Shown here: positions 1 to 64,000 of the stretch, one piece after another
Layout of the letters: each line of letters opens with the position of its first letter
Numbering within the stretch: the stretch's first letter is position 1
DNA from: an uncultured Granulosicoccaceae bacterium
GTDB lineage: Bacteria > Pseudomonadota > Gammaproteobacteria > Granulosicoccales > Granulosicoccaceae
Direction: 5' to 3'
Length of the DNA: 64,000 bases
Assembly (NCBI GenBank): GCA_938041955.1
Contig: CALISD010000007.1
Span: forward strand, 1-64,000
Made by a program: the position numbers and the translations under genes
Notes under the pieces: generated by a model
Told to the model about the DNA's origin: nothing
What the model saw: the letters and a program-made list of their open reading frames with translations, nothing else
Database searches by the model: none

Positions 1-623
1 TTGTGGGTGTTACCTGAGGTGGAAGAGGTCACTGCGCCCGAAACGGGTTCGCTTGTTATTGATCTGCTTGCGGCGAAAACCTCGGGAGCTCCACTAAACA
101 AATGACTGATGCGCTCACCGCGTTGGCCCGGTTGCTGGCCCAGACGAATAGCGTACGGCACCTCTCGATCGCACAATCGATCAATGCAGTATTCCAGGTC
201 TTCCCGGTTTGTAAATTCACACATGCGCTGAGTTCGGGTGTCCAGCTCACTTACAGTTTGTGGACCGCGAAGCATCATGACGCACAACAGGGCTTGCTGT
301 TTTTTTCCAAGCTCGAGGTGCTTGATAAATCTCTGGCTGTATTTCTCTGCTCGCGAGCCGTATTCCTGCAGAATGAATTTTTTCTCTGCCAGTTGCTGTA
401 ATGTTCGTTTAATGTCGCCGGGTTGATAGTGGCTGATGGGGTCGCGACTGGATTTCTGGTTGCAGGCTGTGCCGATGCTATTCACTGTTAAGGGATAGCC
501 ATCGGGTGTGGTCAGCTGCTTTTCCATTAACGCTCCCAGTATCCGAAGCTCTATTGCTGACAACTGTGGGGCGTTTAGCTGGTCGGAATCAGTGTCGCTA
601 TCCGGTGGAACATTGTTTTCCAT
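1..623 (-). CDS. YceH-family (DUF480) protein, C-terminus truncated by window edge
   Basis: Reverse strand reads MENNVPPDSDTDSDQLNAPQLSAIELRILGALMEKQLTTPDGYPLTVNSIGTACNQKSSRDPISHYQPGDIKRTLQQLAEKKFI... with no stop before position 1; 'LGALMEKQLTTPDGYPLTVNS...ACNQKSSRDP' is the DUF480/YceH signature. Missing from the ORF track because it is open at the edge. Confidence 0.85.
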   Translation of the reverse strand, partial: MENNVPPDSDTDSDQLNAPQLSAIELRILGALMEKQLTTPDGYPLTVNSIGTACNQKSSRDPISHYQPGDIKRTLQQLAEKKFILQEYGSRAEKYSQRFIKHLELGKKQQALLCVMMLRGPQTVSELDTRTQRMCEFTNREDLEYCIDRLCDREVPYAIRLGQQPGQRGERISHLFSGAPEVFAASRSITSEPVSGAVTSSTSGNTH

Positions 624-903
624 TTTGTCTCCGTTGGCAGGACAAATTATTAGGGATGTAGACTAAGACTATAGTATAAGAAATATAAGGTGACGGGCGT
701 TGTGTAAAGGTGTTCAAACGACTGAAAGTTAACGTGACAACAGTTACTTATTAAGTGGTACGTTGACGACATATATAAAGGCTTAATACGGGTAAAGAGT
801 GTAGTTATAAACCTGAGTAATACCATGGTGGGGTTTTTGTGATGGCGTAGATTTCTAACCAGCCCATCCCTTTGGTTCAAAAAACTATCGCTTTCAAGAG
901 AAT

Positions 904-3900
904 GTGACCTTAGCCGCAGTGGTTGAGATGGGTCCGACTAATAACAATGGCATGTCTGGTAGCAGGGTTGGTGCATTATCGCTACGAACCAAGCTGCTGC
1001 TACTGATTTTGGGTGTTGCCAGTTCGTTGGTAGTTACCTTGAGTGTGCTCGGGCTTGATGCAATTCATCAAACAAGTGAAACAGCTCAGGCGATTAGTCG
1101 TAGTGCGCTCGAGCAACTGTCCCGCGATCACATGATTAAGATCACAGAAGAAAATGCTGCGCGGAACTCCCTAATACTTGAACAAACCATGGCAGAGGCA
1201 GGTTTATTGGCGGCGGCGGCCAGTCAGTATTTTTCCGAACCCGGTCGCTACGCCGCAATAGGTTCAATGCAGGGTGAGGCCGATTTAAAAATACTGTCTG
1301 GCGGTCAAAGTGTAGAGGGCGATCAGGAGCAGGCAAATCTTTATCTGCCTAATTTTGTCAATCTGGATGCAGCAATTGAAGAGCAAGTGAAAATTAGTCG
1401 TGTACTTGATCCGCTTGCTCTTGCGATCCTGGATGCTGATACAAAGGCGGCTGCAGTGTATTTCATTTCACCGGATGAATTTATTAGATATTATCCCAAG
1501 GGTGGCCTTGAGCTGCCGCCGGATTTCAAAGTAACAGATGAGCCCTTCTATACCGGTGTATTGCCGTCGGTGAATCCGGAGCGCGAAAACCGCTGGACTC
1601 CCGTTTATGACGATCCTGCCGGGCATGGCTTGATGGTATCGGCTATCGCACCGATATACACTCATATTGGTCATTTCAGTGGCATCATCGGGATAGACTT
1701 CCAGCTCGGTGATCTGGGTGAGGCTATTGAAACTGCAACCCTTGCGGAAGGAAGTTATTCCTTCTTGATTGACGCTAGCGGACAGGCGATCGCGTTGCCG
1801 AATCAAGGTTATGAAGAGCTACTCGGTAGAGCCCGCGGTGCAGGTGAGTTTGGTGTTGATCTGTCACAATTAGACGGCCAGCCCGGACTGGTTATTGAGG
1901 CGATGCTTCGCGGTGAGCGCGGCGTTCGGCGTGTCACCGATACGGCAGAGGAAAAATTCATAGCTTATACCCCGCTTGGTGATGTCGGCTGGAGTCTTGC
2001 CACAGTTGTTGCCACTGAAACGGTGCTTGCAGACGTCAACCTATTGCAGGACGCGTTAGAAAAAGATGCAGCTGAACTGGCATTTAAAAAATTAATTCCA
2101 ATGGCGATCACCATTTTGTTTATAGTCACGTCACTGGCATTCTTGTTGGCTTATCACTTTACCCTGCCGCTTCGGCTGCTGACAGAGGCTGCTGCTGCCA
2201 TTGGTCGACGTCAGTGGGATGTCGAATTGCCACATCAAAGCAATGACGAGGTCGGCTTACTATCCCGAACGCTTGCAGACATGGCCGCACAGCTTAAGGA
2301 TTTGATCGGGAGTCTTGAAACGCGTGTTGACGAGCGCACCAGCGAACTTAGTGAGGCGCTGGGAAGTCTTGAGAAAACCCATGAGCAACTATCCAAAGAG
2401 GTTCTTGAACGTCAAGTATCGGATGATGCCCGGGCCGACCTTGAAGCACGCTTTACACTTGCCTTTCAGAATGCCCCTATTGGTATGGCTTTACTGGATC
2501 TAAAAGGGCGTGTTCTTAACCCCAATCCGCAATTACAGAAACTGTTTTGGCCAGATTTTAAATCTGAAAATATGCCGTTACTGGATTCTGTTGTCGTTGA
2601 TGACGATCAAGAGAAATTTCGATTGTTTAGCGCTAAGTTGAACACTGAAACCATCAGCGATGAGTTTTCATGTATGGGGTGTGACGGGTCCATTCACCAA
2701 ATTGTATTCTCCTTTTCTCAGGTGGAAAATACAGCTAGCGATAAAAATTATATTGTGCTGATGGCGCAGGATGTGACAGACGCACGGCAGATGACTGAAA
2801 TGCTACAGCAACAAGCAAATCATGACGAGCTTACGGGTTTGCAAAATCGCAGGGCCTTTGCAAATGCAATGCAAGGTGTTGTTGAGAACGCAGTCGGAGA
2901 CACGCGTGCACATTTGTTGTTTCTGGACCTTGATCAATTCAAAATCGTTAACGATACCTGTGGTCACGCCGAGGGAGACCGATTGCTAATCGGAATCTCT
3001 GAATTAGTAGCTGGATGTGTACGTTCAACTGATACTGTTGCGCGCCTGGGGGGCGATGAGTTCGCCGTTCTGTTGATCGGCTGCAATCAGTACATTGCTA
3101 TTCGCAAGGCAGAGGAAATTCGTGTTGCTGTCCAACAATACGAATTTTATTCCCGCGCAGAGCTCTTCCGGGTTGGGGTGAGTATTGGCCTGGTTAGCTT
3201 AGATGGAAACAGTGCTGATCTAACCGAGTTGCAGCAACTTGCAGATGCTGCCTGTTACGCCGCGAAAGAAGCCGGGCGGAATCGGATTCAGGTTGTAACG
3301 GGTAACAACGATTCTGTCGATGAGCAGCGTGGTGGTATGCGTTGGGCGCAGCGTCTGCGCGATGCGATGGCAAATGACCGGTTTGTGTTGCACGGGCAAC
3401 GAATCCAGCCGTTGAATGCAAACGGAGGGCCGGAATATATTGAAGTATTGTTACGACTTTGGGACACCGGCACACAGCAGCTTATACCGCCGGGTACGTT
3501 CCTTCCGAGTGCGGAACGATATGGCCTGTTGATAGAATTAGACAAATGGGTTGTCACTCATCTGGTGCAATCACTCAATAAACTGGTTGCACCAATGCAG
3601 ACGAATAAGCGGTTTTGGGTGAACCTGTCCGGCAGTAGTCTCGGTGATTCAGAGTTTGCTGAATTTTTGTTAGATAAAATTAGTCACTCGAATCTTCCTG
3701 TTGGCACTATAAATTTTGAAGTCACTGAAACAGTTGTGATTAGAAGTATGGGCAATGCGAAGCAGCTTATTGATCAACTGCGTGATTTAGGTTGTGAAAT
3801 TGCGCTCGATGATTTTGGTACCGGCTTATCTTCGTTGCTGTATTTAAAAACGTTGAATGTTGATTGTGTGAAGATAGACGGTAGCTTTGTTAAGGGGGTA

Positions 3901-4113
3901 GTCACCGATGAGGTGGATCGTCTTTTCATAAAATCAACGGTTGATATTGCTCGTCATTTAGGGATAAAAACGGTCGCCGAATTCGTTGAGAATGATGCAA
4001 TTAAAGATATTGTAGCGGGCTTAGGTGCTGATTACGGTCAGGGGTTCGGAATACATCGTCCGGTCGATTTGTTTACGGATCTGTTGGCTGCTGAGGTTCG
4101 GCGCGTCGGCTAG
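904..4113 (+). CDS. Membrane sensor (dCache-like) - HAMP - PAS - GGDEF - EAL diguanylate cyclase/phosphodiesterase
   Basis: N-terminal TM, periplasmic sensor, second TM, HAMP-like, PAS, intact ARLGGDEFAVLL, EVLLR and DDFGTG motifs. GTG start. Confidence 0.9.
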   Translation: MTLAAVVEMGPTNNNGMSGSRVGALSLRTKLLLLILGVASSLVVTLSVLGLDAIHQTSETAQAISRSALEQLSRDHMIKITEENAARNSLILEQTMAEAGLLAAAASQYFSEPGRYAAIGSMQGEADLKILSGGQSVEGDQEQANLYLPNFVNLDAAIEEQVKISRVLDPLALAILDADTKAAAVYFISPDEFIRYYPKGGLELPPDFKVTDEPFYTGVLPSVNPERENRWTPVYDDPAGHGLMVSAIAPIYTHIGHFSGIIGIDFQLGDLGEAIETATLAEGSYSFLIDASGQAIALPNQGYEELLGRARGAGEFGVDLSQLDGQPGLVIEAMLRGERGVRRVTDTAEEKFIAYTPLGDVGWSLATVVATETVLADVNLLQDALEKDAAELAFKKLIPMAITILFIVTSLAFLLAYHFTLPLRLLTEAAAAIGRRQWDVELPHQSNDEVGLLSRTLADMAAQLKDLIGSLETRVDERTSELSEALGSLEKTHEQLSKEVLERQVSDDARADLEARFTLAFQNAPIGMALLDLKGRVLNPNPQLQKLFWPDFKSENMPLLDSVVVDDDQEKFRLFSAKLNTETISDEFSCMGCDGSIHQIVFSFSQVENTASDKNYIVLMAQDVTDARQMTEMLQQQANHDELTGLQNRRAFANAMQGVVENAVGDTRAHLLFLDLDQFKIVNDTCGHAEGDRLLIGISELVAGCVRSTDTVARLGGDEFAVLLIGCNQYIAIRKAEEIRVAVQQYEFYSRAELFRVGVSIGLVSLDGNSADLTELQQLADAACYAAKEAGRNRIQVVTGNNDSVDEQRGGMRWAQRLRDAMANDRFVLHGQRIQPLNANGGPEYIEVLLRLWDTGTQQLIPPGTFLPSAERYGLLIELDKWVVTHLVQSLNKLVAPMQTNKRFWVNLSGSSLGDSEFAEFLLDKISHSNLPVGTINFEVTETVVIRSMGNAKQLIDQLRDLGCEIALDDFGTGLSSLLYLKTLNVDCVKIDGSFVKGVVTDEVDRLFIKSTVDIARHLGIKTVAEFVENDAIKDIVAGLGADYGQGFGIHRPVDLFTDLLAAEVRRVG

Positions 4114-4379
4114 ATCGTCATATTTAAACCTTTCATACAGTTCCATATTCGAGGTTTTTCGTAAAGCCCCTGATCAGAGTTCTTTGCCATAGATCATCGT
4201 GATACCCAAATACCCGGGCATTGTGAGATATGGCGTTTAAACAGTTTTTTGACGGGTTCGAATTTGTTTGATGAACGCATGATTATTACGAATGAATATA
4301 TTCTTTTGACTATACCCGCCGCGGTTATTTTGAAGCTTCTCTGTATTGCCACGGCGTGCCGGAAATCTGCCGCGCCTAA

Positions 4380-4688
4380 TCAGCACCGGTCGCTATCAAA
4401 TAAAGCGGACCCGCGTTCATCGACAATCTGCTTTGCTTTGTTAACCGAATGTTCAATAGCGGCGTCAAGGCTGGCATGATTATCAGCTCGTATAAATTCA
4501 GTGGTCTTTACTACGCCATCTATTGTCTGACTTATTGACCCTGCGGTTTTATATTGTCCGCCTTCGGGCAATGGGGTGGCAGTAATGATTGTATCTTTGT
4601 AAGTGATCGGGTCGGCCGCGGCCGCTTTTGTATCGACTTCTTTTGCTCCGCTGCCCGTCAGGGACTGAAACAGTCTTTTAAATACCAT
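4380..4688 (-). CDS. HlyU-family protein
   Basis: MVFKRLFQSLTG...YKDTIITATPLPEGGQYKTAGSISQ...EFIRADNHASLDAAIEHSVNKAKQIVDERG resembles the HlyU family. Confidence 0.75.
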   Translation of the reverse strand: MVFKRLFQSLTGSGAKEVDTKAAAADPITYKDTIITATPLPEGGQYKTAGSISQTIDGVVKTTEFIRADNHASLDAAIEHSVNKAKQIVDERGSALFDSDRC

Positions 4689-4930
4689 GGTGATTCCTTT
4701 AATGCCAGTGGATTTGTTGGCTTTTATGTGGCTCTCTAAGCCATCGTTGTGAGTTGATGTAGAAATGACTTCTGCTTACGCGCCGATTTCGCTTTAAGTG
4801 TGAGAGAGCGCTGTCTGTTATTGGTGAACTATTCGACTATGGCTTACACTCACTGTTTGCATTATCTCATGAAATTGCGGCCTGATTGTCAGGTCGTCCT
4901 GACAGTCTTTAGCGAAATAGAGAAAAGAGT

Positions 4931-5542
4931 ATGGCCCATAGCGTATCAATATCCTGCCCGTCCTGTGGTGTGGCCATTGAAGGTACCACTGCGCACACCC
5001 GCAGTTTGTCTTGTCCGCATTGTAGCAACTGGGTTTATTTTGGCAGCAATGGGTGGGAATCCGCTGGATTGTTTGAGCACGCCATAGATGCTCCTTCGAT
5101 GTTGCAGCTTGGCAAGAGTGGCAAGCTGACTGATCGTCATTTTGTGGTTCGGGGGCGTGTTCGGATGCGCTATGAGGATGGTTACTGGGATGAATGGTGG
5201 CTTGAGTTCGAAGATGGTGATCATCAGTGGCTTGAAGAAGATGATGGCAGCTATCGTCTGCATGAAAATATTGATGTAGCGGCTGAGGCGGCCCTTATGA
5301 AAGACGCGACTGTAGGTGGTAACGTCAGTCTTGATGGCGAAGATTGGTTCGTGACAGAGCGGGTTGATGCAAAAGTAGCAGGCGTTGAGGGGTCGCTGCC
5401 GGTGGCAATTATTCCCGGAGAAGCAGTTGTCTGTGTTGATGTGATGGGCAATGGCAGCAAAATGTCGATTGAAGCCGGCGAGCAGGAAGTTCAGATTTCC
5501 CGCAGCAGTGTGGTCAGAGGGGCTGCCTTTAAATGGAGCTGA
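4931..5542 (+). CDS. DUF4178 domain protein with N-terminal zinc ribbon
   Basis: CPSCG...CPHC ribbon; DUF4178-like DRHFVVRGRVRMRYEDGYWDEWWLEFEDG. Confidence 0.75.
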   Translation: MAHSVSISCPSCGVAIEGTTAHTRSLSCPHCSNWVYFGSNGWESAGLFEHAIDAPSMLQLGKSGKLTDRHFVVRGRVRMRYEDGYWDEWWLEFEDGDHQWLEEDDGSYRLHENIDVAAEAALMKDATVGGNVSLDGEDWFVTERVDAKVAGVEGSLPVAIIPGEAVVCVDVMGNGSKMSIEAGEQEVQISRSSVVRGAAFKWS

Positions 5543-5583
5543 TCTTGAGCATTCATGCCGGGCACGCGGTATCATAGGCGACT

Positions 5584-7113
5584 ATGCAAATTTCGAAACG
5601 CCTTGTCGGTATGCATCCGGACAAAGTCCTGGGTGCGCTGCAACAACACATAGATGCCGGTCATGATAAGTCGGCGCTGCAGGCCATCCCTGATCTACAG
5701 CTTCAGCACCCTCAGTTCCACAATGAGCTTGAGCAACAGAAAGCACGCATAAGTGCTCGCTTGATTGAAGGCGTCAAGGTGCTTGATCGAAAATCGGCTG
5801 AAGTGTTCAGATGTGTCAATTGTGGCGGCGGGCTTGCGCGCCAGAACCCGGAATCAACTTATGTGATTTGCCACTACTGTGGCTGTGATGCAGATCATCC
5901 GGCGAATGATATTCATCTTGAGCGCTGGAACAAGGCAATTGATCTTGAGTCGAATTTTACCATCGGCGATTTTTTCCAATATAACGATCAGCGCTGGCAG
6001 GCCATTGGAGTACAGCTCTATAGCGGTCGTGTTCGAGAGTACGACAGCGAAGATGGCTGGGAAACCCACTATTCACGCTACACCAGTTGGTGGATGCTTA
6101 ATGAGCGGCGCGAACTGGCGTGGTTGGTTGATGATGGCGGTTCACGTTACTGGGCTGACAAATATGTTCCTGATAAACCTTCGACACCGGGTTCGTCGGA
6201 CAAGAACTATGAGCACGGGAAATGGAAGCTTGAATTCGCCGCGGGGGAATTCAGTTATCAACCCCGATCCGGTGAACAGCATCACTCGGCTGAAAGGGTG
6301 GCGCGGATGCATTTGCCAGTGCGCCCGGGGGGTGAAAAGCTGAGCTACTACACAAGTGTAGAGACGCGTCTGGATGAAAACGATAAACCGAAAGAAATTG
6401 AGTTTATAAGATCACGAAAAATTTCTAACGCTGAGATGTTCTCGGGTCTGGGTAAAGACCTTGAACTGACTGATATCAAGCGTTGGCGAAATTCCATTGT
6501 GGCACTGGTTTCGGCGTTGCCACTGCTTGTTGGTATGGCACTCTATTTGAATCGCGGTGGCGAGCCACTCACTGAAAGTGTGGATATCACGACGGCATCC
6601 AGTGAAGTGAAAATGCAGCAGATTAAGATAGATGAAGCGGGCACTATGCTGCAAATGAATGCGGTTGTGCGTAGCCTCGTTAACAACTCCTGGGCTGGTG
6701 TGAACTTCGCGCTTAACAATAGTGATGGTGAATCCATATACGAAAAATATCTGGAGTTTTGGCGCGAGTCAGGGCGTGACAGCGATGGACCATGGCAGGA
6801 GAGCAAGCGCAGTATCGAGTGGCATGTTCGAGTGGACGAGCCGGATACTTATCAGGCCGTGATCACTATGGAGCCGGCATCGACTACCAGGCAAACGACG
6901 TTTGCACTGACTACCGAGCCAAACCGTACTGCATTAACCCCGTTTTTACTTGCTGGCTGTTTCGGCATAATGATGATGATGGCGTTTCGCTCGAAGTTGT
7001 CGTCGGTCAGTGCGGTGGCGGCTTCAATCGCTGTGAAATTGAAGCGCAGGTTTGATCCCAACGGCAAGCCAAAGCGTACATCACAGGAAAAACACGAGCA
7101 GCAATGGTCATGA
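5584..7113 (+). CDS. DUF4178 domain protein with zinc ribbon and C-terminal TM segments
   Basis: CVNCGGG...CHYCGC ribbon, GDFFQYNDQRWQAIGVQLYSGRVREYDSEDGWETHYSRYTSWWMLNE; two hydrophobic segments. Confidence 0.75.
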   Translation: MQISKRLVGMHPDKVLGALQQHIDAGHDKSALQAIPDLQLQHPQFHNELEQQKARISARLIEGVKVLDRKSAEVFRCVNCGGGLARQNPESTYVICHYCGCDADHPANDIHLERWNKAIDLESNFTIGDFFQYNDQRWQAIGVQLYSGRVREYDSEDGWETHYSRYTSWWMLNERRELAWLVDDGGSRYWADKYVPDKPSTPGSSDKNYEHGKWKLEFAAGEFSYQPRSGEQHHSAERVARMHLPVRPGGEKLSYYTSVETRLDENDKPKEIEFIRSRKISNAEMFSGLGKDLELTDIKRWRNSIVALVSALPLLVGMALYLNRGGEPLTESVDITTASSEVKMQQIKIDEAGTMLQMNAVVRSLVNNSWAGVNFALNNSDGESIYEKYLEFWRESGRDSDGPWQESKRSIEWHVRVDEPDTYQAVITMEPASTTRQTTFALTTEPNRTALTPFLLAGCFGIMMMMAFRSKLSSVSAVAASIAVKLKRRFDPNGKPKRTSQEKHEQQWS

Positions 7114-7289
7114 AGAAATTACACTATCCATTGTTGTCATTGTTGATTTTAGCGATCATCGGTATGCCGGCGTGGTATGCCGTGCGCGGCGGTGCAGCAG
7201 AAGCTGTGCCGGGCATTGGATCAAAAGAAGTGTTGCGCTCTAAAAGCGGTCGCGTTTATGTGGGCGGTGGTCCGCGCGTTGGTAAGTAG
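7104..7289 (+). CDS. Small membrane/secreted protein of unknown function
   Basis: 61 aa, overlaps the upstream stop, N-terminal hydrophobic segment, basic Gly-rich C-terminus; sits inside the DUF4178-DUF350 cluster. Confidence 0.5.
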   Translation: MVMKKLHYPLLSLLILAIIGMPAWYAVRGGAAEAVPGIGSKEVLRSKSGRVYVGGGPRVGK

Positions 7290-7323
7290 CATTTGCAGCA
7301 CAATATAGAATACAAATTAATCA

Positions 7324-7641
7324 GTGGAGAACAGACAATTGAACAGCAATAAGAACTGGCGAATGAAAGGCTATCTGGCAATCGCTCTTATGGGAATGAG
7401 TGAGTTTGCTATGGCTCAGCAAGAGACGCTTAACGGATTTGCTGCTGAACTGCTATCAACTATTGTGTATTCTGTTGTTGGGATAATCATGGCTGTTGCA
7501 GGCTTTAAAGTGGTTGACTGGCTGACACCGGGCGACCTTGCAGAAGAGGTCGCGAATAAAGAAAATCGTGCACTGGCGGTGCTGGCCGGTTCAATGATGC
7601 TGGGTGTTTGTATCATTATCGCCAGTGTTCTAATTAGTTAG
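7324..7641 (+). CDS. DUF350 family membrane protein (start uncertain; ATG at 7363 also possible)
   Basis: STIVYSVVGIIMAVAGFKVVDWLTPGDLAEEVANKENRALAVLAGSMMLGVCIIIASVL matches DUF350. Confidence 0.75.
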   Translation: MENRQLNSNKNWRMKGYLAIALMGMSEFAMAQQETLNGFAAELLSTIVYSVVGIIMAVAGFKVVDWLTPGDLAEEVANKENRALAVLAGSMMLGVCIIIASVLIS

Positions 7642-7928
7642 CAGGTCGCTAGCCTGCATTGTGCATGAGGCGACCCAGGAAAATCAGCAATGTACCTGTT
7701 TTTATAGTGTTTAAGGGCAATAAACTATGTACAAGCAAAAAACACTCTGCCTATTCGACCCCAGAGCGCAATTTCGTGTTACATCTCATCAGATTCTTCT
7801 CGGCACGTGGCGAGCCACGTTTCTCAAGCGATTTAATGAACTGTTGTGCGAAATAGACTCTGGATGCCGAATCCTCACGAATAATGCGGGCTAGTGTATT
7901 ACTGTCAGCATCCGTGTAGCTGAAAAGA

Positions 7929-9632
7929 TTGTCTACCGATGACGGCACTAAAAGCCGTGCACCCGTAAATAACCCGGCGGATGACCTTGCTGGAGCGGCA
8001 GTAGGTAATAACAAGACCATCGGTCAAAATCATCTTGATGAAAAGACAGAAGAAAGCAGTGGGCCTGTAGTAGACGACGGTCAGTTTATTCTGCTTGCGG
8101 GCTCTGTCTTTATTATCGCTGCATGTAGTCTGATCTATGAGTTGTTGATCAGCAGCTTATCCACCTATTTGCTTGGTTCCAGTGTTATTCACTATTCGCT
8201 AACGATTGGGTTGTTTCTATTTTTTATGGGTGTCGGCGCCTGGCTTGCCCAGTCGATTGATCGCCATCTTATTCCTGTTTTTGTCAGCATCGAAATTGCG
8301 ATTGGTGCAGTGGGTGGCATTTCTGCGCTTCTGTTGCTTTCTGTCTATGCATGGACGGAATTCTACTATGTTGCGATGATTGTGGTGGTGGGCATTATCG
8401 GTGTTCTGGTGGGTATGGAACTGCCACTGCTTACCCGTATTCTTGAATCGCGCAGTGGCCTTCGGCGTAGTATCAGTCAGGTATTGACGTTCGACTATAT
8501 TGGCGCGTTGGCAGCCTCATTATTATTCCCTTTTATTCTGTTGCCTTATCTTGGTCATTTGCTTACTGCCACTGCTGTCGGCTTGGTCAATCTGCTGGTT
8601 GCATTGATCGTAGCCTGGTCGTTCCGGTTACAGTTGCACGCCTGGCGTGGGCGCATTGTTTTCGGTGTGGTGCTGGCGGTGGCAATGTTGTTCGCCTGTG
8701 TGTGGTGGTTGAAGCCCACAGAAGAGTTAATAGAGACAGCGTTGTATGAAGACCCGGTGATTGAGTCACAGCAGTCGACCTATCAAAAAATTGTCTTAAC
8801 CCAGCGCGGTGATGATTTCCGTCTCTACCTTGATGGCAATCTGCAGTTCTCATCGGTTGACGAGTATCGCTATCATGAAGTGTTGGTACATTTGCCTGCA
8901 TCTTTTGCAGTACAGTTAAAACGTGTGCTGGTCATTGGCGGTGGTGATGGGTTGGCAGTGAGGGAGTTGTTGAATTACCCCGGTGTGCAGGGGATTGATG
9001 TCGTTGATCTTGACCCCGCTGTGACGGGCCTTGCCAGTAGTCAGCCACACTTGGTTAGGCTTAACCAGGGTGCCATGAGTGATGCGCGAGTGGAGGTGAT
9101 TAACAAGGATGCATGGAACTGGTTGGCAGAGGAGGGTGATCTGTATGACCTTATTCTGATTGATCTTCCGGACCCAGAAAGTGAAGATATCGCCAAACTT
9201 TACAGTGTGGCTTTTTATCAGCGCATATCAAGGCGTTTATCTGTCGGCGGGGCGATTATTACCCAGGCTACTTCACCCTGGTTTGCAAGGCGCGCATTCT
9301 GGAGTATTGGCAGCACGCTTGAGACAGTGTTTGAACAGGTAAGGCCGGCGACGGTGTATGTTCCATCATTTGGTTTGTGGGGTTTTTTCATTGCGGCACA
9401 CCACGATCTCTCTATGCCGGTTAACGATGTTTATCAGGGACGTTTTATCAACGACCAAACACTGCTCGAAGTATTGCGACTGCCTGCGGACCTGCCCAGG
9501 CTTCCAGCGGAAATCAACCGTAATCATTCACTGCCTGTGATTGAATATTATCGCGAAGGATGGTCGGCGTTGAATCATGCCACGACATCTATCGGCACCT
9601 CAAACGAAGCTGCTGTGCCTGCTGATCAATGA
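7929..9632 (+). CDS. Polyamine aminopropyltransferase-like protein with N-terminal membrane domain
   Basis: Multiple N-terminal TMs followed by spermidine synthase core YQKIVLTQRGDDFRLYLDGNLQFSSVDEYRYHEVLVHLP...VLVIGGGDGLAVREL. TTG start. Confidence 0.85.
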   Translation: MSTDDGTKSRAPVNNPADDLAGAAVGNNKTIGQNHLDEKTEESSGPVVDDGQFILLAGSVFIIAACSLIYELLISSLSTYLLGSSVIHYSLTIGLFLFFMGVGAWLAQSIDRHLIPVFVSIEIAIGAVGGISALLLLSVYAWTEFYYVAMIVVVGIIGVLVGMELPLLTRILESRSGLRRSISQVLTFDYIGALAASLLFPFILLPYLGHLLTATAVGLVNLLVALIVAWSFRLQLHAWRGRIVFGVVLAVAMLFACVWWLKPTEELIETALYEDPVIESQQSTYQKIVLTQRGDDFRLYLDGNLQFSSVDEYRYHEVLVHLPASFAVQLKRVLVIGGGDGLAVRELLNYPGVQGIDVVDLDPAVTGLASSQPHLVRLNQGAMSDARVEVINKDAWNWLAEEGDLYDLILIDLPDPESEDIAKLYSVAFYQRISRRLSVGGAIITQATSPWFARRAFWSIGSTLETVFEQVRPATVYVPSFGLWGFFIAAHHDLSMPVNDVYQGRFINDQTLLEVLRLPADLPRLPAEINRNHSLPVIEYYREGWSALNHATTSIGTSNEAAVPADQ

Positions 9633-11257
9633 ATACTGATGTATTCTATTCTCTGCCACCGGATGCAGAGTTACCCGATATTTTCTCCAGCCCGTTCGAT
9701 GTATTGCCGCATGCAGTGGCGGAACAGGCAGCGTCTTCATTAAAGCTTCGAATATCTGATCTTTGTGGCGATGCACATCATTTTGATGCACCGGATGGCG
9801 GAAAAATGTTTGGTGTGTTGGTAGTGAGAAAAATCACTGGTGAAGTGGGTTATCTGTCGGCGTTTTCCGGCATGTTGGGAGGGCGTTGGCGGCGCAATGG
9901 ATTTGTCGATCCGGTATTTAATGTAGAGCAACGGCGATCGGTGTTGGCAGAAGGAGAGCGATTTGTTGTTGAGCTGTCGCGAAAAATTGATTTACTGCAA
10001 AGCGCGCCCGGCTTTATTGAAATCAGCCGGAAGCTGGAACGGTTGGATGCTGAAAATCTCGATACTCTGGCAACTACCAGAGCAAAACACGCACAAAGAA
10101 AACAGCAGCGTCGTCTGCAGCGCGAACATAAAGGCATCACACCAGCTCAACTTGAGCTACTCGCAAATCTTAGTCGCAAGGACAAAGTAGAATTTAAAAC
10201 ACTGCAAATACATCTTAAAGAGCAAAGTGCGGATCTGCGATCGCATTGGACACAAGCACATAAACAGATTGAGGCGTTAAAGCAACAGAGAAAGGAATAT
10301 TCTCATGATTTACAAGCTGAGCTTTTTGATGGCTATCAACTACAGTCCGCTGATACCACCACGCGAGCGATGGCAGGTTTTTTTAAAACAGGTTATCCAC
10401 CGTCGGGCGCAGGGGATTGTGCAGCCATCAAATTAGTTCAATATGCGAATCAGCATCAACTACAGCCGGTGGCGCTTGCGGAATTCTGGTGGGGTGCTTC
10501 CCCCGTCGGGGGATTGCGACAGCATGGAAGGTACTATCCCTCATGCCGCAGCAGGTGTCGTGTATTGCTGCCGTTTCTACTTGGCGGTGTAGACGTTGCG
10601 ATACCGCGGCATGAGCAATTGCCTGACTTCTCGGCAGAATATCCACGCACGATTCATGAAGACGACGATATTGTTGTAGTAGATAAACCTGCGGGCTTGT
10701 TGTCAGTGCCAGGTAAGGTGCTTACGGATTCGATTGAGACAAGACTGAAAGCCCGTTATCCAGAGGTGGCGGGTGTGATGTTATTGCATCGACTTGATCA
10801 AGCAACATCCGGTGTGATGATTGCGGCCCGTAACCCTCGTGCCTACAAAATATTGCAGCATCAATTTCAGGACAGAGTGATTGAGAAAGAATACGTTGCT
10901 GTACTCGATGGCATAGTTGAGCAAGAACATGGAGAGATCAAATTACCGCTGCGTGTCGACATCTACGATCGACCCAGACAGATAGTCTGTGCTGAACGCG
11001 GCAAGGCTGCATTAACCCGCTATTCGGTAATTTCGTATCATGAGGGTACTACCAGGGTGGCCTTTTACCCGCATACCGGTCGAACCCATCAACTGCGTGT
11101 TCACGCCGCTCACCCTGAAGGTCTGGACTGCCCGATACTCGGTGACGAGTTGTATGGTCGGCCACTCGAGAGAATGCATTTACACGCGCAGCGGCTGACT
11201 TTTGATCATCCTGTGACGGGGCGTAGGATGAGTTTTTCAACAGAAGCTCCCTTCTAA
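9629..11257 (+). CDS. RluA-family pseudouridine synthase with long N-terminal extension
   Basis: C-terminal catalytic block VVDKPAGLLSVPG...LLHRLDQATSGVMIAA...HTGRTHQLRVHAAHPEGL. Confidence 0.85.
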   Translation: MNTDVFYSLPPDAELPDIFSSPFDVLPHAVAEQAASSLKLRISDLCGDAHHFDAPDGGKMFGVLVVRKITGEVGYLSAFSGMLGGRWRRNGFVDPVFNVEQRRSVLAEGERFVVELSRKIDLLQSAPGFIEISRKLERLDAENLDTLATTRAKHAQRKQQRRLQREHKGITPAQLELLANLSRKDKVEFKTLQIHLKEQSADLRSHWTQAHKQIEALKQQRKEYSHDLQAELFDGYQLQSADTTTRAMAGFFKTGYPPSGAGDCAAIKLVQYANQHQLQPVALAEFWWGASPVGGLRQHGRYYPSCRSRCRVLLPFLLGGVDVAIPRHEQLPDFSAEYPRTIHEDDDIVVVDKPAGLLSVPGKVLTDSIETRLKARYPEVAGVMLLHRLDQATSGVMIAARNPRAYKILQHQFQDRVIEKEYVAVLDGIVEQEHGEIKLPLRVDIYDRPRQIVCAERGKAALTRYSVISYHEGTTRVAFYPHTGRTHQLRVHAAHPEGLDCPILGDELYGRPLERMHLHAQRLTFDHPVTGRRMSFSTEAPF

Positions 11258-11456
11258 ATAGCCCATGTGAATAGCCGTAGCGAAACCTGATTATGATGGG
11301 TGGGATCCGTAGCGCTGTTAAATTAAGTGGCTTGCGGTTGATAGCGTTAGCGAGGTGACGCTGCTATTCTGCAAACTGCGGAGTGTGTAAGGGGGTAACT
11401 GGAAAGCTCCCCGCTCATGCATTGGTTTCCATAAAGCGTCCCGGTAGTTATCACTC

Positions 11457-12812
11457 GTGCCAACAATAACAGCGCAAACGCCTAAGCAATATAACGATTC
11501 ATTGCCCGATGAAGTCGATGTCGTGGTTATTGGTGGTGGCATCATCGGGATATGTTCGGCTTACTATCTTGCTCGGCTCGGGCAGCGCGTGATGCTGTGT
11601 GAAAAAGGTATTGTTGGTGGTGAGCAATCATCGAGGAATTGGGGGTGGGTGAGACAACATGCCCGCGATGAGGCTGAGCTGCCGATCATGATGGAATCTA
11701 ACAGACTCTGGCAGGGTCTGGCTGCGGAGATCGGTGAAGATCTTGGTTTTAGACAACACGGTGTGTTGTATCTAGCAAGCAGTGATAAAAAGCTAGCGCA
11801 AAGAGAATCCTGGTTGGAGATCGCAAGGCAACATCAGTTAGAAAGTAAGTTGTTAAGTCAGACCGAAGTGGCCTGTCTTACGGGCACACCAAATAGCCAG
11901 TGGTGCGGTGGTGTGTTAACTGCCAGTGATGGCCGTGCGGAGCCATGGCTTGCCATGCCGGCGCTTGCTCGAGCAGCCGCTCGACTGGGTGTGAAGATCA
12001 AAGAGCATTGTGCGGTTCGAACCGTAGAGCAAAGCAATGGTCAGGTAACTGGCGTTGTTACAGAACACGGTACAATTAAATGCAACCGCGTGGTGTTGGC
12101 CAGTGGGGCATGGTCTTCGCTTTTTACCGGCAATATGGGTATTTACTTTCCACAGTTGTCAGTGCGGGCTACTGTTGTGAGTACATCAAAGGTGGATGAT
12201 TTCTATAGCGGTAATGCCGCAGATGAGAATCTGGCGTTTAGACGTCGCGAGGATGGTGGCTATACGCTTGCGCTCACTGATAGAACAGAGCATTTGCTGG
12301 GGCCTTCCTCTTTCACATTTTTTAAACCGTTTATTCCAGCGATGTTGCTTGATTGGGATACGCATAGAATTAAGCCTAAAATGCCATCAGATTTTCCAGA
12401 TGCGTGGCGCACCAGTAGACGTTGGGCGGATGATCAAATCTCACCGTTTGAAAGAATGAGAGTTCTGAATCCTGAACCGAACCAAAAGTGTATTGCCAGA
12501 ATATTAAAACTTGCACGCCAGAAATTACCGGCACTTAGCAAGATTAATGTGGCCCATAGCTGGGCCGGTATGATCGAAACCATGCCCGACATTGTTCCGG
12601 TGATAGACACCGCTGACTCAAGTAATACTGATGTACCTAGTGGATTGACTATTGCGACCGGGTTTAGTGGTCATGGTTTTGGTATTGGTCCGGCGGCAGG
12701 CAAGCTGGTAGCTGATCTGGTATGCAATCGGTCAGTGACATATGACTTGCAGCGTTTTAGATTAAGCCGGTTTACAGATGGTTCGCCAATAGTATTAGGG
12801 CCAGTGTTTTAA
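11457..12812 (+). CDS. FAD-dependent oxidoreductase (DadA/DAO type)
   Basis: VDVVVIGGGIIGICSAYYLARLGQRVMLCEKG; C-terminal GFSGHGFGIGPAAGKLVADL. GTG start. Confidence 0.85.
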   Translation: MPTITAQTPKQYNDSLPDEVDVVVIGGGIIGICSAYYLARLGQRVMLCEKGIVGGEQSSRNWGWVRQHARDEAELPIMMESNRLWQGLAAEIGEDLGFRQHGVLYLASSDKKLAQRESWLEIARQHQLESKLLSQTEVACLTGTPNSQWCGGVLTASDGRAEPWLAMPALARAAARLGVKIKEHCAVRTVEQSNGQVTGVVTEHGTIKCNRVVLASGAWSSLFTGNMGIYFPQLSVRATVVSTSKVDDFYSGNAADENLAFRRREDGGYTLALTDRTEHLLGPSSFTFFKPFIPAMLLDWDTHRIKPKMPSDFPDAWRTSRRWADDQISPFERMRVLNPEPNQKCIARILKLARQKLPALSKINVAHSWAGMIETMPDIVPVIDTADSSNTDVPSGLTIATGFSGHGFGIGPAAGKLVADLVCNRSVTYDLQRFRLSRFTDGSPIVLGPVF

Positions 12813-12816
12813 ACTA

Positions 12817-13572
12817 ATGAGTAAAATGATACAGACTATTCTGTTTGCGATAGCAGCAATGGTTTTACCTTGTGGTGCGGCTGCTGACGGGTCGAGCAAC
12901 GCCCGGTTGCAAATAGAATGGAGCGATGAGAAATTTGCCGCAGAGCTTAAGGCCAGCGGGGTGTTTGAAGATGCTGTTGATTTTATCAATGCCACTTTTC
13001 GCTTTGAAAGGTCTTTGGTATTGCAGCTGGGAGCGCAAGACGGCCCACTCTATGACCCGCGACAGGACGTAATACAAATACCTTATGAGTTTTACACCAA
13101 GGTGGTTAGTCTTTTTGCGCAACTGGAGCCTGGCGATGAAGCGATTGAAAAAGAGTTTGCCATTGATACTTTGCTGCACACCTTGTTTCATGAATATGGA
13201 CATGCAGTGATAGATCAGTTTGAAATTCCTGTATTGGGTAGAGAAGAAGATGCAGTAGATGGGTTAGCAAGTGTGTTGCTAATTGAGTACTACGACAATG
13301 GTGCTGAAATGGCGATTAATGCCGCCGAGCTGTTTGCACTGGAAAGTGAAGATCGTGGAACTTTGCAGGAAGAAGATTTTTGGGACGAACACAGTTTGGA
13401 TGAACAGCGTTACTACAGTACGATGTGCCATGTGGTGGGTAGTGATGCTGCAGAGTACTCGGAGTTGGCAGCGTTGGCGGGGTTCTCAGAAGAGCGGGCT
13501 GAGAGCTGCGTATTTGAATATCAACAGCTGGTAAGTGACTGGGATAAACTACTCACTCCGGTACGCAGATAA
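12817..13572 (+). CDS. DUF4344-type putative metallopeptidase, exported
   Basis: Signal peptide; HTLFHEYGHAVIDQFEIPVLGREEDAVDGLASVLL zinc motif. Confidence 0.8.
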   Translation: MSKMIQTILFAIAAMVLPCGAAADGSSNARLQIEWSDEKFAAELKASGVFEDAVDFINATFRFERSLVLQLGAQDGPLYDPRQDVIQIPYEFYTKVVSLFAQLEPGDEAIEKEFAIDTLLHTLFHEYGHAVIDQFEIPVLGREEDAVDGLASVLLIEYYDNGAEMAINAAELFALESEDRGTLQEEDFWDEHSLDEQRYYSTMCHVVGSDAAEYSELAALAGFSEERAESCVFEYQQLVSDWDKLLTPVRR

Positions 13573-13617
13573 AACATGTCTGCTAAAGAGATTACATCCA
13601 CCAGACAGGAGAACCCG

Positions 13618-13908
13618 ATGGCCTACGGTTATGTGATTGCACAAATTAATGTGCTCGACCCGGTCAGCTACGCTGATTATGTTAAGCGCGTACTCCCGAC
13701 AATAGAGCTTTTTGGCGGTGAGTTTCTGGTGCGTGGTGGTCAGTCGGAGAGCTTTGAAGGTGTGCCACCCGGGGACAGAAATGTCGTTATTCGCTTTCCG
13801 TCTTATCAGGCGGCACGCGATTGGTATAAGTCCGACGCCTATGCGCCGGCCCGTGAGTTGCGTATGGCTGCTTCTACCAGCGTTCAAACGATAGTGGAAG
13901 GCGTGTAG
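13618..13908 (+). CDS. DUF1330 domain protein
   Basis: MAYGYVIAQINVLDPVSYADYVKRVLPTIELFGGEFLVRGG...VIRFPSYQAARDWYKSDAY; ATG at 13618 has the better RBS than 13576. Confidence 0.85.
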   Translation: MAYGYVIAQINVLDPVSYADYVKRVLPTIELFGGEFLVRGGQSESFEGVPPGDRNVVIRFPSYQAARDWYKSDAYAPARELRMAASTSVQTIVEGV

Positions 13909-14110
13909 TTAACGTACTTATTAAAGTGCGGACAATACCATATGTGTTAAATGCATAGGGTTATTGACAAAAAATACCCGGAATTCTCAGATAAACCAGT
14001 GTGGCGGCTTTGCGTGGTGATACGATTACCGGCCACGGTTGATCTTCTCAGGCAGTGGCCAATTTGTAGTACAGCTGCCGCAGACGTAACGGGACTTGAT
14101 TAGTAGTTAT

Positions 14111-15214
14111 ATGGAAAACAAACAAAGTGTTCAACGGCTTTATCGGCTAGAGGCTTTACGCGGTCTTGCTGCCTTTTATGTGGTGCTGCATCACACTATC
14201 GCCCACAGTACCGTGTTGTTCGGGATCAATGTAGGGATTTTTCTGCGATTTGGGCAGGAAGCGGTGATTTTGTTTTTTCTGCTGTCCGGGTTTGTGATCA
14301 ATTATTCCTTCCGCAGTGGTTCGGATAAAACGTTTGCTACTTACTTTTTCAAACGAAGTACCAGAATATTCATTCCGCTTATATTTATTTTTATACTTGG
14401 ATATCTTACGCTCAGCTATAACGCAGGTCATTTGATTAATCCTGAGCTGTGGACGCTGGTGAAAAATATATTGATGCTGCAAGACTGGGACATGGTCAAG
14501 CCCAATGTTCTGGCAGAGCCATACATGGGAAATACTCCCCTGTGGTCTTTGTCTTACGAGTGGTGGTTTTACATGTTGTACTTCCCTATCGTAACCCGAA
14601 TAAATTCCGGTTTCCGGCAAGCGGTTATAGTTTTTACGGTGAGCATTGCGATGGCGGCGCTCTATGTTTGGCAGCCGAATTTCCTCTTCCGGTTATTTGC
14701 CTACTTTGGAATATGGTGGGCTGGTGTGTATCTGTCAGAGCTTTACCGCGCTGGCAGGCACCACTCTTTAAAAGCCTTGCTTTTGCCAGTGGGCGCCCTG
14801 TTGTCGATTGCTGCCGTGATGGTGATACCGGTCTTTTTAGCGAGAAAAGCGGGTGAAGACCTGTTGCTTGGTTTTCACCCGCTACTTGAATTCAGGCATA
14901 TTTTTGTTGCGCTTGTTTTTGTGTGCGGGGCCGTTGTCTGGCAGAAAATTCGTTGGTTTGGCTTTGACCTCCTGTTGAAGCCGTTCCTGGTGCTGGCGCC
15001 TATTTCCTACGTATTGTATATCTGTCACCAGCCGTTGATGGTTCAGGCGACTTATCTGGACTTTATCGATAATGCCATTGTGCGTTGGTTCTGTTACCTG
15101 GCGATCGTGCTTGTTTTTTCTTACCTTCTGGAGCTGAAAGTTTATCCGTGGTTGCGTGATTTAATGCGAGCCAAACGATCCGTCAGAAAACCTTTGCAGG
15201 CCAAAGATTCTTAG
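14111..15214 (+). CDS. Acyltransferase 3 family membrane protein
   Basis: RLEALRGLAAFYVVLHHTIAH ... FLLSGFVINYSF, multiple TMs. Confidence 0.85.
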   Translation: MENKQSVQRLYRLEALRGLAAFYVVLHHTIAHSTVLFGINVGIFLRFGQEAVILFFLLSGFVINYSFRSGSDKTFATYFFKRSTRIFIPLIFIFILGYLTLSYNAGHLINPELWTLVKNILMLQDWDMVKPNVLAEPYMGNTPLWSLSYEWWFYMLYFPIVTRINSGFRQAVIVFTVSIAMAALYVWQPNFLFRLFAYFGIWWAGVYLSELYRAGRHHSLKALLLPVGALLSIAAVMVIPVFLARKAGEDLLLGFHPLLEFRHIFVALVFVCGAVVWQKIRWFGFDLLLKPFLVLAPISYVLYICHQPLMVQATYLDFIDNAIVRWFCYLAIVLVFSYLLELKVYPWLRDLMRAKRSVRKPLQAKDS

Positions 15215-15222
15215 ACAGATAA

Positions 15223-15394
15223 GTAACTATTCAGTGGTAAGTGACCTAAATTCTTTTTGTAGTCTTTTGCAGCTTTTCAGTGTGCGTCTGTCGTTTTATG
15301 GGGGGGAGTTTGCGCGCAACATACTGTGTAGACCTGTGTATTTGAGCACGAACGACAGCGCCCATGCATGCGACAGGTGTGCTTGAATAGTTAC
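15223..15394. repeat. Nested inverted repeats between convergent genes
   Basis: Outer gtaactattca (15223-15233) / tgaatagttac (15384-15394); inner gcgtctgtcgtt (15284-15295) / aacgacagcgc (15351-15361, one bulged base). Confidence 0.5.
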
Positions 15395-15404
15395 GATAGA
15401 TTAT

Positions 15405-16301
15405 CTATTTGACGGGTTGTTTCTGACCGCGACGCGACAACGCGAGTGCGGCAATTATTATAGCCAACGCGATATACGCATTGGCAGCCAGTCGCTCGCT
15501 TAAGAACAATATACCGAACAGCACGCCAAACATCGGTACCATAAAGTTAATTTGACTTAAAAATGTAGCGCCACACCGTTCGATGATGATCAAAATAATC
15601 ATTGTAGCGATAGCAGTTGAACCAATTGCCAGCGCCACCACCGATACCATTGATATCGGGCTTACCGATAGTGCCCATGGCTGATCTAGTAGCAGGCTGG
15701 CCGGTACGATCAATAGGCATGCGGCGATCATCAGTGCCGCCACCATTGAGTATTTTGGCAGCGCTGTTAGCTTGCGAGTGACTATCGCATTCATCGCATA
15801 GCAAATAGCGGCAAGTAAAATGGCGAGTTGTCGAATGGTTTGATCTCCAAGGGTAGATAAACTTTCTTTACCCATCAAAACCACAATGCCGAAAAACCCG
15901 ACTAACACACCGATCATCTTCCAGCGATTTATTTTCTCGTCAGATGTGAATACCTGAGCCAGTAGAATGGTGGCGAGAGGCATTATTGCCATAAAAATAG
16001 CAGCCAGACCTGCATCTACTTTTACCTGACCCCAGCTGATCAGGGCAAAGGGCAGTGCGTTGCCAAGAAGACCTGACAAGAATATGTAGATCCAGACAGT
16101 GCCTGGTTTGGGCAGCTGTTGTCCGCTAAATCGCATGATCGGGTAGACGATCAGCAGTGCGATAACAAGCCGTGCGGCGGCTACGGTGAGTGGTGGTATG
16201 TCACGTACACTGATGTTGGTGAAGATGAAACTTGAGCCAAAGATCGCGGCTAGACCGATGAGTAGCAGGTAGTCTTTCGTCGTAGGGGTATGTTTGCTCA
16301 C
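15405..16301 (-). CDS. EamA/DMT family transporter
   Basis: Ten hydrophobic segments, EamA-like repeats (GSSFIFTNISVRDIPPLTVAAARL). Confidence 0.85.
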   Translation of the reverse strand: MSKHTPTTKDYLLLIGLAAIFGSSFIFTNISVRDIPPLTVAAARLVIALLIVYPIMRFSGQQLPKPGTVWIYIFLSGLLGNALPFALISWGQVKVDAGLAAIFMAIMPLATILLAQVFTSDEKINRWKMIGVLVGFFGIVVLMGKESLSTLGDQTIRQLAILLAAICYAMNAIVTRKLTALPKYSMVAALMIAACLLIVPASLLLDQPWALSVSPISMVSVVALAIGSTAIATMIILIIIERCGATFLSQINFMVPMFGVLFGILFLSERLAANAYIALAIIIAALALSRRGQKQPVK

Positions 16302-16340
16302 AGGCTCTTATCGGTTGTTTAAGCGACTACAGTTTTTGAG

Positions 16341-17612
16341 TTATGTGCTTAGGTGTGACCAGCCACGATAGGCTGCTATGTGGTCTGCAATGTTGTGTAC
16401 CCGGATGATATCGACTCCTTGCTGACAAAGTTGCATGGATGCGCCAATGGTTGCCTGATCGCGCTCGTGGATATTGTCGCTGATGAAAGTTTTCATATAA
16501 GATTTACGGGAGTGCCCGATCAAAAGGCGGACACCGTATTGCCGAAACGTTGATGCAGCTTGCAGTAGTTTTAATGATTGCAATGGATCTTTACCAAACC
16601 CGATACCGGGGTCTAAAATAACTCTGTCTGCAGGGATGCCGGCGTTGCTCCACTCGGTCAGCTTTTTTTCAAGCCAGTCGCATATTTCTTCAACGGGGTT
16701 ACCTGTAATCAATTGATTTGGATCAGCTGGCACACTGACGCTGTGCATCGCGATCCATTGGCAGTTGCTATCTGCGGCCAATTCAAGCATGGCAGGATCA
16801 CTAAGACCCGCAACATCGTTAATGTAGTCGACGCCGCACTCAATTGCTTTGGCGGCAGTTTGCGGGTGACGTGTGTCAACGCTTAGCCAGGGGCGGATGA
16901 ATTGATTTTTGTAGGTGTCTGTTGTTTTCTCGATGAATGGCCCGATGCGTTGCCATTCGGTATCCGGGTTAATGTGTTCGGCACCCGGCCGAGTCGATTC
17001 ACCACCGATATCAAGTATGGCGGCGCCGTGTTCGGTCATGTCAGTGGCGGTCTGTAATAGTTGTTGCTGATCGAAATTCTCCCCCGCGTCTGAGAATGAA
17101 TCCGGAGTGGCATTGAGAATTCCCATCCACAGGGGAATGTGATGTGGCAATTCTGTCGACCATTGCAGCAGGGTTTTGTTACCGCGCCCGGGGATGACCA
17201 GGTCGGGAGCCAGTGCAATCAAAGGCGTTAACACAAAGTGGCGCAGGTGCATGTCTTTGTGTGGAATGGTCAGCGTGTCTGTGGCCACGATGTCATCGTT
17301 CCAGAGCAAAATATCTATGTCTATAGGCCGTGGTGACCAGCGGGCTTTGTTATCGCGCTGAAGAGTGTTTTGTATGTTGGCAATCTCGCTAAGTAACTCA
17401 TCACAGTTAAGAGTTGTCTCTACTTCGATGGCTGCATTTAAAAAGGGTTTGTTCCACTCCCAGGGGGCGTCGTCTGGCAGTAGTGCCGGGGTTTCAATGA
17501 CCGGTGAGCAGCGGCGGCAAGTGATGCCTTTTTGTTCCAGCAGGGCAATAGCGCTGGTCAGGTTCTGCTTCCGGTCTCCCAGGTTGGAGCCCAATCCGAG
17601 GTAGATAGCCAT
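16341..17612 (-). CDS. Bifunctional HPPK (FolK) - dihydropteroate synthase (FolP)
   Basis: N-term YLGLGSNLGDRKQNL...RPIDIDILL (HPPK); C-term MGILNATPDSFSDAGE...DIGGESTRPGAE...DPGIGFGKD...GHSRKSY (DHPS) in one ORF. Confidence 0.95.
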   Translation of the reverse strand: MAIYLGLGSNLGDRKQNLTSAIALLEQKGITCRRCSPVIETPALLPDDAPWEWNKPFLNAAIEVETTLNCDELLSEIANIQNTLQRDNKARWSPRPIDIDILLWNDDIVATDTLTIPHKDMHLRHFVLTPLIALAPDLVIPGRGNKTLLQWSTELPHHIPLWMGILNATPDSFSDAGENFDQQQLLQTATDMTEHGAAILDIGGESTRPGAEHINPDTEWQRIGPFIEKTTDTYKNQFIRPWLSVDTRHPQTAAKAIECGVDYINDVAGLSDPAMLELAADSNCQWIAMHSVSVPADPNQLITGNPVEEICDWLEKKLTEWSNAGIPADRVILDPGIGFGKDPLQSLKLLQAASTFRQYGVRLLIGHSRKSYMKTFISDNIHERDQATIGASMQLCQQGVDIIRVHNIADHIAAYRGWSHLST

Positions 17613-17747
17613 ACAGGTGATTTCTTGTAATTGGTTTCTTAGGATGGTTTATGTTGTGGCTGTAAGTAACTGAATCAGAACTTATCGTCAGCGGACGGGA
17701 TAGGTTACCATTGTTGCTCTTACCGCTGCTAACAAACGGGTCATAGA

Positions 17748-18764
17748 GTGAAAAGCGAGCTGAACCGGCAATGGATACTGGCTAAACGCCCTGAGGGTTT
17801 ATTCAGTGAAGATCACTTCACCTACCAGGAAGCGATCATTCGGCCTTTGCAGGATGAACAGTTTCTAGTTGAAGTTTTCTATCTGTCACTCGATCCCACG
17901 CAACGAATGTGGGCACAAACAGATACCTATCTACCCGCGGTTAAAATTGGCGATGTGATGCGAAGCCTCGGTATGGGAGTGGTCACTAAAAGCCGTAATC
18001 CGGCATTCAGGGAAGGGGCGATTGTACAGGGCATGACGGGTTGGCAAAGCCATGTGATCACAGATGGCCGTGGCTTCTCTCAAGTACCTGACAACAGTGG
18101 TCTGCCATTGGCCGCTTATATGGGGCCGTTGGGTATGACTGGAATTACCGCCTATTTTGGATTGCTTGATATTGGGAGGCCAAGTAAAGGCGAAACCCTG
18201 ATTGTCAGTGCTGCTGCCGGCGCGGTGGGTTCGATCGCTTGCCAGATAGGCAAGATTAAAGGCATGAATGTGGTTGGATTGGCAGGCAGTGATGCAAAGT
18301 GCAACTGGTTAACCAAAGAGCTTGGTATTGATGCGGCAGTTAACTATCGCGATGCGAATGCGTGGCAGCAGCTGCAAGAGGCTTGTCCGGAGGGGGTCGA
18401 TGTTGTGTTTGAAAATGTCGGCGGAAAAATGCTGGATATGGCCTTGGGACTCATCAATGTCGGCGCTCGGGTGGCGCTGTGTGGATACATTTCAGGTTAT
18501 GCGAAAGAGCAAAACCCCGGTAGCCACAATCTGCCGATGTTAATTTCCAAGCGTGCTTCTATTCAGGGCTTTCTGGTGCTCGACTACGTGCACAAAAGCC
18601 GTGACGCAATAAGTGATCTGGGCAAGTGGATGATGGACGGCCGGGTGAAATACCGTATGGATATTGAAACAGGTTTTAAAGACCTTCCAGTGACGATAAA
18701 TAAGCTGTTCAGCGGTGAAAATAATGGCAAACTGCTGATGCAAATTAATACGCCTCCCGAATAG
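17748..18764 (+). CDS. NADP-dependent oxidoreductase (CurA/PTGR-like MDR family)
   Basis: NRQWILAKRPEG...SLDPTQRMW...VSAAAGAVGSIACQIGKIKG. GTG start. Confidence 0.9.
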   Translation: MKSELNRQWILAKRPEGLFSEDHFTYQEAIIRPLQDEQFLVEVFYLSLDPTQRMWAQTDTYLPAVKIGDVMRSLGMGVVTKSRNPAFREGAIVQGMTGWQSHVITDGRGFSQVPDNSGLPLAAYMGPLGMTGITAYFGLLDIGRPSKGETLIVSAAAGAVGSIACQIGKIKGMNVVGLAGSDAKCNWLTKELGIDAAVNYRDANAWQQLQEACPEGVDVVFENVGGKMLDMALGLINVGARVALCGYISGYAKEQNPGSHNLPMLISKRASIQGFLVLDYVHKSRDAISDLGKWMMDGRVKYRMDIETGFKDLPVTINKLFSGENNGKLLMQINTPPE

Positions 18765-18812
18765 TTCAATTACCGGCTTTTCGCCTTCGGGGGCCTTACC
18801 TGGAGCGAGAAA

Positions 18813-20423
18813 ATGTCCTGTCGTAACCTTCCCATGTTTAGATCAGTGTTGGCGGCCAGCGTTATTGCAGCCAGCACGATGTCCAGCAGTGCTTTGGCTG
18901 ATGAGTTTCGAATCACCATTATGCACACCAATGACACGCATTCCCATCATGAGGCACAAGGTCGAAGTGGTGACGGTGGTGCAGCACGTCAGGCGACCGT
19001 AGTGAATGATATTCGTGCAGATGCAAAAAACTCACTTCTGCTAGATGCCGGTGACCGGTTTACCGGTACCTTGTTCCACAAGTACTACGCCGGTGAAGAC
19101 AATATCAAAGTGATGAATGCGCTGGGCTATGATGCGATGGCGCTTGGCAACCATGAATTTGATAACGGCTTAGATGTGTTGGAACGTTTTGCCACTGGAG
19201 TGAATTTCCCGGTGCTGTCTGCGAATACCGATTTTGGTACATTGGAAAAACTGGCCGGTGCTATTCCCGCTTCAACGGTACTTGAAGTCGGCGGTGAAAA
19301 AGTTGGCGTGATTGGCCTGGTCACTGCTGAGACACCTGAAATTACGATCAACTTTGCAGGCAAGGAAGCGATTACCTGGTCTGATGACTATGCCGCAGCG
19401 GTAAATCGTGAAGTCGCCAGGCTTAAGATAGATGGTGTCAATAAAATTATTCTGGTGACACATATTGGATTGGGTGTTGATATCGAGGTTGCTGGCAAAA
19501 TACGTGACGTTGATCTTATCGTTGGTGGTCACAGTCATACGGTGGTCAGTAGTGTGTACAAAGAAGGCGGTGATACCAAGTATCCATTAAAGGTTGATGA
19601 TGCTGATGGCAAGCCTGTATATATAGTGCAAGCGGGTGATCGTGATCGTTACCTTGGCCGATTGGATATGCGATTTGATGACGACGGAGTAGTCACGCGT
19701 GCACGCGGTGATCTGATTCTACTTAGCAAGCACATCACCCCTGACCCTACTGTCAATGCCATGGTAGAGGAATTGGCTGAACCCATTAATGAGCTCAAAA
19801 ATACTGCAGTGTCCCTTGCTGATGGCACACCTGTGGTTAGCAATCAGTTAATGACGAACCAAACCTGTCGCGCCGGTGAGTGTTTAATAGGCAATCTATT
19901 GGCTGATGCAATTCGTGATGAAACGGGCAGCGATATGGCCATCACCAATGGCGGCGGTATACGCGCCGATATTGACGAAGGTGAAGTGACTATAGGCGAA
20001 GTGCTCACCGTACTGCCTTTTGGCAATACCATAGCAACCCTTAAGCTGACTGGTGCACAGGTGGTAGCATCTCTTGAACACGGTGTGGGTCGGGTTGGTG
20101 GTAAGTCTGGCAGTGGTCGTTTCCCGCAGGTATCTGGTTTGCGTTATGAATTTGATGCCGCGCTTGATGTGGGTTCACGTGTTAAAAAGGTAGAAGTTGA
20201 TAATGGCAGTGGTACATTTGAGCTGATTGACAGCGCTAAAATGTATTCAATTGCTACCAATAACTTTATGCGCACCGGTGGTGACGGCTATGAACTTTTT
20301 AACAATGAAGCGGTTGACCCCTATGACTATGGTCGTCCTCTGGAAGAAGCGTTAATTGACTATATGGTCAAGCTTCATCCTGTGACTGTTGTAAAGGACG
20401 GTCGCATATTGAGTGGTAATTGA
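18813..20423 (+). CDS. 5'-nucleotidase / metallophosphatase family, periplasmic
   Basis: Signal peptide; MHTNDTHSH, GDRFTGTLF, GNHEFDNG, VGGHSHT, ITNGGGIRADI. Confidence 0.9.
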   Translation: MSCRNLPMFRSVLAASVIAASTMSSSALADEFRITIMHTNDTHSHHEAQGRSGDGGAARQATVVNDIRADAKNSLLLDAGDRFTGTLFHKYYAGEDNIKVMNALGYDAMALGNHEFDNGLDVLERFATGVNFPVLSANTDFGTLEKLAGAIPASTVLEVGGEKVGVIGLVTAETPEITINFAGKEAITWSDDYAAAVNREVARLKIDGVNKIILVTHIGLGVDIEVAGKIRDVDLIVGGHSHTVVSSVYKEGGDTKYPLKVDDADGKPVYIVQAGDRDRYLGRLDMRFDDDGVVTRARGDLILLSKHITPDPTVNAMVEELAEPINELKNTAVSLADGTPVVSNQLMTNQTCRAGECLIGNLLADAIRDETGSDMAITNGGGIRADIDEGEVTIGEVLTVLPFGNTIATLKLTGAQVVASLEHGVGRVGGKSGSGRFPQVSGLRYEFDAALDVGSRVKKVEVDNGSGTFELIDSAKMYSIATNNFMRTGGDGYELFNNEAVDPYDYGRPLEEALIDYMVKLHPVTVVKDGRILSGN

Positions 20424-20438
20424 TATATAAACTGTGAC

Positions 20439-20464
20439 CATCGGGGATCGTTTGATCCCCGATG
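20439..20464. terminator. Strong hairpin between convergent genes (likely bidirectional terminator)
   Basis: catcggggatc-gttt-gatccccgatg, perfect 11-bp stem, followed by ttgtagttttt. Confidence 0.75.
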
Positions 20465-20500
20465 TTGTAGTTTTTATTGCTGTAAATGCAACGGAGGGCT

Positions 20501-21487
20501 TTATGATTCACCAATGGTGATGGCGACTTTGCCCAGCACTTGCCGGTTCATAACATGGTGCATCGCGCTGGCTGCATCTGCCAGGCTAAAGATTTTATCA
20601 ATCTGTACTGATACATTTTCCGTCTCATACCAGTCGATTAGCTCTTTCATGTTGTCTGCGAATAAAGCAGGCTCACGTTTTACAAATGCTCCCCAGAACA
20701 CTCCTACCAGGCTTAGTTCTTTTACCAGTGCCAGGTTGGTCGGAAACTTTGGAATGGTGCCGGAGGCGAATCCGATGACTAAAAATCGGCCGTTTGGCGC
20801 CATTGCTCGAACGCTGGAATCGAATACCTCTCCTCCAACCGGATCATAAATAACGTCTGCACCGCGACCGTTGGTGTGTTCGCGAATGGCATCCTTAAGG
20901 TTGGCGTCGTTGTAGTTAATTACATGATCTGCACCGTTGTTTTTTGCAAATTTAAGCTTCTCATCGGTTGAAGCGGCGGCGATGACCGTGGCGCCCATAG
21001 CTTTACCGACTTGAACGGCAGCAAGTCCGGTGCCCCCTGCAGCACCGAGCACCAATAAGTTTTCATTCGGTTGGAGCTGAGCGCGCTGTTTTAGTGCATG
21101 GTGTGCTGTGCCATGTGCAACCAGTAAGTTGCAGGCTGCTGTCGGCTCTATGGTCTCGGGTATTGTTATCAGTTGTGTAGCGGGAAGCGCTATTTTCTCG
21201 GCGAAAGCACCGAAGTTAGCGCTGGTGGCAATGATGCGATCACCGACTGAAACGTTGCTTACGTTTTTACCGATCTGAGATACTGTGCCGCAGAGCTCCA
21301 TGCCCGGTACAAATGGAGTGGCTGGCTTTACCTGGTACTTGCCTTGTACCAGCAATCCATCGGGGAAGTTAACACCCGCCGCAAGAATATCGATAAGGGC
21401 GGAGTCATCGTCGACTGTTGGATCATCGATGGTTTCAAGTGTTAGTGCCTCTAGCGGGCCAAAGTCATTGCACTGTATTGCTTTCAT
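20501..21487 (-). CDS. NADPH:quinone oxidoreductase family (zinc-type ADH-like)
   Basis: MKAIQCNDFGPLEALTLE...PGMELCGTVSQIG...VLGAAGGTGLAAVQVGKAMGATVIAAAS. Confidence 0.88.
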   Translation of the reverse strand: MKAIQCNDFGPLEALTLETIDDPTVDDDSALIDILAAGVNFPDGLLVQGKYQVKPATPFVPGMELCGTVSQIGKNVSNVSVGDRIIATSANFGAFAEKIALPATQLITIPETIEPTAACNLLVAHGTAHHALKQRAQLQPNENLLVLGAAGGTGLAAVQVGKAMGATVIAAASTDEKLKFAKNNGADHVINYNDANLKDAIREHTNGRGADVIYDPVGGEVFDSSVRAMAPNGRFLVIGFASGTIPKFPTNLALVKELSLVGVFWGAFVKREPALFADNMKELIDWYETENVSVQIDKIFSLADAASAMHHVMNRQVLGKVAITIGES

Positions 21488-21523
21488 GGGGAGTCCCGGG
21501 AGGTCTGTTTGTAGAGGGTGTGT

Positions 21524-22558
21524 TTAGTCGGTATCTGCGGCGATAGTTTTTGCCATTGCCGATAGCGGTGCAACCTTTTGTTGTAAGCCGACGGCAAGAT
21601 CGCTTGAGGCATTGCCTTCGCGTCCGCGTTTGGCCACGCCTTGAAGGATCGCGGCTAGCCTGAAAAAGCTGAAGGACAAGTAGAAATTCCAATCATCTAT
21701 CTTATCGATTCCGGTACGTTGGCAATAGCGCTCAATGAATTGTGCTTCGGATGGAATGCCGAGCGCTTCAAGGTCAATCCCCGCCAGGCCTGACAGATTG
21801 CCGCCACCAGCAGGCAGGCGCTGTTGCATGCAGTGATTGGCAAGGTCCGCGAATGGATGGCCTAGGGTTGAGAGTTCCCAATCCAGAACGGCGATTACTT
21901 TGGCGTCTGTTGCGTGATAGCGCAGGTTATCCAGCCGGAAATCACCGTGCACCAGTGAGACCCTGCCATCGTCCGCGGGTAAGTGTTCTTGCAGCCACTT
22001 AATGATCCATTCCATATCATCAATGGTTTGAAACTCTGAGGCACGGTATTGCTGTGTCCATCGCTTTAGTTGCCGTGCATAGTAGTTCCCGGGTCGACCG
22101 TATTCAGCTAAGCCCACAGCGTTGATGTCTACTGCATGTAATGCCGCGAGTGTTTTATTGATCTCATCGTAGGTTTCTGTGCGCTGCGATTTACTGTAGT
22201 CGGGCAGGCTGCTGTCCCATAGGGTGCGCCCTTCCATGTATTCCATTAAAAAGAATAGTGAGCCCAGGATATCGTGATCTTCACACAGATGATACATAGC
22301 TGGAACGGGTACGTCAGTATCGGCCAGTGCGCTCATGACGCGGAATTCGCGGTCCACGGCATGGGCGGATTTTAAAAGCGCTCCCGGGGGTTGTTTACGC
22401 AGCACGTAGACGCCAGAGCTTGCGGTGATTTTAAAGGTCGGGTTAGATTGCCCGTCGCTGAATTTCTCTGCAGTCAAGGGTCCTTTAAACCATGGCAGCT
22501 GTGATTGCAGGTATCCGCTTAATTTTTCAGTATCGAGTGTTTGAATGCCGTCAGTCAT
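21524..22558 (-). CDS. APH-like phosphotransferase (ACAD10/11 N-domain type)
   Basis: GQSNPTFKI, VLRKQPPGALLKSAHAVDREFRVM, LVHGDFRLDNL, VLDWELSTLGHPFADL. Confidence 0.88.
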   Translation of the reverse strand: MTDGIQTLDTEKLSGYLQSQLPWFKGPLTAEKFSDGQSNPTFKITASSGVYVLRKQPPGALLKSAHAVDREFRVMSALADTDVPVPAMYHLCEDHDILGSLFFLMEYMEGRTLWDSSLPDYSKSQRTETYDEINKTLAALHAVDINAVGLAEYGRPGNYYARQLKRWTQQYRASEFQTIDDMEWIIKWLQEHLPADDGRVSLVHGDFRLDNLRYHATDAKVIAVLDWELSTLGHPFADLANHCMQQRLPAGGGNLSGLAGIDLEALGIPSEAQFIERYCQRTGIDKIDDWNFYLSFSFFRLAAILQGVAKRGREGNASSDLAVGLQQKVAPLSAMAKTIAADTD

Positions 22559-22570
22559 AGCAGGAGTACA

Positions 22571-23806
22571 TTAACTTGTTGTGGTGAGGCGTTTAATCAG
22601 GTTTCGACCGAGTTGATTAATATGCACTTGATCTGGCCCGTCAACAATTCTGACTATTCGTGCGTATAAATAGCTGTCAGCGAGAATGGTGTCCTGGCTT
22701 ACGCCTGCTGCACCGTGCATTTGAATTGCGCGATCTGTGACTGCGCAGGCCATGTTGGGAGCGACAATCTTAATCATTGAAATGAGTTCCATTGCGCCTT
22801 TGTTACCGAGCTTGTCCATTTTGTCTGCGGCCATTAACGTGAGTAGCCTGGCTTGTTCAATCTCACAGGCGGAAAGCGCAATATCTTCTCGAATTTTGCC
22901 TTGCTCGCTGAGCTTGCGACCAAATGCGACTCTTGATTCAGCACGTTCACACATTATTTCAAGCACTCTCTGCGAGCGACCGATTAAGCGCATGCAATGA
23001 TGAATGCGACCTGGCCCGAGGCGCCCTTGGGCTATTTCAAAACCGCGGCCTTCACCGAGTAATAAGTTTGATGGTGGTACACGTACATTATCGAAGACGA
23101 CCTCTGCGTGACCCTCTGGTGCGTCGTCGTTGCCAAACACTTGCATAGGCCGCACGACTTTGACACCGGGGGTGTCCATTGGCACCAGGATCATTGACTG
23201 TTGCTTGTGGCGATCTTCATTGTCAGGGTCACTTTTGCCCATGACTATCATGATCTTGCAGCGTGGATCACAAGCACCTGAGATATACCACTTGTGCCCA
23301 TTAACAACATACTCATTGCCATCACGAACAATGCTGGTTTGGATGTTGGTCGCGTCACTTGAGGCGACGGCGGGTTCTGTCATTGCAAAAGCTGATCTGA
23401 TTTTGCCTTCAAGCAATGGAGCCAGCCATGTTTCTTTGTGCTCTTCCGTGCCATAGCGTGCCAGCACTTCCATGTTGCCAGTGTCTGGAGCACTACAGTT
23501 AAATATCTCTCCGGCGAACCTTGAACGTCCCATCAGTTCGCAAAGTGGCGCGTATTCAAGATTGGTTAATCCGAATCCACTGAACTTTGAGTCTTCCGTT
23601 TCTGAAGGTGGCAGAAAGAAATTCCATAAGCCTTCCGACTTTGCCCGCTCTTTAAGCTCTTCCAGTAAAGGCGGGATTGTCCAGCGATCATCCGCGTTGT
23701 CTATGCTTGACTGTATTTCTTTCTCAGCCGGATACACGTGTTCGTTGAGAAACTTATCGACCTTTTCTATTAAGGCGGTAGTCTTTGGTGAATGTTCGAA
23801 TTGCAT
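22571..23806 (-). CDS. Acyl-CoA dehydrogenase (ACAD11-like)
   Basis: [59 protein letters not shown]. Confidence 0.92.
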
Positions 23807-23813
23807 CGGTTTT

Positions 23814-24269
23814 CTATTCCAGAATTAGGATGAGCTGCTCAGCGACAAAGGCTGGCTTTAGTAGGTTGTGAATATCTACGACGGATTCATAGGTGACCAG
23901 CACGCCTTGCGGCTTGGCTTCAATGCTACGTATAGTAATGGTGAGCCTGATCTTTGATGATGCCGGAACTGGTGTGATAAATCTCACCTTGTTTAATCCG
24001 TAGTTCAATACCACTTTACCGTCGACGTACGGTGCTAGCAGATCGCGGCTTAAATGAGACAGCATGGAAAGTCCAAGAAATCCGTGTGCTATGGTGCCGC
24101 CAAGGGCTTTGGTCGCCTCTGCTGTCGGGTCAATATGAATGACTTGATGATCAAGTGTGACATCTGCAAATGCATCTATCTGAAGTTGATCTATTTCAAA
24201 CCAGTCTGTTGGGCCTAATGTGGTATCCGCCAGCGCAGACCAGGTTTTTATCAATGCTTGCTCACTCAT
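23814..24269 (-). CDS. MaoC-like dehydratase
   Basis: [43 protein letters not shown]. Confidence 0.9.
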
Positions 24270-24308
24270 TGCCTGCTCGTGTTGCCAGCGTTAGAAATTC
24301 TCTATGTA

Positions 24309-25052
24309 TCATTTCTTATTTAGAAAGTTTTCGAGCTTTTGCTTAAACTCATCTGAACCCATCAGGCGACCAAACTCTTTTGCTTCGCGATCAATGACTT
24401 CCTGATATCTCTCGTTGCGTGCTTTCAACAAAGCTCTTGACGTTGTCAGTGAATCATCCGGCTTGGCAGCGAGTTTTGCTACAACAGTGGCGACTTTTCC
24501 GTCCAGTTCTTCGCTTTCCACCAACTGATTGACCAGGCCGAAGCGTTCAGCCTCTGCGGCCAGTAATGGGTCACCAAGAAGCAGCATTTGTGCGGCCTTA
24601 TGGCTGCCCAGCACCGCGGGAAAGGTTTCCGATGACGCGAATTCAGGACAGACCCCAAGATCGGTAAACGGTGTTTGAAATTTTGCATTGTGGCTTGCGT
24701 ACACTAAATCACAATGAAATAACAGGGTTGTGCCAATGCCTATTGCCGCTCCGTCGACTGAGGCGATGATGGGCTTGGTGCAGCTGAGCATGGCGCGCAT
24801 CAATGCGAATGGTGCGTCGAAAGTGCCACCGTTGCGAACTGAAGCGGCGAAGTCTGCGAGGTCGTTACCGGCGGTGAATATGCCCGGTGTGCCTTTGATG
24901 ACGATAGTTTTTACGGCAGCATTATTGTTGGCGTCTTCAAGACCCGAAGTGAGTGATGCGTACATTTCACTATTCAACGCATTAAGTTTGTCCGGGCGAT
25001 TGAGTTGCAGTGTGCAGTTTGCACCGTCGATACTGTTTGTTATCAATGACAT
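24309..25052 (-). CDS. Enoyl-CoA hydratase/isomerase family
   Basis: LNRPDKLNALNSEMY, FTAGNDLADF, ASVDGAAIGIGTTLLFHCDLVYA. Confidence 0.92.
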   Translation of the reverse strand: MSLITNSIDGANCTLQLNRPDKLNALNSEMYASLTSGLEDANNNAAVKTIVIKGTPGIFTAGNDLADFAASVRNGGTFDAPFALMRAMLSCTKPIIASVDGAAIGIGTTLLFHCDLVYASHNAKFQTPFTDLGVCPEFASSETFPAVLGSHKAAQMLLLGDPLLAAEAERFGLVNQLVESEELDGKVATVVAKLAAKPDDSLTTSRALLKARNERYQEVIDREAKEFGRLMGSDEFKQKLENFLNKK

Positions 25053-25097
25053 TGTATTCCCCCACTAAAAATTTATTAACTAACAGATTTTGCGAGT

Positions 25098-26024
25098 CTA
25101 CTGCAACGCAAATAACCGGTCGTTGTATTCTTTTTTCATGCTTTCGCAAAGTTCAGCAACGCTTGGAATGTCTTTTATGTTTCCTGCTCCGTGCCCGGCA
25201 GACCATATGGTTTTCCAGGCCTTAGCTTCATCCAGTTCTTTACCAAGATCAATCTCAGGGTTGGCCGCATCATCAAGGCTGATACCGTTGCTTTCAAGGC
25301 TCTGTCTTATAAAGTTTGCTGGTATGCCAGAGACTTTTGCGGTGTAGACAATATCTTCTGCGCGAGCTGATACCACCATTTCTTTGTATTCCTGGTCAGC
25401 CATGCTTTCTTTGGTGGCGATGAACCGGGTGCCGATGTAGGCAATGTCAGCGCCTGCTGCACGGGATGCCAGAACCTGCCCGCCTGTCGAAATGGCACCG
25501 GATTGTATTACGCAGGTGTCAAATTCGTTCTTAATCTCTTTGATAAAGGCGAAAGGGTGCAATGTGCCAGCATGGCCGCCTGCACCTGCGGATACCAGAA
25601 TCAATCCGTCGACGCCTGCTTCAATGGCTTTTTCAGAGTGGCGCATATTGGTCACGTCATGAAAAACCAGGCCTCCATAACTGTGTACCGCATCGACCAC
25701 CTCGGATACTGCACCGAGTGAAGTGATCACGATGGGGACTTTGTGTGCCACGGTGACTTTGAGGTCTGCTGCAAGCCTCGGGTTGGTTTTGTGGACGATC
25801 AAATTGATACCGAAAGGTGAGTGATCTTTGCCCTCTAAAGTGGAGTTTATTTGCAGCAGCCATTCAGCATAGCCTTCGGTGGTGCGCTGGTTCAGCGCCG
25901 GGAAGGTGCCGGCAATGCCGTTTAAGCAGCAGGCGGTAACGAGATCAGGCCCTGAGACAAGAAACATCGGTGCTGCGATCACCGGAAATTTCAGTTTACC
26001 TTCAAGCTGCTTAGGCAGTGTCAT
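25098..26024 (-). CDS. Nitronate monooxygenase family protein
   Basis: MTLPKQLEGKLKFPVIAAPMFLVSGPDLVTACCLNGIAGTFPALN...VDGLILVSAGAGGHAGTLHPFAF; the track ORF extends further upstream but the family start is at the internal ATG (26024). Confidence 0.9.
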   Translation of the reverse strand: MTLPKQLEGKLKFPVIAAPMFLVSGPDLVTACCLNGIAGTFPALNQRTTEGYAEWLLQINSTLEGKDHSPFGINLIVHKTNPRLAADLKVTVAHKVPIVITSLGAVSEVVDAVHSYGGLVFHDVTNMRHSEKAIEAGVDGLILVSAGAGGHAGTLHPFAFIKEIKNEFDTCVIQSGAISTGGQVLASRAAGADIAYIGTRFIATKESMADQEYKEMVVSARAEDIVYTAKVSGIPANFIRQSLESNGISLDDAANPEIDLGKELDEAKAWKTIWSAGHGAGNIKDIPSVAELCESMKKEYNDRLFALQ

Positions 26025-26116
26025 GTAACAACCCTTATTTTTGTATGTTGTCAGTATAAAGGATACTGTGGGTTGTTCGATCTGAATATTAGATTCTTTG
26101 GCTCGTTGACTAGTAG

Positions 26117-26488
<372 letters not shown>

Positions 26489-26520
26489 CGGTTGTGGTGT
26501 GATGTGTGCAATAGGGTGGT

Positions 26521-26988
26521 ATGGCACGACATCGTAAAATTAATCCTCGCCGCGAATTACATCAGAGTTACCGGCCCGTTGCTGACCGCTATGATCGTGG
26601 TGATGCATCGGATGCTCGCGTGAAGAAAATGGCCAGGCGCAAGCTCGTCAGTACCGAGCTTGAAGATTTTATGCGGTATTTGAATTCCCCCTGGCACATA
26701 GTGTGGCGGAACTTTCTTGTCGGCCTTGTGCGTGGTCTGAGTGCGGTAATCGGGGCGACGGTGATTGTCGGTCTGGCAATTTGGGTATTAACGCTGTTTA
26801 TCGATATGCCTTTGATTGGTCAATACGCAAAAAACATCAAAGTGAAGGTCGATAAAGTCGCCCAGGAAACTCGCTACTCAGATGACTTCGTACGCTTGCA
26901 GCGAACCATGGAGCGAATTGATTTGCGCCTGAAGACCCAGAATGAATTGTTGCAGCAGGTGCTGAATAAAAAACCTGAGCAGGAATAG
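26521..26988 (+). CDS. DUF5665-like membrane protein
   Basis: FMRYLNSPWHIVWRNFLVGLVRGLSAVIGATVIVGLAIWVLTLF. Confidence 0.65.
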   Translation: MARHRKINPRRELHQSYRPVADRYDRGDASDARVKKMARRKLVSTELEDFMRYLNSPWHIVWRNFLVGLVRGLSAVIGATVIVGLAIWVLTLFIDMPLIGQYAKNIKVKVDKVAQETRYSDDFVRLQRTMERIDLRLKTQNELLQQVLNKKPEQE

Positions 26989-26996
26989 AGATTCGG

Positions 26997-27524
26997 TTAC
27001 CGATCAATGATGGGATCAGGGCAATACTCGCGTCGTTGGCATTCATGGCAGTGCTCACCTAAATAGAGGTGGTCAATCCAACCCATCAGTTGATCGATGT
27101 GAGCGGAGTCATCGAAAACGAAGCCGGCCTCAAAGTTTCTGCGATGTTCGCTTTTTGCCCCCATGCCGGCACCCGTAAGATTTGGTGATCCGATAAATGC
27201 CTGTGCACCATCAATGACGATCGCTTTGGTGTGGATTCTCGGACACAGTATGCGCTCAAATAATTCATTGTTGATCAGACTATCGTAGTTGTCGAAATCT
27301 TCTCTGAAGCGTGGGCCTGGTTCTTTGGCATGCATCAAGCGCACAGCAACACCCTGTTCGACCAATTGCGCAAGCACGGCCAGAAAAGGTTCAAAGCCAC
27401 TATCAGTCTCGACGTGCAGGTCTTTTAAATCTGCCGTTATCAGCCAGAGAAACTTCTTTGCTCTGGGTATTTTACTCTGTACAAATTCGGTGTAGATGTC
27501 TCTGTTGAGTAATAATTGGTGCAT
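26997..27524 (-). CDS. Phospholipase D-like protein with a single HKD motif and C-terminal Cys cluster
   Basis: RIHTKAIVIDGAQAFIGSPNLTGAG (HxKx4D...GSxN); C-terminal HCHECQRREYCPDP. Confidence 0.8.
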   Translation of the reverse strand: MHQLLLNRDIYTEFVQSKIPRAKKFLWLITADLKDLHVETDSGFEPFLAVLAQLVEQGVAVRLMHAKEPGPRFREDFDNYDSLINNELFERILCPRIHTKAIVIDGAQAFIGSPNLTGAGMGAKSEHRRNFEAGFVFDDSAHIDQLMGWIDHLYLGEHCHECQRREYCPDPIIDR

Positions 27525-27672
27525 CTGATAGAATTTTCCGGTTTTATCCGATGTCGCTATCTATTAACGGCAGGGAATAGGTTGGTGTATTGTATTGTGT
27601 AGCGCCGGGGGCGGTTGAACTATCTTAATCCGCTTCCACCTAAGTACTTGTGGTTATGAGCATGGAATAGCG

Positions 27673-28176
27673 ATGGTTATGGAAAAGATTGGAAGAGGTA
27701 CTCGATTTCTTACTTTTGCGTGCCTTGTCGCTGCTTCTTCTGCCGGTTTTGCTCAAAAAGGGCTGACGGTGGAAAGTGCGCACAGCGAAAACCAGCCTGT
27801 GCGGACCTTGATAGGCCGTGTCTCAAATGTTCTTAGTGGAGACAAATTGCAGTTGCTTCTGCCGAATGGTGAATTGGTCTTTGTCCAGCTGGCAGGGATA
27901 GTATCGCCCGCAATCACAGAACCGCTTGGCAAACGTGCTCATGCCTGGTTGTCGAGCGAGCTGCTTGATCGACTTGTGTCGGCAGAGTGTGAGCAAAATG
28001 AGGAATCGTTTTTGTGTGTGGTTTTTCCTGATGACAGAGACATCAATCGAATCAGTTTGTATCGCGGGTATTCGGTATGTGACTCTGAAAAATCGTCAGT
28101 TCATAATCAGCGGTTGTACGCCCTTGCCGAGCAGCATGCGCGTGATGAGAAAATCGGTTTGTGGGCGAGTCGTTAA
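27673..28176 (+). CDS. Exported SNase-like (thermonuclease-fold) protein, probably degenerate
   Basis: Signal peptide; LIGRVSNVLSGDKLQLLLPNGELVFVQLAGIVSPAI...GKRAHAWLSSEL...LYALAEQHARDEKIGLWAS. Confidence 0.65.
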   Translation: MVMEKIGRGTRFLTFACLVAASSAGFAQKGLTVESAHSENQPVRTLIGRVSNVLSGDKLQLLLPNGELVFVQLAGIVSPAITEPLGKRAHAWLSSELLDRLVSAECEQNEESFLCVVFPDDRDINRISLYRGYSVCDSEKSSVHNQRLYALAEQHARDEKIGLWASR

Positions 28177-28295
28177 GCTTCTGGTGGTGACAGGATCTTG
28201 CCTGGTGGGTCGCTGCTTCTTCTTTGTGGTGGTCTTGTTAAATCGCTGATCACTACTTGATCGACTGTGTAATATCGCTCACTGTGAGCTGAATT

Positions 28296-28988
28296 GTGCC
28301 GAATACGGGTATCGTTATGTTCAGTAAAAAAACGTTCAAATTTTTACGCGATCTTGAAAAAAATAATAATCGTGATTGGTTTGAAGCCAATAAACATCAC
28401 TATGAAGCGTTTGTTCGCGAACCCGCGCTGGCCTACATCGAGGCGATGGCGCCTCATCTTGGGAAAATATCCCAGTGCTTTGTAGCGAGTCCGAAAAAAG
28501 TAGGTGGCTCTTTGATGCGGGTCTATCGCGATGTACGCTTTGGCAAAGACAAGACACCCTATAAAACAAATATTGGAATTCAGTTTCGCCACGTTGCCGG
28601 CAAAGATGTTCATGCACCTGGTTTCTACTTGCACATAGAAAACAAGGAGGTGTTTATAGGGGCTGGAATCTGGCGACCGGATTCTCAGACCATTGGCAAC
28701 ATGCGATTGCATATGGATGAGAATCGAGCTGAATGGATGAAGATAAAAAATCACCTCGGGAAAAAGAATTTTTCACTGCATGGTGAATCTTTGAAAAAAG
28801 CCCCAAGAGGTATTGATCCGGACCATCCGCTGATTGAAGATCTCAGGCGAAAAGACTTTATTGCTATCCAAAATATAGAATCATCGTTAGTGATGGATAA
28901 AGATTTTGTTAAAAAATCAGCTGCACGATTGCTATCAGCTAAACCTTTGGTGAGGTTTATCTGTGAGGCGAACGATTTAGACTTTTAG
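28296..28988 (+). CDS. DUF2461 (TIGR02453) family protein
   Basis: FLRDLEKNNNRDWFEANKHHYE...VYRDVRFGKDKTPYKTNIGIQFRH...GFYLHIENKEVFIGAGIW. Confidence 0.9.
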   Translation: MPNTGIVMFSKKTFKFLRDLEKNNNRDWFEANKHHYEAFVREPALAYIEAMAPHLGKISQCFVASPKKVGGSLMRVYRDVRFGKDKTPYKTNIGIQFRHVAGKDVHAPGFYLHIENKEVFIGAGIWRPDSQTIGNMRLHMDENRAEWMKIKNHLGKKNFSLHGESLKKAPRGIDPDHPLIEDLRRKDFIAIQNIESSLVMDKDFVKKSAARLLSAKPLVRFICEANDLDF

Positions 28989-28995
28989 TTTTCAT

Positions 28996-29361
28996 GTGGC
29001 GATGAGTGAAATGTCTACTGATTTGGTGGGTACATGCATTGCTGGTTGGCCCGATGAGTTGGCCGAGATAGCCATTGAGCTGCGATCATTAATCAAAAAG
29101 ACCTTGCCGGACTGCATCGAGAGTATCAGGTGGGGTTACCCGGTCTATGAGCAGGATGGGTTGGTGTGTTCCATAAGAAATGCGTCCCGCCATATTGCGC
29201 TGCAGTTTTTCAGCTCGGGTATTCATCTTGATGACCCGAATGGTCTTTTGCAGGGCTCAGGACAAAAGATGCGTCACATCAAGATACGAAAAAAATCAGA
29301 AATACAAAAAAAATTGTATAGTGAGTGGCTGGTACAGGCGGCAAAGCATAATTGCCCCTGA
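28996..29361 (+). CDS. DUF1801 domain protein
   Basis: LRSLIKKTLPDCIESIRWGYPVYEQDGLVCSIRNASRHIALQFFSSG...MRHIKIRKKSEI. Confidence 0.8.
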   Translation: MAMSEMSTDLVGTCIAGWPDELAEIAIELRSLIKKTLPDCIESIRWGYPVYEQDGLVCSIRNASRHIALQFFSSGIHLDDPNGLLQGSGQKMRHIKIRKKSEIQKKLYSEWLVQAAKHNCP

Positions 29362-29392
29362 TCTATGGTTTCAACAATTACTGCGCTAACAC

Positions 29393-30250
29393 ATGACTGA
29401 CTATAAGAACAAAATCGCTTATCAGGGAGAGCCGGGCGCCTACTCACACCTTTCCTGTAACACCGCTTATCCGGATATGGAGCCTGTCGCCTGTGAGTCG
29501 TTTTCAGCAGCGTTTGCGGCGGTTGAAAATAATGAAGCGGCGTTGGCGATGATTCCGATTGAAAACTCACTGGGCGGTCGGGTGGCAGATATTCATCACC
29601 TGATCCCCGAATCGACTCTCTACATTATCAATGAGCATTATCAGCCGGTTAAGCATTGCCTGCTTGGGGTGCCGGGTTCTTCGCTTGATCAGCTGACCCA
29701 CATCCGCTCGCACCCGCAAGGGCTTGCTCAGTGTTTGTCACTGATTGATGAGCTGCAAGTGAAGCCAGTGTCGTCTACAGACACTGCAGGTTCTGCAAGA
29801 GAAATCAAGGAATTGAATGACCCGACTCAGGGGTCGATTGCCTCGTCTCTGGCAGCAGAAATTTATGGTCTTGATGTACTTCGGGAGCGGGTTGAGGATC
29901 GATTGGGAAATACCACGCGCTTTGTGGTGTTGGCGCGCAACAGAGTTGAACCAGACCCGCAGGACGGCCCGTGTATGACCAGTTTTGTATTTCAGGTGCG
30001 CAGTGTCCCGGCAGCTTTGTATAAATCTTTGGGAGGCTTTGCAACCTGTGGTGTCAATATTACCAAGCTTGAAAGTTATATCACTGATGAGCGTTTTCAG
30101 GTGGCGCAGTTTTATGCTGAAATAGAAGGTCACCCGTCAGATAAGCTGGTGGATACTGCATTTCAAGAGCTGCAGTTTTACTCGACCAAGCTAAAAATAT
30201 TGGGAACTTACCCGGCCAATCCTTTTAGGACTCAGAATTCGCCCGGCTAG
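29393..30250 (+). CDS. pheA: Prephenate dehydratase (monofunctional)
   Basis: IAYQGEPGAYSH, SFSAAFAAVENNEAALAMIPIENSLGGRVADIHHL, NTTRFVVLAR, C-terminal ACT domain. Confidence 0.92.
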   Translation: MTDYKNKIAYQGEPGAYSHLSCNTAYPDMEPVACESFSAAFAAVENNEAALAMIPIENSLGGRVADIHHLIPESTLYIINEHYQPVKHCLLGVPGSSLDQLTHIRSHPQGLAQCLSLIDELQVKPVSSTDTAGSAREIKELNDPTQGSIASSLAAEIYGLDVLRERVEDRLGNTTRFVVLARNRVEPDPQDGPCMTSFVFQVRSVPAALYKSLGGFATCGVNITKLESYITDERFQVAQFYAEIEGHPSDKLVDTAFQELQFYSTKLKILGTYPANPFRTQNSPG

Positions 30251-30258
30251 GTCAGGTG

Positions 30259-30504
30259 CTAACGCTCTTCGCTGTCATGAAAGTTATTGTTCGCGCGGCG
30301 TTCACGCAGAGACCGGACAATATCCCAACGCTGTTGATTGGGAATTCGCGACCAGGTAGCGATCTCTTCCAGTGTTCGATAGCAGCCGGTACACAGCCCG
30401 GATTCCTTATCCATTTCGCACACACTGATGCACGGGGATGCGACATCCGGCGCGTCCGCGGGTAGAGTGTTTGATCGTCTTCGGCGGCGTGGTGTGTCTG
30501 GCAT
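30259..30504 (-). CDS. DUF1289 domain protein
   Basis: VASPCISVCEMDKESGLCTGCYRTLEEIATWSRI...RWDIVRSLRERR; start at MPDTPRRRRR assumed. Confidence 0.85.
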   Translation of the reverse strand: MPDTPRRRRRSNTLPADAPDVASPCISVCEMDKESGLCTGCYRTLEEIATWSRIPNQQRWDIVRSLRERRANNNFHDSEER

Positions 30505-30706
30505 AAGCTTTTGCTGACGTGTGGCAGTTCTGGTGTTATCGCCACTGCAGTAGCGTGTACGGTGTTCGGCTGAGAATGGTTCGATTTGGTGGACTTTAGT
30601 CGCAAATCTTTCCATAGTATTGAGGCGAACAAGTTTTTTCCAATACCCGGCTAGCCTGTGCAGGCACCATACCATACCTTTAAAAGTAGTCTTTTATCAG
30701 TGAGTC

Positions 30707-31708
30707 ATGATGCGAATAAAATCACCTTACCTGTTGTTTCTTGGCGATGCTGCAGATAGTTTGGCGGCAAAAGTGGCGCAGGGGATTGTCGACTGGCGCC
30801 CTGAAAACTGTGTCGGGCAGCTGAGACTGCCCGAATGCAACGCCGATTGCGGCCTGACAGAACTGTCTGTCGCGCAAGCGGTGGAGGCGGGTGCAAAAAC
30901 GCTGGTGATCGGCGTGGCGAATCGCGGCGGTGTGATTTCTGAACATTGGATTGCTGTGTTGTCTGAAGCACTTGAGCAGGGGATGGACATCGCTGCAGGC
31001 TTGCACAACCGTTTATCTGATGTGCCGGAGTTAGTCGCGCTGGCAAAACAACACGGTCGCACGCTTCATGATGTACGGCATCCAACCCAGGAGTTCGCAG
31101 TTGGCAATGGAAAGAAAAGAAGCGGCAAAAGAATTCTGCCAGTCGGGACGGATTGCTCATGCGGCAAAATGTATACCGCCCTGGCGCTGGAAAAAGCACT
31201 AAGAGAAAAAGGCCACAAGGCAGACTTTCGTGCAACCGGCCAGACCGGAATTTTAATTTGCGGTGAAGGTGTGTCTGTCGATGCGGTGGTATCTGATTTT
31301 ATTTCAGGTGCGACAGAGTATCTTGCGCCGGCCGCCGATGCAGATCACTGGGATGTGATAGAAGGCCAGGGTTCCCTGTTTCATCCTTCCTTCGCCGGTG
31401 TAACCCTGGGGCTTATACATGGCGCACAGCCAGATTATATGGTGCTTTGTCATGAGCCGACCCGCACCGCTATGCGTGGCGTACCTGAGTACGCTCTGCC
31501 CTCAATTGCTGATTGCATGCAGGCGACTTTGAGTGCCGCGCGCCTCACCAACGCTGCAGCAGAATTTGCCGGCCTGTCGATTAATACAAAAGCGCTGGAT
31601 CAAGCTAACGCTATGCGTTTGTTAGAGGCGCTTGAAACCGAACATCAGATGCCTGCAGTTGATCCGTTTCGAACCGGTGTGGATAAATTGCTGGACGCAA
31701 TGGTATGA
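30707..31708 (+). CDS. dgcN: DUF1611-family D-glutamate N-acetyltransferase (DgcN-like)
   Basis: VGTDCSCGKMYTALALEKALREKGHKADFRATGQTGILICGEGVSVDAVVSDF...EGQGSLFHPSFAGVTLGLIHG; followed immediately by a DgcA-like gene. Confidence 0.85.
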   Translation: MMRIKSPYLLFLGDAADSLAAKVAQGIVDWRPENCVGQLRLPECNADCGLTELSVAQAVEAGAKTLVIGVANRGGVISEHWIAVLSEALEQGMDIAAGLHNRLSDVPELVALAKQHGRTLHDVRHPTQEFAVGNGKKRSGKRILPVGTDCSCGKMYTALALEKALREKGHKADFRATGQTGILICGEGVSVDAVVSDFISGATEYLAPAADADHWDVIEGQGSLFHPSFAGVTLGLIHGAQPDYMVLCHEPTRTAMRGVPEYALPSIADCMQATLSAARLTNAAAEFAGLSINTKALDQANAMRLLEALETEHQMPAVDPFRTGVDKLLDAMV

Positions 31709-32685
31709 GATCACTTGTGGTCGAACGGGAGTCGTGGCCGATCGATGGGTCATTCACGATTTCCAGAGGGACTAAAACCAGTGCCCATGTAGTTACCGCG
31801 CATATCACAGATAATGGCTTTACCGGGCGTGGCGAATGCGTTCCTTATGCACGTTATGGAGAGACCCTCGATAGCGTTGTAGAGCAAATAGAATTACAGC
31901 GGGCGTTCATTGAGAACGACGCAGACAAAGAGCACTTACAATCGTTGTTGCCTGCGGGGGCTGCGCGCAATGCACTGGATTGTGCGCTTTGGGATCTTGC
32001 CGCGAAACAAGCGGGTAAAAGAGTATGGGAACTAGCCGATATCGCCGCGCCTGCAAGCACTGTTACTGCTTATACTTTGTCGCTCGATACACCGGATAAC
32101 ATGCATGCTGCAGCAATCAGACACAGCGGCAGACCATTGCTTAAATTAAAGTTGGCGGGCGCTGGTGATATAGAGCGAGTGACAGCCGTTCGCGAAGGAG
32201 CACCTGATAGCAGAATTATTGTCGATGCCAATGAAGGCTGGACGATCAAAGATTATGATGTAATGGTACCGAAGCTTTTGCAGCTGGGGGTCAGTCTGAT
32301 CGAACAGCCCCTGCCAGTTTCGGATGACGCTGCTCTGGCATCAGTTGATAGACCGATAAAGTTATGCGCAGATGAGTCCTGTCATGATACAGCGACGCTG
32401 GATGGATTGCGTGGGCGCTATGATGTGGTCAATATTAAGTTAGATAAAACCGGTGGATTAACGGAAGCCCTTGCTCTGCAAAAGGCTGCTCTTGAACTTG
32501 ATTTTGAAATTATGGTGGGCTGCATGGTGGCTACTTCACTCGCTATGGCGCCAGCCACATTGTTAACCACGAATGCCATTATAGTTGATCTTGACGGGCC
32601 GTTGTTACTTGGCAAAGATCGGCCGCATGCATTGGACTTTAAACACTACTCGGTGGCACCCCCAGTGTCCCGACTCTGGGGGTAG
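31705..32685 (+). CDS. dgcA: Enolase-superfamily epimerase, N-acetyl-D-glutamate racemase (DgcA-like)
   Basis: FTISRGTKTSAHVVTAHITDNGFTGRGECVPYARYGE...LKLKLAGAGD...IIVDANEGW...CADESCHD...NIKLDKTGGLTEAL; overlaps dgcN stop. Confidence 0.85.
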   Translation: MRSLVVERESWPIDGSFTISRGTKTSAHVVTAHITDNGFTGRGECVPYARYGETLDSVVEQIELQRAFIENDADKEHLQSLLPAGAARNALDCALWDLAAKQAGKRVWELADIAAPASTVTAYTLSLDTPDNMHAAAIRHSGRPLLKLKLAGAGDIERVTAVREGAPDSRIIVDANEGWTIKDYDVMVPKLLQLGVSLIEQPLPVSDDAALASVDRPIKLCADESCHDTATLDGLRGRYDVVNIKLDKTGGLTEALALQKAALELDFEIMVGCMVATSLAMAPATLLTTNAIIVDLDGPLLLGKDRPHALDFKHYSVAPPVSRLWG

Positions 32686-32687
32686 GT

Positions 32688-33542
32688 ATGAGCAGAATTG
32701 TGTACGTCAATGGTGAGTTTGTCGCAGAAGAAAATGCTGTCGTGTCTGTATTTGATCGCGGGTTTTTATTTGCTGATGCTGTATACGAAGTTTCTTCTGT
32801 GCTTGAAGGTAAGTTAATCGATAATGATGCTCACTTAAAACGGCTGCGGCGTTCACTTGGTGAATTAAGAATTCCATCGCCTGCAACTGATGAAGAGATC
32901 ATTCGTGTTCAGCATGAGCTTATCGATCGTAACCAGTTGCAAGAAGGCTTGATCTACTTGCAGGCGACTCGTGGTTGTGCTGACCGGGACTTTGCTTTTC
33001 CGGCCAATCCCAGTGCTGGCCTGGTGATGTTTTCACAGGCAAAAACGCTTATTGAAGCACCTCAGGCGAGGCAAGGGATTGCGATCATCACTGTGCCGGA
33101 TATTCGTTGGAAGCGCCGTGATATAAAAACGGTGGGGTTACTTGCACAAGTGATGGCGAAGCAGGCGGCGAAAGACGCTGGCGTGTCAGATGCATGGATG
33201 GTGGAAGACGGGTTTGTCACTGAAGGGAGTTCAAACAATGCGTTTATTGTGGATGCTAATGGCAAACTAATTACCAGGCACCTGGGTAATGAAATATTAC
33301 CCGGAATCACTCGAGCGTCCGTGCTTGAGTTGGTAGAGCAGGAGAACATCGTGTTTGAAGAGCGATCGTTCACCGTTGATGAAGCAATGAATGCCAGTGA
33401 AGCCTTCATTACCAGTGCCACCACATTTGTATGGCCAGTGGTCGAGATTGATGGCGTCAAGATTGGTACCGGTAAACCGGGCGTGTTCGCCCCTAAACTA
33501 CGTGAATTTTATCTTAAAAATTCTCTCGCTAGAGCTGAATGA
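32688..33542 (+). CDS. D-amino-acid transaminase
   Basis: VYVNGEFVAEENAVVSVFDRGFLFADAVYEV...RWKRRDIKTVGLLAQVMAKQAAKDAG...VTEGSSNNAFIVD. Confidence 0.9.
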   Translation: MSRIVYVNGEFVAEENAVVSVFDRGFLFADAVYEVSSVLEGKLIDNDAHLKRLRRSLGELRIPSPATDEEIIRVQHELIDRNQLQEGLIYLQATRGCADRDFAFPANPSAGLVMFSQAKTLIEAPQARQGIAIITVPDIRWKRRDIKTVGLLAQVMAKQAAKDAGVSDAWMVEDGFVTEGSSNNAFIVDANGKLITRHLGNEILPGITRASVLELVEQENIVFEERSFTVDEAMNASEAFITSATTFVWPVVEIDGVKIGTGKPGVFAPKLREFYLKNSLARAE

Positions 33543-33544
33543 GG

Positions 33545-33997
33545 TCAGGTCGATTCGTAAAGAAGGTAATCTGTAGCGATCATGCCAAGGGATTCATAAG
33601 TTTTTTGAGCGATAATATTTTCTTTTTCAACATAAAGTCTAAAACCATACACATCGGGTTGATCTGCGGCTAATGCTTTTATCTGGTTGTACATGGCGCG
33701 GTATACGCCGCGTTTTCGAAAATCTGATTTCACATAGACGCTTTGCACCCACCAGAATAATCCGTCGCGCCAGTCACTCCATTCTGTGGTTACCATGCAG
33801 GTGCCGACAGTTTGCTTGTCAATTTCTGCAATGAGATAGAAGCCATACTCGGGCTTTGACATCAGGCGTTTTACACCGCTATCTATAACTTCCGCTGGCA
33901 GTGTTTTGTTTTCAGTTTCCATTGCCATGAGTTGATTAAACTGACTAATGATTGGTGCATCATCAAGTGTGGTGGTTCTGACAATGATCTCAGACAT
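33545..33997 (-). CDS. GNAT family N-acetyltransferase
   Basis: FWWVQSVYVKSDFRKRGVYRAMYNQIKALA...GFRLYVEKENIIAQKTYESLGM. Confidence 0.88.
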   Translation of the reverse strand: MSEIIVRTTTLDDAPIISQFNQLMAMETENKTLPAEVIDSGVKRLMSKPEYGFYLIAEIDKQTVGTCMVTTEWSDWRDGLFWWVQSVYVKSDFRKRGVYRAMYNQIKALAADQPDVYGFRLYVEKENIIAQKTYESLGMIATDYLLYEST

Positions 33998-34118
33998 AGG
34001 GAAACTCTATCGTAGGGTGTGTTTAATGGGCAGTGTAGGCGATTTACTGAAACCTGACCATTGTAAAGCGACGTCTGTGCTGATCTAATTGGGGAAATTA
34101 AATTGATTTGGAAATCTT

Positions 34119-35108
34119 ATGTTTAATGCATTGGTTGTAACCCGCGATGATGACAAAAAGACAGCGGCGTCGGTTGAATCTCTTAACGTAGATCAACTGC
34201 CGGAAGGTAATGTCACGGTTGCAGTCGAGTATTCAACGGTTAACTACAAAGACGGACTTTGCATTGGTCCCGGTGGTGGTCTGGTGCGTGATTATCCGCA
34301 TGTTCCCGGGATAGACTTTGCCGGAACAGTTGAAACTTCAGATGATGATCGTTACCACGCTGGAGATAAAGTTGTGCTGACCGGCTGGCGGGTGGGTGAG
34401 GCACACTGGGGTGGCTATTCACAAAAGGCAAGGGTCAATGCTGATTGGCTGGTGCCGTTACCTGATGGATTGACCACACGGCAATCTATGGCGGTAGGTA
34501 CTGCAGGGCTGACTGCTATGCTTGCTGTTGTAGCTTTGGAGAAGCATGGTCTGAAAGATATTGATGGTCCGGTTTTAGTAACGGGCGCTGCAGGAGGGGT
34601 CGGTTCTGTTGCTACGGCAATCCTGAGTAACCTCGGGTATGAGGTTGCGGCTGTTACGGGTCGACCTGAAACTGCCGACTACCTTAAGTCGCTCGGTGCG
34701 GCGCAAATTGTGGCGCGTGAAGAGATAAATGAGACCACCAAGCGCCCGCTGGAAAAGGAAATGTGGTCCGGGTGTGTCGATGCAGTGGGCGGTGCAATGC
34801 TTGCCCGGGTGCTGGGTCAGCTCAAATACGGCAGCTCAGCGGCGGCAATTGGTTTGGCTGGTGGGGCAGACTTACCCGCCACAGTTATTCCTTTTTTACT
34901 GCGAGGGGTGAATTTACTTGGTATTGACTCTGTCATGCAGCCTTATCAAAACCGTTTGCTTGCATGGCAACGTATTGCATCTGATTTGCCGATGGATAAA
35001 CTTGAGGCGATGGTGCAACCCGCGACACTTACGGATTTGCCTGCACTTGGTAAAGCGATTCTTAAGGGTCAGGTGAAGGGTCGCGTTGTGGTAGATGTTA
35101 ACGCCTGA
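34119..35108 (+). CDS. AcuI/YhdH-family acrylyl-CoA reductase-like oxidoreductase
   Basis: VEYSTVNYKDGLCI...PHVPGIDFAGTVE...TGAAGGVGSVATAILSNLGYEVAAVTGR; AcuI/YhdH family pattern. Confidence 0.85.
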   Translation: MFNALVVTRDDDKKTAASVESLNVDQLPEGNVTVAVEYSTVNYKDGLCIGPGGGLVRDYPHVPGIDFAGTVETSDDDRYHAGDKVVLTGWRVGEAHWGGYSQKARVNADWLVPLPDGLTTRQSMAVGTAGLTAMLAVVALEKHGLKDIDGPVLVTGAAGGVGSVATAILSNLGYEVAAVTGRPETADYLKSLGAAQIVAREEINETTKRPLEKEMWSGCVDAVGGAMLARVLGQLKYGSSAAAIGLAGGADLPATVIPFLLRGVNLLGIDSVMQPYQNRLLAWQRIASDLPMDKLEAMVQPATLTDLPALGKAILKGQVKGRVVVDVNA

Positions 35109-35189
35109 GTATCGTCGCTACAGTATCCCCTTGTTTTTTCCAGATAGATGAGCACTGTGGCTAGCGTAGTGAGTCACAGTGAAACGTCA

Positions 35190-35975
35190 TCAGCCTGGTA
35201 TCAGGCTATCCAGATATTCTTTCAACTTGCTATTGAGCAACACATAGCCTTCATTATTGATATGCAGCGTGTCATAAAAAAGTGCATCAACCGGCTCGCC
35301 TTTCTGATCCAGATAGAGTGGATCAAGATCAAACCAATTAGCATCTAGTGATTCTGCGGTTTGTTGTAGCTGTGTGTTGGCGTCTTGTACCTGTTGAGAA
35401 AGTGTGTTGAACCAAAACTGCTTGCGTACGAAGTTGAGATGTTTGTTTGGAATAATTGAGGTGACGATAACTTCAATGCCCAGGGATTCCAGTGTCGAGA
35501 TAAAGTAATGCATATTGGAATGCATAGTATTTATTAACAGGGCGGGGTCTTTTATGCCTTTCGTTACTGCGGCAGTCAGGTCGTTCATACCGGCCTGGAT
35601 GATCACGTAGTTTGGTTTCAATCTAATGACGTCTCGTTCAAAACGCCGCTTCATTTCTGATGTGGTTTCTCCGGCAATACCGGCGTTGATAAAATTGTAT
35701 GTCGCGTACGCTGGCGCTGGATACCAGGTCTCTATGCGTGAATCACCATACAGCACGATGGTGTTTGGAGATTCGGTATCTGTTGAGCTCTCAATCGTCG
35801 TCGCCAGGCTGGTGCCGATCGGTAGTGCCCGGAAGTGTCGGTAGTGAGTGTACGTTTCTTTTAGTTCTGCCAAAAGATAAAGGCAAATGCAGAGCAAGCA
35901 GACGTTGGCTACCAAAGAGAGTAGCAGAAGCTTTTTCTTCCAGAGAAATTGAATAGCACTTTGCATCTGAGTCAC
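35190..35975 (-). CDS. SGNH/GDSL hydrolase, membrane anchored
   Basis: TIVLYGDSRIETW, FINAGIAGETTSEMKRRFERDV, YVIIQAGMNDL, DTLHINNEGYVLL. Confidence 0.85.
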   Translation of the reverse strand: MTQMQSAIQFLWKKKLLLLSLVANVCLLCICLYLLAELKETYTHYRHFRALPIGTSLATTIESSTDTESPNTIVLYGDSRIETWYPAPAYATYNFINAGIAGETTSEMKRRFERDVIRLKPNYVIIQAGMNDLTAAVTKGIKDPALLINTMHSNMHYFISTLESLGIEVIVTSIIPNKHLNFVRKQFWFNTLSQQVQDANTQLQQTAESLDANWFDLDPLYLDQKGEPVDALFYDTLHINNEGYVLLNSKLKEYLDSLIPG

Positions 35976-36069
35976 GAAAAGTATCAGTATACTGGGGTGG
36001 CAGATATTAGCTAACTACTTTCACGACAAAACCAACTTGTCTCTGCGAGGCTCGGAATGCCGTGAAGGT

Positions 36070-39000
36070 TTAGTTTATCGCAACATTGTCTTCGCTGAAA
36101 TCGGAATTGCCATGGTCAGTTGATGTATCCGGGAACGCGTTGAGCACCCCTGATATCACACTTTGCGCGCCTGGGTTATCGACTGAAGACAAGCCTAATT
36201 CTGAAATTTTGTAGTTGGTGACCAGGCGTCTGATCCGGCGTGGGTTAGCCAGCAGGTTAGTGGCTTCCTGTCTCTGCAGAGGCAGGCTCAGCAGGTTTCC
36301 CTGAACCTCGTCGCAGTGATGGTCCTGCAGAAATCGTAGCTGCGGCAATTCCTCAACACCCTCGCAGATAACTGTCATGCCAAGGCTGTGGCTCATTGCT
36401 ATTACACCACTGACAATTCGAGCATCTGCGGGGTTTTTATCGAAATCAGAGACAAACAAGCGGTCAATTTTTACTTTACTGATTGGGAACTGCTTTAAGT
36501 AACTCAGAGAGGCGAATCCAGTGCCGAAGTCATCGATTGATATTTCTACGCCGGCGCGGTCTAGTTTTTCCAGGGTGTTTACTGCTTTGGTCATGTCCTT
36601 CATGGCCATCGATTCCGTAATTTCAACCTCTAATGAGTTGGGAGGTATACCGAATTCACGGATTGAATCAAGGATATTGTGTGCCAGAAATTCGTTCTTC
36701 ATTTCGGCAGGTGACACGTTGACCGAGACGGTCAAGTCTGAATGACCGGCATCCCGCCACATCGATAACTGAGCACAGACTACTCGTGTTACCCAGGCAC
36801 TGATATCGTTGATCAGGCCGGTCTTTTCTGCCACTGGAATAAACTCACCCGGTGTGACGATACCCATTTCTGGATGTCGCCAACGCAGGAGTGCTTCCAT
36901 GCTCACTATTTTTCCGGACTTAAGGTCTACCTTCGGCTGATAAACGACAAACAATTCATTGCGCTGAAGTGCGTGATGTAGTGCTGTTTCGAGGCGAATT
37001 AGTTTGCGCGATGAGGTATCCAGATCATCTTGAAAATAACAAACATTGTTTTGTCCATCGGTGTCTTTCGCATCGCGCATAGCGATGCTGGCACTGCGCA
37101 TTAATTTGTCTGCATTGTCGCCATGGTCAGGGAAGATGCTGATGCCGGTGTCTAGCGCCGCGTAAATTTCGTGTCCATCTACGGAGATTGTGCGATCAAA
37201 AGCCTCCAATATTCTCGCGTGAATGACTTCTGTGTCTTCCAGGCTGTTGATGTGGTGAAGCGCAAGGCATATTTCGGTGTCGCCGTACCGTGATATCGAG
37301 ATGCTCTGTTCGTTTGATCCGATGATCGATGTGTTGGTCTCTTCTTTAAGTATATTTTTTAATCGTCTTACGATCTTTCTGTATAGCTTTTCGCTAACAG
37401 TAAAGCCTAAAGTATCGTTGATGCGATGCAACGCTTCAATTGATATGAGAAATATTCCAACACGGTAGTTGTGTCGAGTGGCAGACTGGACTGATTGTTC
37501 AAGTCGATCCAGCAGCAAGCTTCGATCAAGACGTAGTGAGTCACTCTGAGACGTAGTGTCAAGTTCAGTGACGGTGGCAGTTTCTTTTGCAGGAATTGGT
37601 TTTAGTACCGGCTTGGGAGCCGTGGGTGCAAAGAGTGGAACCACCTGACCTTCGGTTTTAGTTTTGAGTATAGGCGTTGCTTTTTTGCCTGCCGGTGGTT
37701 CGGTTTTCGTTTCGTCTTTTATTACCGGTACTGATGTACGCAGCGCCAGAATAGGTACTTTTGGCGCCTCGTTGGTCGGTGCTGACTCGGCCATTGAGTT
37801 GGCAATGTCTTGCGCGTTGAAATCGTCGGAGTCCATCTTAGAGGTGTAGTTAGTGACGCGATTTCGTCCCCCCTCTTTGGATACATAGAGTGCTTTGTCT
37901 GATTGTTCGACCATTTCACTCGGAGTTTCTGCATTTGAGTGAATTGACGCAACACCGAAACTTGCTGTGATCTGGCATTTGTCCAGAAAATCAGCACCGA
38001 TGCCGACTTCAATGATATGGCGTATTTTCTCTGCCATTGCCGCACCTTCGGTAATAGTGGTGTCAGGCAACACGATACAAAATTCTTCCCCGCCAAATCG
38101 ACCGACAAGGTCATTGGGTCTTGATTGTTCAGCCAGTACGTTTGCGAGATACTTAATCACATCATCACCAACACCGTGACCATGGGTATCGTTGACCGAC
38201 TTAAAGTGATCAATATCAGTCATGATGCAGGTGAGTTCATCGCGATTCTGCTTTGCTTCTGCAAACAGGGAGTCAAATCCGCTGAAAAACGATCGGCGAT
38301 TCAGCGAGCCAGTGAGCGGATCTCTGGTTGCCAGGTATTCGAGCTCTTTATTTTGTCGCGTGATTTCCAACTGGCTGATTTCAAGTTTTGTCAGAGCGTT
38401 TTGCAGCTCCGCGTTTTTGATCTCTACTTCAGTGATGTCATTGAAGGTGATTAACGCGCCTCTGATTTCGTTTGCGCCGGCAACAATCGGTGTTGCGTTA
38501 ACAGTGAATGTGGATAGTTGTTCGTAACCGGTATTGAGTTTTATGGTTGCACCTGGGGCCATATCGCCACCGTGCAAGAGATCGTTCCAGGGCAGAATTT
38601 CGTTGTCATCGAGTTGCCACTTTAGTGTATTGCAGTTTTGTCCGGCGAGATCTTCTGCCGGGAGGCCTGCTGTTTCTGCAAACTCGGCGTTTGAGAATAC
38701 AATCTCACCGTCTCGGTTGACTATCAACAAGCCCTCAGCGAGCGTATCGAGTGCTTTTTTGACGCGTTCCGGTATGACTGCATCGGGGTCCAGTTCGCGT
38801 AGTGTTCTTTTCAGGAAAAGGCAAAAGGCGAAGAACCCTGACAATGCGACAAAAAGAATGACTGATGGGAAAGAGGCTCGCCTGTCGAGCAAGCTTAGGC
38901 CTTCGTTTAAACCTGCAAAGCGAATTTCGACACTTGCGATCTGATTTTTGCCTTCAAACAGAGGCACTTGTACTTGAGTAGGCGTTGAGCGTTCACCAAT

Positions 39001-39471
39001 CTTCAAGGTCCAATGATTGTCGTGGCTACCATAAACATCAATGAGCCCGCCGCCTGCTTTTCGAACTGCTACAGACTTTACGATGCTATTACGTTGAACA
39101 GTAGTGCGGAGTAGTTCCGAAATCTCTTCGCTGCCTTGTCCGGAGCTGCTGTCCATTTCCATCGCGACGTGTACAGCCAGAGTCTCGACGATGAACTTTC
39201 GTTCAGACAGCTTTGCATTGTTGCTGTTCGGGAACAGGCCAAGAAATTCGCTCGCAAGCAGTAGTGAGATGACTAGCATCACCATGCTAAAGCTAATCCT
39301 GAACAAAGGAGAGCGTAAGAATTTAATCATAATTTGCACACCACCGGTACCGCGCATACTGTTATGTGGCACTTTGAGGGCCTTGTCCGTAAGGCCTTCG
39401 AATGTATTACCGGGGCTAATGGATGTCCCAGCAGCAATAATGTCGGCGCATTCATAATTTTCTAAACTCAA
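36070..39471 (-). CDS. TM - PAS - GGDEF - degenerate GGDEF - EAL protein (probable true start ATG at 39330)
   Basis: GRFGGEEFCIVLPD (intact), second GGDEF-like block ISRYGDTEICLAL (degenerate), EALLRW, EITESMAM, DDFGTGFASLSYLK, CDEVQGNLLSLPL. Confidence 0.88.
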   Translation of the reverse strand: MSLENYECADIIAAGTSISPGNTFEGLTDKALKVPHNSMRGTGGVQIMIKFLRSPLFRISFSMVMLVISLLLASEFLGLFPNSNNAKLSERKFIVETLAVHVAMEMDSSSGQGSEEISELLRTTVQRNSIVKSVAVRKAGGGLIDVYGSHDNHWTLKIGERSTPTQVQVPLFEGKNQIASVEIRFAGLNEGLSLLDRRASFPSVILFVALSGFFAFCLFLKRTLRELDPDAVIPERVKKALDTLAEGLLIVNRDGEIVFSNAEFAETAGLPAEDLAGQNCNTLKWQLDDNEILPWNDLLHGGDMAPGATIKLNTGYEQLSTFTVNATPIVAGANEIRGALITFNDITEVEIKNAELQNALTKLEISQLEITRQNKELEYLATRDPLTGSLNRRSFFSGFDSLFAEAKQNRDELTCIMTDIDHFKSVNDTHGHGVGDDVIKYLANVLAEQSRPNDLVGRFGGEEFCIVLPDTTITEGAAMAEKIRHIIEVGIGADFLDKCQITASFGVASIHSNAETPSEMVEQSDKALYVSKEGGRNRVTNYTSKMDSDDFNAQDIANSMAESAPTNEAPKVPILALRTSVPVIKDETKTEPPAGKKATPILKTKTEGQVVPLFAPTAPKPVLKPIPAKETATVTELDTTSQSDSLRLDRSLLLDRLEQSVQSATRHNYRVGIFLISIEALHRINDTLGFTVSEKLYRKIVRRLKNILKEETNTSIIGSNEQSISISRYGDTEICLALHHINSLEDTEVIHARILEAFDRTISVDGHEIYAALDTGISIFPDHGDNADKLMRSASIAMRDAKDTDGQNNVCYFQDDLDTSSRKLIRLETALHHALQRNELFVVYQPKVDLKSGKIVSMEALLRWRHPEMGIVTPGEFIPVAEKTGLINDISAWVTRVVCAQLSMWRDAGHSDLTVSVNVSPAEMKNEFLAHNILDSIREFGIPPNSLEVEITESMAMKDMTKAVNTLEKLDRAGVEISIDDFGTGFASLSYLKQFPISKVKIDRLFVSDFDKNPADARIVSGVIAMSHSLGMTVICEGVEELPQLRFLQDHHCDEVQGNLLSLPLQRQEATNLLANPRRIRRLVTNYKISELGLSSVDNPGAQSVISGVLNAFPDTSTDHGNSDFSEDNVAIN

Positions 39472-39574
39472 TCGTCACGTCTATATTCCGTGCTAAGTGC
39501 AGCGAAACAGTGTTTTTCAATCGAGCATCGCAATGCGAGCGGCAGCACATGAGATACTGCGCTCGCATAACTTT

Positions 39575-40447
39575 TTACTCTTCAACCATGCTGAGGTTGC
39601 AGCGCACACCACTGGGTATTCTCAAGCCTGAATTTGGCATTGATAACAGCACTCCAAAGGTGCCACTTGCTGCATCCGCCACACGATCTACGCTCGTTAC
39701 CACCGCGATGTGTTTTGTGCCTTCCTGGGAAGAGATGTCTAGTGTGATTTCTGCTTTCATGCCCAGCTGAATGGTATCAAGCTGCTCAACCGGTAAAATC
39801 AGCTCAACATGCAGTGGGTCGAGGTTGGCAATGCGATACACAGGTTCCGCTTCAATGTATTCTCCAACGGATTTGTACTGTTCAACAATTACACCGCTGA
39901 TGGGGCTGCGAATTGTTCTTCTTTCAAGCGCCTGGCGAGCGCGTTCTGCTTCAAGCTGAGCTATTCGTCGATTGTCTTCTTCCTGGCGGGCCTGCAGTTG
40001 GGCGATATAAGTTTCAGTTTTCACCTTGTCCATATCTTGTGCCGATATTGTCGACTCATTAAAGAGCTTCTGGTTGCGCTTCTGGGTGCGCATTCCAAAC
40101 GCCGCATTTTCGCGACGCAGGTTGAGACTGGTGTCAATTTCAGCGCGAGCGGTAGCCAGTTCGAGTGTGGCCAGCTCCACTCTTGAGTCAAGCTGTGCGA
40201 CCACTTCGCCTTTTTTGACAAAGTTGTTTCTTTCAAAGAACAGCTGATCAACCAAACCAGGAACGCTGCTACCCAGCTCGACCACATCACTTGGTTCGAT
40301 GAGGCAGTCCATTGTAGTGTCAGCGTCAGCTAGTAGAGAGGTGGCGGAGTCTTGCGCAAAAGCTGAAAACGGAATCAGCGTCAGAGCGGCGATATGTAAA
40401 CTAAAATTCAGTAGTCTCATTTGTTTCTTACCAGCGTTGAACTTCAA
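39575..40447 (-). CDS. HlyD/RND-type periplasmic adaptor (membrane fusion) protein
   Basis: Signal peptide; VVELGSSVPGLVDQLFFERNNFVKKGEVVAQLDS...RRTIRSPISGVIVEQYKSVGEYIE. Confidence 0.85.
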   Translation of the reverse strand: MKFNAGKKQMRLLNFSLHIAALTLIPFSAFAQDSATSLLADADTTMDCLIEPSDVVELGSSVPGLVDQLFFERNNFVKKGEVVAQLDSRVELATLELATARAEIDTSLNLRRENAAFGMRTQKRNQKLFNESTISAQDMDKVKTETYIAQLQARQEEDNRRIAQLEAERARQALERRTIRSPISGVIVEQYKSVGEYIEAEPVYRIANLDPLHVELILPVEQLDTIQLGMKAEITLDISSQEGTKHIAVVTSVDRVADAASGTFGVLLSMPNSGLRIPSGVRCNLSMVEE

Positions 40448-42651
40448 AACGGAAGTTTGTTAAGTAGTAGTTGTTGTGCGCTGCGCAGCCACTGCTTAGC
40501 CAGTGCTTCGCGACCATGATTGACCCGGACAAAGGCTCGTGTTCCCAGTCCGCTTGTAATGCTATGTTCTGGAAGCGCCAAATCGAATTGGAAGACTTTG
40601 TTGATCGCAGTCGTTCCGTTTTGATCTGTACTGTCTACAGCAATCTCTCCACCGCCAGCGGCACCAAGTGCGCGACTTGGGAGAGACAAGCTTCCAGCGG
40701 GAGTTTGTCTTAATATATTTGCTGGCAGTTCCTTGCCGGGTTGTTCGGCCAATCTCACTGACACGTTTCTCACTTCTTTTGCAAACAGCCCTACAGAGGT
40801 TTGCGGCACAACTACGCGGACTATTAGCTCTTCAGGGTTAACCACATAGCCGACTGCTTCACCTTTCTTGATGTATCTGCCTATTACATTGTGTTCGCCC
40901 GGTAAAACAAAGGTCCCGTCGACGGCGCTGGCCAGTGTTTGTGCTGCGCGTTCGGTTTGCAGTTCCTGCCAATCTGCTTCAACGGTAGTCATTTCTTCCT
41001 GGGTTTGTATCGCTTGAGTCGGATCGGAAAATTTCTCTGACTTATGTCGAATCGTGAGTTCCTTGTACTTGGCTGTGAGAACTTTGTCTCTTGCATCAAT
41101 ATCAGGGTTGGTCAAACGCAGTACACTGCTTCCGGCTTCTACATAGTCACCGGGGGTTGAAGTGACTTCGGAGACAAATCCGTCGACTTCAGCATAAATT
41201 TGTGCCTGATCAGGTACCCATACAATGCCTTCGGCATTGGTATATAGAGAAAACGGTATCAACGAAACCACAACTGCGATGGTGGCGGCAATAGCCGCAG
41301 TTCTGCCGATGGGTTGCATACGAAAGCCTGTAATTGATTTATCGATAAGGAGAAAGCGAATGCCACGATAAAGCGGTAAAACGATAAGCAGCGCGAGTGA
41401 CCACAAGGCCAGTGCCACACCGAGTACGAAATATTTGCTCGCCAAAAATATCGCAATGACAAATGTAATGAATACCCGGTAGAGCCAGGCTAACACTCCG
41501 TAGCATGCAAGCCATGGCCATTCCGATGCTTCTGTTACCGGAGACGGCGCATTCTTCAAGCCAAGTATGTATCGCTTCATTAGATACAAAACGTATTTTG
41601 CTGAACGGCTGTATAAGTTGGGGATTTCTATTAGATCTTGCAGGATGTAGTAGCCATCGAATCGCAACAACGGGTTTGCATTAAAGAGTATCGTCGATAC
41701 GCTACCGATCAAAAAAGCGGACAAAGCGGCGTCCTTGATTAACCCTGGTTCGACGAGAGTCCAGATGATTAGAGCGATAGCTGCAAGGAACAGTTCGACA
41801 ATCATGCCGGCTGCACTGACAAGGACACGCTTGTACTTTTCCCGAAAAGCCCAGGCGGCGGTGGCATCTACGTACGGCACAGGCATCAGTACTAACAGCG
41901 TGATACCCATTTCGTGAACTTCCCCGCCCCAGGCTTTCACCGCATAGGCGTGCGCAAATTCATGGAACGCTTTCATTATCGGGAAAAGTGCAATCATCAA
42001 GATGATGTTGCGAGGTGCGAGAATGTCTGCTTTGAGGGTGGTCGTTAGCTCTTGATAGTTCGTTACCAGCAGCATTGCTGCCAGCAAAACAACCAGAGCC
42101 CATATTACTGCACCACCGGTCGAGAAAACCGATCGCACCGATGTAATTGATCTATTGAGAAATTTATCAGGATCGTAAAGCGGAAAACGGATTGCAAGCG
42201 GGTTTAGCAATCTTTTAGTGCGATTGACGCTTTTCTCTGCCTGGTCCCTCTTAAACAATTGTTCTACGTCAGCTGGAAGCCCGGAGCGTAAGGCACCAAT
42301 GCTAAATAGTTGTATAAGTATTGTGAGCAGGTCCTGCCGTGTCGGGCAGTCCTCACCCATCTTGTGATCGATCTGACCATAGATTTCTTCTACTGTTTGA
42401 TCACCATCAAGACGACCGATGAATTCATAGGCGACATCGTTAAAGCGCAGGTGTTTGCCGCGTGCAGAGTCACTTAGTATGTACCAGCGCGCGCCACGGA
42501 ATTCATGCGGATGCGCGTTTACGTGCTTGTGCAGTTGTGGCCTAAGACCCGCGACGTGATTCCATTGTTCTGGAATCTTCTGTTCAGCGAGCTCCGGATC
42601 AACCATGTCCGGTTGTTCTGTGCCTGAATTTGCGATAGAGGAATTCACCAA
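40444..42651 (-). CDS. PqqD-like (RRE) - M50 site-2-type metalloprotease - lipoyl/HlyD-like protein
   Basis: N-term RWYILSDSARGKHLRFNDVAYEFIGRLDGDQTVEEIYGQI (PqqD-like); FHEFAHAYAVKAWGG (HExxH); NPLLRFDGYYILQD (NPxxxxDG); C-term YAEVDGFVSEVTSTPGDYVEAGSSVLRL (lipoyl/HlyD). Confidence 0.85.
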   Translation of the reverse strand: MVNSSIANSGTEQPDMVDPELAEQKIPEQWNHVAGLRPQLHKHVNAHPHEFRGARWYILSDSARGKHLRFNDVAYEFIGRLDGDQTVEEIYGQIDHKMGEDCPTRQDLLTILIQLFSIGALRSGLPADVEQLFKRDQAEKSVNRTKRLLNPLAIRFPLYDPDKFLNRSITSVRSVFSTGGAVIWALVVLLAAMLLVTNYQELTTTLKADILAPRNIILMIALFPIMKAFHEFAHAYAVKAWGGEVHEMGITLLVLMPVPYVDATAAWAFREKYKRVLVSAAGMIVELFLAAIALIIWTLVEPGLIKDAALSAFLIGSVSTILFNANPLLRFDGYYILQDLIEIPNLYSRSAKYVLYLMKRYILGLKNAPSPVTEASEWPWLACYGVLAWLYRVFITFVIAIFLASKYFVLGVALALWSLALLIVLPLYRGIRFLLIDKSITGFRMQPIGRTAAIAATIAVVVSLIPFSLYTNAEGIVWVPDQAQIYAEVDGFVSEVTSTPGDYVEAGSSVLRLTNPDIDARDKVLTAKYKELTIRHKSEKFSDPTQAIQTQEEMTTVEADWQELQTERAAQTLASAVDGTFVLPGEHNVIGRYIKKGEAVGYVVNPEELIVRVVVPQTSVGLFAKEVRNVSVRLAEQPGKELPANILRQTPAGSLSLPSRALGAAGGGEIAVDSTDQNGTTAINKVFQFDLALPEHSITSGLGTRAFVRVNHGREALAKQWLRSAQQLLLNKLPF

Positions 42652-44562
42652 TTACCAACCGATAGACCATAGCCACAATCTGACTCGATCCACAATTTTG
42701 TGAGTCCAGATCCACAGGAGTTTTCTTTTACCCATGTCAATTCTTGCGACCCCTTCCATGCCCGGTCTGAGTTCAGGTGTTGCTTTGTCGAATTCCGCTT
42801 CCACTCGAAAGTAGCTATTCCCTTCACCCGAAATCGCCATGGGATTGACTTGATCAACGGCAAAGTGAATTGGCTCGCCCGGCATCGCAGCAATAACTAC
42901 CTTGCCTTCTTTGCTATTGTCGACGCCCGCCATATCGCGCTCGTTTACCTTAACAATCACTTTATATTCTTCGGCTGGTGCTACTTCAAATAGTATGTCG
43001 CCTATAGCGACCGGAGCACCGAGAGATTGGCTAAGGTCACCACTGGTGACATAGCCGTCGTAAGGGGCTTTTAATTCTGTGCGCGCTATGCGCTCAAGTA
43101 CCAGAGAATGTTCTGCTTCGATTTGCTCAGACTTAGCCCGTAAGATGCTGAGCTCTGTTCGGGCTTTCTTTGCCAGTGCTTCCTGGTAAGCCTTTTTTAT
43201 TTTATTTTCTTCGCTTTGCCACTTTCGCAGCTCGAGTTGCAGTGTTCGATCATCGAGCGTAGCCAACAGTTGACCTTTCTTTACCGAGTCCCCGGCGCGC
43301 ACTTCGGAGGATTTGATGAACCCTGCAATTGGGGCGGCAATAACCTGAGATTGTGCGCCCTCGATGAAGGCCGGCGCTGATACAATATGGTTGCCGTTGA
43401 AAATACCAGCAAGAAAAATAGTGGCCGCAGCAATTGCTGCTACCAGTTTCAATTTAAGATGTTTGGGACCTAGCAAGCTTTGGCAGGTGGCTCGCAACGA
43501 ATCTCTGGCTTTGCTTAGAATCGATCGTTCTTCAAAACGTTTTAATTCAATGATCGGGGCAATTGCGCTTAAGACTGATTCACACCATTGCACAGTGTCC
43601 TGGTCAAATGGGTTGGATTGTGAGCGTTCAAGTGTTATCGCTCCAAACTCACTGCGGCCTTCGAGTGCAAAGGTGGCGATGCTGGAGTTTTCACTGTGGT
43701 GAGACTGCAGGTCTTTGTGTGCCTGGTCTATAACCGATTCTGCATCGGTGATTCTCGGTAGAGTAATTGTGCTGTCTTGATCAAGGCTCTCTTCCATTGC
43801 CGCTTCTATGCGTCGCACCAGTTGTGTGCGCTCGTCAAAACTCGCCAGATGAGAAATACATTCCGCACGAATGACAACCCCTTTTTTCAAACCGATTGTC
43901 ACGCGATCGCAATTTAAACGATCACTTATTCGAGCTGCGACTTCCATACACGCTTTTTGTGAGTTGGAATGCTTCAGCGCTGATGAGATTAATGACTGGG
44001 TGAATGCGCCAGCTTCAATTTGCACACCGTCAGAAATCTGGCTTAATGATTCGAGCCAAAAGCCACCCCATTGGAGGAGCTGGAGTACAACGTTTTGACG
44101 TGATTGCGGTCGAGGTGTCATTAACAGCGCAACGTAGCCAAGTGTTTTTTCACCGTCTTTGACCGGAGTAGCGATGATGTCGCCGAGCCGACCGTTCGAG
44201 TTCCCGAAAGGAATCTCAGTGGTAATTACCGGCTTATTGTTTTCAAAAGCCTGTTGTCCGGCTATCGCGAGTTTGTCTGCACCAACACCGTTTTCAGGGC
44301 GCATGGCCAGCATATTACCGCTCGCGTCGTAGACTACCCCGGTGATCACGTCTGCAATCATTTTGCACTGCCAAACCAACCACTTGTTGGCCAGTTCGCT
44401 GTTAAGGCCTTCCGCACGGACACCCGGTGCCTGAGCATAAGCTTCCTGACCGTCAGCATCATTGCTTGAATCGATCAAATGATCAGAGTGCATCTCGCCG
44501 ACGTTGGCTTGATGCAATTCGTCAGGTGCTTCGGAGGAAATTTGTTCTGCCGCAGCGTTCAT
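42652..44562 (-). CDS. GAF-domain containing HlyD-family adaptor protein
   Basis: Cytoplasmic-type N-terminal half with GAF-like region (ACMEVAARISDRLNCDRVTIGL...), one TM (LKLVAAIAAATIFLAGIF), then IAAPIAGFIKSSEVRAGDSVKKGQLLATLDDRTLQLE...ELKAPYDGYVTSGDLSQSLGAPVAIGDILFEVAP. Confidence 0.85.
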   Translation of the reverse strand: MNAAAEQISSEAPDELHQANVGEMHSDHLIDSSNDADGQEAYAQAPGVRAEGLNSELANKWLVWQCKMIADVITGVVYDASGNMLAMRPENGVGADKLAIAGQQAFENNKPVITTEIPFGNSNGRLGDIIATPVKDGEKTLGYVALLMTPRPQSRQNVVLQLLQWGGFWLESLSQISDGVQIEAGAFTQSLISSALKHSNSQKACMEVAARISDRLNCDRVTIGLKKGVVIRAECISHLASFDERTQLVRRIEAAMEESLDQDSTITLPRITDAESVIDQAHKDLQSHHSENSSIATFALEGRSEFGAITLERSQSNPFDQDTVQWCESVLSAIAPIIELKRFEERSILSKARDSLRATCQSLLGPKHLKLKLVAAIAAATIFLAGIFNGNHIVSAPAFIEGAQSQVIAAPIAGFIKSSEVRAGDSVKKGQLLATLDDRTLQLELRKWQSEENKIKKAYQEALAKKARTELSILRAKSEQIEAEHSLVLERIARTELKAPYDGYVTSGDLSQSLGAPVAIGDILFEVAPAEEYKVIVKVNERDMAGVDNSKEGKVVIAAMPGEPIHFAVDQVNPMAISGEGNSYFRVEAEFDKATPELRPGMEGVARIDMGKRKLLWIWTHKIVDRVRLWLWSIGW

Positions 44563-45116
44563 TCATGAACTCCGAGTACTGAAAATGTGAGTAAACCGAA
44601 TGATGATTCTGTCCTCGATAAGATGTCGTCGCCAAGGGTACGAGAGAGGTGACTTATTAGGGAGAGACAGCAACATCTGATCCAATCAAACGTGGTCTAC
44701 ACTGGCGTTTGTGCAGTGGTTCTCACTAAAGTGATGACCAGTCGACACTAAGAGCTTGTTGCCTGTTATTTGTAATCGCTATGTTGCTCGATGAGTGAGC
44801 GGCGCGCTTTTTTGTGAGCTTTTAATTGCAACAACATCTGCAATTTACAAACCGGCTAGGGGCACCGAGTGCCGGGTGTGGCGATTCTCAGGGTGGTTTT
44901 AGCGCGTGCGCGCCAGATCCATTCGGACAATTGCAAATGGCACACTATTAGATGGGGTTGTTCTAGTGGAAGGAAGACCCTTTTTGTCAGGGCATCGGCG
45001 TGCCAAGGATTTCCTGATTTTCACCATACCTGAAGGACAATTGCCGTACATTAGGGATCGTAAACGGAGCCTTTCTGCCCGTTGAATTTTTTGTGACTGA
45101 TAGATGAGGTGAACAA

Positions 45117-45851
45117 ATGCGGCTAGTAAAACAGTTAGTGCTTGGCGGGGTGTTATTTCTTACCGGTTGTGCCAACAACGCGGAATTGCTTGACGGTTTG
45201 GAAGAAATTGCCGGGCAAGCCATGGGTCAATCGACCGCAGCGTTGACGATCGATGATATTTCCAACGGTCTGAAGCAGGCGCTTTCAGCGGGCACCCAGC
45301 AGGTGGTCAATCAACTTGGTCAAACTGATGGATTTAACGCTGACCCGGTCATCCGCATACCGCTGCCAAGAGCACTGGTGAGTGCAAGAAAGGTGGCAGA
45401 TAAGGTTGGCATGGCGAGTAGTTTTGATTCCCTGGAAACCCGTTTAAATGAGGCGGCAGAGAAGGCGGTGCCGAATGCGCGTAGATTATTTCTCAGTGCG
45501 ATAAGTCAAATGACGCTGGCTGATGCGCGTGGCATATTGCAAGGGCCGGATGACTCTGCGACGCAATTCTTTCGCAGAACGATGGGGAATCAACTAAGCG
45601 ACTCTATGCGACCTATAATAGACAACAGTCTGTCTCAGGTAGGTGCTGTTCGTGGCTTCCAGCAACTGTTGGCAAGTTACCGGCAAATTCCATTTGCACC
45701 GCCTGTCGAGGCTGACCTGACGGCTCACGTGCTCGAAAAAGGGATGCAAGGCATCTGGCACTATATTGCGCTTGAAGAACGGGCTATACGTGAGAATCCG
45801 ATCAAGCGAACCACAGAATTAATGCGTCGGGTTTTCGGGAGTGTCAGCTAG
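45117..45851 (+). CDS. DUF4197 domain lipoprotein
   Basis: Lipobox LTGCANN; ISNGLKQALSAGTQQVVNQLGQTDGFNADPVIRIPLPRALVSARKVADKVGM. Confidence 0.85.
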   Translation: MRLVKQLVLGGVLFLTGCANNAELLDGLEEIAGQAMGQSTAALTIDDISNGLKQALSAGTQQVVNQLGQTDGFNADPVIRIPLPRALVSARKVADKVGMASSFDSLETRLNEAAEKAVPNARRLFLSAISQMTLADARGILQGPDDSATQFFRRTMGNQLSDSMRPIIDNSLSQVGAVRGFQQLLASYRQIPFAPPVEADLTAHVLEKGMQGIWHYIALEERAIRENPIKRTTELMRRVFGSVS

Positions 45852-46030
45852 AGCAAGGCGTGCTAAAGCCTGGTCGTAAACTGCCTTGCGTCGGTTGGTG
45901 CGGGGTCGATCAGCTGTCTTGCATCGACTGTGTTTGCTAAACTACCGAGCTGGTCGCGATCTGCTGTATTGATTGGGGAACGATCAGTTTTCGGGTGCTG
46001 GTAATTTTAATTTCAATGACGGGGGCTCGT

Positions 46031-46225
46031 GTGAGCGTTCACCAAGACAAAGTTTTTTTTAAAGTATTTATCGGGGTGCTGGCTGGTTTGGCACTTTTTA
46101 CGTTCGCAATTGCGATATTGGCCAACATGTTTTCGCCTGACGGTGAGGGCGCACGGGATCCGTTGGTGCAAATGCAGTTAGAGGAACGTTTGATGCCGGT
46201 TGGGAAATCCCGTATTGCTCAGTAA
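46031..46225 (+). CDS. Small single-TM protein paralogous to the N-terminus of the downstream cytochrome
   Basis: VSVHQDKVFFKVFIGVLAGLALFTFAIAILANMFSPDGEGARDPLVQMQLEERLMPVGKSRIAQ; GTG start in frame with the track ORF. Confidence 0.65.
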   Translation: MSVHQDKVFFKVFIGVLAGLALFTFAIAILANMFSPDGEGARDPLVQMQLEERLMPVGKSRIAQ

Positions 46226-46306
46226 GATCATGGCTTAAAGGAGGGTTCGACCTCCCCGGCATGACTTGTGGCTGGAGTTGAAAAATATCTATCATGAGGA
46301 GTGAAG

Positions 46307-46405
46307 TTGGTAGATCACTGGCCTGGTCAACTTATGGTTCCGCAACTGCTTTATCTAACAACGCTCGCCCTGGTATTTACTGTATATCTTTTGATCAATA
46401 AATAA
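46307..46405 (+). CDS. Candidate 32-aa single-TM microprotein
   Basis: TTG start 5 nt after gaggag; translates (M)VDHWPGQLMVPQLLYLTTLALVFTVYLLINK and stops immediately before the downstream cytochrome ORF. Not in the ORF track (too short). Confidence 0.4.
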   Translation: MVDHWPGQLMVPQLLYLTTLALVFTVYLLINK

Positions 46406-46417
46406 GTGGAGAAACTG

Positions 46418-47386
46418 ATGAGTCATAGCGACTCCAACTTCTATAAGTCTTTTGCGTTTGTTCTGGGCGCGTTGGTGCTCTTTACTCTATTTATCGCATT
46501 TATTGCCAATACATTGTCTCCTGCAGCGGGCGATGATCCCCTGGCGATGGCCGAGCAGCAGAAGTTCATATCTCCGGTGGGGCGTTCGCGTGTGAAGGCC
46601 GTTGCGGAGGCAGCTACTAACGCAACGGTGCAGCCGGTGCCTGCAAAGCAAGCGGCAACCACCGAGACTGAAAGTTCCAGTACACCAGATGAGGTTAAAA
46701 CCCCGGTGGCTGAAGAAACGGTTGCTACGACGGAGGCCGCTGCGGCAGTCGAAGATTCAACTGCAGCCACCACAGCAGAGGTGTCTTCACCTGTAGTAAA
46801 TGCGTCTATGAAAGTGAAAGCGACAGTAGCGACGAATTGCGCAGGCTGTCATAACACCGGCCTGCATGGCGCGGCGAAACCGGCTGATGCTGAAGCGTGG
46901 AGCGCCTTGGCAGATAAAGGCATTGACACTCTGACAATGAGCGTCATAAATGGTAAGGGTAAAATGCCTGCTCGAGCGGAGTCGAGTCTGAGTGATGAAG
47001 AAATCAAGCAAGCTGTGCAATTGATGATTTCAAAGGCTACAGGTGCATCTGCGAAGAATGCTTCGGGCATAGCAACGACTGCAACTGTTGCAACAACTGC
47101 AGCGATTGCCGCACCGGCGGTGACAAAAGAGCCAGTGCAAACTGTGGAGATACCTGCTGCAGTTAAGGAGGTTGTCGATACTACCTGTGCAGCGTGTCAT
47201 ATCTCCGGTGTTGCGAATGCGCCTAAGTATGGTGATAAGGAGGCTTGGGCCAAGCGCATGGAGAAGGGGATTGATGCTGTGACCTCCAGTGCGATCACCG
47301 GCATCGGTGCTATGCCGCCACGTGGCGGAAGTGCATTAAATGATGAGCAAATGAAGATCGCCATCGAGTACATGCTTAGTAAGTAA
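46418..47386 (+). CDS. Membrane-anchored di-heme c-type cytochrome (c5-like domains)
   Basis: N-terminal TM, Ala/Thr-rich linker, two CxxCH motifs (CAGCHNTG, CAACHISG) each followed by a c5-like segment. Confidence 0.88.
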   Translation: MSHSDSNFYKSFAFVLGALVLFTLFIAFIANTLSPAAGDDPLAMAEQQKFISPVGRSRVKAVAEAATNATVQPVPAKQAATTETESSSTPDEVKTPVAEETVATTEAAAAVEDSTAATTAEVSSPVVNASMKVKATVATNCAGCHNTGLHGAAKPADAEAWSALADKGIDTLTMSVINGKGKMPARAESSLSDEEIKQAVQLMISKATGASAKNASGIATTATVATTAAIAAPAVTKEPVQTVEIPAAVKEVVDTTCAACHISGVANAPKYGDKEAWAKRMEKGIDAVTSSAITGIGAMPPRGGSALNDEQMKIAIEYMLSK

Positions 47387-47398
47387 AGTGATGTCGTA

Positions 47399-47426
47399 TG
47401 AGTGCGGCGTCAGTTTGTCGCACTCA
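47399..47426. terminator. Hairpin between convergent genes
   Basis: tgagtgcg ... cgcactca, 8-bp perfect stem between two convergent stops; no clear T-run. Confidence 0.4.
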
Positions 47427-48596
47427 CTAGTCTTGCCGAAGCTTGTCATCTGTCGCGATGGGCGTTGGGTAGCGCATTACGATCCAATAGGACGAAATAA
47501 TAAACGTCATAAGCGTCGCCGTCTGCACCGTCATGGACGCTTTCTCTGAAATGACTCCGGCACTTACCGCGACAACGGCTACTAACAGTGAAAATTCACT
47601 GATCTGCCCGAGCCGTACGCCAATCTCGCCAGACATTTTGGCTTTTTCTTTTTCCCGTCTAAGCAGCAGCTTGAATATCAAAGGCTTGGCAATTACTGCG
47701 GTTAGTGCCAATGCGGTAGCAGGGAAAATTACTCCGGATACGCTAGTGATATCAAAGCCTGCTCCGAGTCCGAAGAAAAACATAATCAGGAAAAAATCAC
47801 GCAGGGGCTTTAAGCTTTCTGCGATGTAGCGCGCGATTGGATTGGCTGCAAGCGAAACGCCGGCGATAAACGCGCCAATCTCATGCGATAGCCCGACAGC
47901 GTGTGCGAGCTCAGCGATGCCCAGACACCAGCCGACGGTAGCGAGAAAAATGTACTCGGTAATCTGGTCAAAACGCTGAAATAGTCGGGACAACACGTAT
48001 TTTGAAATAAAGTAGGCGGCGCCTGCGATGGTCGGGAGCAAAATCAGCATGCCGAGTACTTCGAGTATCGCAGAGCCCTGGTGTCCTAATTCATCGAGCA
48101 ATAACAGCGCGACAACAGCAATAATGTCCTGCAGCAACAGGATGCTGACGATGATTTCGCCCATGCGTTGATGGTGCAGCGCGCTGGTGGGAAGAAGCTT
48201 CAGCCCAACGATAGTTGATGAGAACATCATGGTCGTGCCAATCACGGCACTATCTGTCGGTGAGAATCCAAAGGCCATGGAAATCACAAACCCGAGCAGT
48301 GCGAATGTGATGCAACTTAGAAGTGTGACGACCGTTGCCTCGCGCAGCAGGTTTTGCAGGTCTCTCGGTTCCAGGTTTAGGCCGAGTAAAAATAGCAGGA
48401 AGATGATGCCCACATTGGCTATATCTGCCACCAGTGCGGGATCTGGCACCAGGCCCGTTACATGAGGTCCGGCTAACAGGCCGACGGCAATGTAGGCCAC
48501 GAGCAGAGACTGGCGTGCATACAGCGCGACGGTAGCGAGCACAGTCGCGCCAGTGAAAATTAGAAAGATGGTGTAAAGTATGGAGTCTCCGCTCAA
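47427..48596 (-). CDS. Kef-type cation:proton antiporter (CPA2), no TrkA domain
   Basis: LLVAYIAVGLLAGPHVTGLVPD...LFLLGLNLEPRDL...GAFIAGVSLAANPIA. Confidence 0.88.
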   Translation of the reverse strand: MSGDSILYTIFLIFTGATVLATVALYARQSLLVAYIAVGLLAGPHVTGLVPDPALVADIANVGIIFLLFLLGLNLEPRDLQNLLREATVVTLLSCITFALLGFVISMAFGFSPTDSAVIGTTMMFSSTIVGLKLLPTSALHHQRMGEIIVSILLLQDIIAVVALLLLDELGHQGSAILEVLGMLILLPTIAGAAYFISKYVLSRLFQRFDQITEYIFLATVGWCLGIAELAHAVGLSHEIGAFIAGVSLAANPIARYIAESLKPLRDFFLIMFFFGLGAGFDITSVSGVIFPATALALTAVIAKPLIFKLLLRREKEKAKMSGEIGVRLGQISEFSLLVAVVAVSAGVISEKASMTVQTATLMTFIISSYWIVMRYPTPIATDDKLRQD

Positions 48597-48879
48597 AGCG
48601 GCAGGCCTTTTTTACAATTTGCTGGGTCATTCACTGAAAGGGTAGTCTCTGTCGATCTTAGTGGCAGGCGCCGGCTATGCCGATGTAAAGGATGTCAGGT
48701 AAGTGTAGAGAGTAAATTGCCGTGTGTCGTTGACCATATGGCGAGGGTGCTGTCGGTAAGATCACCCGCGTGACCGAATAATCGGTTAAAATATCGTCCC
48801 GACGGATGCTGTTGAGTTGTAGCATTCAAGTCTCCCAAAGCCTGGTGACAGGTCCCTTAAATTTTACAGTTCGAATCCT

Positions 48880-49308
48880 ATGGCCCGTCTAGTTGAATTT
48901 GTCGGTAATCACCCCATCTTGTTTTTGGCGATCGCTGTGGTGATCGGCATGTTGGCCTTCTTTGAATATCAGCGCGCGTTTTCGGGTGTGAAAATCCTCA
49001 GTCCGATGGAGGCGACCCGGCTGCAAAATGATGAGTCGGCGGTGTTTGTTGATGTACGTGAAGATTCCGAGTACAAGATTGGCCATATTAAGGACACCAT
49101 TCATATTCCGATGAGCAGTTTCCCCAAGCGTATGGTTGAGTTGGAAAAACTGAAAGACAAACCGGTTATCGTATATTGCGCCAGTGGCGCCAGGGCTGGC
49201 GGGGCGGCAGGTAAGCTACGCAAAAATGGATTTCAGTCGGTCTACACTCTTCAAGGCGGGGCGGTAGGCTGGGAGAAAGCCAGTTTGCCACTTGCCACAA
49301 AAGCATAG
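48880..49308 (+). CDS. Rhodanese-like domain protein, membrane anchored (YibN-like)
   Basis: N-terminal TM, AVFVDVREDSEYKIGHIKDTIHIPMSSF...VIVYCASGARAGGAAGKLRKNGF. Confidence 0.9.
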   Translation: MARLVEFVGNHPILFLAIAVVIGMLAFFEYQRAFSGVKILSPMEATRLQNDESAVFVDVREDSEYKIGHIKDTIHIPMSSFPKRMVELEKLKDKPVIVYCASGARAGGAAGKLRKNGFQSVYTLQGGAVGWEKASLPLATKA

Positions 49309-49328
49309 CCTTAAATTCCAGGGGCAGA

Positions 49329-49601
49329 GTGAGTGAGCAGATGAACAATGAAGTCGTAATGTATTCCACCGGGCTGTGTGGATTTTGCCGGGCGGCGAAA
49401 CGGTTACTCGACAACAAAGGTGTGGAATACCAATCCATAGCGGTGGATCGAGATGCTGAAAAGCGCCAGGAAATGATGGACAGAAGCGGGCGCCGCACGG
49501 TGCCGCAAATCTTCATTGGCGATCATCACGTCGGCGGATTCGACGATCTGCAGGCGCTTGAGTCAGCCGGCGAACTGGATGCGTTGTTAAATAAAAGCTA
49601 G
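49329..49601 (+). CDS. grxC: Glutaredoxin 3
   Basis: VVMYSTGLCGFCRAAKRLLDNKGVEYQSIAVD...GRRTVPQIFIGDHHVGGFDDLQAL. Confidence 0.92.
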   Translation: MSEQMNNEVVMYSTGLCGFCRAAKRLLDNKGVEYQSIAVDRDAEKRQEMMDRSGRRTVPQIFIGDHHVGGFDDLQALESAGELDALLNKS

Positions 49602-49727
49602 CCTGGTTTGCTGGCCGTATTGTGGTTGCAGGTTGCTCCGATCGTAAGCAATCATTTCGTAAGATTATCCAATTGCCAGATTGAACTACACTACCCCATT
49701 ATCTATTAATAACTCAGGAACCCACCC

Positions 49728-50222
49728 ATGGCTGAAGAAACGGGCGCTGCCGGTACTCAGGAAAATCCACAGATCTTTCGCGTGCAAAAGGTCTACATAA
49801 AAGATGTGTCCTTCGAGACCCCGCGTTCAACCGAAATATTTACCGAACAAGCGCAGTGGGCCCCCGAAGTAAAAGTGCAACTCAATACCGAAAACAAGAA
49901 TATTAGAGACGATCTGTTCGAATGTACCCTGATGCTCACAGTGACCGTTGAACTCGAAGAAAAGCCTGCCTACCTTGCAGAGGTTCAGCAATCAGGCTTG
50001 TTCACTATCGCGGGTTTTAACGAAGACGAAAAAGCGCACTTGCTTGGTAGTTACGCGCCTAGTGTTTTATTTCCGTTTGTGCGAGAAGTGGTCTCTGATT
50101 TGGCGGTGAAGGGCGGCTTTCCGCAAATGCTGCTTGATCCAATCAATTTTGACGCACTGTATTCGCAGCATCTGGCTTCTAATAAGCAACAGAATGCACC
50201 TGCGCCAGAAACGCAGCAGTAA
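49728..50222 (+). CDS. secB: Protein-export chaperone SecB
   Basis: FRVQKVYIKDVSFETPRSTEIF...APSVLFPFVREVVSDLAVKGGFPQMLLDPINFDALY. Confidence 0.95.
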   Translation: MAEETGAAGTQENPQIFRVQKVYIKDVSFETPRSTEIFTEQAQWAPEVKVQLNTENKNIRDDLFECTLMLTVTVELEEKPAYLAEVQQSGLFTIAGFNEDEKAHLLGSYAPSVLFPFVREVVSDLAVKGGFPQMLLDPINFDALYSQHLASNKQQNAPAPETQQ

Positions 50223-50261
50223 CAGATTACAGATGCAGGATATGCTGCGCTATAAAGCGCA

Positions 50262-51269
50262 ATGTCTGTGACGGTCGAACGTCAGGTTGCAGTCCTTGGT
50301 GCCGGAAGCTTCGGCACCGCACTTGCCAATCTCATTGCGAGCAATGGTTATCGAGTGACCCTTTGGGGGCGCGACGCGGATACTCTGCGAAGCATCTCAT
50401 CCACAGGTGAGAATCAACGCTACTTGCCGGGTGTGGCGCTAAGCGATTCGATGCGCTGCCGTGCCGATTTGCAGGATGCGCTCGGTGATGCGAGTGACAT
50501 ATTGGTGGCCATACCAAGTCAGCACTTCAACAATATTATTGAAAAAATCGAGGCGTATGCGCCCAGTTCCTCTGCGGTGCTGTGGGCTTGCAAAGGTCTT
50601 GAGCCAAAGACCGGGCGCTTCCTAAGCGAGGTGGTTGAGCAGCGATTAGGATCCAATCGAGACTATGCGGTGATCTCTGGCCCGACGTTCGCGCAGGAAC
50701 TTGCAGCGCACCTTCCAACCGCCATTGTTGTCGCTGCGAATCGAGCTGGTTACGCCGCTTCCGTTACTGAATTGCTCCATAATGATCGCTTTCGCGCTTA
50801 TGCAAGCAATGATATCAGGGGCGTGCAACTGGGCGGCGCTTTTAAGAATATTTATGCGATCGCCGCCGGTATATCTGATGGGCTGGAGTTTGGTGCCAAC
50901 GCCCGTGTTGCTGTGATAACACGCGGTCTGGCAGAGCTGATGCGTCTTGGTGAATGTCTGGGTGTGCAGTCTGAAACCCTGATGGGGTTGTCCGGCGTCG
51001 GCGATTTGATTCTTACTTGTACTGACAATCAGTCGCGCAACAGGCGCTTTGGATTGGCCTTAGGTGAGGGCAAGTCTGCGGCTGATGCATTGCACAGTAT
51101 TGGGCAATCAGTGGAAGGTGTAGTGGCGACCGAGATCGCCTGGCAACTGGCAAAAAAACACGATGTGAGTATGCCAATTGTTGAACAGGTTCATCGTGTT
51201 ATCAGCGGGCGGGTGACACCGAAAGATGCCGTTGGCGCATTGCTTGGCAGGTCGTCAACAGCCGAGTGA
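50262..51269 (+). CDS. gpsA: NAD(P)H-dependent glycerol-3-phosphate dehydrogenase
   Basis: VAVLGAGSFGTALANLIASNGYRVTLWGRD...VLWACKGLEP...GPTFAQELA...GAFKNIYAIAAGISDGLEFGANARVAVITRGL. Confidence 0.96.
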   Translation: MSVTVERQVAVLGAGSFGTALANLIASNGYRVTLWGRDADTLRSISSTGENQRYLPGVALSDSMRCRADLQDALGDASDILVAIPSQHFNNIIEKIEAYAPSSSAVLWACKGLEPKTGRFLSEVVEQRLGSNRDYAVISGPTFAQELAAHLPTAIVVAANRAGYAASVTELLHNDRFRAYASNDIRGVQLGGAFKNIYAIAAGISDGLEFGANARVAVITRGLAELMRLGECLGVQSETLMGLSGVGDLILTCTDNQSRNRRFGLALGEGKSAADALHSIGQSVEGVVATEIAWQLAKKHDVSMPIVEQVHRVISGRVTPKDAVGALLGRSSTAE

Positions 51270-51367
51270 TATGCTCGAATTTATTGGACGTTCATCGTAA
51301 TGGCAAACGGCAGAAGCGCCCGTGCCCCTGCGGGCAACACATCAAAACACATCAGTAATCGAGATCA

Positions 51368-51509
51368 AGGTAACCCGCAGCGTGAGCAAGGCCGAATTAT
51401 GCTCATCCGATCGCAGCCAAATATTGCATTCATATGTGTAGCATGATGCAGGAATAACGAGCATATCTGCAGCGATACTGCATGTCCTTGCTCACGCTGC
51501 GGGTTACCT
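51368..51509. repeat. 142-bp element bounded by perfect 24-bp inverted repeats
   Basis: Left aggtaacccgcagcgtgagcaagg (51368-51391); right ccttgctcacgctgcgggttacct (51486-51509), exact reverse complement. Confidence 0.85.
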
Positions 51510-51668
51510 GAATACGGGTTTCCTGTAAGCCAGTTAGCGTGAGCAGTGGCTGAGCCGATTAGGCCAAGTGCTCAATCTGTACGGTGTTATAAGCGTAGCG
51601 CCAAACTGAGATCCCAATTGCTATACGTCACTTTGCTGAATCCTCGTCGGGGAAAGAAGGCAGATGTA

Positions 51669-52124
51669 TTACTTAAAGCTCAGCTGGCGCCAGGCCTCGT
51701 AACTCACAATTGCCACCGCATTGGATAAATTCAAACTACGGGAATTTCCCTGCATTGGAATGTGTAGCCGGTTGTTCTCGGGTACAGAGTGGCTAACGTC
51801 GTCCGGTAATCCATTGGTCTCTGAGCCGAACATCAGATAATCATCAGTAGAATATTCAACGCTTGTATAGAGCCGATGTGATTTACTGGAATATGACCAT
51901 ACGGTGGAAGGCTTGGTCGTCTCGATGAATGATTGAAAGTCTGGCCACTGCTGCACATAGGCGAGGTCCCGATAGTCCATGCCGGCACGCCGGACACTTT
52001 TTTCTGTTAATTCGAAGCCGAGTGGTTCAATGAGATGTAATTTGCATCCATTGTTTGCACACAACCTAATGATATTACCTGTGTTGGGTGGTATCTGAGG
52101 ATTTACGAGAACAATATTGAACAT
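51669..52124 (-). CDS. trmL: tRNA (cytidine(34)-2'-O)-methyltransferase TrmL
   Basis: MFNIVLVNPQIPPNTGNIIRLCANNGCKLHLIEPLGF...LMFGSETNGLP...SLNLSNAVAIVSYEAWRQ. Confidence 0.94.
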   Translation of the reverse strand: MFNIVLVNPQIPPNTGNIIRLCANNGCKLHLIEPLGFELTEKSVRRAGMDYRDLAYVQQWPDFQSFIETTKPSTVWSYSSKSHRLYTSVEYSTDDYLMFGSETNGLPDDVSHSVPENNRLHIPMQGNSRSLNLSNAVAIVSYEAWRQLSFK

Positions 52125-52265
52125 ATCGCTTGAGCCGGGCGGTAAGGTGAAGAGTGAAGTGGTACTGATTACACGCGGAAAATGCTTGATCGGTAGAAAG
52201 TCTGCAAGCTATGGTGCGTGTTGCACGAGGGGAGCTTCCTGGCTCGATTTTCCGGATGTAGTTGT

Positions 52266-53993
52266 ATGTATTTCGTTGTACCGTTGTCTAATTCTATCAG
52301 TGCTATCGTAGCAGGATTGGTATCTGTATTGTTGCTGTCGTTTGTCGCGGGCTGTAGCAGTCGTGTACCCATAGCGCACCCACCTGATAAAGCGACCACA
52401 GACCAAGCGCGGCCTGTTGATTCACTGGTTGATCCCGCTATTCCTGAAATAACAGGCGCGATGCAGAGTTTGCCCAAGCCAGGGGTTTTACTTAGCGACC
52501 CCGAATTGACTCAACACCCGGTAACGCCAGCGGTGAAGAAAACCGCTTTATACACAGTGGTGGCTGACCAAGTTCCGATAAAGGAAATACTCTATGCTAT
52601 CGCTCGCGACACATCTGCAAGTGTTGATGTGGTCGGAGAGCTTAAAGGTAACATCAGTCTTAGTATGATCAACCAGCCGCTTATCTCAATACTGGATGAG
52701 ATTGCGCGCCAGATGCCAGTGCGTTATGAACTTGCTGGTGATCAGATATTGGTGCTTGAAGACAAACCTTTCATCCGATCCTATCAAGTGGACTACCTGA
52801 ACATTCAACGTAATTCAGAAAGTCGGGTCGATCTCGCCACTCAGGTAGGTTCCATTCGAACCAGCATTGAAGGTGCTTCCAATAGTCAGGCGGGAACTAA
52901 TGGCTCCCGGCTATTTGTGGAGAATAAATCTGAGAATAACCTCTGGGCATCGTTGGTGGCCAGTATCGCCGGAATAATAGGTGAAGAAGTAACACCTGAA
53001 AGTGGTGGGAGCAGTAATATATTTGTCAATCGTGAGTCCGGGATAATTACCGCTCGCGCTACTAACGCGCAACACCAATCGATCGATGCATTGTTAACAG
53101 AGGCAGTGAGCAGCGCACAGCGGCAAGTGCTAATTGAGGCTACTGTTGTTGAAGTTACTCTTAGCGATAGATTTGAATCGGGAGTTGACTGGAAAGTACT
53201 CAATGGCGGGCAGGCAGGTGGGGCATTTGACTATGCTCAATTGCTTGGTGGATTGCCCCGGGCCGCAGAGGCCGTGGCACCGGTTACAGCGCTGTTAAGC
53301 TACAGTGACCCAGACTCCGTACTCGGGAACCTGTCAGGCACTTTGAAGCTGTTACAGCAATTTGGTGACGTTCAGGTGTTGTCGAGTCCGAAAATTATTG
53401 CTATGAACAATCAACCGGCTGTACTGAAGGTTGTAGATAACAGAGTGTATTTTACCTTTGAAGTTGATCGGCTACAGCGTGAAAACGGAGATGAAAGAAC
53501 GGTAGTGGACAGTACCGTGCACTCGGTACCGGTTGGACTGGTGATGAGTGTTACCCCGTTTATAAATCAATTTGATGAAGTGATATTAAACGTTAGACCA
53601 ACAATATCGAGGATTCTCAACTTTGCGGAAGACCCAAGCCCTGCATTGGCGGGTCAAAGTCAGATTCGTAATCTGATACCCGAAATACAAGTGAGGGAAA
53701 TGGAGTCACTATTGCGAGTGCAGAGTGGTGATGTCGCTATCATTGGCGGGCTTATGCAGAATAAAGTCGATACCAGAACCACAGGTGTTCCCGGGTTGGA
53801 GCGTCTGCCATTGTTTGGAAAGCTCTTTACTCATAAGAAAAAAGAAATTGATAAAACAGAGCTGCTTGTGTTTTTGCGGCCCACTGTAATGAATCGAACA
53901 TCGATTGAAAACAATGTTGGGTATTCAGACGCAGTACCTCAACACTTGGCCCGTAATTCAGTTGCCAGTTCTGACGTTGTTACAGGTAAATAG
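52266..53993 (+). CDS. MshL-type secretin (MSHA-type pilus biogenesis), lipoprotein
   Basis: Lipobox VAGCSS; secretin N domain IRSYQVDYLNIQRNSESRVDLATQVGSI; C-terminal secretin VPVGLVMSVTPFINQFDEVILNVRPTISRI...VQSGDVAIIGGLMQNK. Confidence 0.85.
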   Translation: MYFVVPLSNSISAIVAGLVSVLLLSFVAGCSSRVPIAHPPDKATTDQARPVDSLVDPAIPEITGAMQSLPKPGVLLSDPELTQHPVTPAVKKTALYTVVADQVPIKEILYAIARDTSASVDVVGELKGNISLSMINQPLISILDEIARQMPVRYELAGDQILVLEDKPFIRSYQVDYLNIQRNSESRVDLATQVGSIRTSIEGASNSQAGTNGSRLFVENKSENNLWASLVASIAGIIGEEVTPESGGSSNIFVNRESGIITARATNAQHQSIDALLTEAVSSAQRQVLIEATVVEVTLSDRFESGVDWKVLNGGQAGGAFDYAQLLGGLPRAAEAVAPVTALLSYSDPDSVLGNLSGTLKLLQQFGDVQVLSSPKIIAMNNQPAVLKVVDNRVYFTFEVDRLQRENGDERTVVDSTVHSVPVGLVMSVTPFINQFDEVILNVRPTISRILNFAEDPSPALAGQSQIRNLIPEIQVREMESLLRVQSGDVAIIGGLMQNKVDTRTTGVPGLERLPLFGKLFTHKKKEIDKTELLVFLRPTVMNRTSIENNVGYSDAVPQHLARNSVASSDVVTGK

Positions 53994-53996
53994 ATT

Positions 53997-55580
53997 ATGA
54001 GTTTAAAGCTAGAGCCTTTGCTTCACCCACAAGAACGGGGATCAGTAAAAGAAGAGACTGATAGTGATGTCGTTGCTAATGAATCGTCAGTAATTCATCC
54101 GGACAGTGCGAATCCCGCCTTAGAACAGCTGAGCGAGGATCGCGGTGGGAATCGTTCAAGCCTCAGTTTGAATCTTGATCCTGTATTCTTTTTCGTGGCG
54201 GCCATCTCTACCGTGGGAATAGTAGCCAGTTTGTTAACGCTTTATTTACGTAGTGAAAGTGTTATTCAACAGAATTTACGTGAATTGAAAGACCAGACGG
54301 CTGAGCTTGAAGCCAGAATTTCTGCCGGTCAGATATTAGTCACTCAAAATTCCGCTTCGGACATATTACCTACTGAGGATGTTCTCCGGGAAGAATTACA
54401 AATAAATGTTGCACCAAGCAACAGCGCAGTCACCGGAATGAGATCGGGTGAAATTGATCAAGCTATAGTGGAGAAAACGCACTCAGCCAGCGGTTCGGTA
54501 AAGAGCTCTACAATTGAAGGCATGGCAGTAGGAGATGTATCAGGCACAGCTAGTAATAGCGAGCCAACGAGGCTGTCCGCTCAGTCTCCTGCAGTCGATG
54601 TAAATGTTGTTGATGGTTCCATTGACCTGGAAAAAAATGCTGATGTTACTGAGTTGCAGGTTGAGATTGAAAAATTAAATCGTTTGATCGCGACCCAGCG
54701 GGAACAGATTGAGTTTCTCGCTCAGGAAAATCATGAGCTTCGCATAGCGGCCGAATTTACACCGGGTGCTACTGATGCGAAGAGTGTATACAGAATCTCG
54801 CAGGATGAAATCGATCAATCGCCAACCATCAGTGACGCTGTCGAGCGCGAGCTAATAAGCAATGAGGCGGAAGTGGTGTTATTACCTGAGGTTCCGCAAA
54901 GCGTAGATAGAAACCTCATTGACGTCGACTTGCTGGTAATGGGCGTAGAAAATTCTGGCCTACGCGTTGCCAGTAGTGACAACGCGACAGGTGGGGTATC
55001 GGGTGGAGAGCTAACGGAATTAATTGTCAATGGCTACAACGCCTATATTGAAGGTGACTACCGAAGTGCAGAAAAATGGTACGACAAAGCGATGCATCTT
55101 GATCCCTATAGTCGGGATGCGAATCTTGGCGTGGCGGCAATTGCCAGTCTTCAAGGTCACAACAGACTGGCAGAGAATCGCTACCGGCATTTACTGTCTC
55201 TGAACCCGGATGACAAGACAGCATTCTCAGCTCTATTGTTGCTTGCGTCTGCAGATAATTCAATTGAACATGAGTTGCTCGCTCTGATTGAGCAGCAGGC
55301 ACGAGACCGTGCAGGGTTGTATGCCGTGCTGGGTCACTTTTACAGTCAGCAGCGTCGATGGTCTGAGTCGAGTGATGCCTACCGTAAATCGCTGGCGTTT
55401 AATTCTGCTGGGATGATCAATGCTGACGATCTATTTAACCTTGCTGTCAGCCTGGACAATCTGGGTCAGACAGGCCCGGCCGCCACTTATTATCAGCAGG
55501 CCTTGAATACTGATGGCATGCATAGCTTTGATGACGTCGTGGCTCGAGATCGTCTGAGATTAATTGTAAACAGGCCTTAG
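53997..55580 (+). CDS. Single-TM coiled-coil/TPR protein
   Basis: One TM (FFFVAAISTVGIVASLLTLYL), coiled-coil VEIEKLNRLIATQREQIEFLAQENHEL, TPR-like C-terminus AYIEGDYRSAEKWYDKAMHLDPYSRDANLGVAAI. Confidence 0.8.
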   Translation: MSLKLEPLLHPQERGSVKEETDSDVVANESSVIHPDSANPALEQLSEDRGGNRSSLSLNLDPVFFFVAAISTVGIVASLLTLYLRSESVIQQNLRELKDQTAELEARISAGQILVTQNSASDILPTEDVLREELQINVAPSNSAVTGMRSGEIDQAIVEKTHSASGSVKSSTIEGMAVGDVSGTASNSEPTRLSAQSPAVDVNVVDGSIDLEKNADVTELQVEIEKLNRLIATQREQIEFLAQENHELRIAAEFTPGATDAKSVYRISQDEIDQSPTISDAVERELISNEAEVVLLPEVPQSVDRNLIDVDLLVMGVENSGLRVASSDNATGGVSGGELTELIVNGYNAYIEGDYRSAEKWYDKAMHLDPYSRDANLGVAAIASLQGHNRLAENRYRHLLSLNPDDKTAFSALLLLASADNSIEHELLALIEQQARDRAGLYAVLGHFYSQQRRWSESSDAYRKSLAFNSAGMINADDLFNLAVSLDNLGQTGPAATYYQQALNTDGMHSFDDVVARDRLRLIVNRP

Positions 55581-55691
55581 TCTGCTCAGATTTCGGCTTT
55601 TTTTCCTGACCCGTTGTTCCCCATAGACCAATAGTACTGGCACGTCGCGAGCTTTTGACTATGGCGTTACGAGTGTGGACCGGCGCACAAA

Positions 55692-56753
55692 TTGCAATCC
55701 GTTTTCCTTGGTTTTATAAGCTGCAGTGCAACAAGAGCGGGGGTTCAATTGACGGAAGTCATCCCAGTGGTTAGTAATAAGAATGAAAAATCTGAAGCTG
55801 ACACTATACAGATAGCACGAGAGTCCATTCTGGCGCAATCAGCGGCACTGGCCAGTATTGCCAATGGATTGGGGCCTGAGTTCGATGCTGCGGTGCAGTT
55901 GATTGTGCAGTCCGCTGGCCGGGTCATTGTCATTGGCATGGGAAAGTCAGGCATTGTGGGTCAAAAAATTGCCGCTACGCTAGCCTCAACAGGTACACCT
56001 TCGTTCTATGTTCACCCCGCGGATGCCATTCATGGTGATCTGGGAATGATTACTCCTGTTGATGTGGTGTTATTAATTTCTAACTCAGGTGGTACCGAAG
56101 AGGTTGTAAAGTTACTTCCCTCTATAAAATACTTCGGTAATCAAATTATCAGCTTTGTTGGACGACCCAATTCGAGTATTGGTGATTCGGCTGATGTAAC
56201 TCTGGTGCTACCGGTGGAGCGCGAAGTTTGTCCGCATAATCTGGCTCCAACGACTTCAACACTAGTGACCATGGCGGTGGGCGACGCTCTGGCAGTGGCA
56301 CTAATGAAGGCGAAGAATTTTGCTCCCGCCGATTTCGCACATTTCCACCCCGGCGGCATGCTCGGTAAAAGCCTGCATTCGAAAGTACGGGACGTAATGC
56401 GTCAGCAAGATGTGCCGTTGTGTGCCCCGCATGACAGCATTTCGTCTGCAGTGATGGCCATGACATCTTCACGGCTTGGCCTGGTAGTGGTTCATACCGA
56501 TCATAAAGTGCTGGGTATTTTTACAGACGGTGATTTGCGCCGCGCACTTTTGTCCGGTGCTGCAGTTATGGAGCAGCCCGTGAGTGAATATATGACTTTG
56601 GGACCTATATGTGTATCTGCTGATGCATTGATTAAAGATGCAGAAAGTTTAATGCGTGAACACAAAGTCCGGGCGCTGGTAGTGATATCTGCGCGTGAAG
56701 GTGAAAAGGAAACTATCTGCGGTATTCTCGAGATATTCAGTAGTGGAGAATAA
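55692..56753 (+). CDS. kpsF: KpsF/GutQ-family arabinose-5-phosphate isomerase (start uncertain)
   Basis: VIGMGKSGIVGQKIAATLASTGTPSFYVHPADAIHGDLGMI, tandem CBS domains; located in a capsule locus. Confidence 0.88.
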   Translation: MQSVFLGFISCSATRAGVQLTEVIPVVSNKNEKSEADTIQIARESILAQSAALASIANGLGPEFDAAVQLIVQSAGRVIVIGMGKSGIVGQKIAATLASTGTPSFYVHPADAIHGDLGMITPVDVVLLISNSGGTEEVVKLLPSIKYFGNQIISFVGRPNSSIGDSADVTLVLPVEREVCPHNLAPTTSTLVTMAVGDALAVALMKAKNFAPADFAHFHPGGMLGKSLHSKVRDVMRQQDVPLCAPHDSISSAVMAMTSSRLGLVVVHTDHKVLGIFTDGDLRRALLSGAAVMEQPVSEYMTLGPICVSADALIKDAESLMREHKVRALVVISAREGEKETICGILEIFSSGE

Positions 56754-56754
56754 T

Positions 56755-57120
56755 ATGAATTCACAGGTTAAATTGCTGTGCCTGGTGGTGTGTACCGTGA
56801 TAATCGCAGGTTGCACAACAACGCCTGAAAAGTACAAGAAAAAGACTGTCTTTGCTCAACCGGCAGCGATGTCAATGAAGGCAGACAACAGCAAGATGCA
56901 GGCGGTGGCGACGGCAGGCGTCGGAGTTGCGCAGCAGTTTGTTGATCGTGCCACCGGTATGACCACACAGCTTGTTGTCGAGGCAGAGTACTTCTCCGCA
57001 AACGGCAGAACTTGTCGTCGTTTTAAGGAACGTGTTAACGGGCGAGACGTTACTGGTGTCGGGTGTAATGATTCGCGTAGTGGCTGGATCGAAATACCGC
57101 ATGCAGCATTGATGCGATAA
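56755..57120 (+). CDS. Small lipoprotein with surface-antigen-like C-terminus
   Basis: Lipobox IIAGCTTT; SANGRTCRRFKERVNGRDVTGVGCNDSRSGWIEI resembles C-termini of 17-kDa-antigen-like lipoproteins. Confidence 0.6.
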   Translation: MNSQVKLLCLVVCTVIIAGCTTTPEKYKKKTVFAQPAAMSMKADNSKMQAVATAGVGVAQQFVDRATGMTTQLVVEAEYFSANGRTCRRFKERVNGRDVTGVGCNDSRSGWIEIPHAALMR

Positions 57121-57134
57121 AGATTGACCGGTTA

Positions 57135-57947
57135 ATGACTCAACCTCAGGCCAACACTGCCCCTACTGTCTTAAAGCGTGATAGCGCGTTCGCCGTGCAG
57201 TGTCGGGTATTGCATGCGTTGATACTGCGTGAATTAAAGTCGCGTTATGGCAATCGGCGACTCGGGTTTATGTGGGCTGTTATTGAACCACTGATGTTTA
57301 TTTCGGTGTTTGTTGCAGGTTTCCATTTGATCGGACGGAGTAGTCAGGGCGGGGTTGAAGCTCCTTTGTTTTTTGTTGCTGGGTTTAGTCCCTTTTTTAT
57401 GTTTAGAGATATTTTTTCCCAGGTTAAATCTGGTACTCAGGGGCAGCAGTCTCTGATGATGTTCCCGCAAGTAACCAGAATGGACATTCTGCTTTCGAAA
57501 TTGATAGTCAATGCGCTCATATCTATCTCGGTTTTTATTGTGCTGATGTTAGGTCTTTATGTAATCGGGTTTCAGTATCGTATTGAAAATCCACTGGGTG
57601 TGTTGATCGGGTTTTCTTTGATTGCTTCAATTGGGTTGGGGATGGGCTTGGTGTTTGGTGCGCTCGCTATTCGATATGAATTCATATCGTCTTTTTCGGA
57701 ACCGCTGTTGGGACGCCCACTATTTCTGACGTCGGGTTTGTTTTTTTCTGCCAGTGTGCTGCCGCCGAATGTGCGGGAAGTATTCTTATATAACCCACTA
57801 TTGCATTGTATCGAATATATCCGAACATCGATGTTTGTGAGTTTTGACAGTCGTTATGTTGATTTACCTTATGTAGTGATATTTACGCTGATATTGAATA
57901 GCTTTGGTTTAATGCTGTTGGGCGTCTTTGAACGGCAGCGGAAGTAG
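57135..57947 (+). CDS. kpsM: Capsular polysaccharide ABC transporter permease
   Basis: LILRELKSRYGNRRLGFMWAVIEPLMFISVFV; KpsM/ABC-2 family. Confidence 0.88.
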   Translation: MTQPQANTAPTVLKRDSAFAVQCRVLHALILRELKSRYGNRRLGFMWAVIEPLMFISVFVAGFHLIGRSSQGGVEAPLFFVAGFSPFFMFRDIFSQVKSGTQGQQSLMMFPQVTRMDILLSKLIVNALISISVFIVLMLGLYVIGFQYRIENPLGVLIGFSLIASIGLGMGLVFGALAIRYEFISSFSEPLLGRPLFLTSGLFFSASVLPPNVREVFLYNPLLHCIEYIRTSMFVSFDSRYVDLPYVVIFTLILNSFGLMLLGVFERQRK

Positions 57948-57950
57948 TTC

Positions 57951-58619
57951 GTGATTGCGCTTGAGAATGTCACTAAATCGTATGGTCTGGGTGATCAAAC
58001 ACATCGTGTACTGAACAATATTTCATTCAGTTTTCCCTATCGTAAAAGCGTGGGGATACTGGGTGCCAATGGGGCGGGCAAAAGTACCTTAATTAAAATA
58101 ATTGGCGGTGCGGAGCGCCCGGATTCCGGTCGTGTGATACGCACCAGCAGATTGTCGTGGCCGATGGGTTATTCCGGTGGATTTCAAGGCACCTTAACCG
58201 GCAGGGAAAATGCTAGATTCGTCGCTCGCATTTACGGCGCACCTTTTGATGAGGTAGAGCGAAAAACCAACGAATTTGCAGAATTGGGACAGTACTTTGA
58301 TCGTCCTTTGTCTTCTTATTCGGCTGGCATGAAATCACGCTTTGCCATGTCGCTCAGCTACGCGCTGGACTTTGAGTACTACTTAGTTGATGAGGCGCTG
58401 GAGACGGGCGACGCCAGATTAAAAGAAAAATTTCGACAAATATTTAAGGAAAGGCGGCAGACCTCTTCGGTGATCCTCGTTTCACACAACGAGCAGACAA
58501 TACGCAAGAACTGCGATGTGGCGACAGTGTTGCACCAGGGCAAGCTGCACTATTTCGATAATCTGGATGATGCATTTATGTTGTATAGAAAAATACTTTT
58601 TAAGAAGATTGCGGCTTGA
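57951..58619 (+). CDS. kpsT: Capsular polysaccharide ABC transporter ATP-binding protein
   Basis: GILGANGAGKSTLIKIIGG...SYSAGMKSRFAMSLSYALDFEYYLVDEALETGD. Confidence 0.92.
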   Translation: MIALENVTKSYGLGDQTHRVLNNISFSFPYRKSVGILGANGAGKSTLIKIIGGAERPDSGRVIRTSRLSWPMGYSGGFQGTLTGRENARFVARIYGAPFDEVERKTNEFAELGQYFDRPLSSYSAGMKSRFAMSLSYALDFEYYLVDEALETGDARLKEKFRQIFKERRQTSSVILVSHNEQTIRKNCDVATVLHQGKLHYFDNLDDAFMLYRKILFKKIAA

Positions 58620-59698
58620 ATCCTGTTGCCCTTAGAGTAATTGTCGCAGCGCTAATACCAGTGCTAATGGCTGCCAGCTATTTCGGCTTAATTGCTTCGG
58701 ACCGATATGTTTCAGAGGCCAGCGTGGTGCTCCGCAGTGGCAGTCCTTCGGCCTCCAGCATGGTGCTTGGCGGTTTACTGCCAGTCGGTAACCCGGATAC
58801 ACAGGACGTGCTTGTGGTGGCCGACTACATTCATTCTATGGAAATGGCCCGGCATCTGGATGAAAAGTTCGGGCTAAGAAAACACTACTCAGACAGAGCT
58901 ATTGATTTTGTTTCAAGGCTCACCGCGAATGCCACAGATGAGGAATTTCTCGACTACCTGAAAAATATGATAGGTGTGAAGTATGAGGAAACCAGTTCTA
59001 TTATTTCAATCACTATAAAAGCGTTTAGCCCGGATTTATCCCGTGACGTTAACCGGGAGGTGATTGCGCGTAGCGAACTGCTAATAAATCGTTTATCGGA
59101 CCGCATAGTGGAAGATACGTTAGCCCAAGCGCGACTGGAGGTTGAAAATGCTATTTCAAATGCACGTGATATATCAAATAAGTTATCTATGTTTGCAAAC
59201 GATAACGGGTCGATCAACCCTGGCACCGATGCCAGTTCAATTGTAGGGTTGATCGCGGCGCTTGAAGGAAAGCTCGCTGAGACGCGAGCACTGTATACCG
59301 AAAAATCTGCGTATATGCGTGACACTTCCACTGAAATGCGGGCGCTTACTAACAGAATTAATGGCATTGAGACCGAATTGAGGCGTGAGAGATCCCGATT
59401 GTCTGATGAGCAAGGGGTGGGAAGTGCGATTGAGAAATATAAACCTTTGTTGGTTGAAGAGGAGTTGGGTCGACAAAGGTACTCCGCGGCATTGCAGGCT
59501 TTTGAATCTGCTCGTGCCGAGTCCCAAACAAAAAAGCGATATCTTGCAACGTTCGTGCAACCCAGTCTGCCAACATCATCAACCGAGCCTGATCGATTGA
59601 TCGATGCGGTGAGTGCAATCTTGCTGTCATTTCTTTTGTACTCCATTTTTGCGCTATTCAGGGCGGCGATCAAGGAGCATATTGATTTTGCGATCTAA
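58616..59698 (+). CDS. kpsE: Capsule export inner-membrane co-polymerase (KpsE-like)
   Basis: Two terminal TMs; DRYVSEASVVLRSG...VVADYIHSMEMARHLDEKFGLRKHYSD; overlaps kpsT stop. Confidence 0.88.
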   Translation: MNPVALRVIVAALIPVLMAASYFGLIASDRYVSEASVVLRSGSPSASSMVLGGLLPVGNPDTQDVLVVADYIHSMEMARHLDEKFGLRKHYSDRAIDFVSRLTANATDEEFLDYLKNMIGVKYEETSSIISITIKAFSPDLSRDVNREVIARSELLINRLSDRIVEDTLAQARLEVENAISNARDISNKLSMFANDNGSINPGTDASSIVGLIAALEGKLAETRALYTEKSAYMRDTSTEMRALTNRINGIETELRRERSRLSDEQGVGSAIEKYKPLLVEEELGRQRYSAALQAFESARAESQTKKRYLATFVQPSLPTSSTEPDRLIDAVSAILLSFLLYSIFALFRAAIKEHIDFAI

Positions 59699-59714
59699 CT
59701 ATTTGAAAGAGAGT

Positions 59715-61349
59715 ATGCATAAACTTCTGGTGTTGATGGCGGCTGTAATGATCACCAATACAGTAGGAGCTCAAACCAGTGTTGAGTCTACTGGTATTGC
59801 TGTGAGTGAAGGCAGTGAGTTGTTCAATAAAAAACAGCCGCAGCAGATTGATCATTTGCGCAACCGAATTAGACCATTCGGTCATACGCTTTTTGGTGGT
59901 GGATTTTCTGCTTCCGAGACGTTGGGGCTTAACTCAGACTACGTTGTAGGCGTTGGCGATAAAGTAGCAGTACGAATTTGGGGGGCGACTGCTTATGATC
60001 AGGTGCAAGTGGTAGACTCACAAGGGAATATTTTTATTCCTGATGTCGGCCCGGTAAAGCTTGGTGGTGTTAAAAACTCAAATGTTAATGGCACTGTCAA
60101 GGCGGCTATCGCACGTGTTTATACCAATGATGTTGAAGTCTATACCAATCTGATTACGGCCCAGTCTGCGAGTGTGTATGTCACGGGTTATGTGCACAAG
60201 CCGGGTAAGTACTCTGGAATGCCAAGCAGCTCAGTGCTGAATTTCATAGATAAAGCCGGTGGTATTGATGAGGCCAGTGGCAGTTTCCGTAAAATAGAAA
60301 TTCTCAGGAATTCTAAGACGATTGCGGTGGTTGATCTTTATGACTTTATCCGCAACGGGTTGATTCCGGATGTGGTATTGAAAGATGGTGATGCGATTGT
60401 GGTTAAACCTCTTATGCACACCGTATATGTGGATGGTGATGCGGCGAAGCCTAATCGCTTTGAATTTACTTCAGATACCATCACTGGCAGTGATGTGATT
60501 GATCTTTCATCACCCCTTGCCGGAGTCACTCATGCAGCCATTAGTCAAGTGCGTGCTGGTGAGGGTGTATTTGAGTATCTGCCTCTTGCACAGTTCAAAC
60601 AACGTGTGATTGGTGACGGTGACATGGTTTCGTTTCGATCTGATGTTAATGAAAAGAATATTAGCGTCAATATTGCGGGTACTTTTAACGGAGCTTCAGC
60701 GATTACCGTTAGTCGACGTGCGACTTTGCGTCAGGTGCTGGATTTGGTAGAAGTGGATCCGGAACTAAGCGCTTACGAAAGTATATACATAAAACGCAAG
60801 AGCATAGCGAGCCGGCAAAAGATCGCGATAGAAGATAGCCTGAAACGACTTGAGTCAGAGTATTACACTGCTCCTTCCAGCACTGATAGTGAGTCTAGAA
60901 TCAGAGTTCAAGAGGCTAATCTGATCTCTGAGTTCGTCAAAAAGGTGTCACGAATTGAGCCTCAGGGAACACTTGTGGTGGTTGCGAGCAAAGGGGTGGC
61001 TGATATTGTTCTTGAGAATGACGACACCATATTTATTCCACGCCGCAGTCCAAGCGTATTGGTAACAGGCGAAGTTCGCTTGCCACGTGCCTTTCTTTGG
61101 GAAAAAGGTGTCTCGGTTAACAGCTATATTTCCCGTGCAGGGGGTTATTCGAGTAATGCCAATCGTGGGAATGTGCTGTTGGTGAAGCAGGATGGCCGGG
61201 TGATTAGCGCCGGTAATACCCCGGTCGAAGCCGGTGATGAGCTTCTGATTTTGCCCAAGGCACCGACCAAAAATCTACAGCTCGCCGCCAGCATAACCGA
61301 CATTTTGTACAAAATAGCCGTGGCCACTCGAGTGGCGCTCTCTATCTGA
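59715..61349 (+). CDS. Polysaccharide export protein (KpsD/Wza-like, SLBB domains)
   Basis: Signal peptide MHKLLVLMAAVMITNTVGAQ; LNSDYVVGVGDKVAVRIWGATAYDQVQVVDSQGNIFIPDVGPVKLGG; SLBB-type repeats. Confidence 0.88.
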   Translation: MHKLLVLMAAVMITNTVGAQTSVESTGIAVSEGSELFNKKQPQQIDHLRNRIRPFGHTLFGGGFSASETLGLNSDYVVGVGDKVAVRIWGATAYDQVQVVDSQGNIFIPDVGPVKLGGVKNSNVNGTVKAAIARVYTNDVEVYTNLITAQSASVYVTGYVHKPGKYSGMPSSSVLNFIDKAGGIDEASGSFRKIEILRNSKTIAVVDLYDFIRNGLIPDVVLKDGDAIVVKPLMHTVYVDGDAAKPNRFEFTSDTITGSDVIDLSSPLAGVTHAAISQVRAGEGVFEYLPLAQFKQRVIGDGDMVSFRSDVNEKNISVNIAGTFNGASAITVSRRATLRQVLDLVEVDPELSAYESIYIKRKSIASRQKIAIEDSLKRLESEYYTAPSSTDSESRIRVQEANLISEFVKKVSRIEPQGTLVVVASKGVADIVLENDDTIFIPRRSPSVLVTGEVRLPRAFLWEKGVSVNSYISRAGGYSSNANRGNVLLVKQDGRVISAGNTPVEAGDELLILPKAPTKNLQLAASITDILYKIAVATRVALSI

Positions 61350-61546
61350 CACGTGTTCCGCTGGTGTCTGGAATTCACATTATTCATCTTAAATAGCCCG
61401 TGACTGAGGAAATGGGCGCAGAGATTGCGACGGTCACCCTGTTCTATTGAGTGGTTAGCGTCTTGAAGTTGATCGACAAGGCTGCTGAGGAATGTTTAAC
61501 CAATAACAATTGACGCATACGCGAATCAGTGTGTGCGTAAGAGTCA

Positions 61547-63853
61547 ATGAAAAACAACACGTCAAAAATAAAAACAATAAAGCGCGTGCTGGCACCTGTT
61601 GCGAGGTTGGCGCCACGTCTTAAGCCCCGTTTGAAGCCGCTGAACGACATTCGCGAAGCTTATAAGGGCAACACAGGGCAATGGACATCTACTGGAGATG
61701 ATCCGCAATTTGCCTGTGAATTTCCCCTATTTGAGCTGCATACCGGTTGGTATATGATCACTCTCAATATTGAGAGTAATAGCGTCCACGACGTTGCAAA
61801 GTTCTATGTAAATCAAGGTAAGGGGTACCTGGAAGAGGAATCGATAAAAATTCCCTATCAATCTCGAAAAGTTGCCAAACGAATCGTTAAGTTTGATCGT
61901 AAAGCGCTTGGAATTCGCTTTGATCCGCTCAGTAGTGCCGGTGAATTCAAGGTGCGGGAATTTCTGGTGAGTCCAGTGACTTTCAAGTTTGCTGAAGCGA
62001 GAATGCTTCGCAAACTCATGCGGTGGAATCCTTCAAAGCATGAAGACACTGTGGCCGGCACGAAGCAGATGCTAATGCAGCAGGCTGAAAAATCCGGTCA
62101 AAGCTACCAGGTGGTTCTGGAGTGCCATTACTCTGCGCTGTTTTCGGCTCCGCAAAGAAGTCATAATTACAACACCTGGATTGAAAAAATTGAATCGCGA
62201 ATCCTGCCTTCAAAAGAGGAAGTGACGGCGATTGGTAAGGACAGTAACAAGCCACTGATTTCAGTGATTATGCCGACCTACAACACCGATGCCGGGTTGT
62301 TAAATGAGGCTGTTCAGTCCGTGGTCGATCAAAGTTACACGAATTGGCAGTTGTGTATATCTGATGATGGTTCGAGTTCGTCTGACACTGTCGATGCGAT
62401 AAAAAACTGGGCAAAGGCTGAAAAAAGAATAAACGCTGTTTTCGGAGACGGTGATGCAGGTATTGCTATCAATACCAATTCGGCGCTTGCACGTGCGACT
62501 GGTGATTACTGTGTGTTCTTTGATCACGATGATCTGCTGGCTGACAACGCACTATTTGAGATTGCGACCAGCGTGGTGCAGCACCCGAAGCTTAAGCTGA
62601 TTTACTCCGATGAAGATAAGGTTGACAGTACCGGTGTTCGGATCGATCCTCATTTTAAGCCTGATTGGAACCCGGATCTATTATTGTCGCAGAACTACAT
62701 TTGCCATCTAGTGGCGTTGAAAAGAACTTTGATTCAGCAGCTTGGTGGTCTTCGAGCTGGCTTTGAAGGCGCACAAGATCATGATCTATTGTTGCGTGTA
62801 ATGGAAGTGGTCAGTGCAGATGAAGTAAAACATATCCCTAAAGTCCTTTATCATTGGCGAATGACTCCTGAATCGACCGCTGCCAGCGCACAGGCAAAAA
62901 ATTATTCCACTGATAGTGGTGTGGCGGCTGTTGCGGATTATCTGTCGAAGGTGAGTGCTTCGGCCACAGTCGAGCAGGGGAAGTATCCGAACACCTACCA
63001 CGTGAGTTGGGGGTTGCCTGAAGATATACCCAAAGTCAGTATTATTATTCCTACTCGTGATCGCCTGGATATATTATCCCAATGCATTGGCAGTGTTCTC
63101 CAGCGCACGGACTACCCTGACTATGAAATCATAGTGGTGGATAACGAATCAGTGGAGCCGGCGACTCATGAATATTTTGAGCAGTTGAAGGCGCAAGACA
63201 ACATTAATATACTTAAATACGACGGTGTCTTTAATTACTCAGCTATTAATAACTTCGCTGTCGGGCATGCCCGTGGCGACGTTATCACCATGATGAATAA
63301 TGATATCGAAGTTATCAATGAAGGTTGGTTGCGGGAAATGGTCAGTCATGCTATCCGACCAGACGTCGGTTGTGTTGGTGCAAAATTATTATATAAAAAT
63401 AATATGGTCCAGCATGCTGGTGTGATATTGGGTATAGGTGGGGTGGCCGGGCACGCACACAAATACTTTGATGCCGAATCTGCAGGATATTTCTCGCGTT
63501 TGCATCTTACTCAGAATCTTTCTGCAGTCACAGCTGCATGTCTGACGGTGGAGAAAAAAATCTACCAGCAGGCTGGCGGTTTTAACGAAAGTCATTTAAA
63601 GGTTGCTTTTAACGACGTGGATTTCTGCCTGCGAGTTGGGTCGCTGCAGTTGCGTAATGTATGGTCTCCGTATGCCTTGTTGTATCATCACGAGTCTGTG
63701 AGCCGCGGGCATGAGAATACGCAGGAGAAGAAAACTCGTTTCAATAGCGAGGCGAATTATATGCAAGAGCAATGGGGTGAGCTATTAAGCTCTGACCCGG
63801 CTTATAATCGTAACCTAACTCTCGTGCGAGAAGATTTCTCGCTCGCTGCGTAG
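61547..63853 (+). CDS. Glycosyltransferase with two GT2 domains
   Basis: ISVIMPTYNTDAGLLNEAVQSVVDQSYTNWQL...DHDD; second domain VSIIIPTRDRLDILSQCIGSVL...MMNNDIEV. Confidence 0.9.
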   Translation: MKNNTSKIKTIKRVLAPVARLAPRLKPRLKPLNDIREAYKGNTGQWTSTGDDPQFACEFPLFELHTGWYMITLNIESNSVHDVAKFYVNQGKGYLEEESIKIPYQSRKVAKRIVKFDRKALGIRFDPLSSAGEFKVREFLVSPVTFKFAEARMLRKLMRWNPSKHEDTVAGTKQMLMQQAEKSGQSYQVVLECHYSALFSAPQRSHNYNTWIEKIESRILPSKEEVTAIGKDSNKPLISVIMPTYNTDAGLLNEAVQSVVDQSYTNWQLCISDDGSSSSDTVDAIKNWAKAEKRINAVFGDGDAGIAINTNSALARATGDYCVFFDHDDLLADNALFEIATSVVQHPKLKLIYSDEDKVDSTGVRIDPHFKPDWNPDLLLSQNYICHLVALKRTLIQQLGGLRAGFEGAQDHDLLLRVMEVVSADEVKHIPKVLYHWRMTPESTAASAQAKNYSTDSGVAAVADYLSKVSASATVEQGKYPNTYHVSWGLPEDIPKVSIIIPTRDRLDILSQCIGSVLQRTDYPDYEIIVVDNESVEPATHEYFEQLKAQDNINILKYDGVFNYSAINNFAVGHARGDVITMMNNDIEVINEGWLREMVSHAIRPDVGCVGAKLLYKNNMVQHAGVILGIGGVAGHAHKYFDAESAGYFSRLHLTQNLSAVTAACLTVEKKIYQQAGGFNESHLKVAFNDVDFCLRVGSLQLRNVWSPYALLYHHESVSRGHENTQEKKTRFNSEANYMQEQWGELLSSDPAYNRNLTLVREDFSLAA

Positions 63854-63866
63854 AGGCCGTAAATCT

Positions 63867-64000
63867 ATGCAATTTCCGATTATCTATCTGCATATACCTA
63901 AGACCGCCGGTACAAGTTTTAGAATGAGTGCTGAGCAGTACTTTGGTCCTGACCAGGTATTGAATGATTACGGTAAAGAGTCTCCAAGCACATCGGAGGA
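63867..64000 (+). CDS. Sulfotransferase-family protein, N-terminus only (runs off window)
   Basis: MQFPIIYLHIPKTAGTSFRMSAEQYFGPDQVLNDYGKESPSTSE; IPKTAGTSFR matches the 5'-phosphosulfate-binding loop. Open at window end. Confidence 0.75.
   Translation, partial: MQFPIIYLHIPKTAGTSFRMSAEQYFGPDQVLNDYGKESPSTSE

Follow-up and report, generated by a model that had tools for sequence, protein, structure and literature searches.

What could a bacterium process or carry across its envelope with three proteins that resemble membrane-fusion adaptors, one of them joined to an intramembrane protease, when no pump is encoded beside them? This question is raised by an operon in the window (the whole stretch of 64,000 nucleotides analysed here, from an uncultured Granulosicoccaceae bacterium), where a sequence-only reading had described three abutting minus-strand genes. 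The open frames were confirmed at 42652-44562, 40444-42651 and 39575-40447, in a tight operon with the domain order GAF-TM-HlyD, RRE(PqqD-like)-M50-HlyD and periplasmic HlyD adaptor, and domain searches, profiles and AlphaFold agree on this architecture. The flanks also bear out the claim that no ABC, RND or MFS pump and no OMP gene adjoins the operon. The answer reached below is that the operon is probably a dedicated machine for the export and maturation of giant surface proteins that bear the LEPR-XLL leader.

The features of the locus are collected in the table below. The middle gene has an alternative start at the ATG at 42606, and in the third gene, whose frame extends to the TTG at 40447, the ATG at 40420 is the likelier start, from which the signal peptide reads MRLLNFSLHIAALTLIPFSAFA; several orthologues of this adaptor have 279-282 aa. 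In the first protein, the GAF domain scores 23.0 bits against a cut-off of 22.4, and HlyD_D23 is matched at 8.5e-18.

Features of the three-gene operon and of the two genes that follow it (positions in the window)
Feature	Position	Strand	Basis or remark
Gene 1, GAF-TM-HlyD protein, 636 aa	42652..44562	(-)	
Gene 1, cytoplasmic GAF	43558-43959	(-)	
Gene 1, single TM, residues 369-387	43402-43458	(-)	
Gene 1, periplasmic HlyD/barrel-sandwich arm	42757-43353	(-)	
Gene 2, RRE(PqqD-like)-M50-HlyD fusion, 735 aa from TTG 42651	40444..42651	(-)	
Gene 2, PqqD/RRE-like winged-helix domain, residues 44-117	42301..42522	(-)	AlphaFold and profiles
Gene 2, HExxH zinc/catalytic motif, HEFAH, residues 230-234	41950..41964	(-)	conservation
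Gene 2, NPxxxxDG motif, NPLLRFDG, residues 326-333	41653..41676	(-)	conservation
Gene 2, C-terminal HlyD/membrane-fusion arm, residues 466-716	40504..41256	(-)	fold match, hhalign
Gene 3, periplasmic HlyD-type adaptor with signal peptide, 281 aa	39575..40420	(-)	
PAS-GGDEF-EAL protein, two TM segments; likely start ATG 39330	36070..39471	(-)	kept after the trio
SGNH/GDSL hydrolase	35190..35975	(-)	conserved after the GGDEF-EAL gene in the clade

The domain calls on the middle protein hold up, although Pfam supports them weakly from the single sequence: HlyD_3 is matched at 6.6e-9, Peptidase_M50 at 3.4e-4 and PqqD at 0.011, the last two falling below Pfam's own cut-offs as single-domain matches. 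Both are upheld by family matches, by a solved PqqD structure, by the daptide protease profile and by the predicted fold. For example, 44 of the 46 members of the M50 family match M50, and the family profile matches the solved PqqD 3g2b (E=7e-4), where a PDB sequence search with the single protein gave no match. Similarly, the profile of the daptide intramembrane metalloprotease, which spans PqqD plus M50, is matched by 46/46 members, in the window protein over residues 39-425 (E=1.5e-47), and that of the YydH/LiaK epipeptide protease by 43. In the AlphaFold model (pLDDT 84), the PqqD-like region folds into an EEEHHH winged-helix-like domain of three strands and three helices, which can be assigned to the RREs with moderate strength, the Pfam PqqD match alone being below cut-off.

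The membrane helices of the model surround the HExxH motif, which is present in 58/58 members of the full family, and NPxxxxDG is present in 55/58, both motifs lying in membrane helices as is expected of an M50/site-2 protease; residues H230, E231, H234, N326, P327 and D332 are invariant in the 46-member alignment (A2). Enzymes of this M50/S2P type cut membrane segments. The adaptor arm of the same protein finds its closest folds in MexA, AcrA and MacA (E~1e-10), aligns with the arm of the first protein (hhalign E=1.4e-15), and belongs to a part of the family profile that matches many solved adaptors.

Each of the 13 genomes sampled from the same genus has an orthologue of the M50 gene (in one of them split by contig ends), which excludes chance. 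In nine of ten orthologous loci fetched from published contigs, the GGDEF-EAL gene follows the trio, the tenth locus (L012) ending within the M50 gene, and the SGNH gene comes next in eight. The GGEEF, EAL and DDFGTG motifs of the GGDEF-EAL neighbour are all intact, and it is not a degenerate receptor of the LapD type (LapD model NF045673, 126.8 vs 1020 bits). A small peptide precursor beside the operon was rejected as a candidate, no small ORF being conserved among the flanking intergenic regions of the ten orthologous loci. Extra, mutually similar ORFs of 204 and 232 residues, ending ...SALQAL..V.RNIRA, sit between the DUF4197 and GAF genes in two loci (L008, 7134-7748; L009, 6810-7508). PADLOC gave no match for a defence system, and a promoter scan of window positions 35000-45200 returned 0 sigma-70-like sites vs 10.9 expected in shuffles, an odd depletion.

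Modules of the family occur in up to ten copies per genome (G036). Across forty mapped loci, the module is directly followed by the gene of a giant protein or by a c-di-GMP or sensor-kinase gene, and only seldom by something else; GGDEF/EAL or sensor-kinase genes stand directly downstream of most giant-less modules, compared with a single match in 228 kb taken from other places in the window genome. One sub-lineage has SecA-like proteins (Pfam SecA_DEAD 2e-84) near its modules, at nine relatives' loci, and a second, deep-branching M50 clade of five loci combines an OEP/TolC-type channel, two HlyD proteins and M50-HlyD. Where the contig allows, this TolC-type module is followed by a giant (L049, L073 and L042, the last being contig C211 of the window's own genome).

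At eleven of the related loci, a giant directly adjoins the paralogous module. The leader common to these giants consists of a basic N-terminal segment followed by xExLExR(I/V/L)L(F/Y)SAD, and is named LEPR-XLL in NCBIfam (NF012209, a 24-residue domain); an example of the SAD type is LEALEPRVLFSADV, and leader positions E14, R19, L21, S23 and D25 are invariant or nearly so. The giants have no Sec-type hydrophobic N-terminal signal segment, and their domains are DUF4347 (PF14252), cadherin-like, Ig, lectin, laminin-G and RTX. In the TolC-containing subtype the giants carry another leader, LExRIMLDGAA, and the leader type of each module-adjoining giant is that of the module's clade, which would follow if the leader were read by the module, though the independent cases are few (three MLDGAA). 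Some leader-bearing frames are remarkably long for bacteria, with 19,427 residues in G153:C115, 15,434 and 13,412 in G107, and 12,249 in G112.

The giants of the window genome also share a conserved C-tail (the RGG tail) that is hydrophobic and finishes in a short acidic stretch. Some 30 uncharged residues around one central Arg make it up, and it lies below a simple TM threshold; its insertion into the membrane is a guess. As a universal signal the C-tail was rejected, given that the giants of other families keep the leader and end differently. Another conserved C-terminus, around 'DF..HLGQ...NPNA.LRV', was seen in the giants L192, L193 and L199 (phylum genomes G343, G112 and G475). DUF4347 was also considered as the linked feature and rejected in favour of the leader, as genome G015 has no DUF4347 match and its giant, beside the module, bears leader and tail. 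The giant of locus L067 keeps both without a DUF4347 match, which makes the leader the better marker. In genus g2, genomes G014, G019 and G022 keep the module and have no DUF4347 above the Pfam cut-off; leader matches are present in G014 and G022, the giants of which may have another N-terminal domain.

Module and leader occur together far beyond these adjacent pairs. Among 95 relatives, in which the module was defined by strong family matches and the leader by a held-out profile, 41 have both, 4 the module only, 2 the leader only and 48 neither (Fisher p=1e-19, a value computed, like that for the phylum below, on phylogenetically nested data and not corrected for kinship). All six exceptions are genomes less than 85% complete, and in the 80 genomes of at least 85% completeness the two sets coincide, with 35 having both and 45 neither. 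In a set of 397 genomes from the phylum, the 36 best M50 genomes, under a score cut chosen post hoc, were compared with the 34 that have a leader match, giving 29 with both, 7 with M50 only, 5 with the leader only and 356 with neither (p=2e-32). The seven are high-scoring M50 genomes that lack a leader match, and the five leader-only matches are weak, the frames concerned being 24-347 residues long. Fifteen of the phylum genomes have leader frame and M50 gene side by side on a single contig, with intervening frames of up to about 10,000 residues.

The genome of the window allows a more exact account. A 34-residue leader profile (A1), which contains this genome's own leaders, gives nine sites at E<=2e-10, the next match being at 0.46, and a held-out profile built from other genera only recovers 8/9 of them; a 40-residue C-tail profile also gives nine sites, at E<=6e-16, with the next at 0.63. 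Leader and tail stand together in five ORFs; the other leaders lie in four frames cut off by a contig end, and the other tails in four frames cut off by a contig start, which is most simply read as nine giants that each have both. None of the nine leader-bearing giants has a HlyD, OEP/TolC or ABC neighbour gene, and the window's module adjoins no giant gene, the link between them being in trans. The only DUF4347 giant beyond the nine, on C211, adjoins the genome's one TolC-type module and has the other leader type. For the nine giants, the genome offers no candidate of this subtype other than the window's module, though a further exporter might lie outside the assembly, which is 93.5% complete.

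Other parts of a secretion route were sought in the same genome. A canonical type I secretion system (T1SS) was rejected, as no type I HlyD lies above cut-off (TIGR01843, best 40 bits vs 208.65). Of OEP genes the genome has three, including one in C211, and none adjoins the operon; the one TolC-like protein (C122) could serve the module as its outer-membrane channel. The operon encodes no ATPase, and neither the operon nor the genome has a secondary SecA, the genome containing one full (housekeeping) SecA; a second SecA_DEAD match was rejected, being a 26-bit fragment in a 704-residue frame.

The export reading thus rests on the parts of the operon, the conservation of the motifs, the adjacency of paralogues, the co-occurrence, and the leader and tail of the orphan giants. 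In such a machine, the giants would be made with the basic N-terminal leader xExLExR-hL[FY]SAD in place of a Sec signal peptide, and this leader would be bound in the cytoplasm by the M50 protein's RRE domain. The active centre of the M50 protein may then cleave within, or close to, a segment inserted in the membrane, which could be the leader or the hydrophobic C-tail. Of the three HlyD arms, two are anchored in the membrane and one is periplasmic; together they would build a periplasmic conduit that reaches an outer-membrane channel, possibly the TolC-like protein of the genome, and the GAF domain, together with the adjoining GGDEF-EAL enzyme, may make the display of the adhesins, or their release, dependent on c-di-GMP. 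The place of cleavage is complicated by DUF4347, in which the HG and YGC motifs are invariant and the model of which finds its best fold match in 9qpe_G (1.2e-5), followed by many caspases (~3e-3 to 2e-2). Given this likeness, DUF4347 may be a cysteine protease, placed at the N-terminus, with which the giants also process themselves, and the idea that M50 cuts the leader becomes less simple.

The sequence-only reading had proposed that the operon recognises, cleaves and routes a peptide or protein substrate, with the protease as the inner-membrane component. The general scheme fits the leader-bearing giants, with cleavage and translocation as putative steps, and the peptide has given way to giant LEPR-XLL proteins encoded elsewhere. 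The placement of the protease agrees with the lack of a pump beside the window's operon, and is weakened by the SecA-like ATPase or TolC-type channel that accompanies some relatives, so that the protease is not in every case the sole candidate at the inner membrane. In a bolder version, a tentative possibility that is on balance doubtful, the RRE-M50-HlyD protein would by itself, without an ABC or SecA partner, be the core at the inner membrane of a secretion system in a class apart, which reads the N-terminal LEPR-XLL leader and brings to the cell surface proteins 4,000 to more than 10,000 residues long.

Among the alternatives, the strongest is that Sec or an unrecognised pump takes the giants through the inner membrane, and that the module's part is limited to processing, anchoring or shedding them under c-di-GMP control, in a manner like that of LapD/LapG, with M50 acting as a site-2-type protease on the C-tail or leader and the HlyD arms as a scaffold. 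The established activity of M50/S2P enzymes, the hydrophobic C-tail with its acidic end, the c-di-GMP genes beside most modules and the lack of an ATPase or recognised pore in the window would all suit such a role. It is nevertheless judged unlikely, given that three HlyD arms and the TolC or SecA-like genes of relatives suit transport better, that the giants lack a Sec-type hydrophobic N-terminus and the genome a T1SS HlyD above cut-off, and that the giants of other families do without the C-tail and yet have the leader.

A RiPP-like system, in which a small modified peptide is freed of its leader by the RRE-M50 protein and exported by the HlyD arms, would explain the PqqD-like domain and the family-wide matches to the daptide and YydH/LiaK profiles. 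It is very unlikely here, where the window protein reaches 162.6 bits, far under the daptide family cut-off of 300, no radical SAM or other modification enzyme lies near the operon, the ten orthologous loci offer no conserved small ORF, and the linked genes are those of giants. Barely credible, finally, is an ordinary efflux set or metal/drug adaptor set with its pump elsewhere, for which the link to the giants would be a coincidence of lineage sorting: the HlyD arms do match RND adaptor models (TIGR01730) and the MexA fold, but M50 and RRE parts play no role in efflux, adjacency to leader-bearing giants recurs in numerous families across the phylum, and module and leader almost always occur together where genomes are complete.

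Adjacency, co-occurrence across the phylum and the tally of one module to nine giants all tie one substrate class, marked by a short leader, to the module. If the export reading is true, the operon would provide some of the largest bacterial proteins with a route that needs no ABC pump, the surprise being that such large proteins would pass through the inner membrane with no evident motor in the operon. Granulosicoccus is a surface-attached marine bacterium that clusters on kelp surfaces (PMC8944128), and such a route would help to explain how it and other surface-attached marine bacteria display very large adhesin-like proteins.

Compared with known systems, the M50 protein shares an RRE-like plus M50 architecture with the daptide (NF041824) and YydH/LiaK epipeptide (NF058609) proteases, and differs from them in its extra C-terminal HlyD arm, in scores well under the equivalog cut-offs, and in the link of its module to giant proteins, not peptides. 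Type I secretion (HlyB-HlyD-TolC, including the export of LapA-type adhesins) has in common with the window's system a HlyD conduit, very large repeat adhesins and c-di-GMP enzymes nearby. The window's operon differs in that its flanks contain no ABC gene and its genome no type I HlyD above cut-off, in that the M50 protein occupies the inner-membrane position, and in the use of an N-terminal leader as the conserved signal. In the literature on DUF4347, LEPR-XLL and the daptide protease, nothing was found on export and no exporter was tied to LEPR-XLL.

The closest relative is the module of Kamneva, Poudel and Ward (2015), so that the arrangement, of which the sequence-only reading knew no experimental characterisation, had already been reported from bioinformatics (PMC4452313). 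According to the available text of that article, GAF-HlyD, Peptidase_M50-HlyD and HlyD/biotin_lipoyl proteins are encoded in one operon with a secondary SecA_DEAD and without an ABC transporter, an OEP gene is sometimes near, and the role is 'completely unknown'; the same text names no substrate and reports no leader-bearing giants. The window's operon encodes the same three proteins together, lacks the secondary SecA, as does its genome, and is followed by the GGDEF-EAL gene, and is thus a SecA-less version of that module, for which LEPR-XLL/DUF4347 giants are now proposed as substrates, the nine orphan giants of the genome bearing the leader. The gene set has been known since 2015, and what is new here is the substrate link together with the SecA-less, in-trans version.
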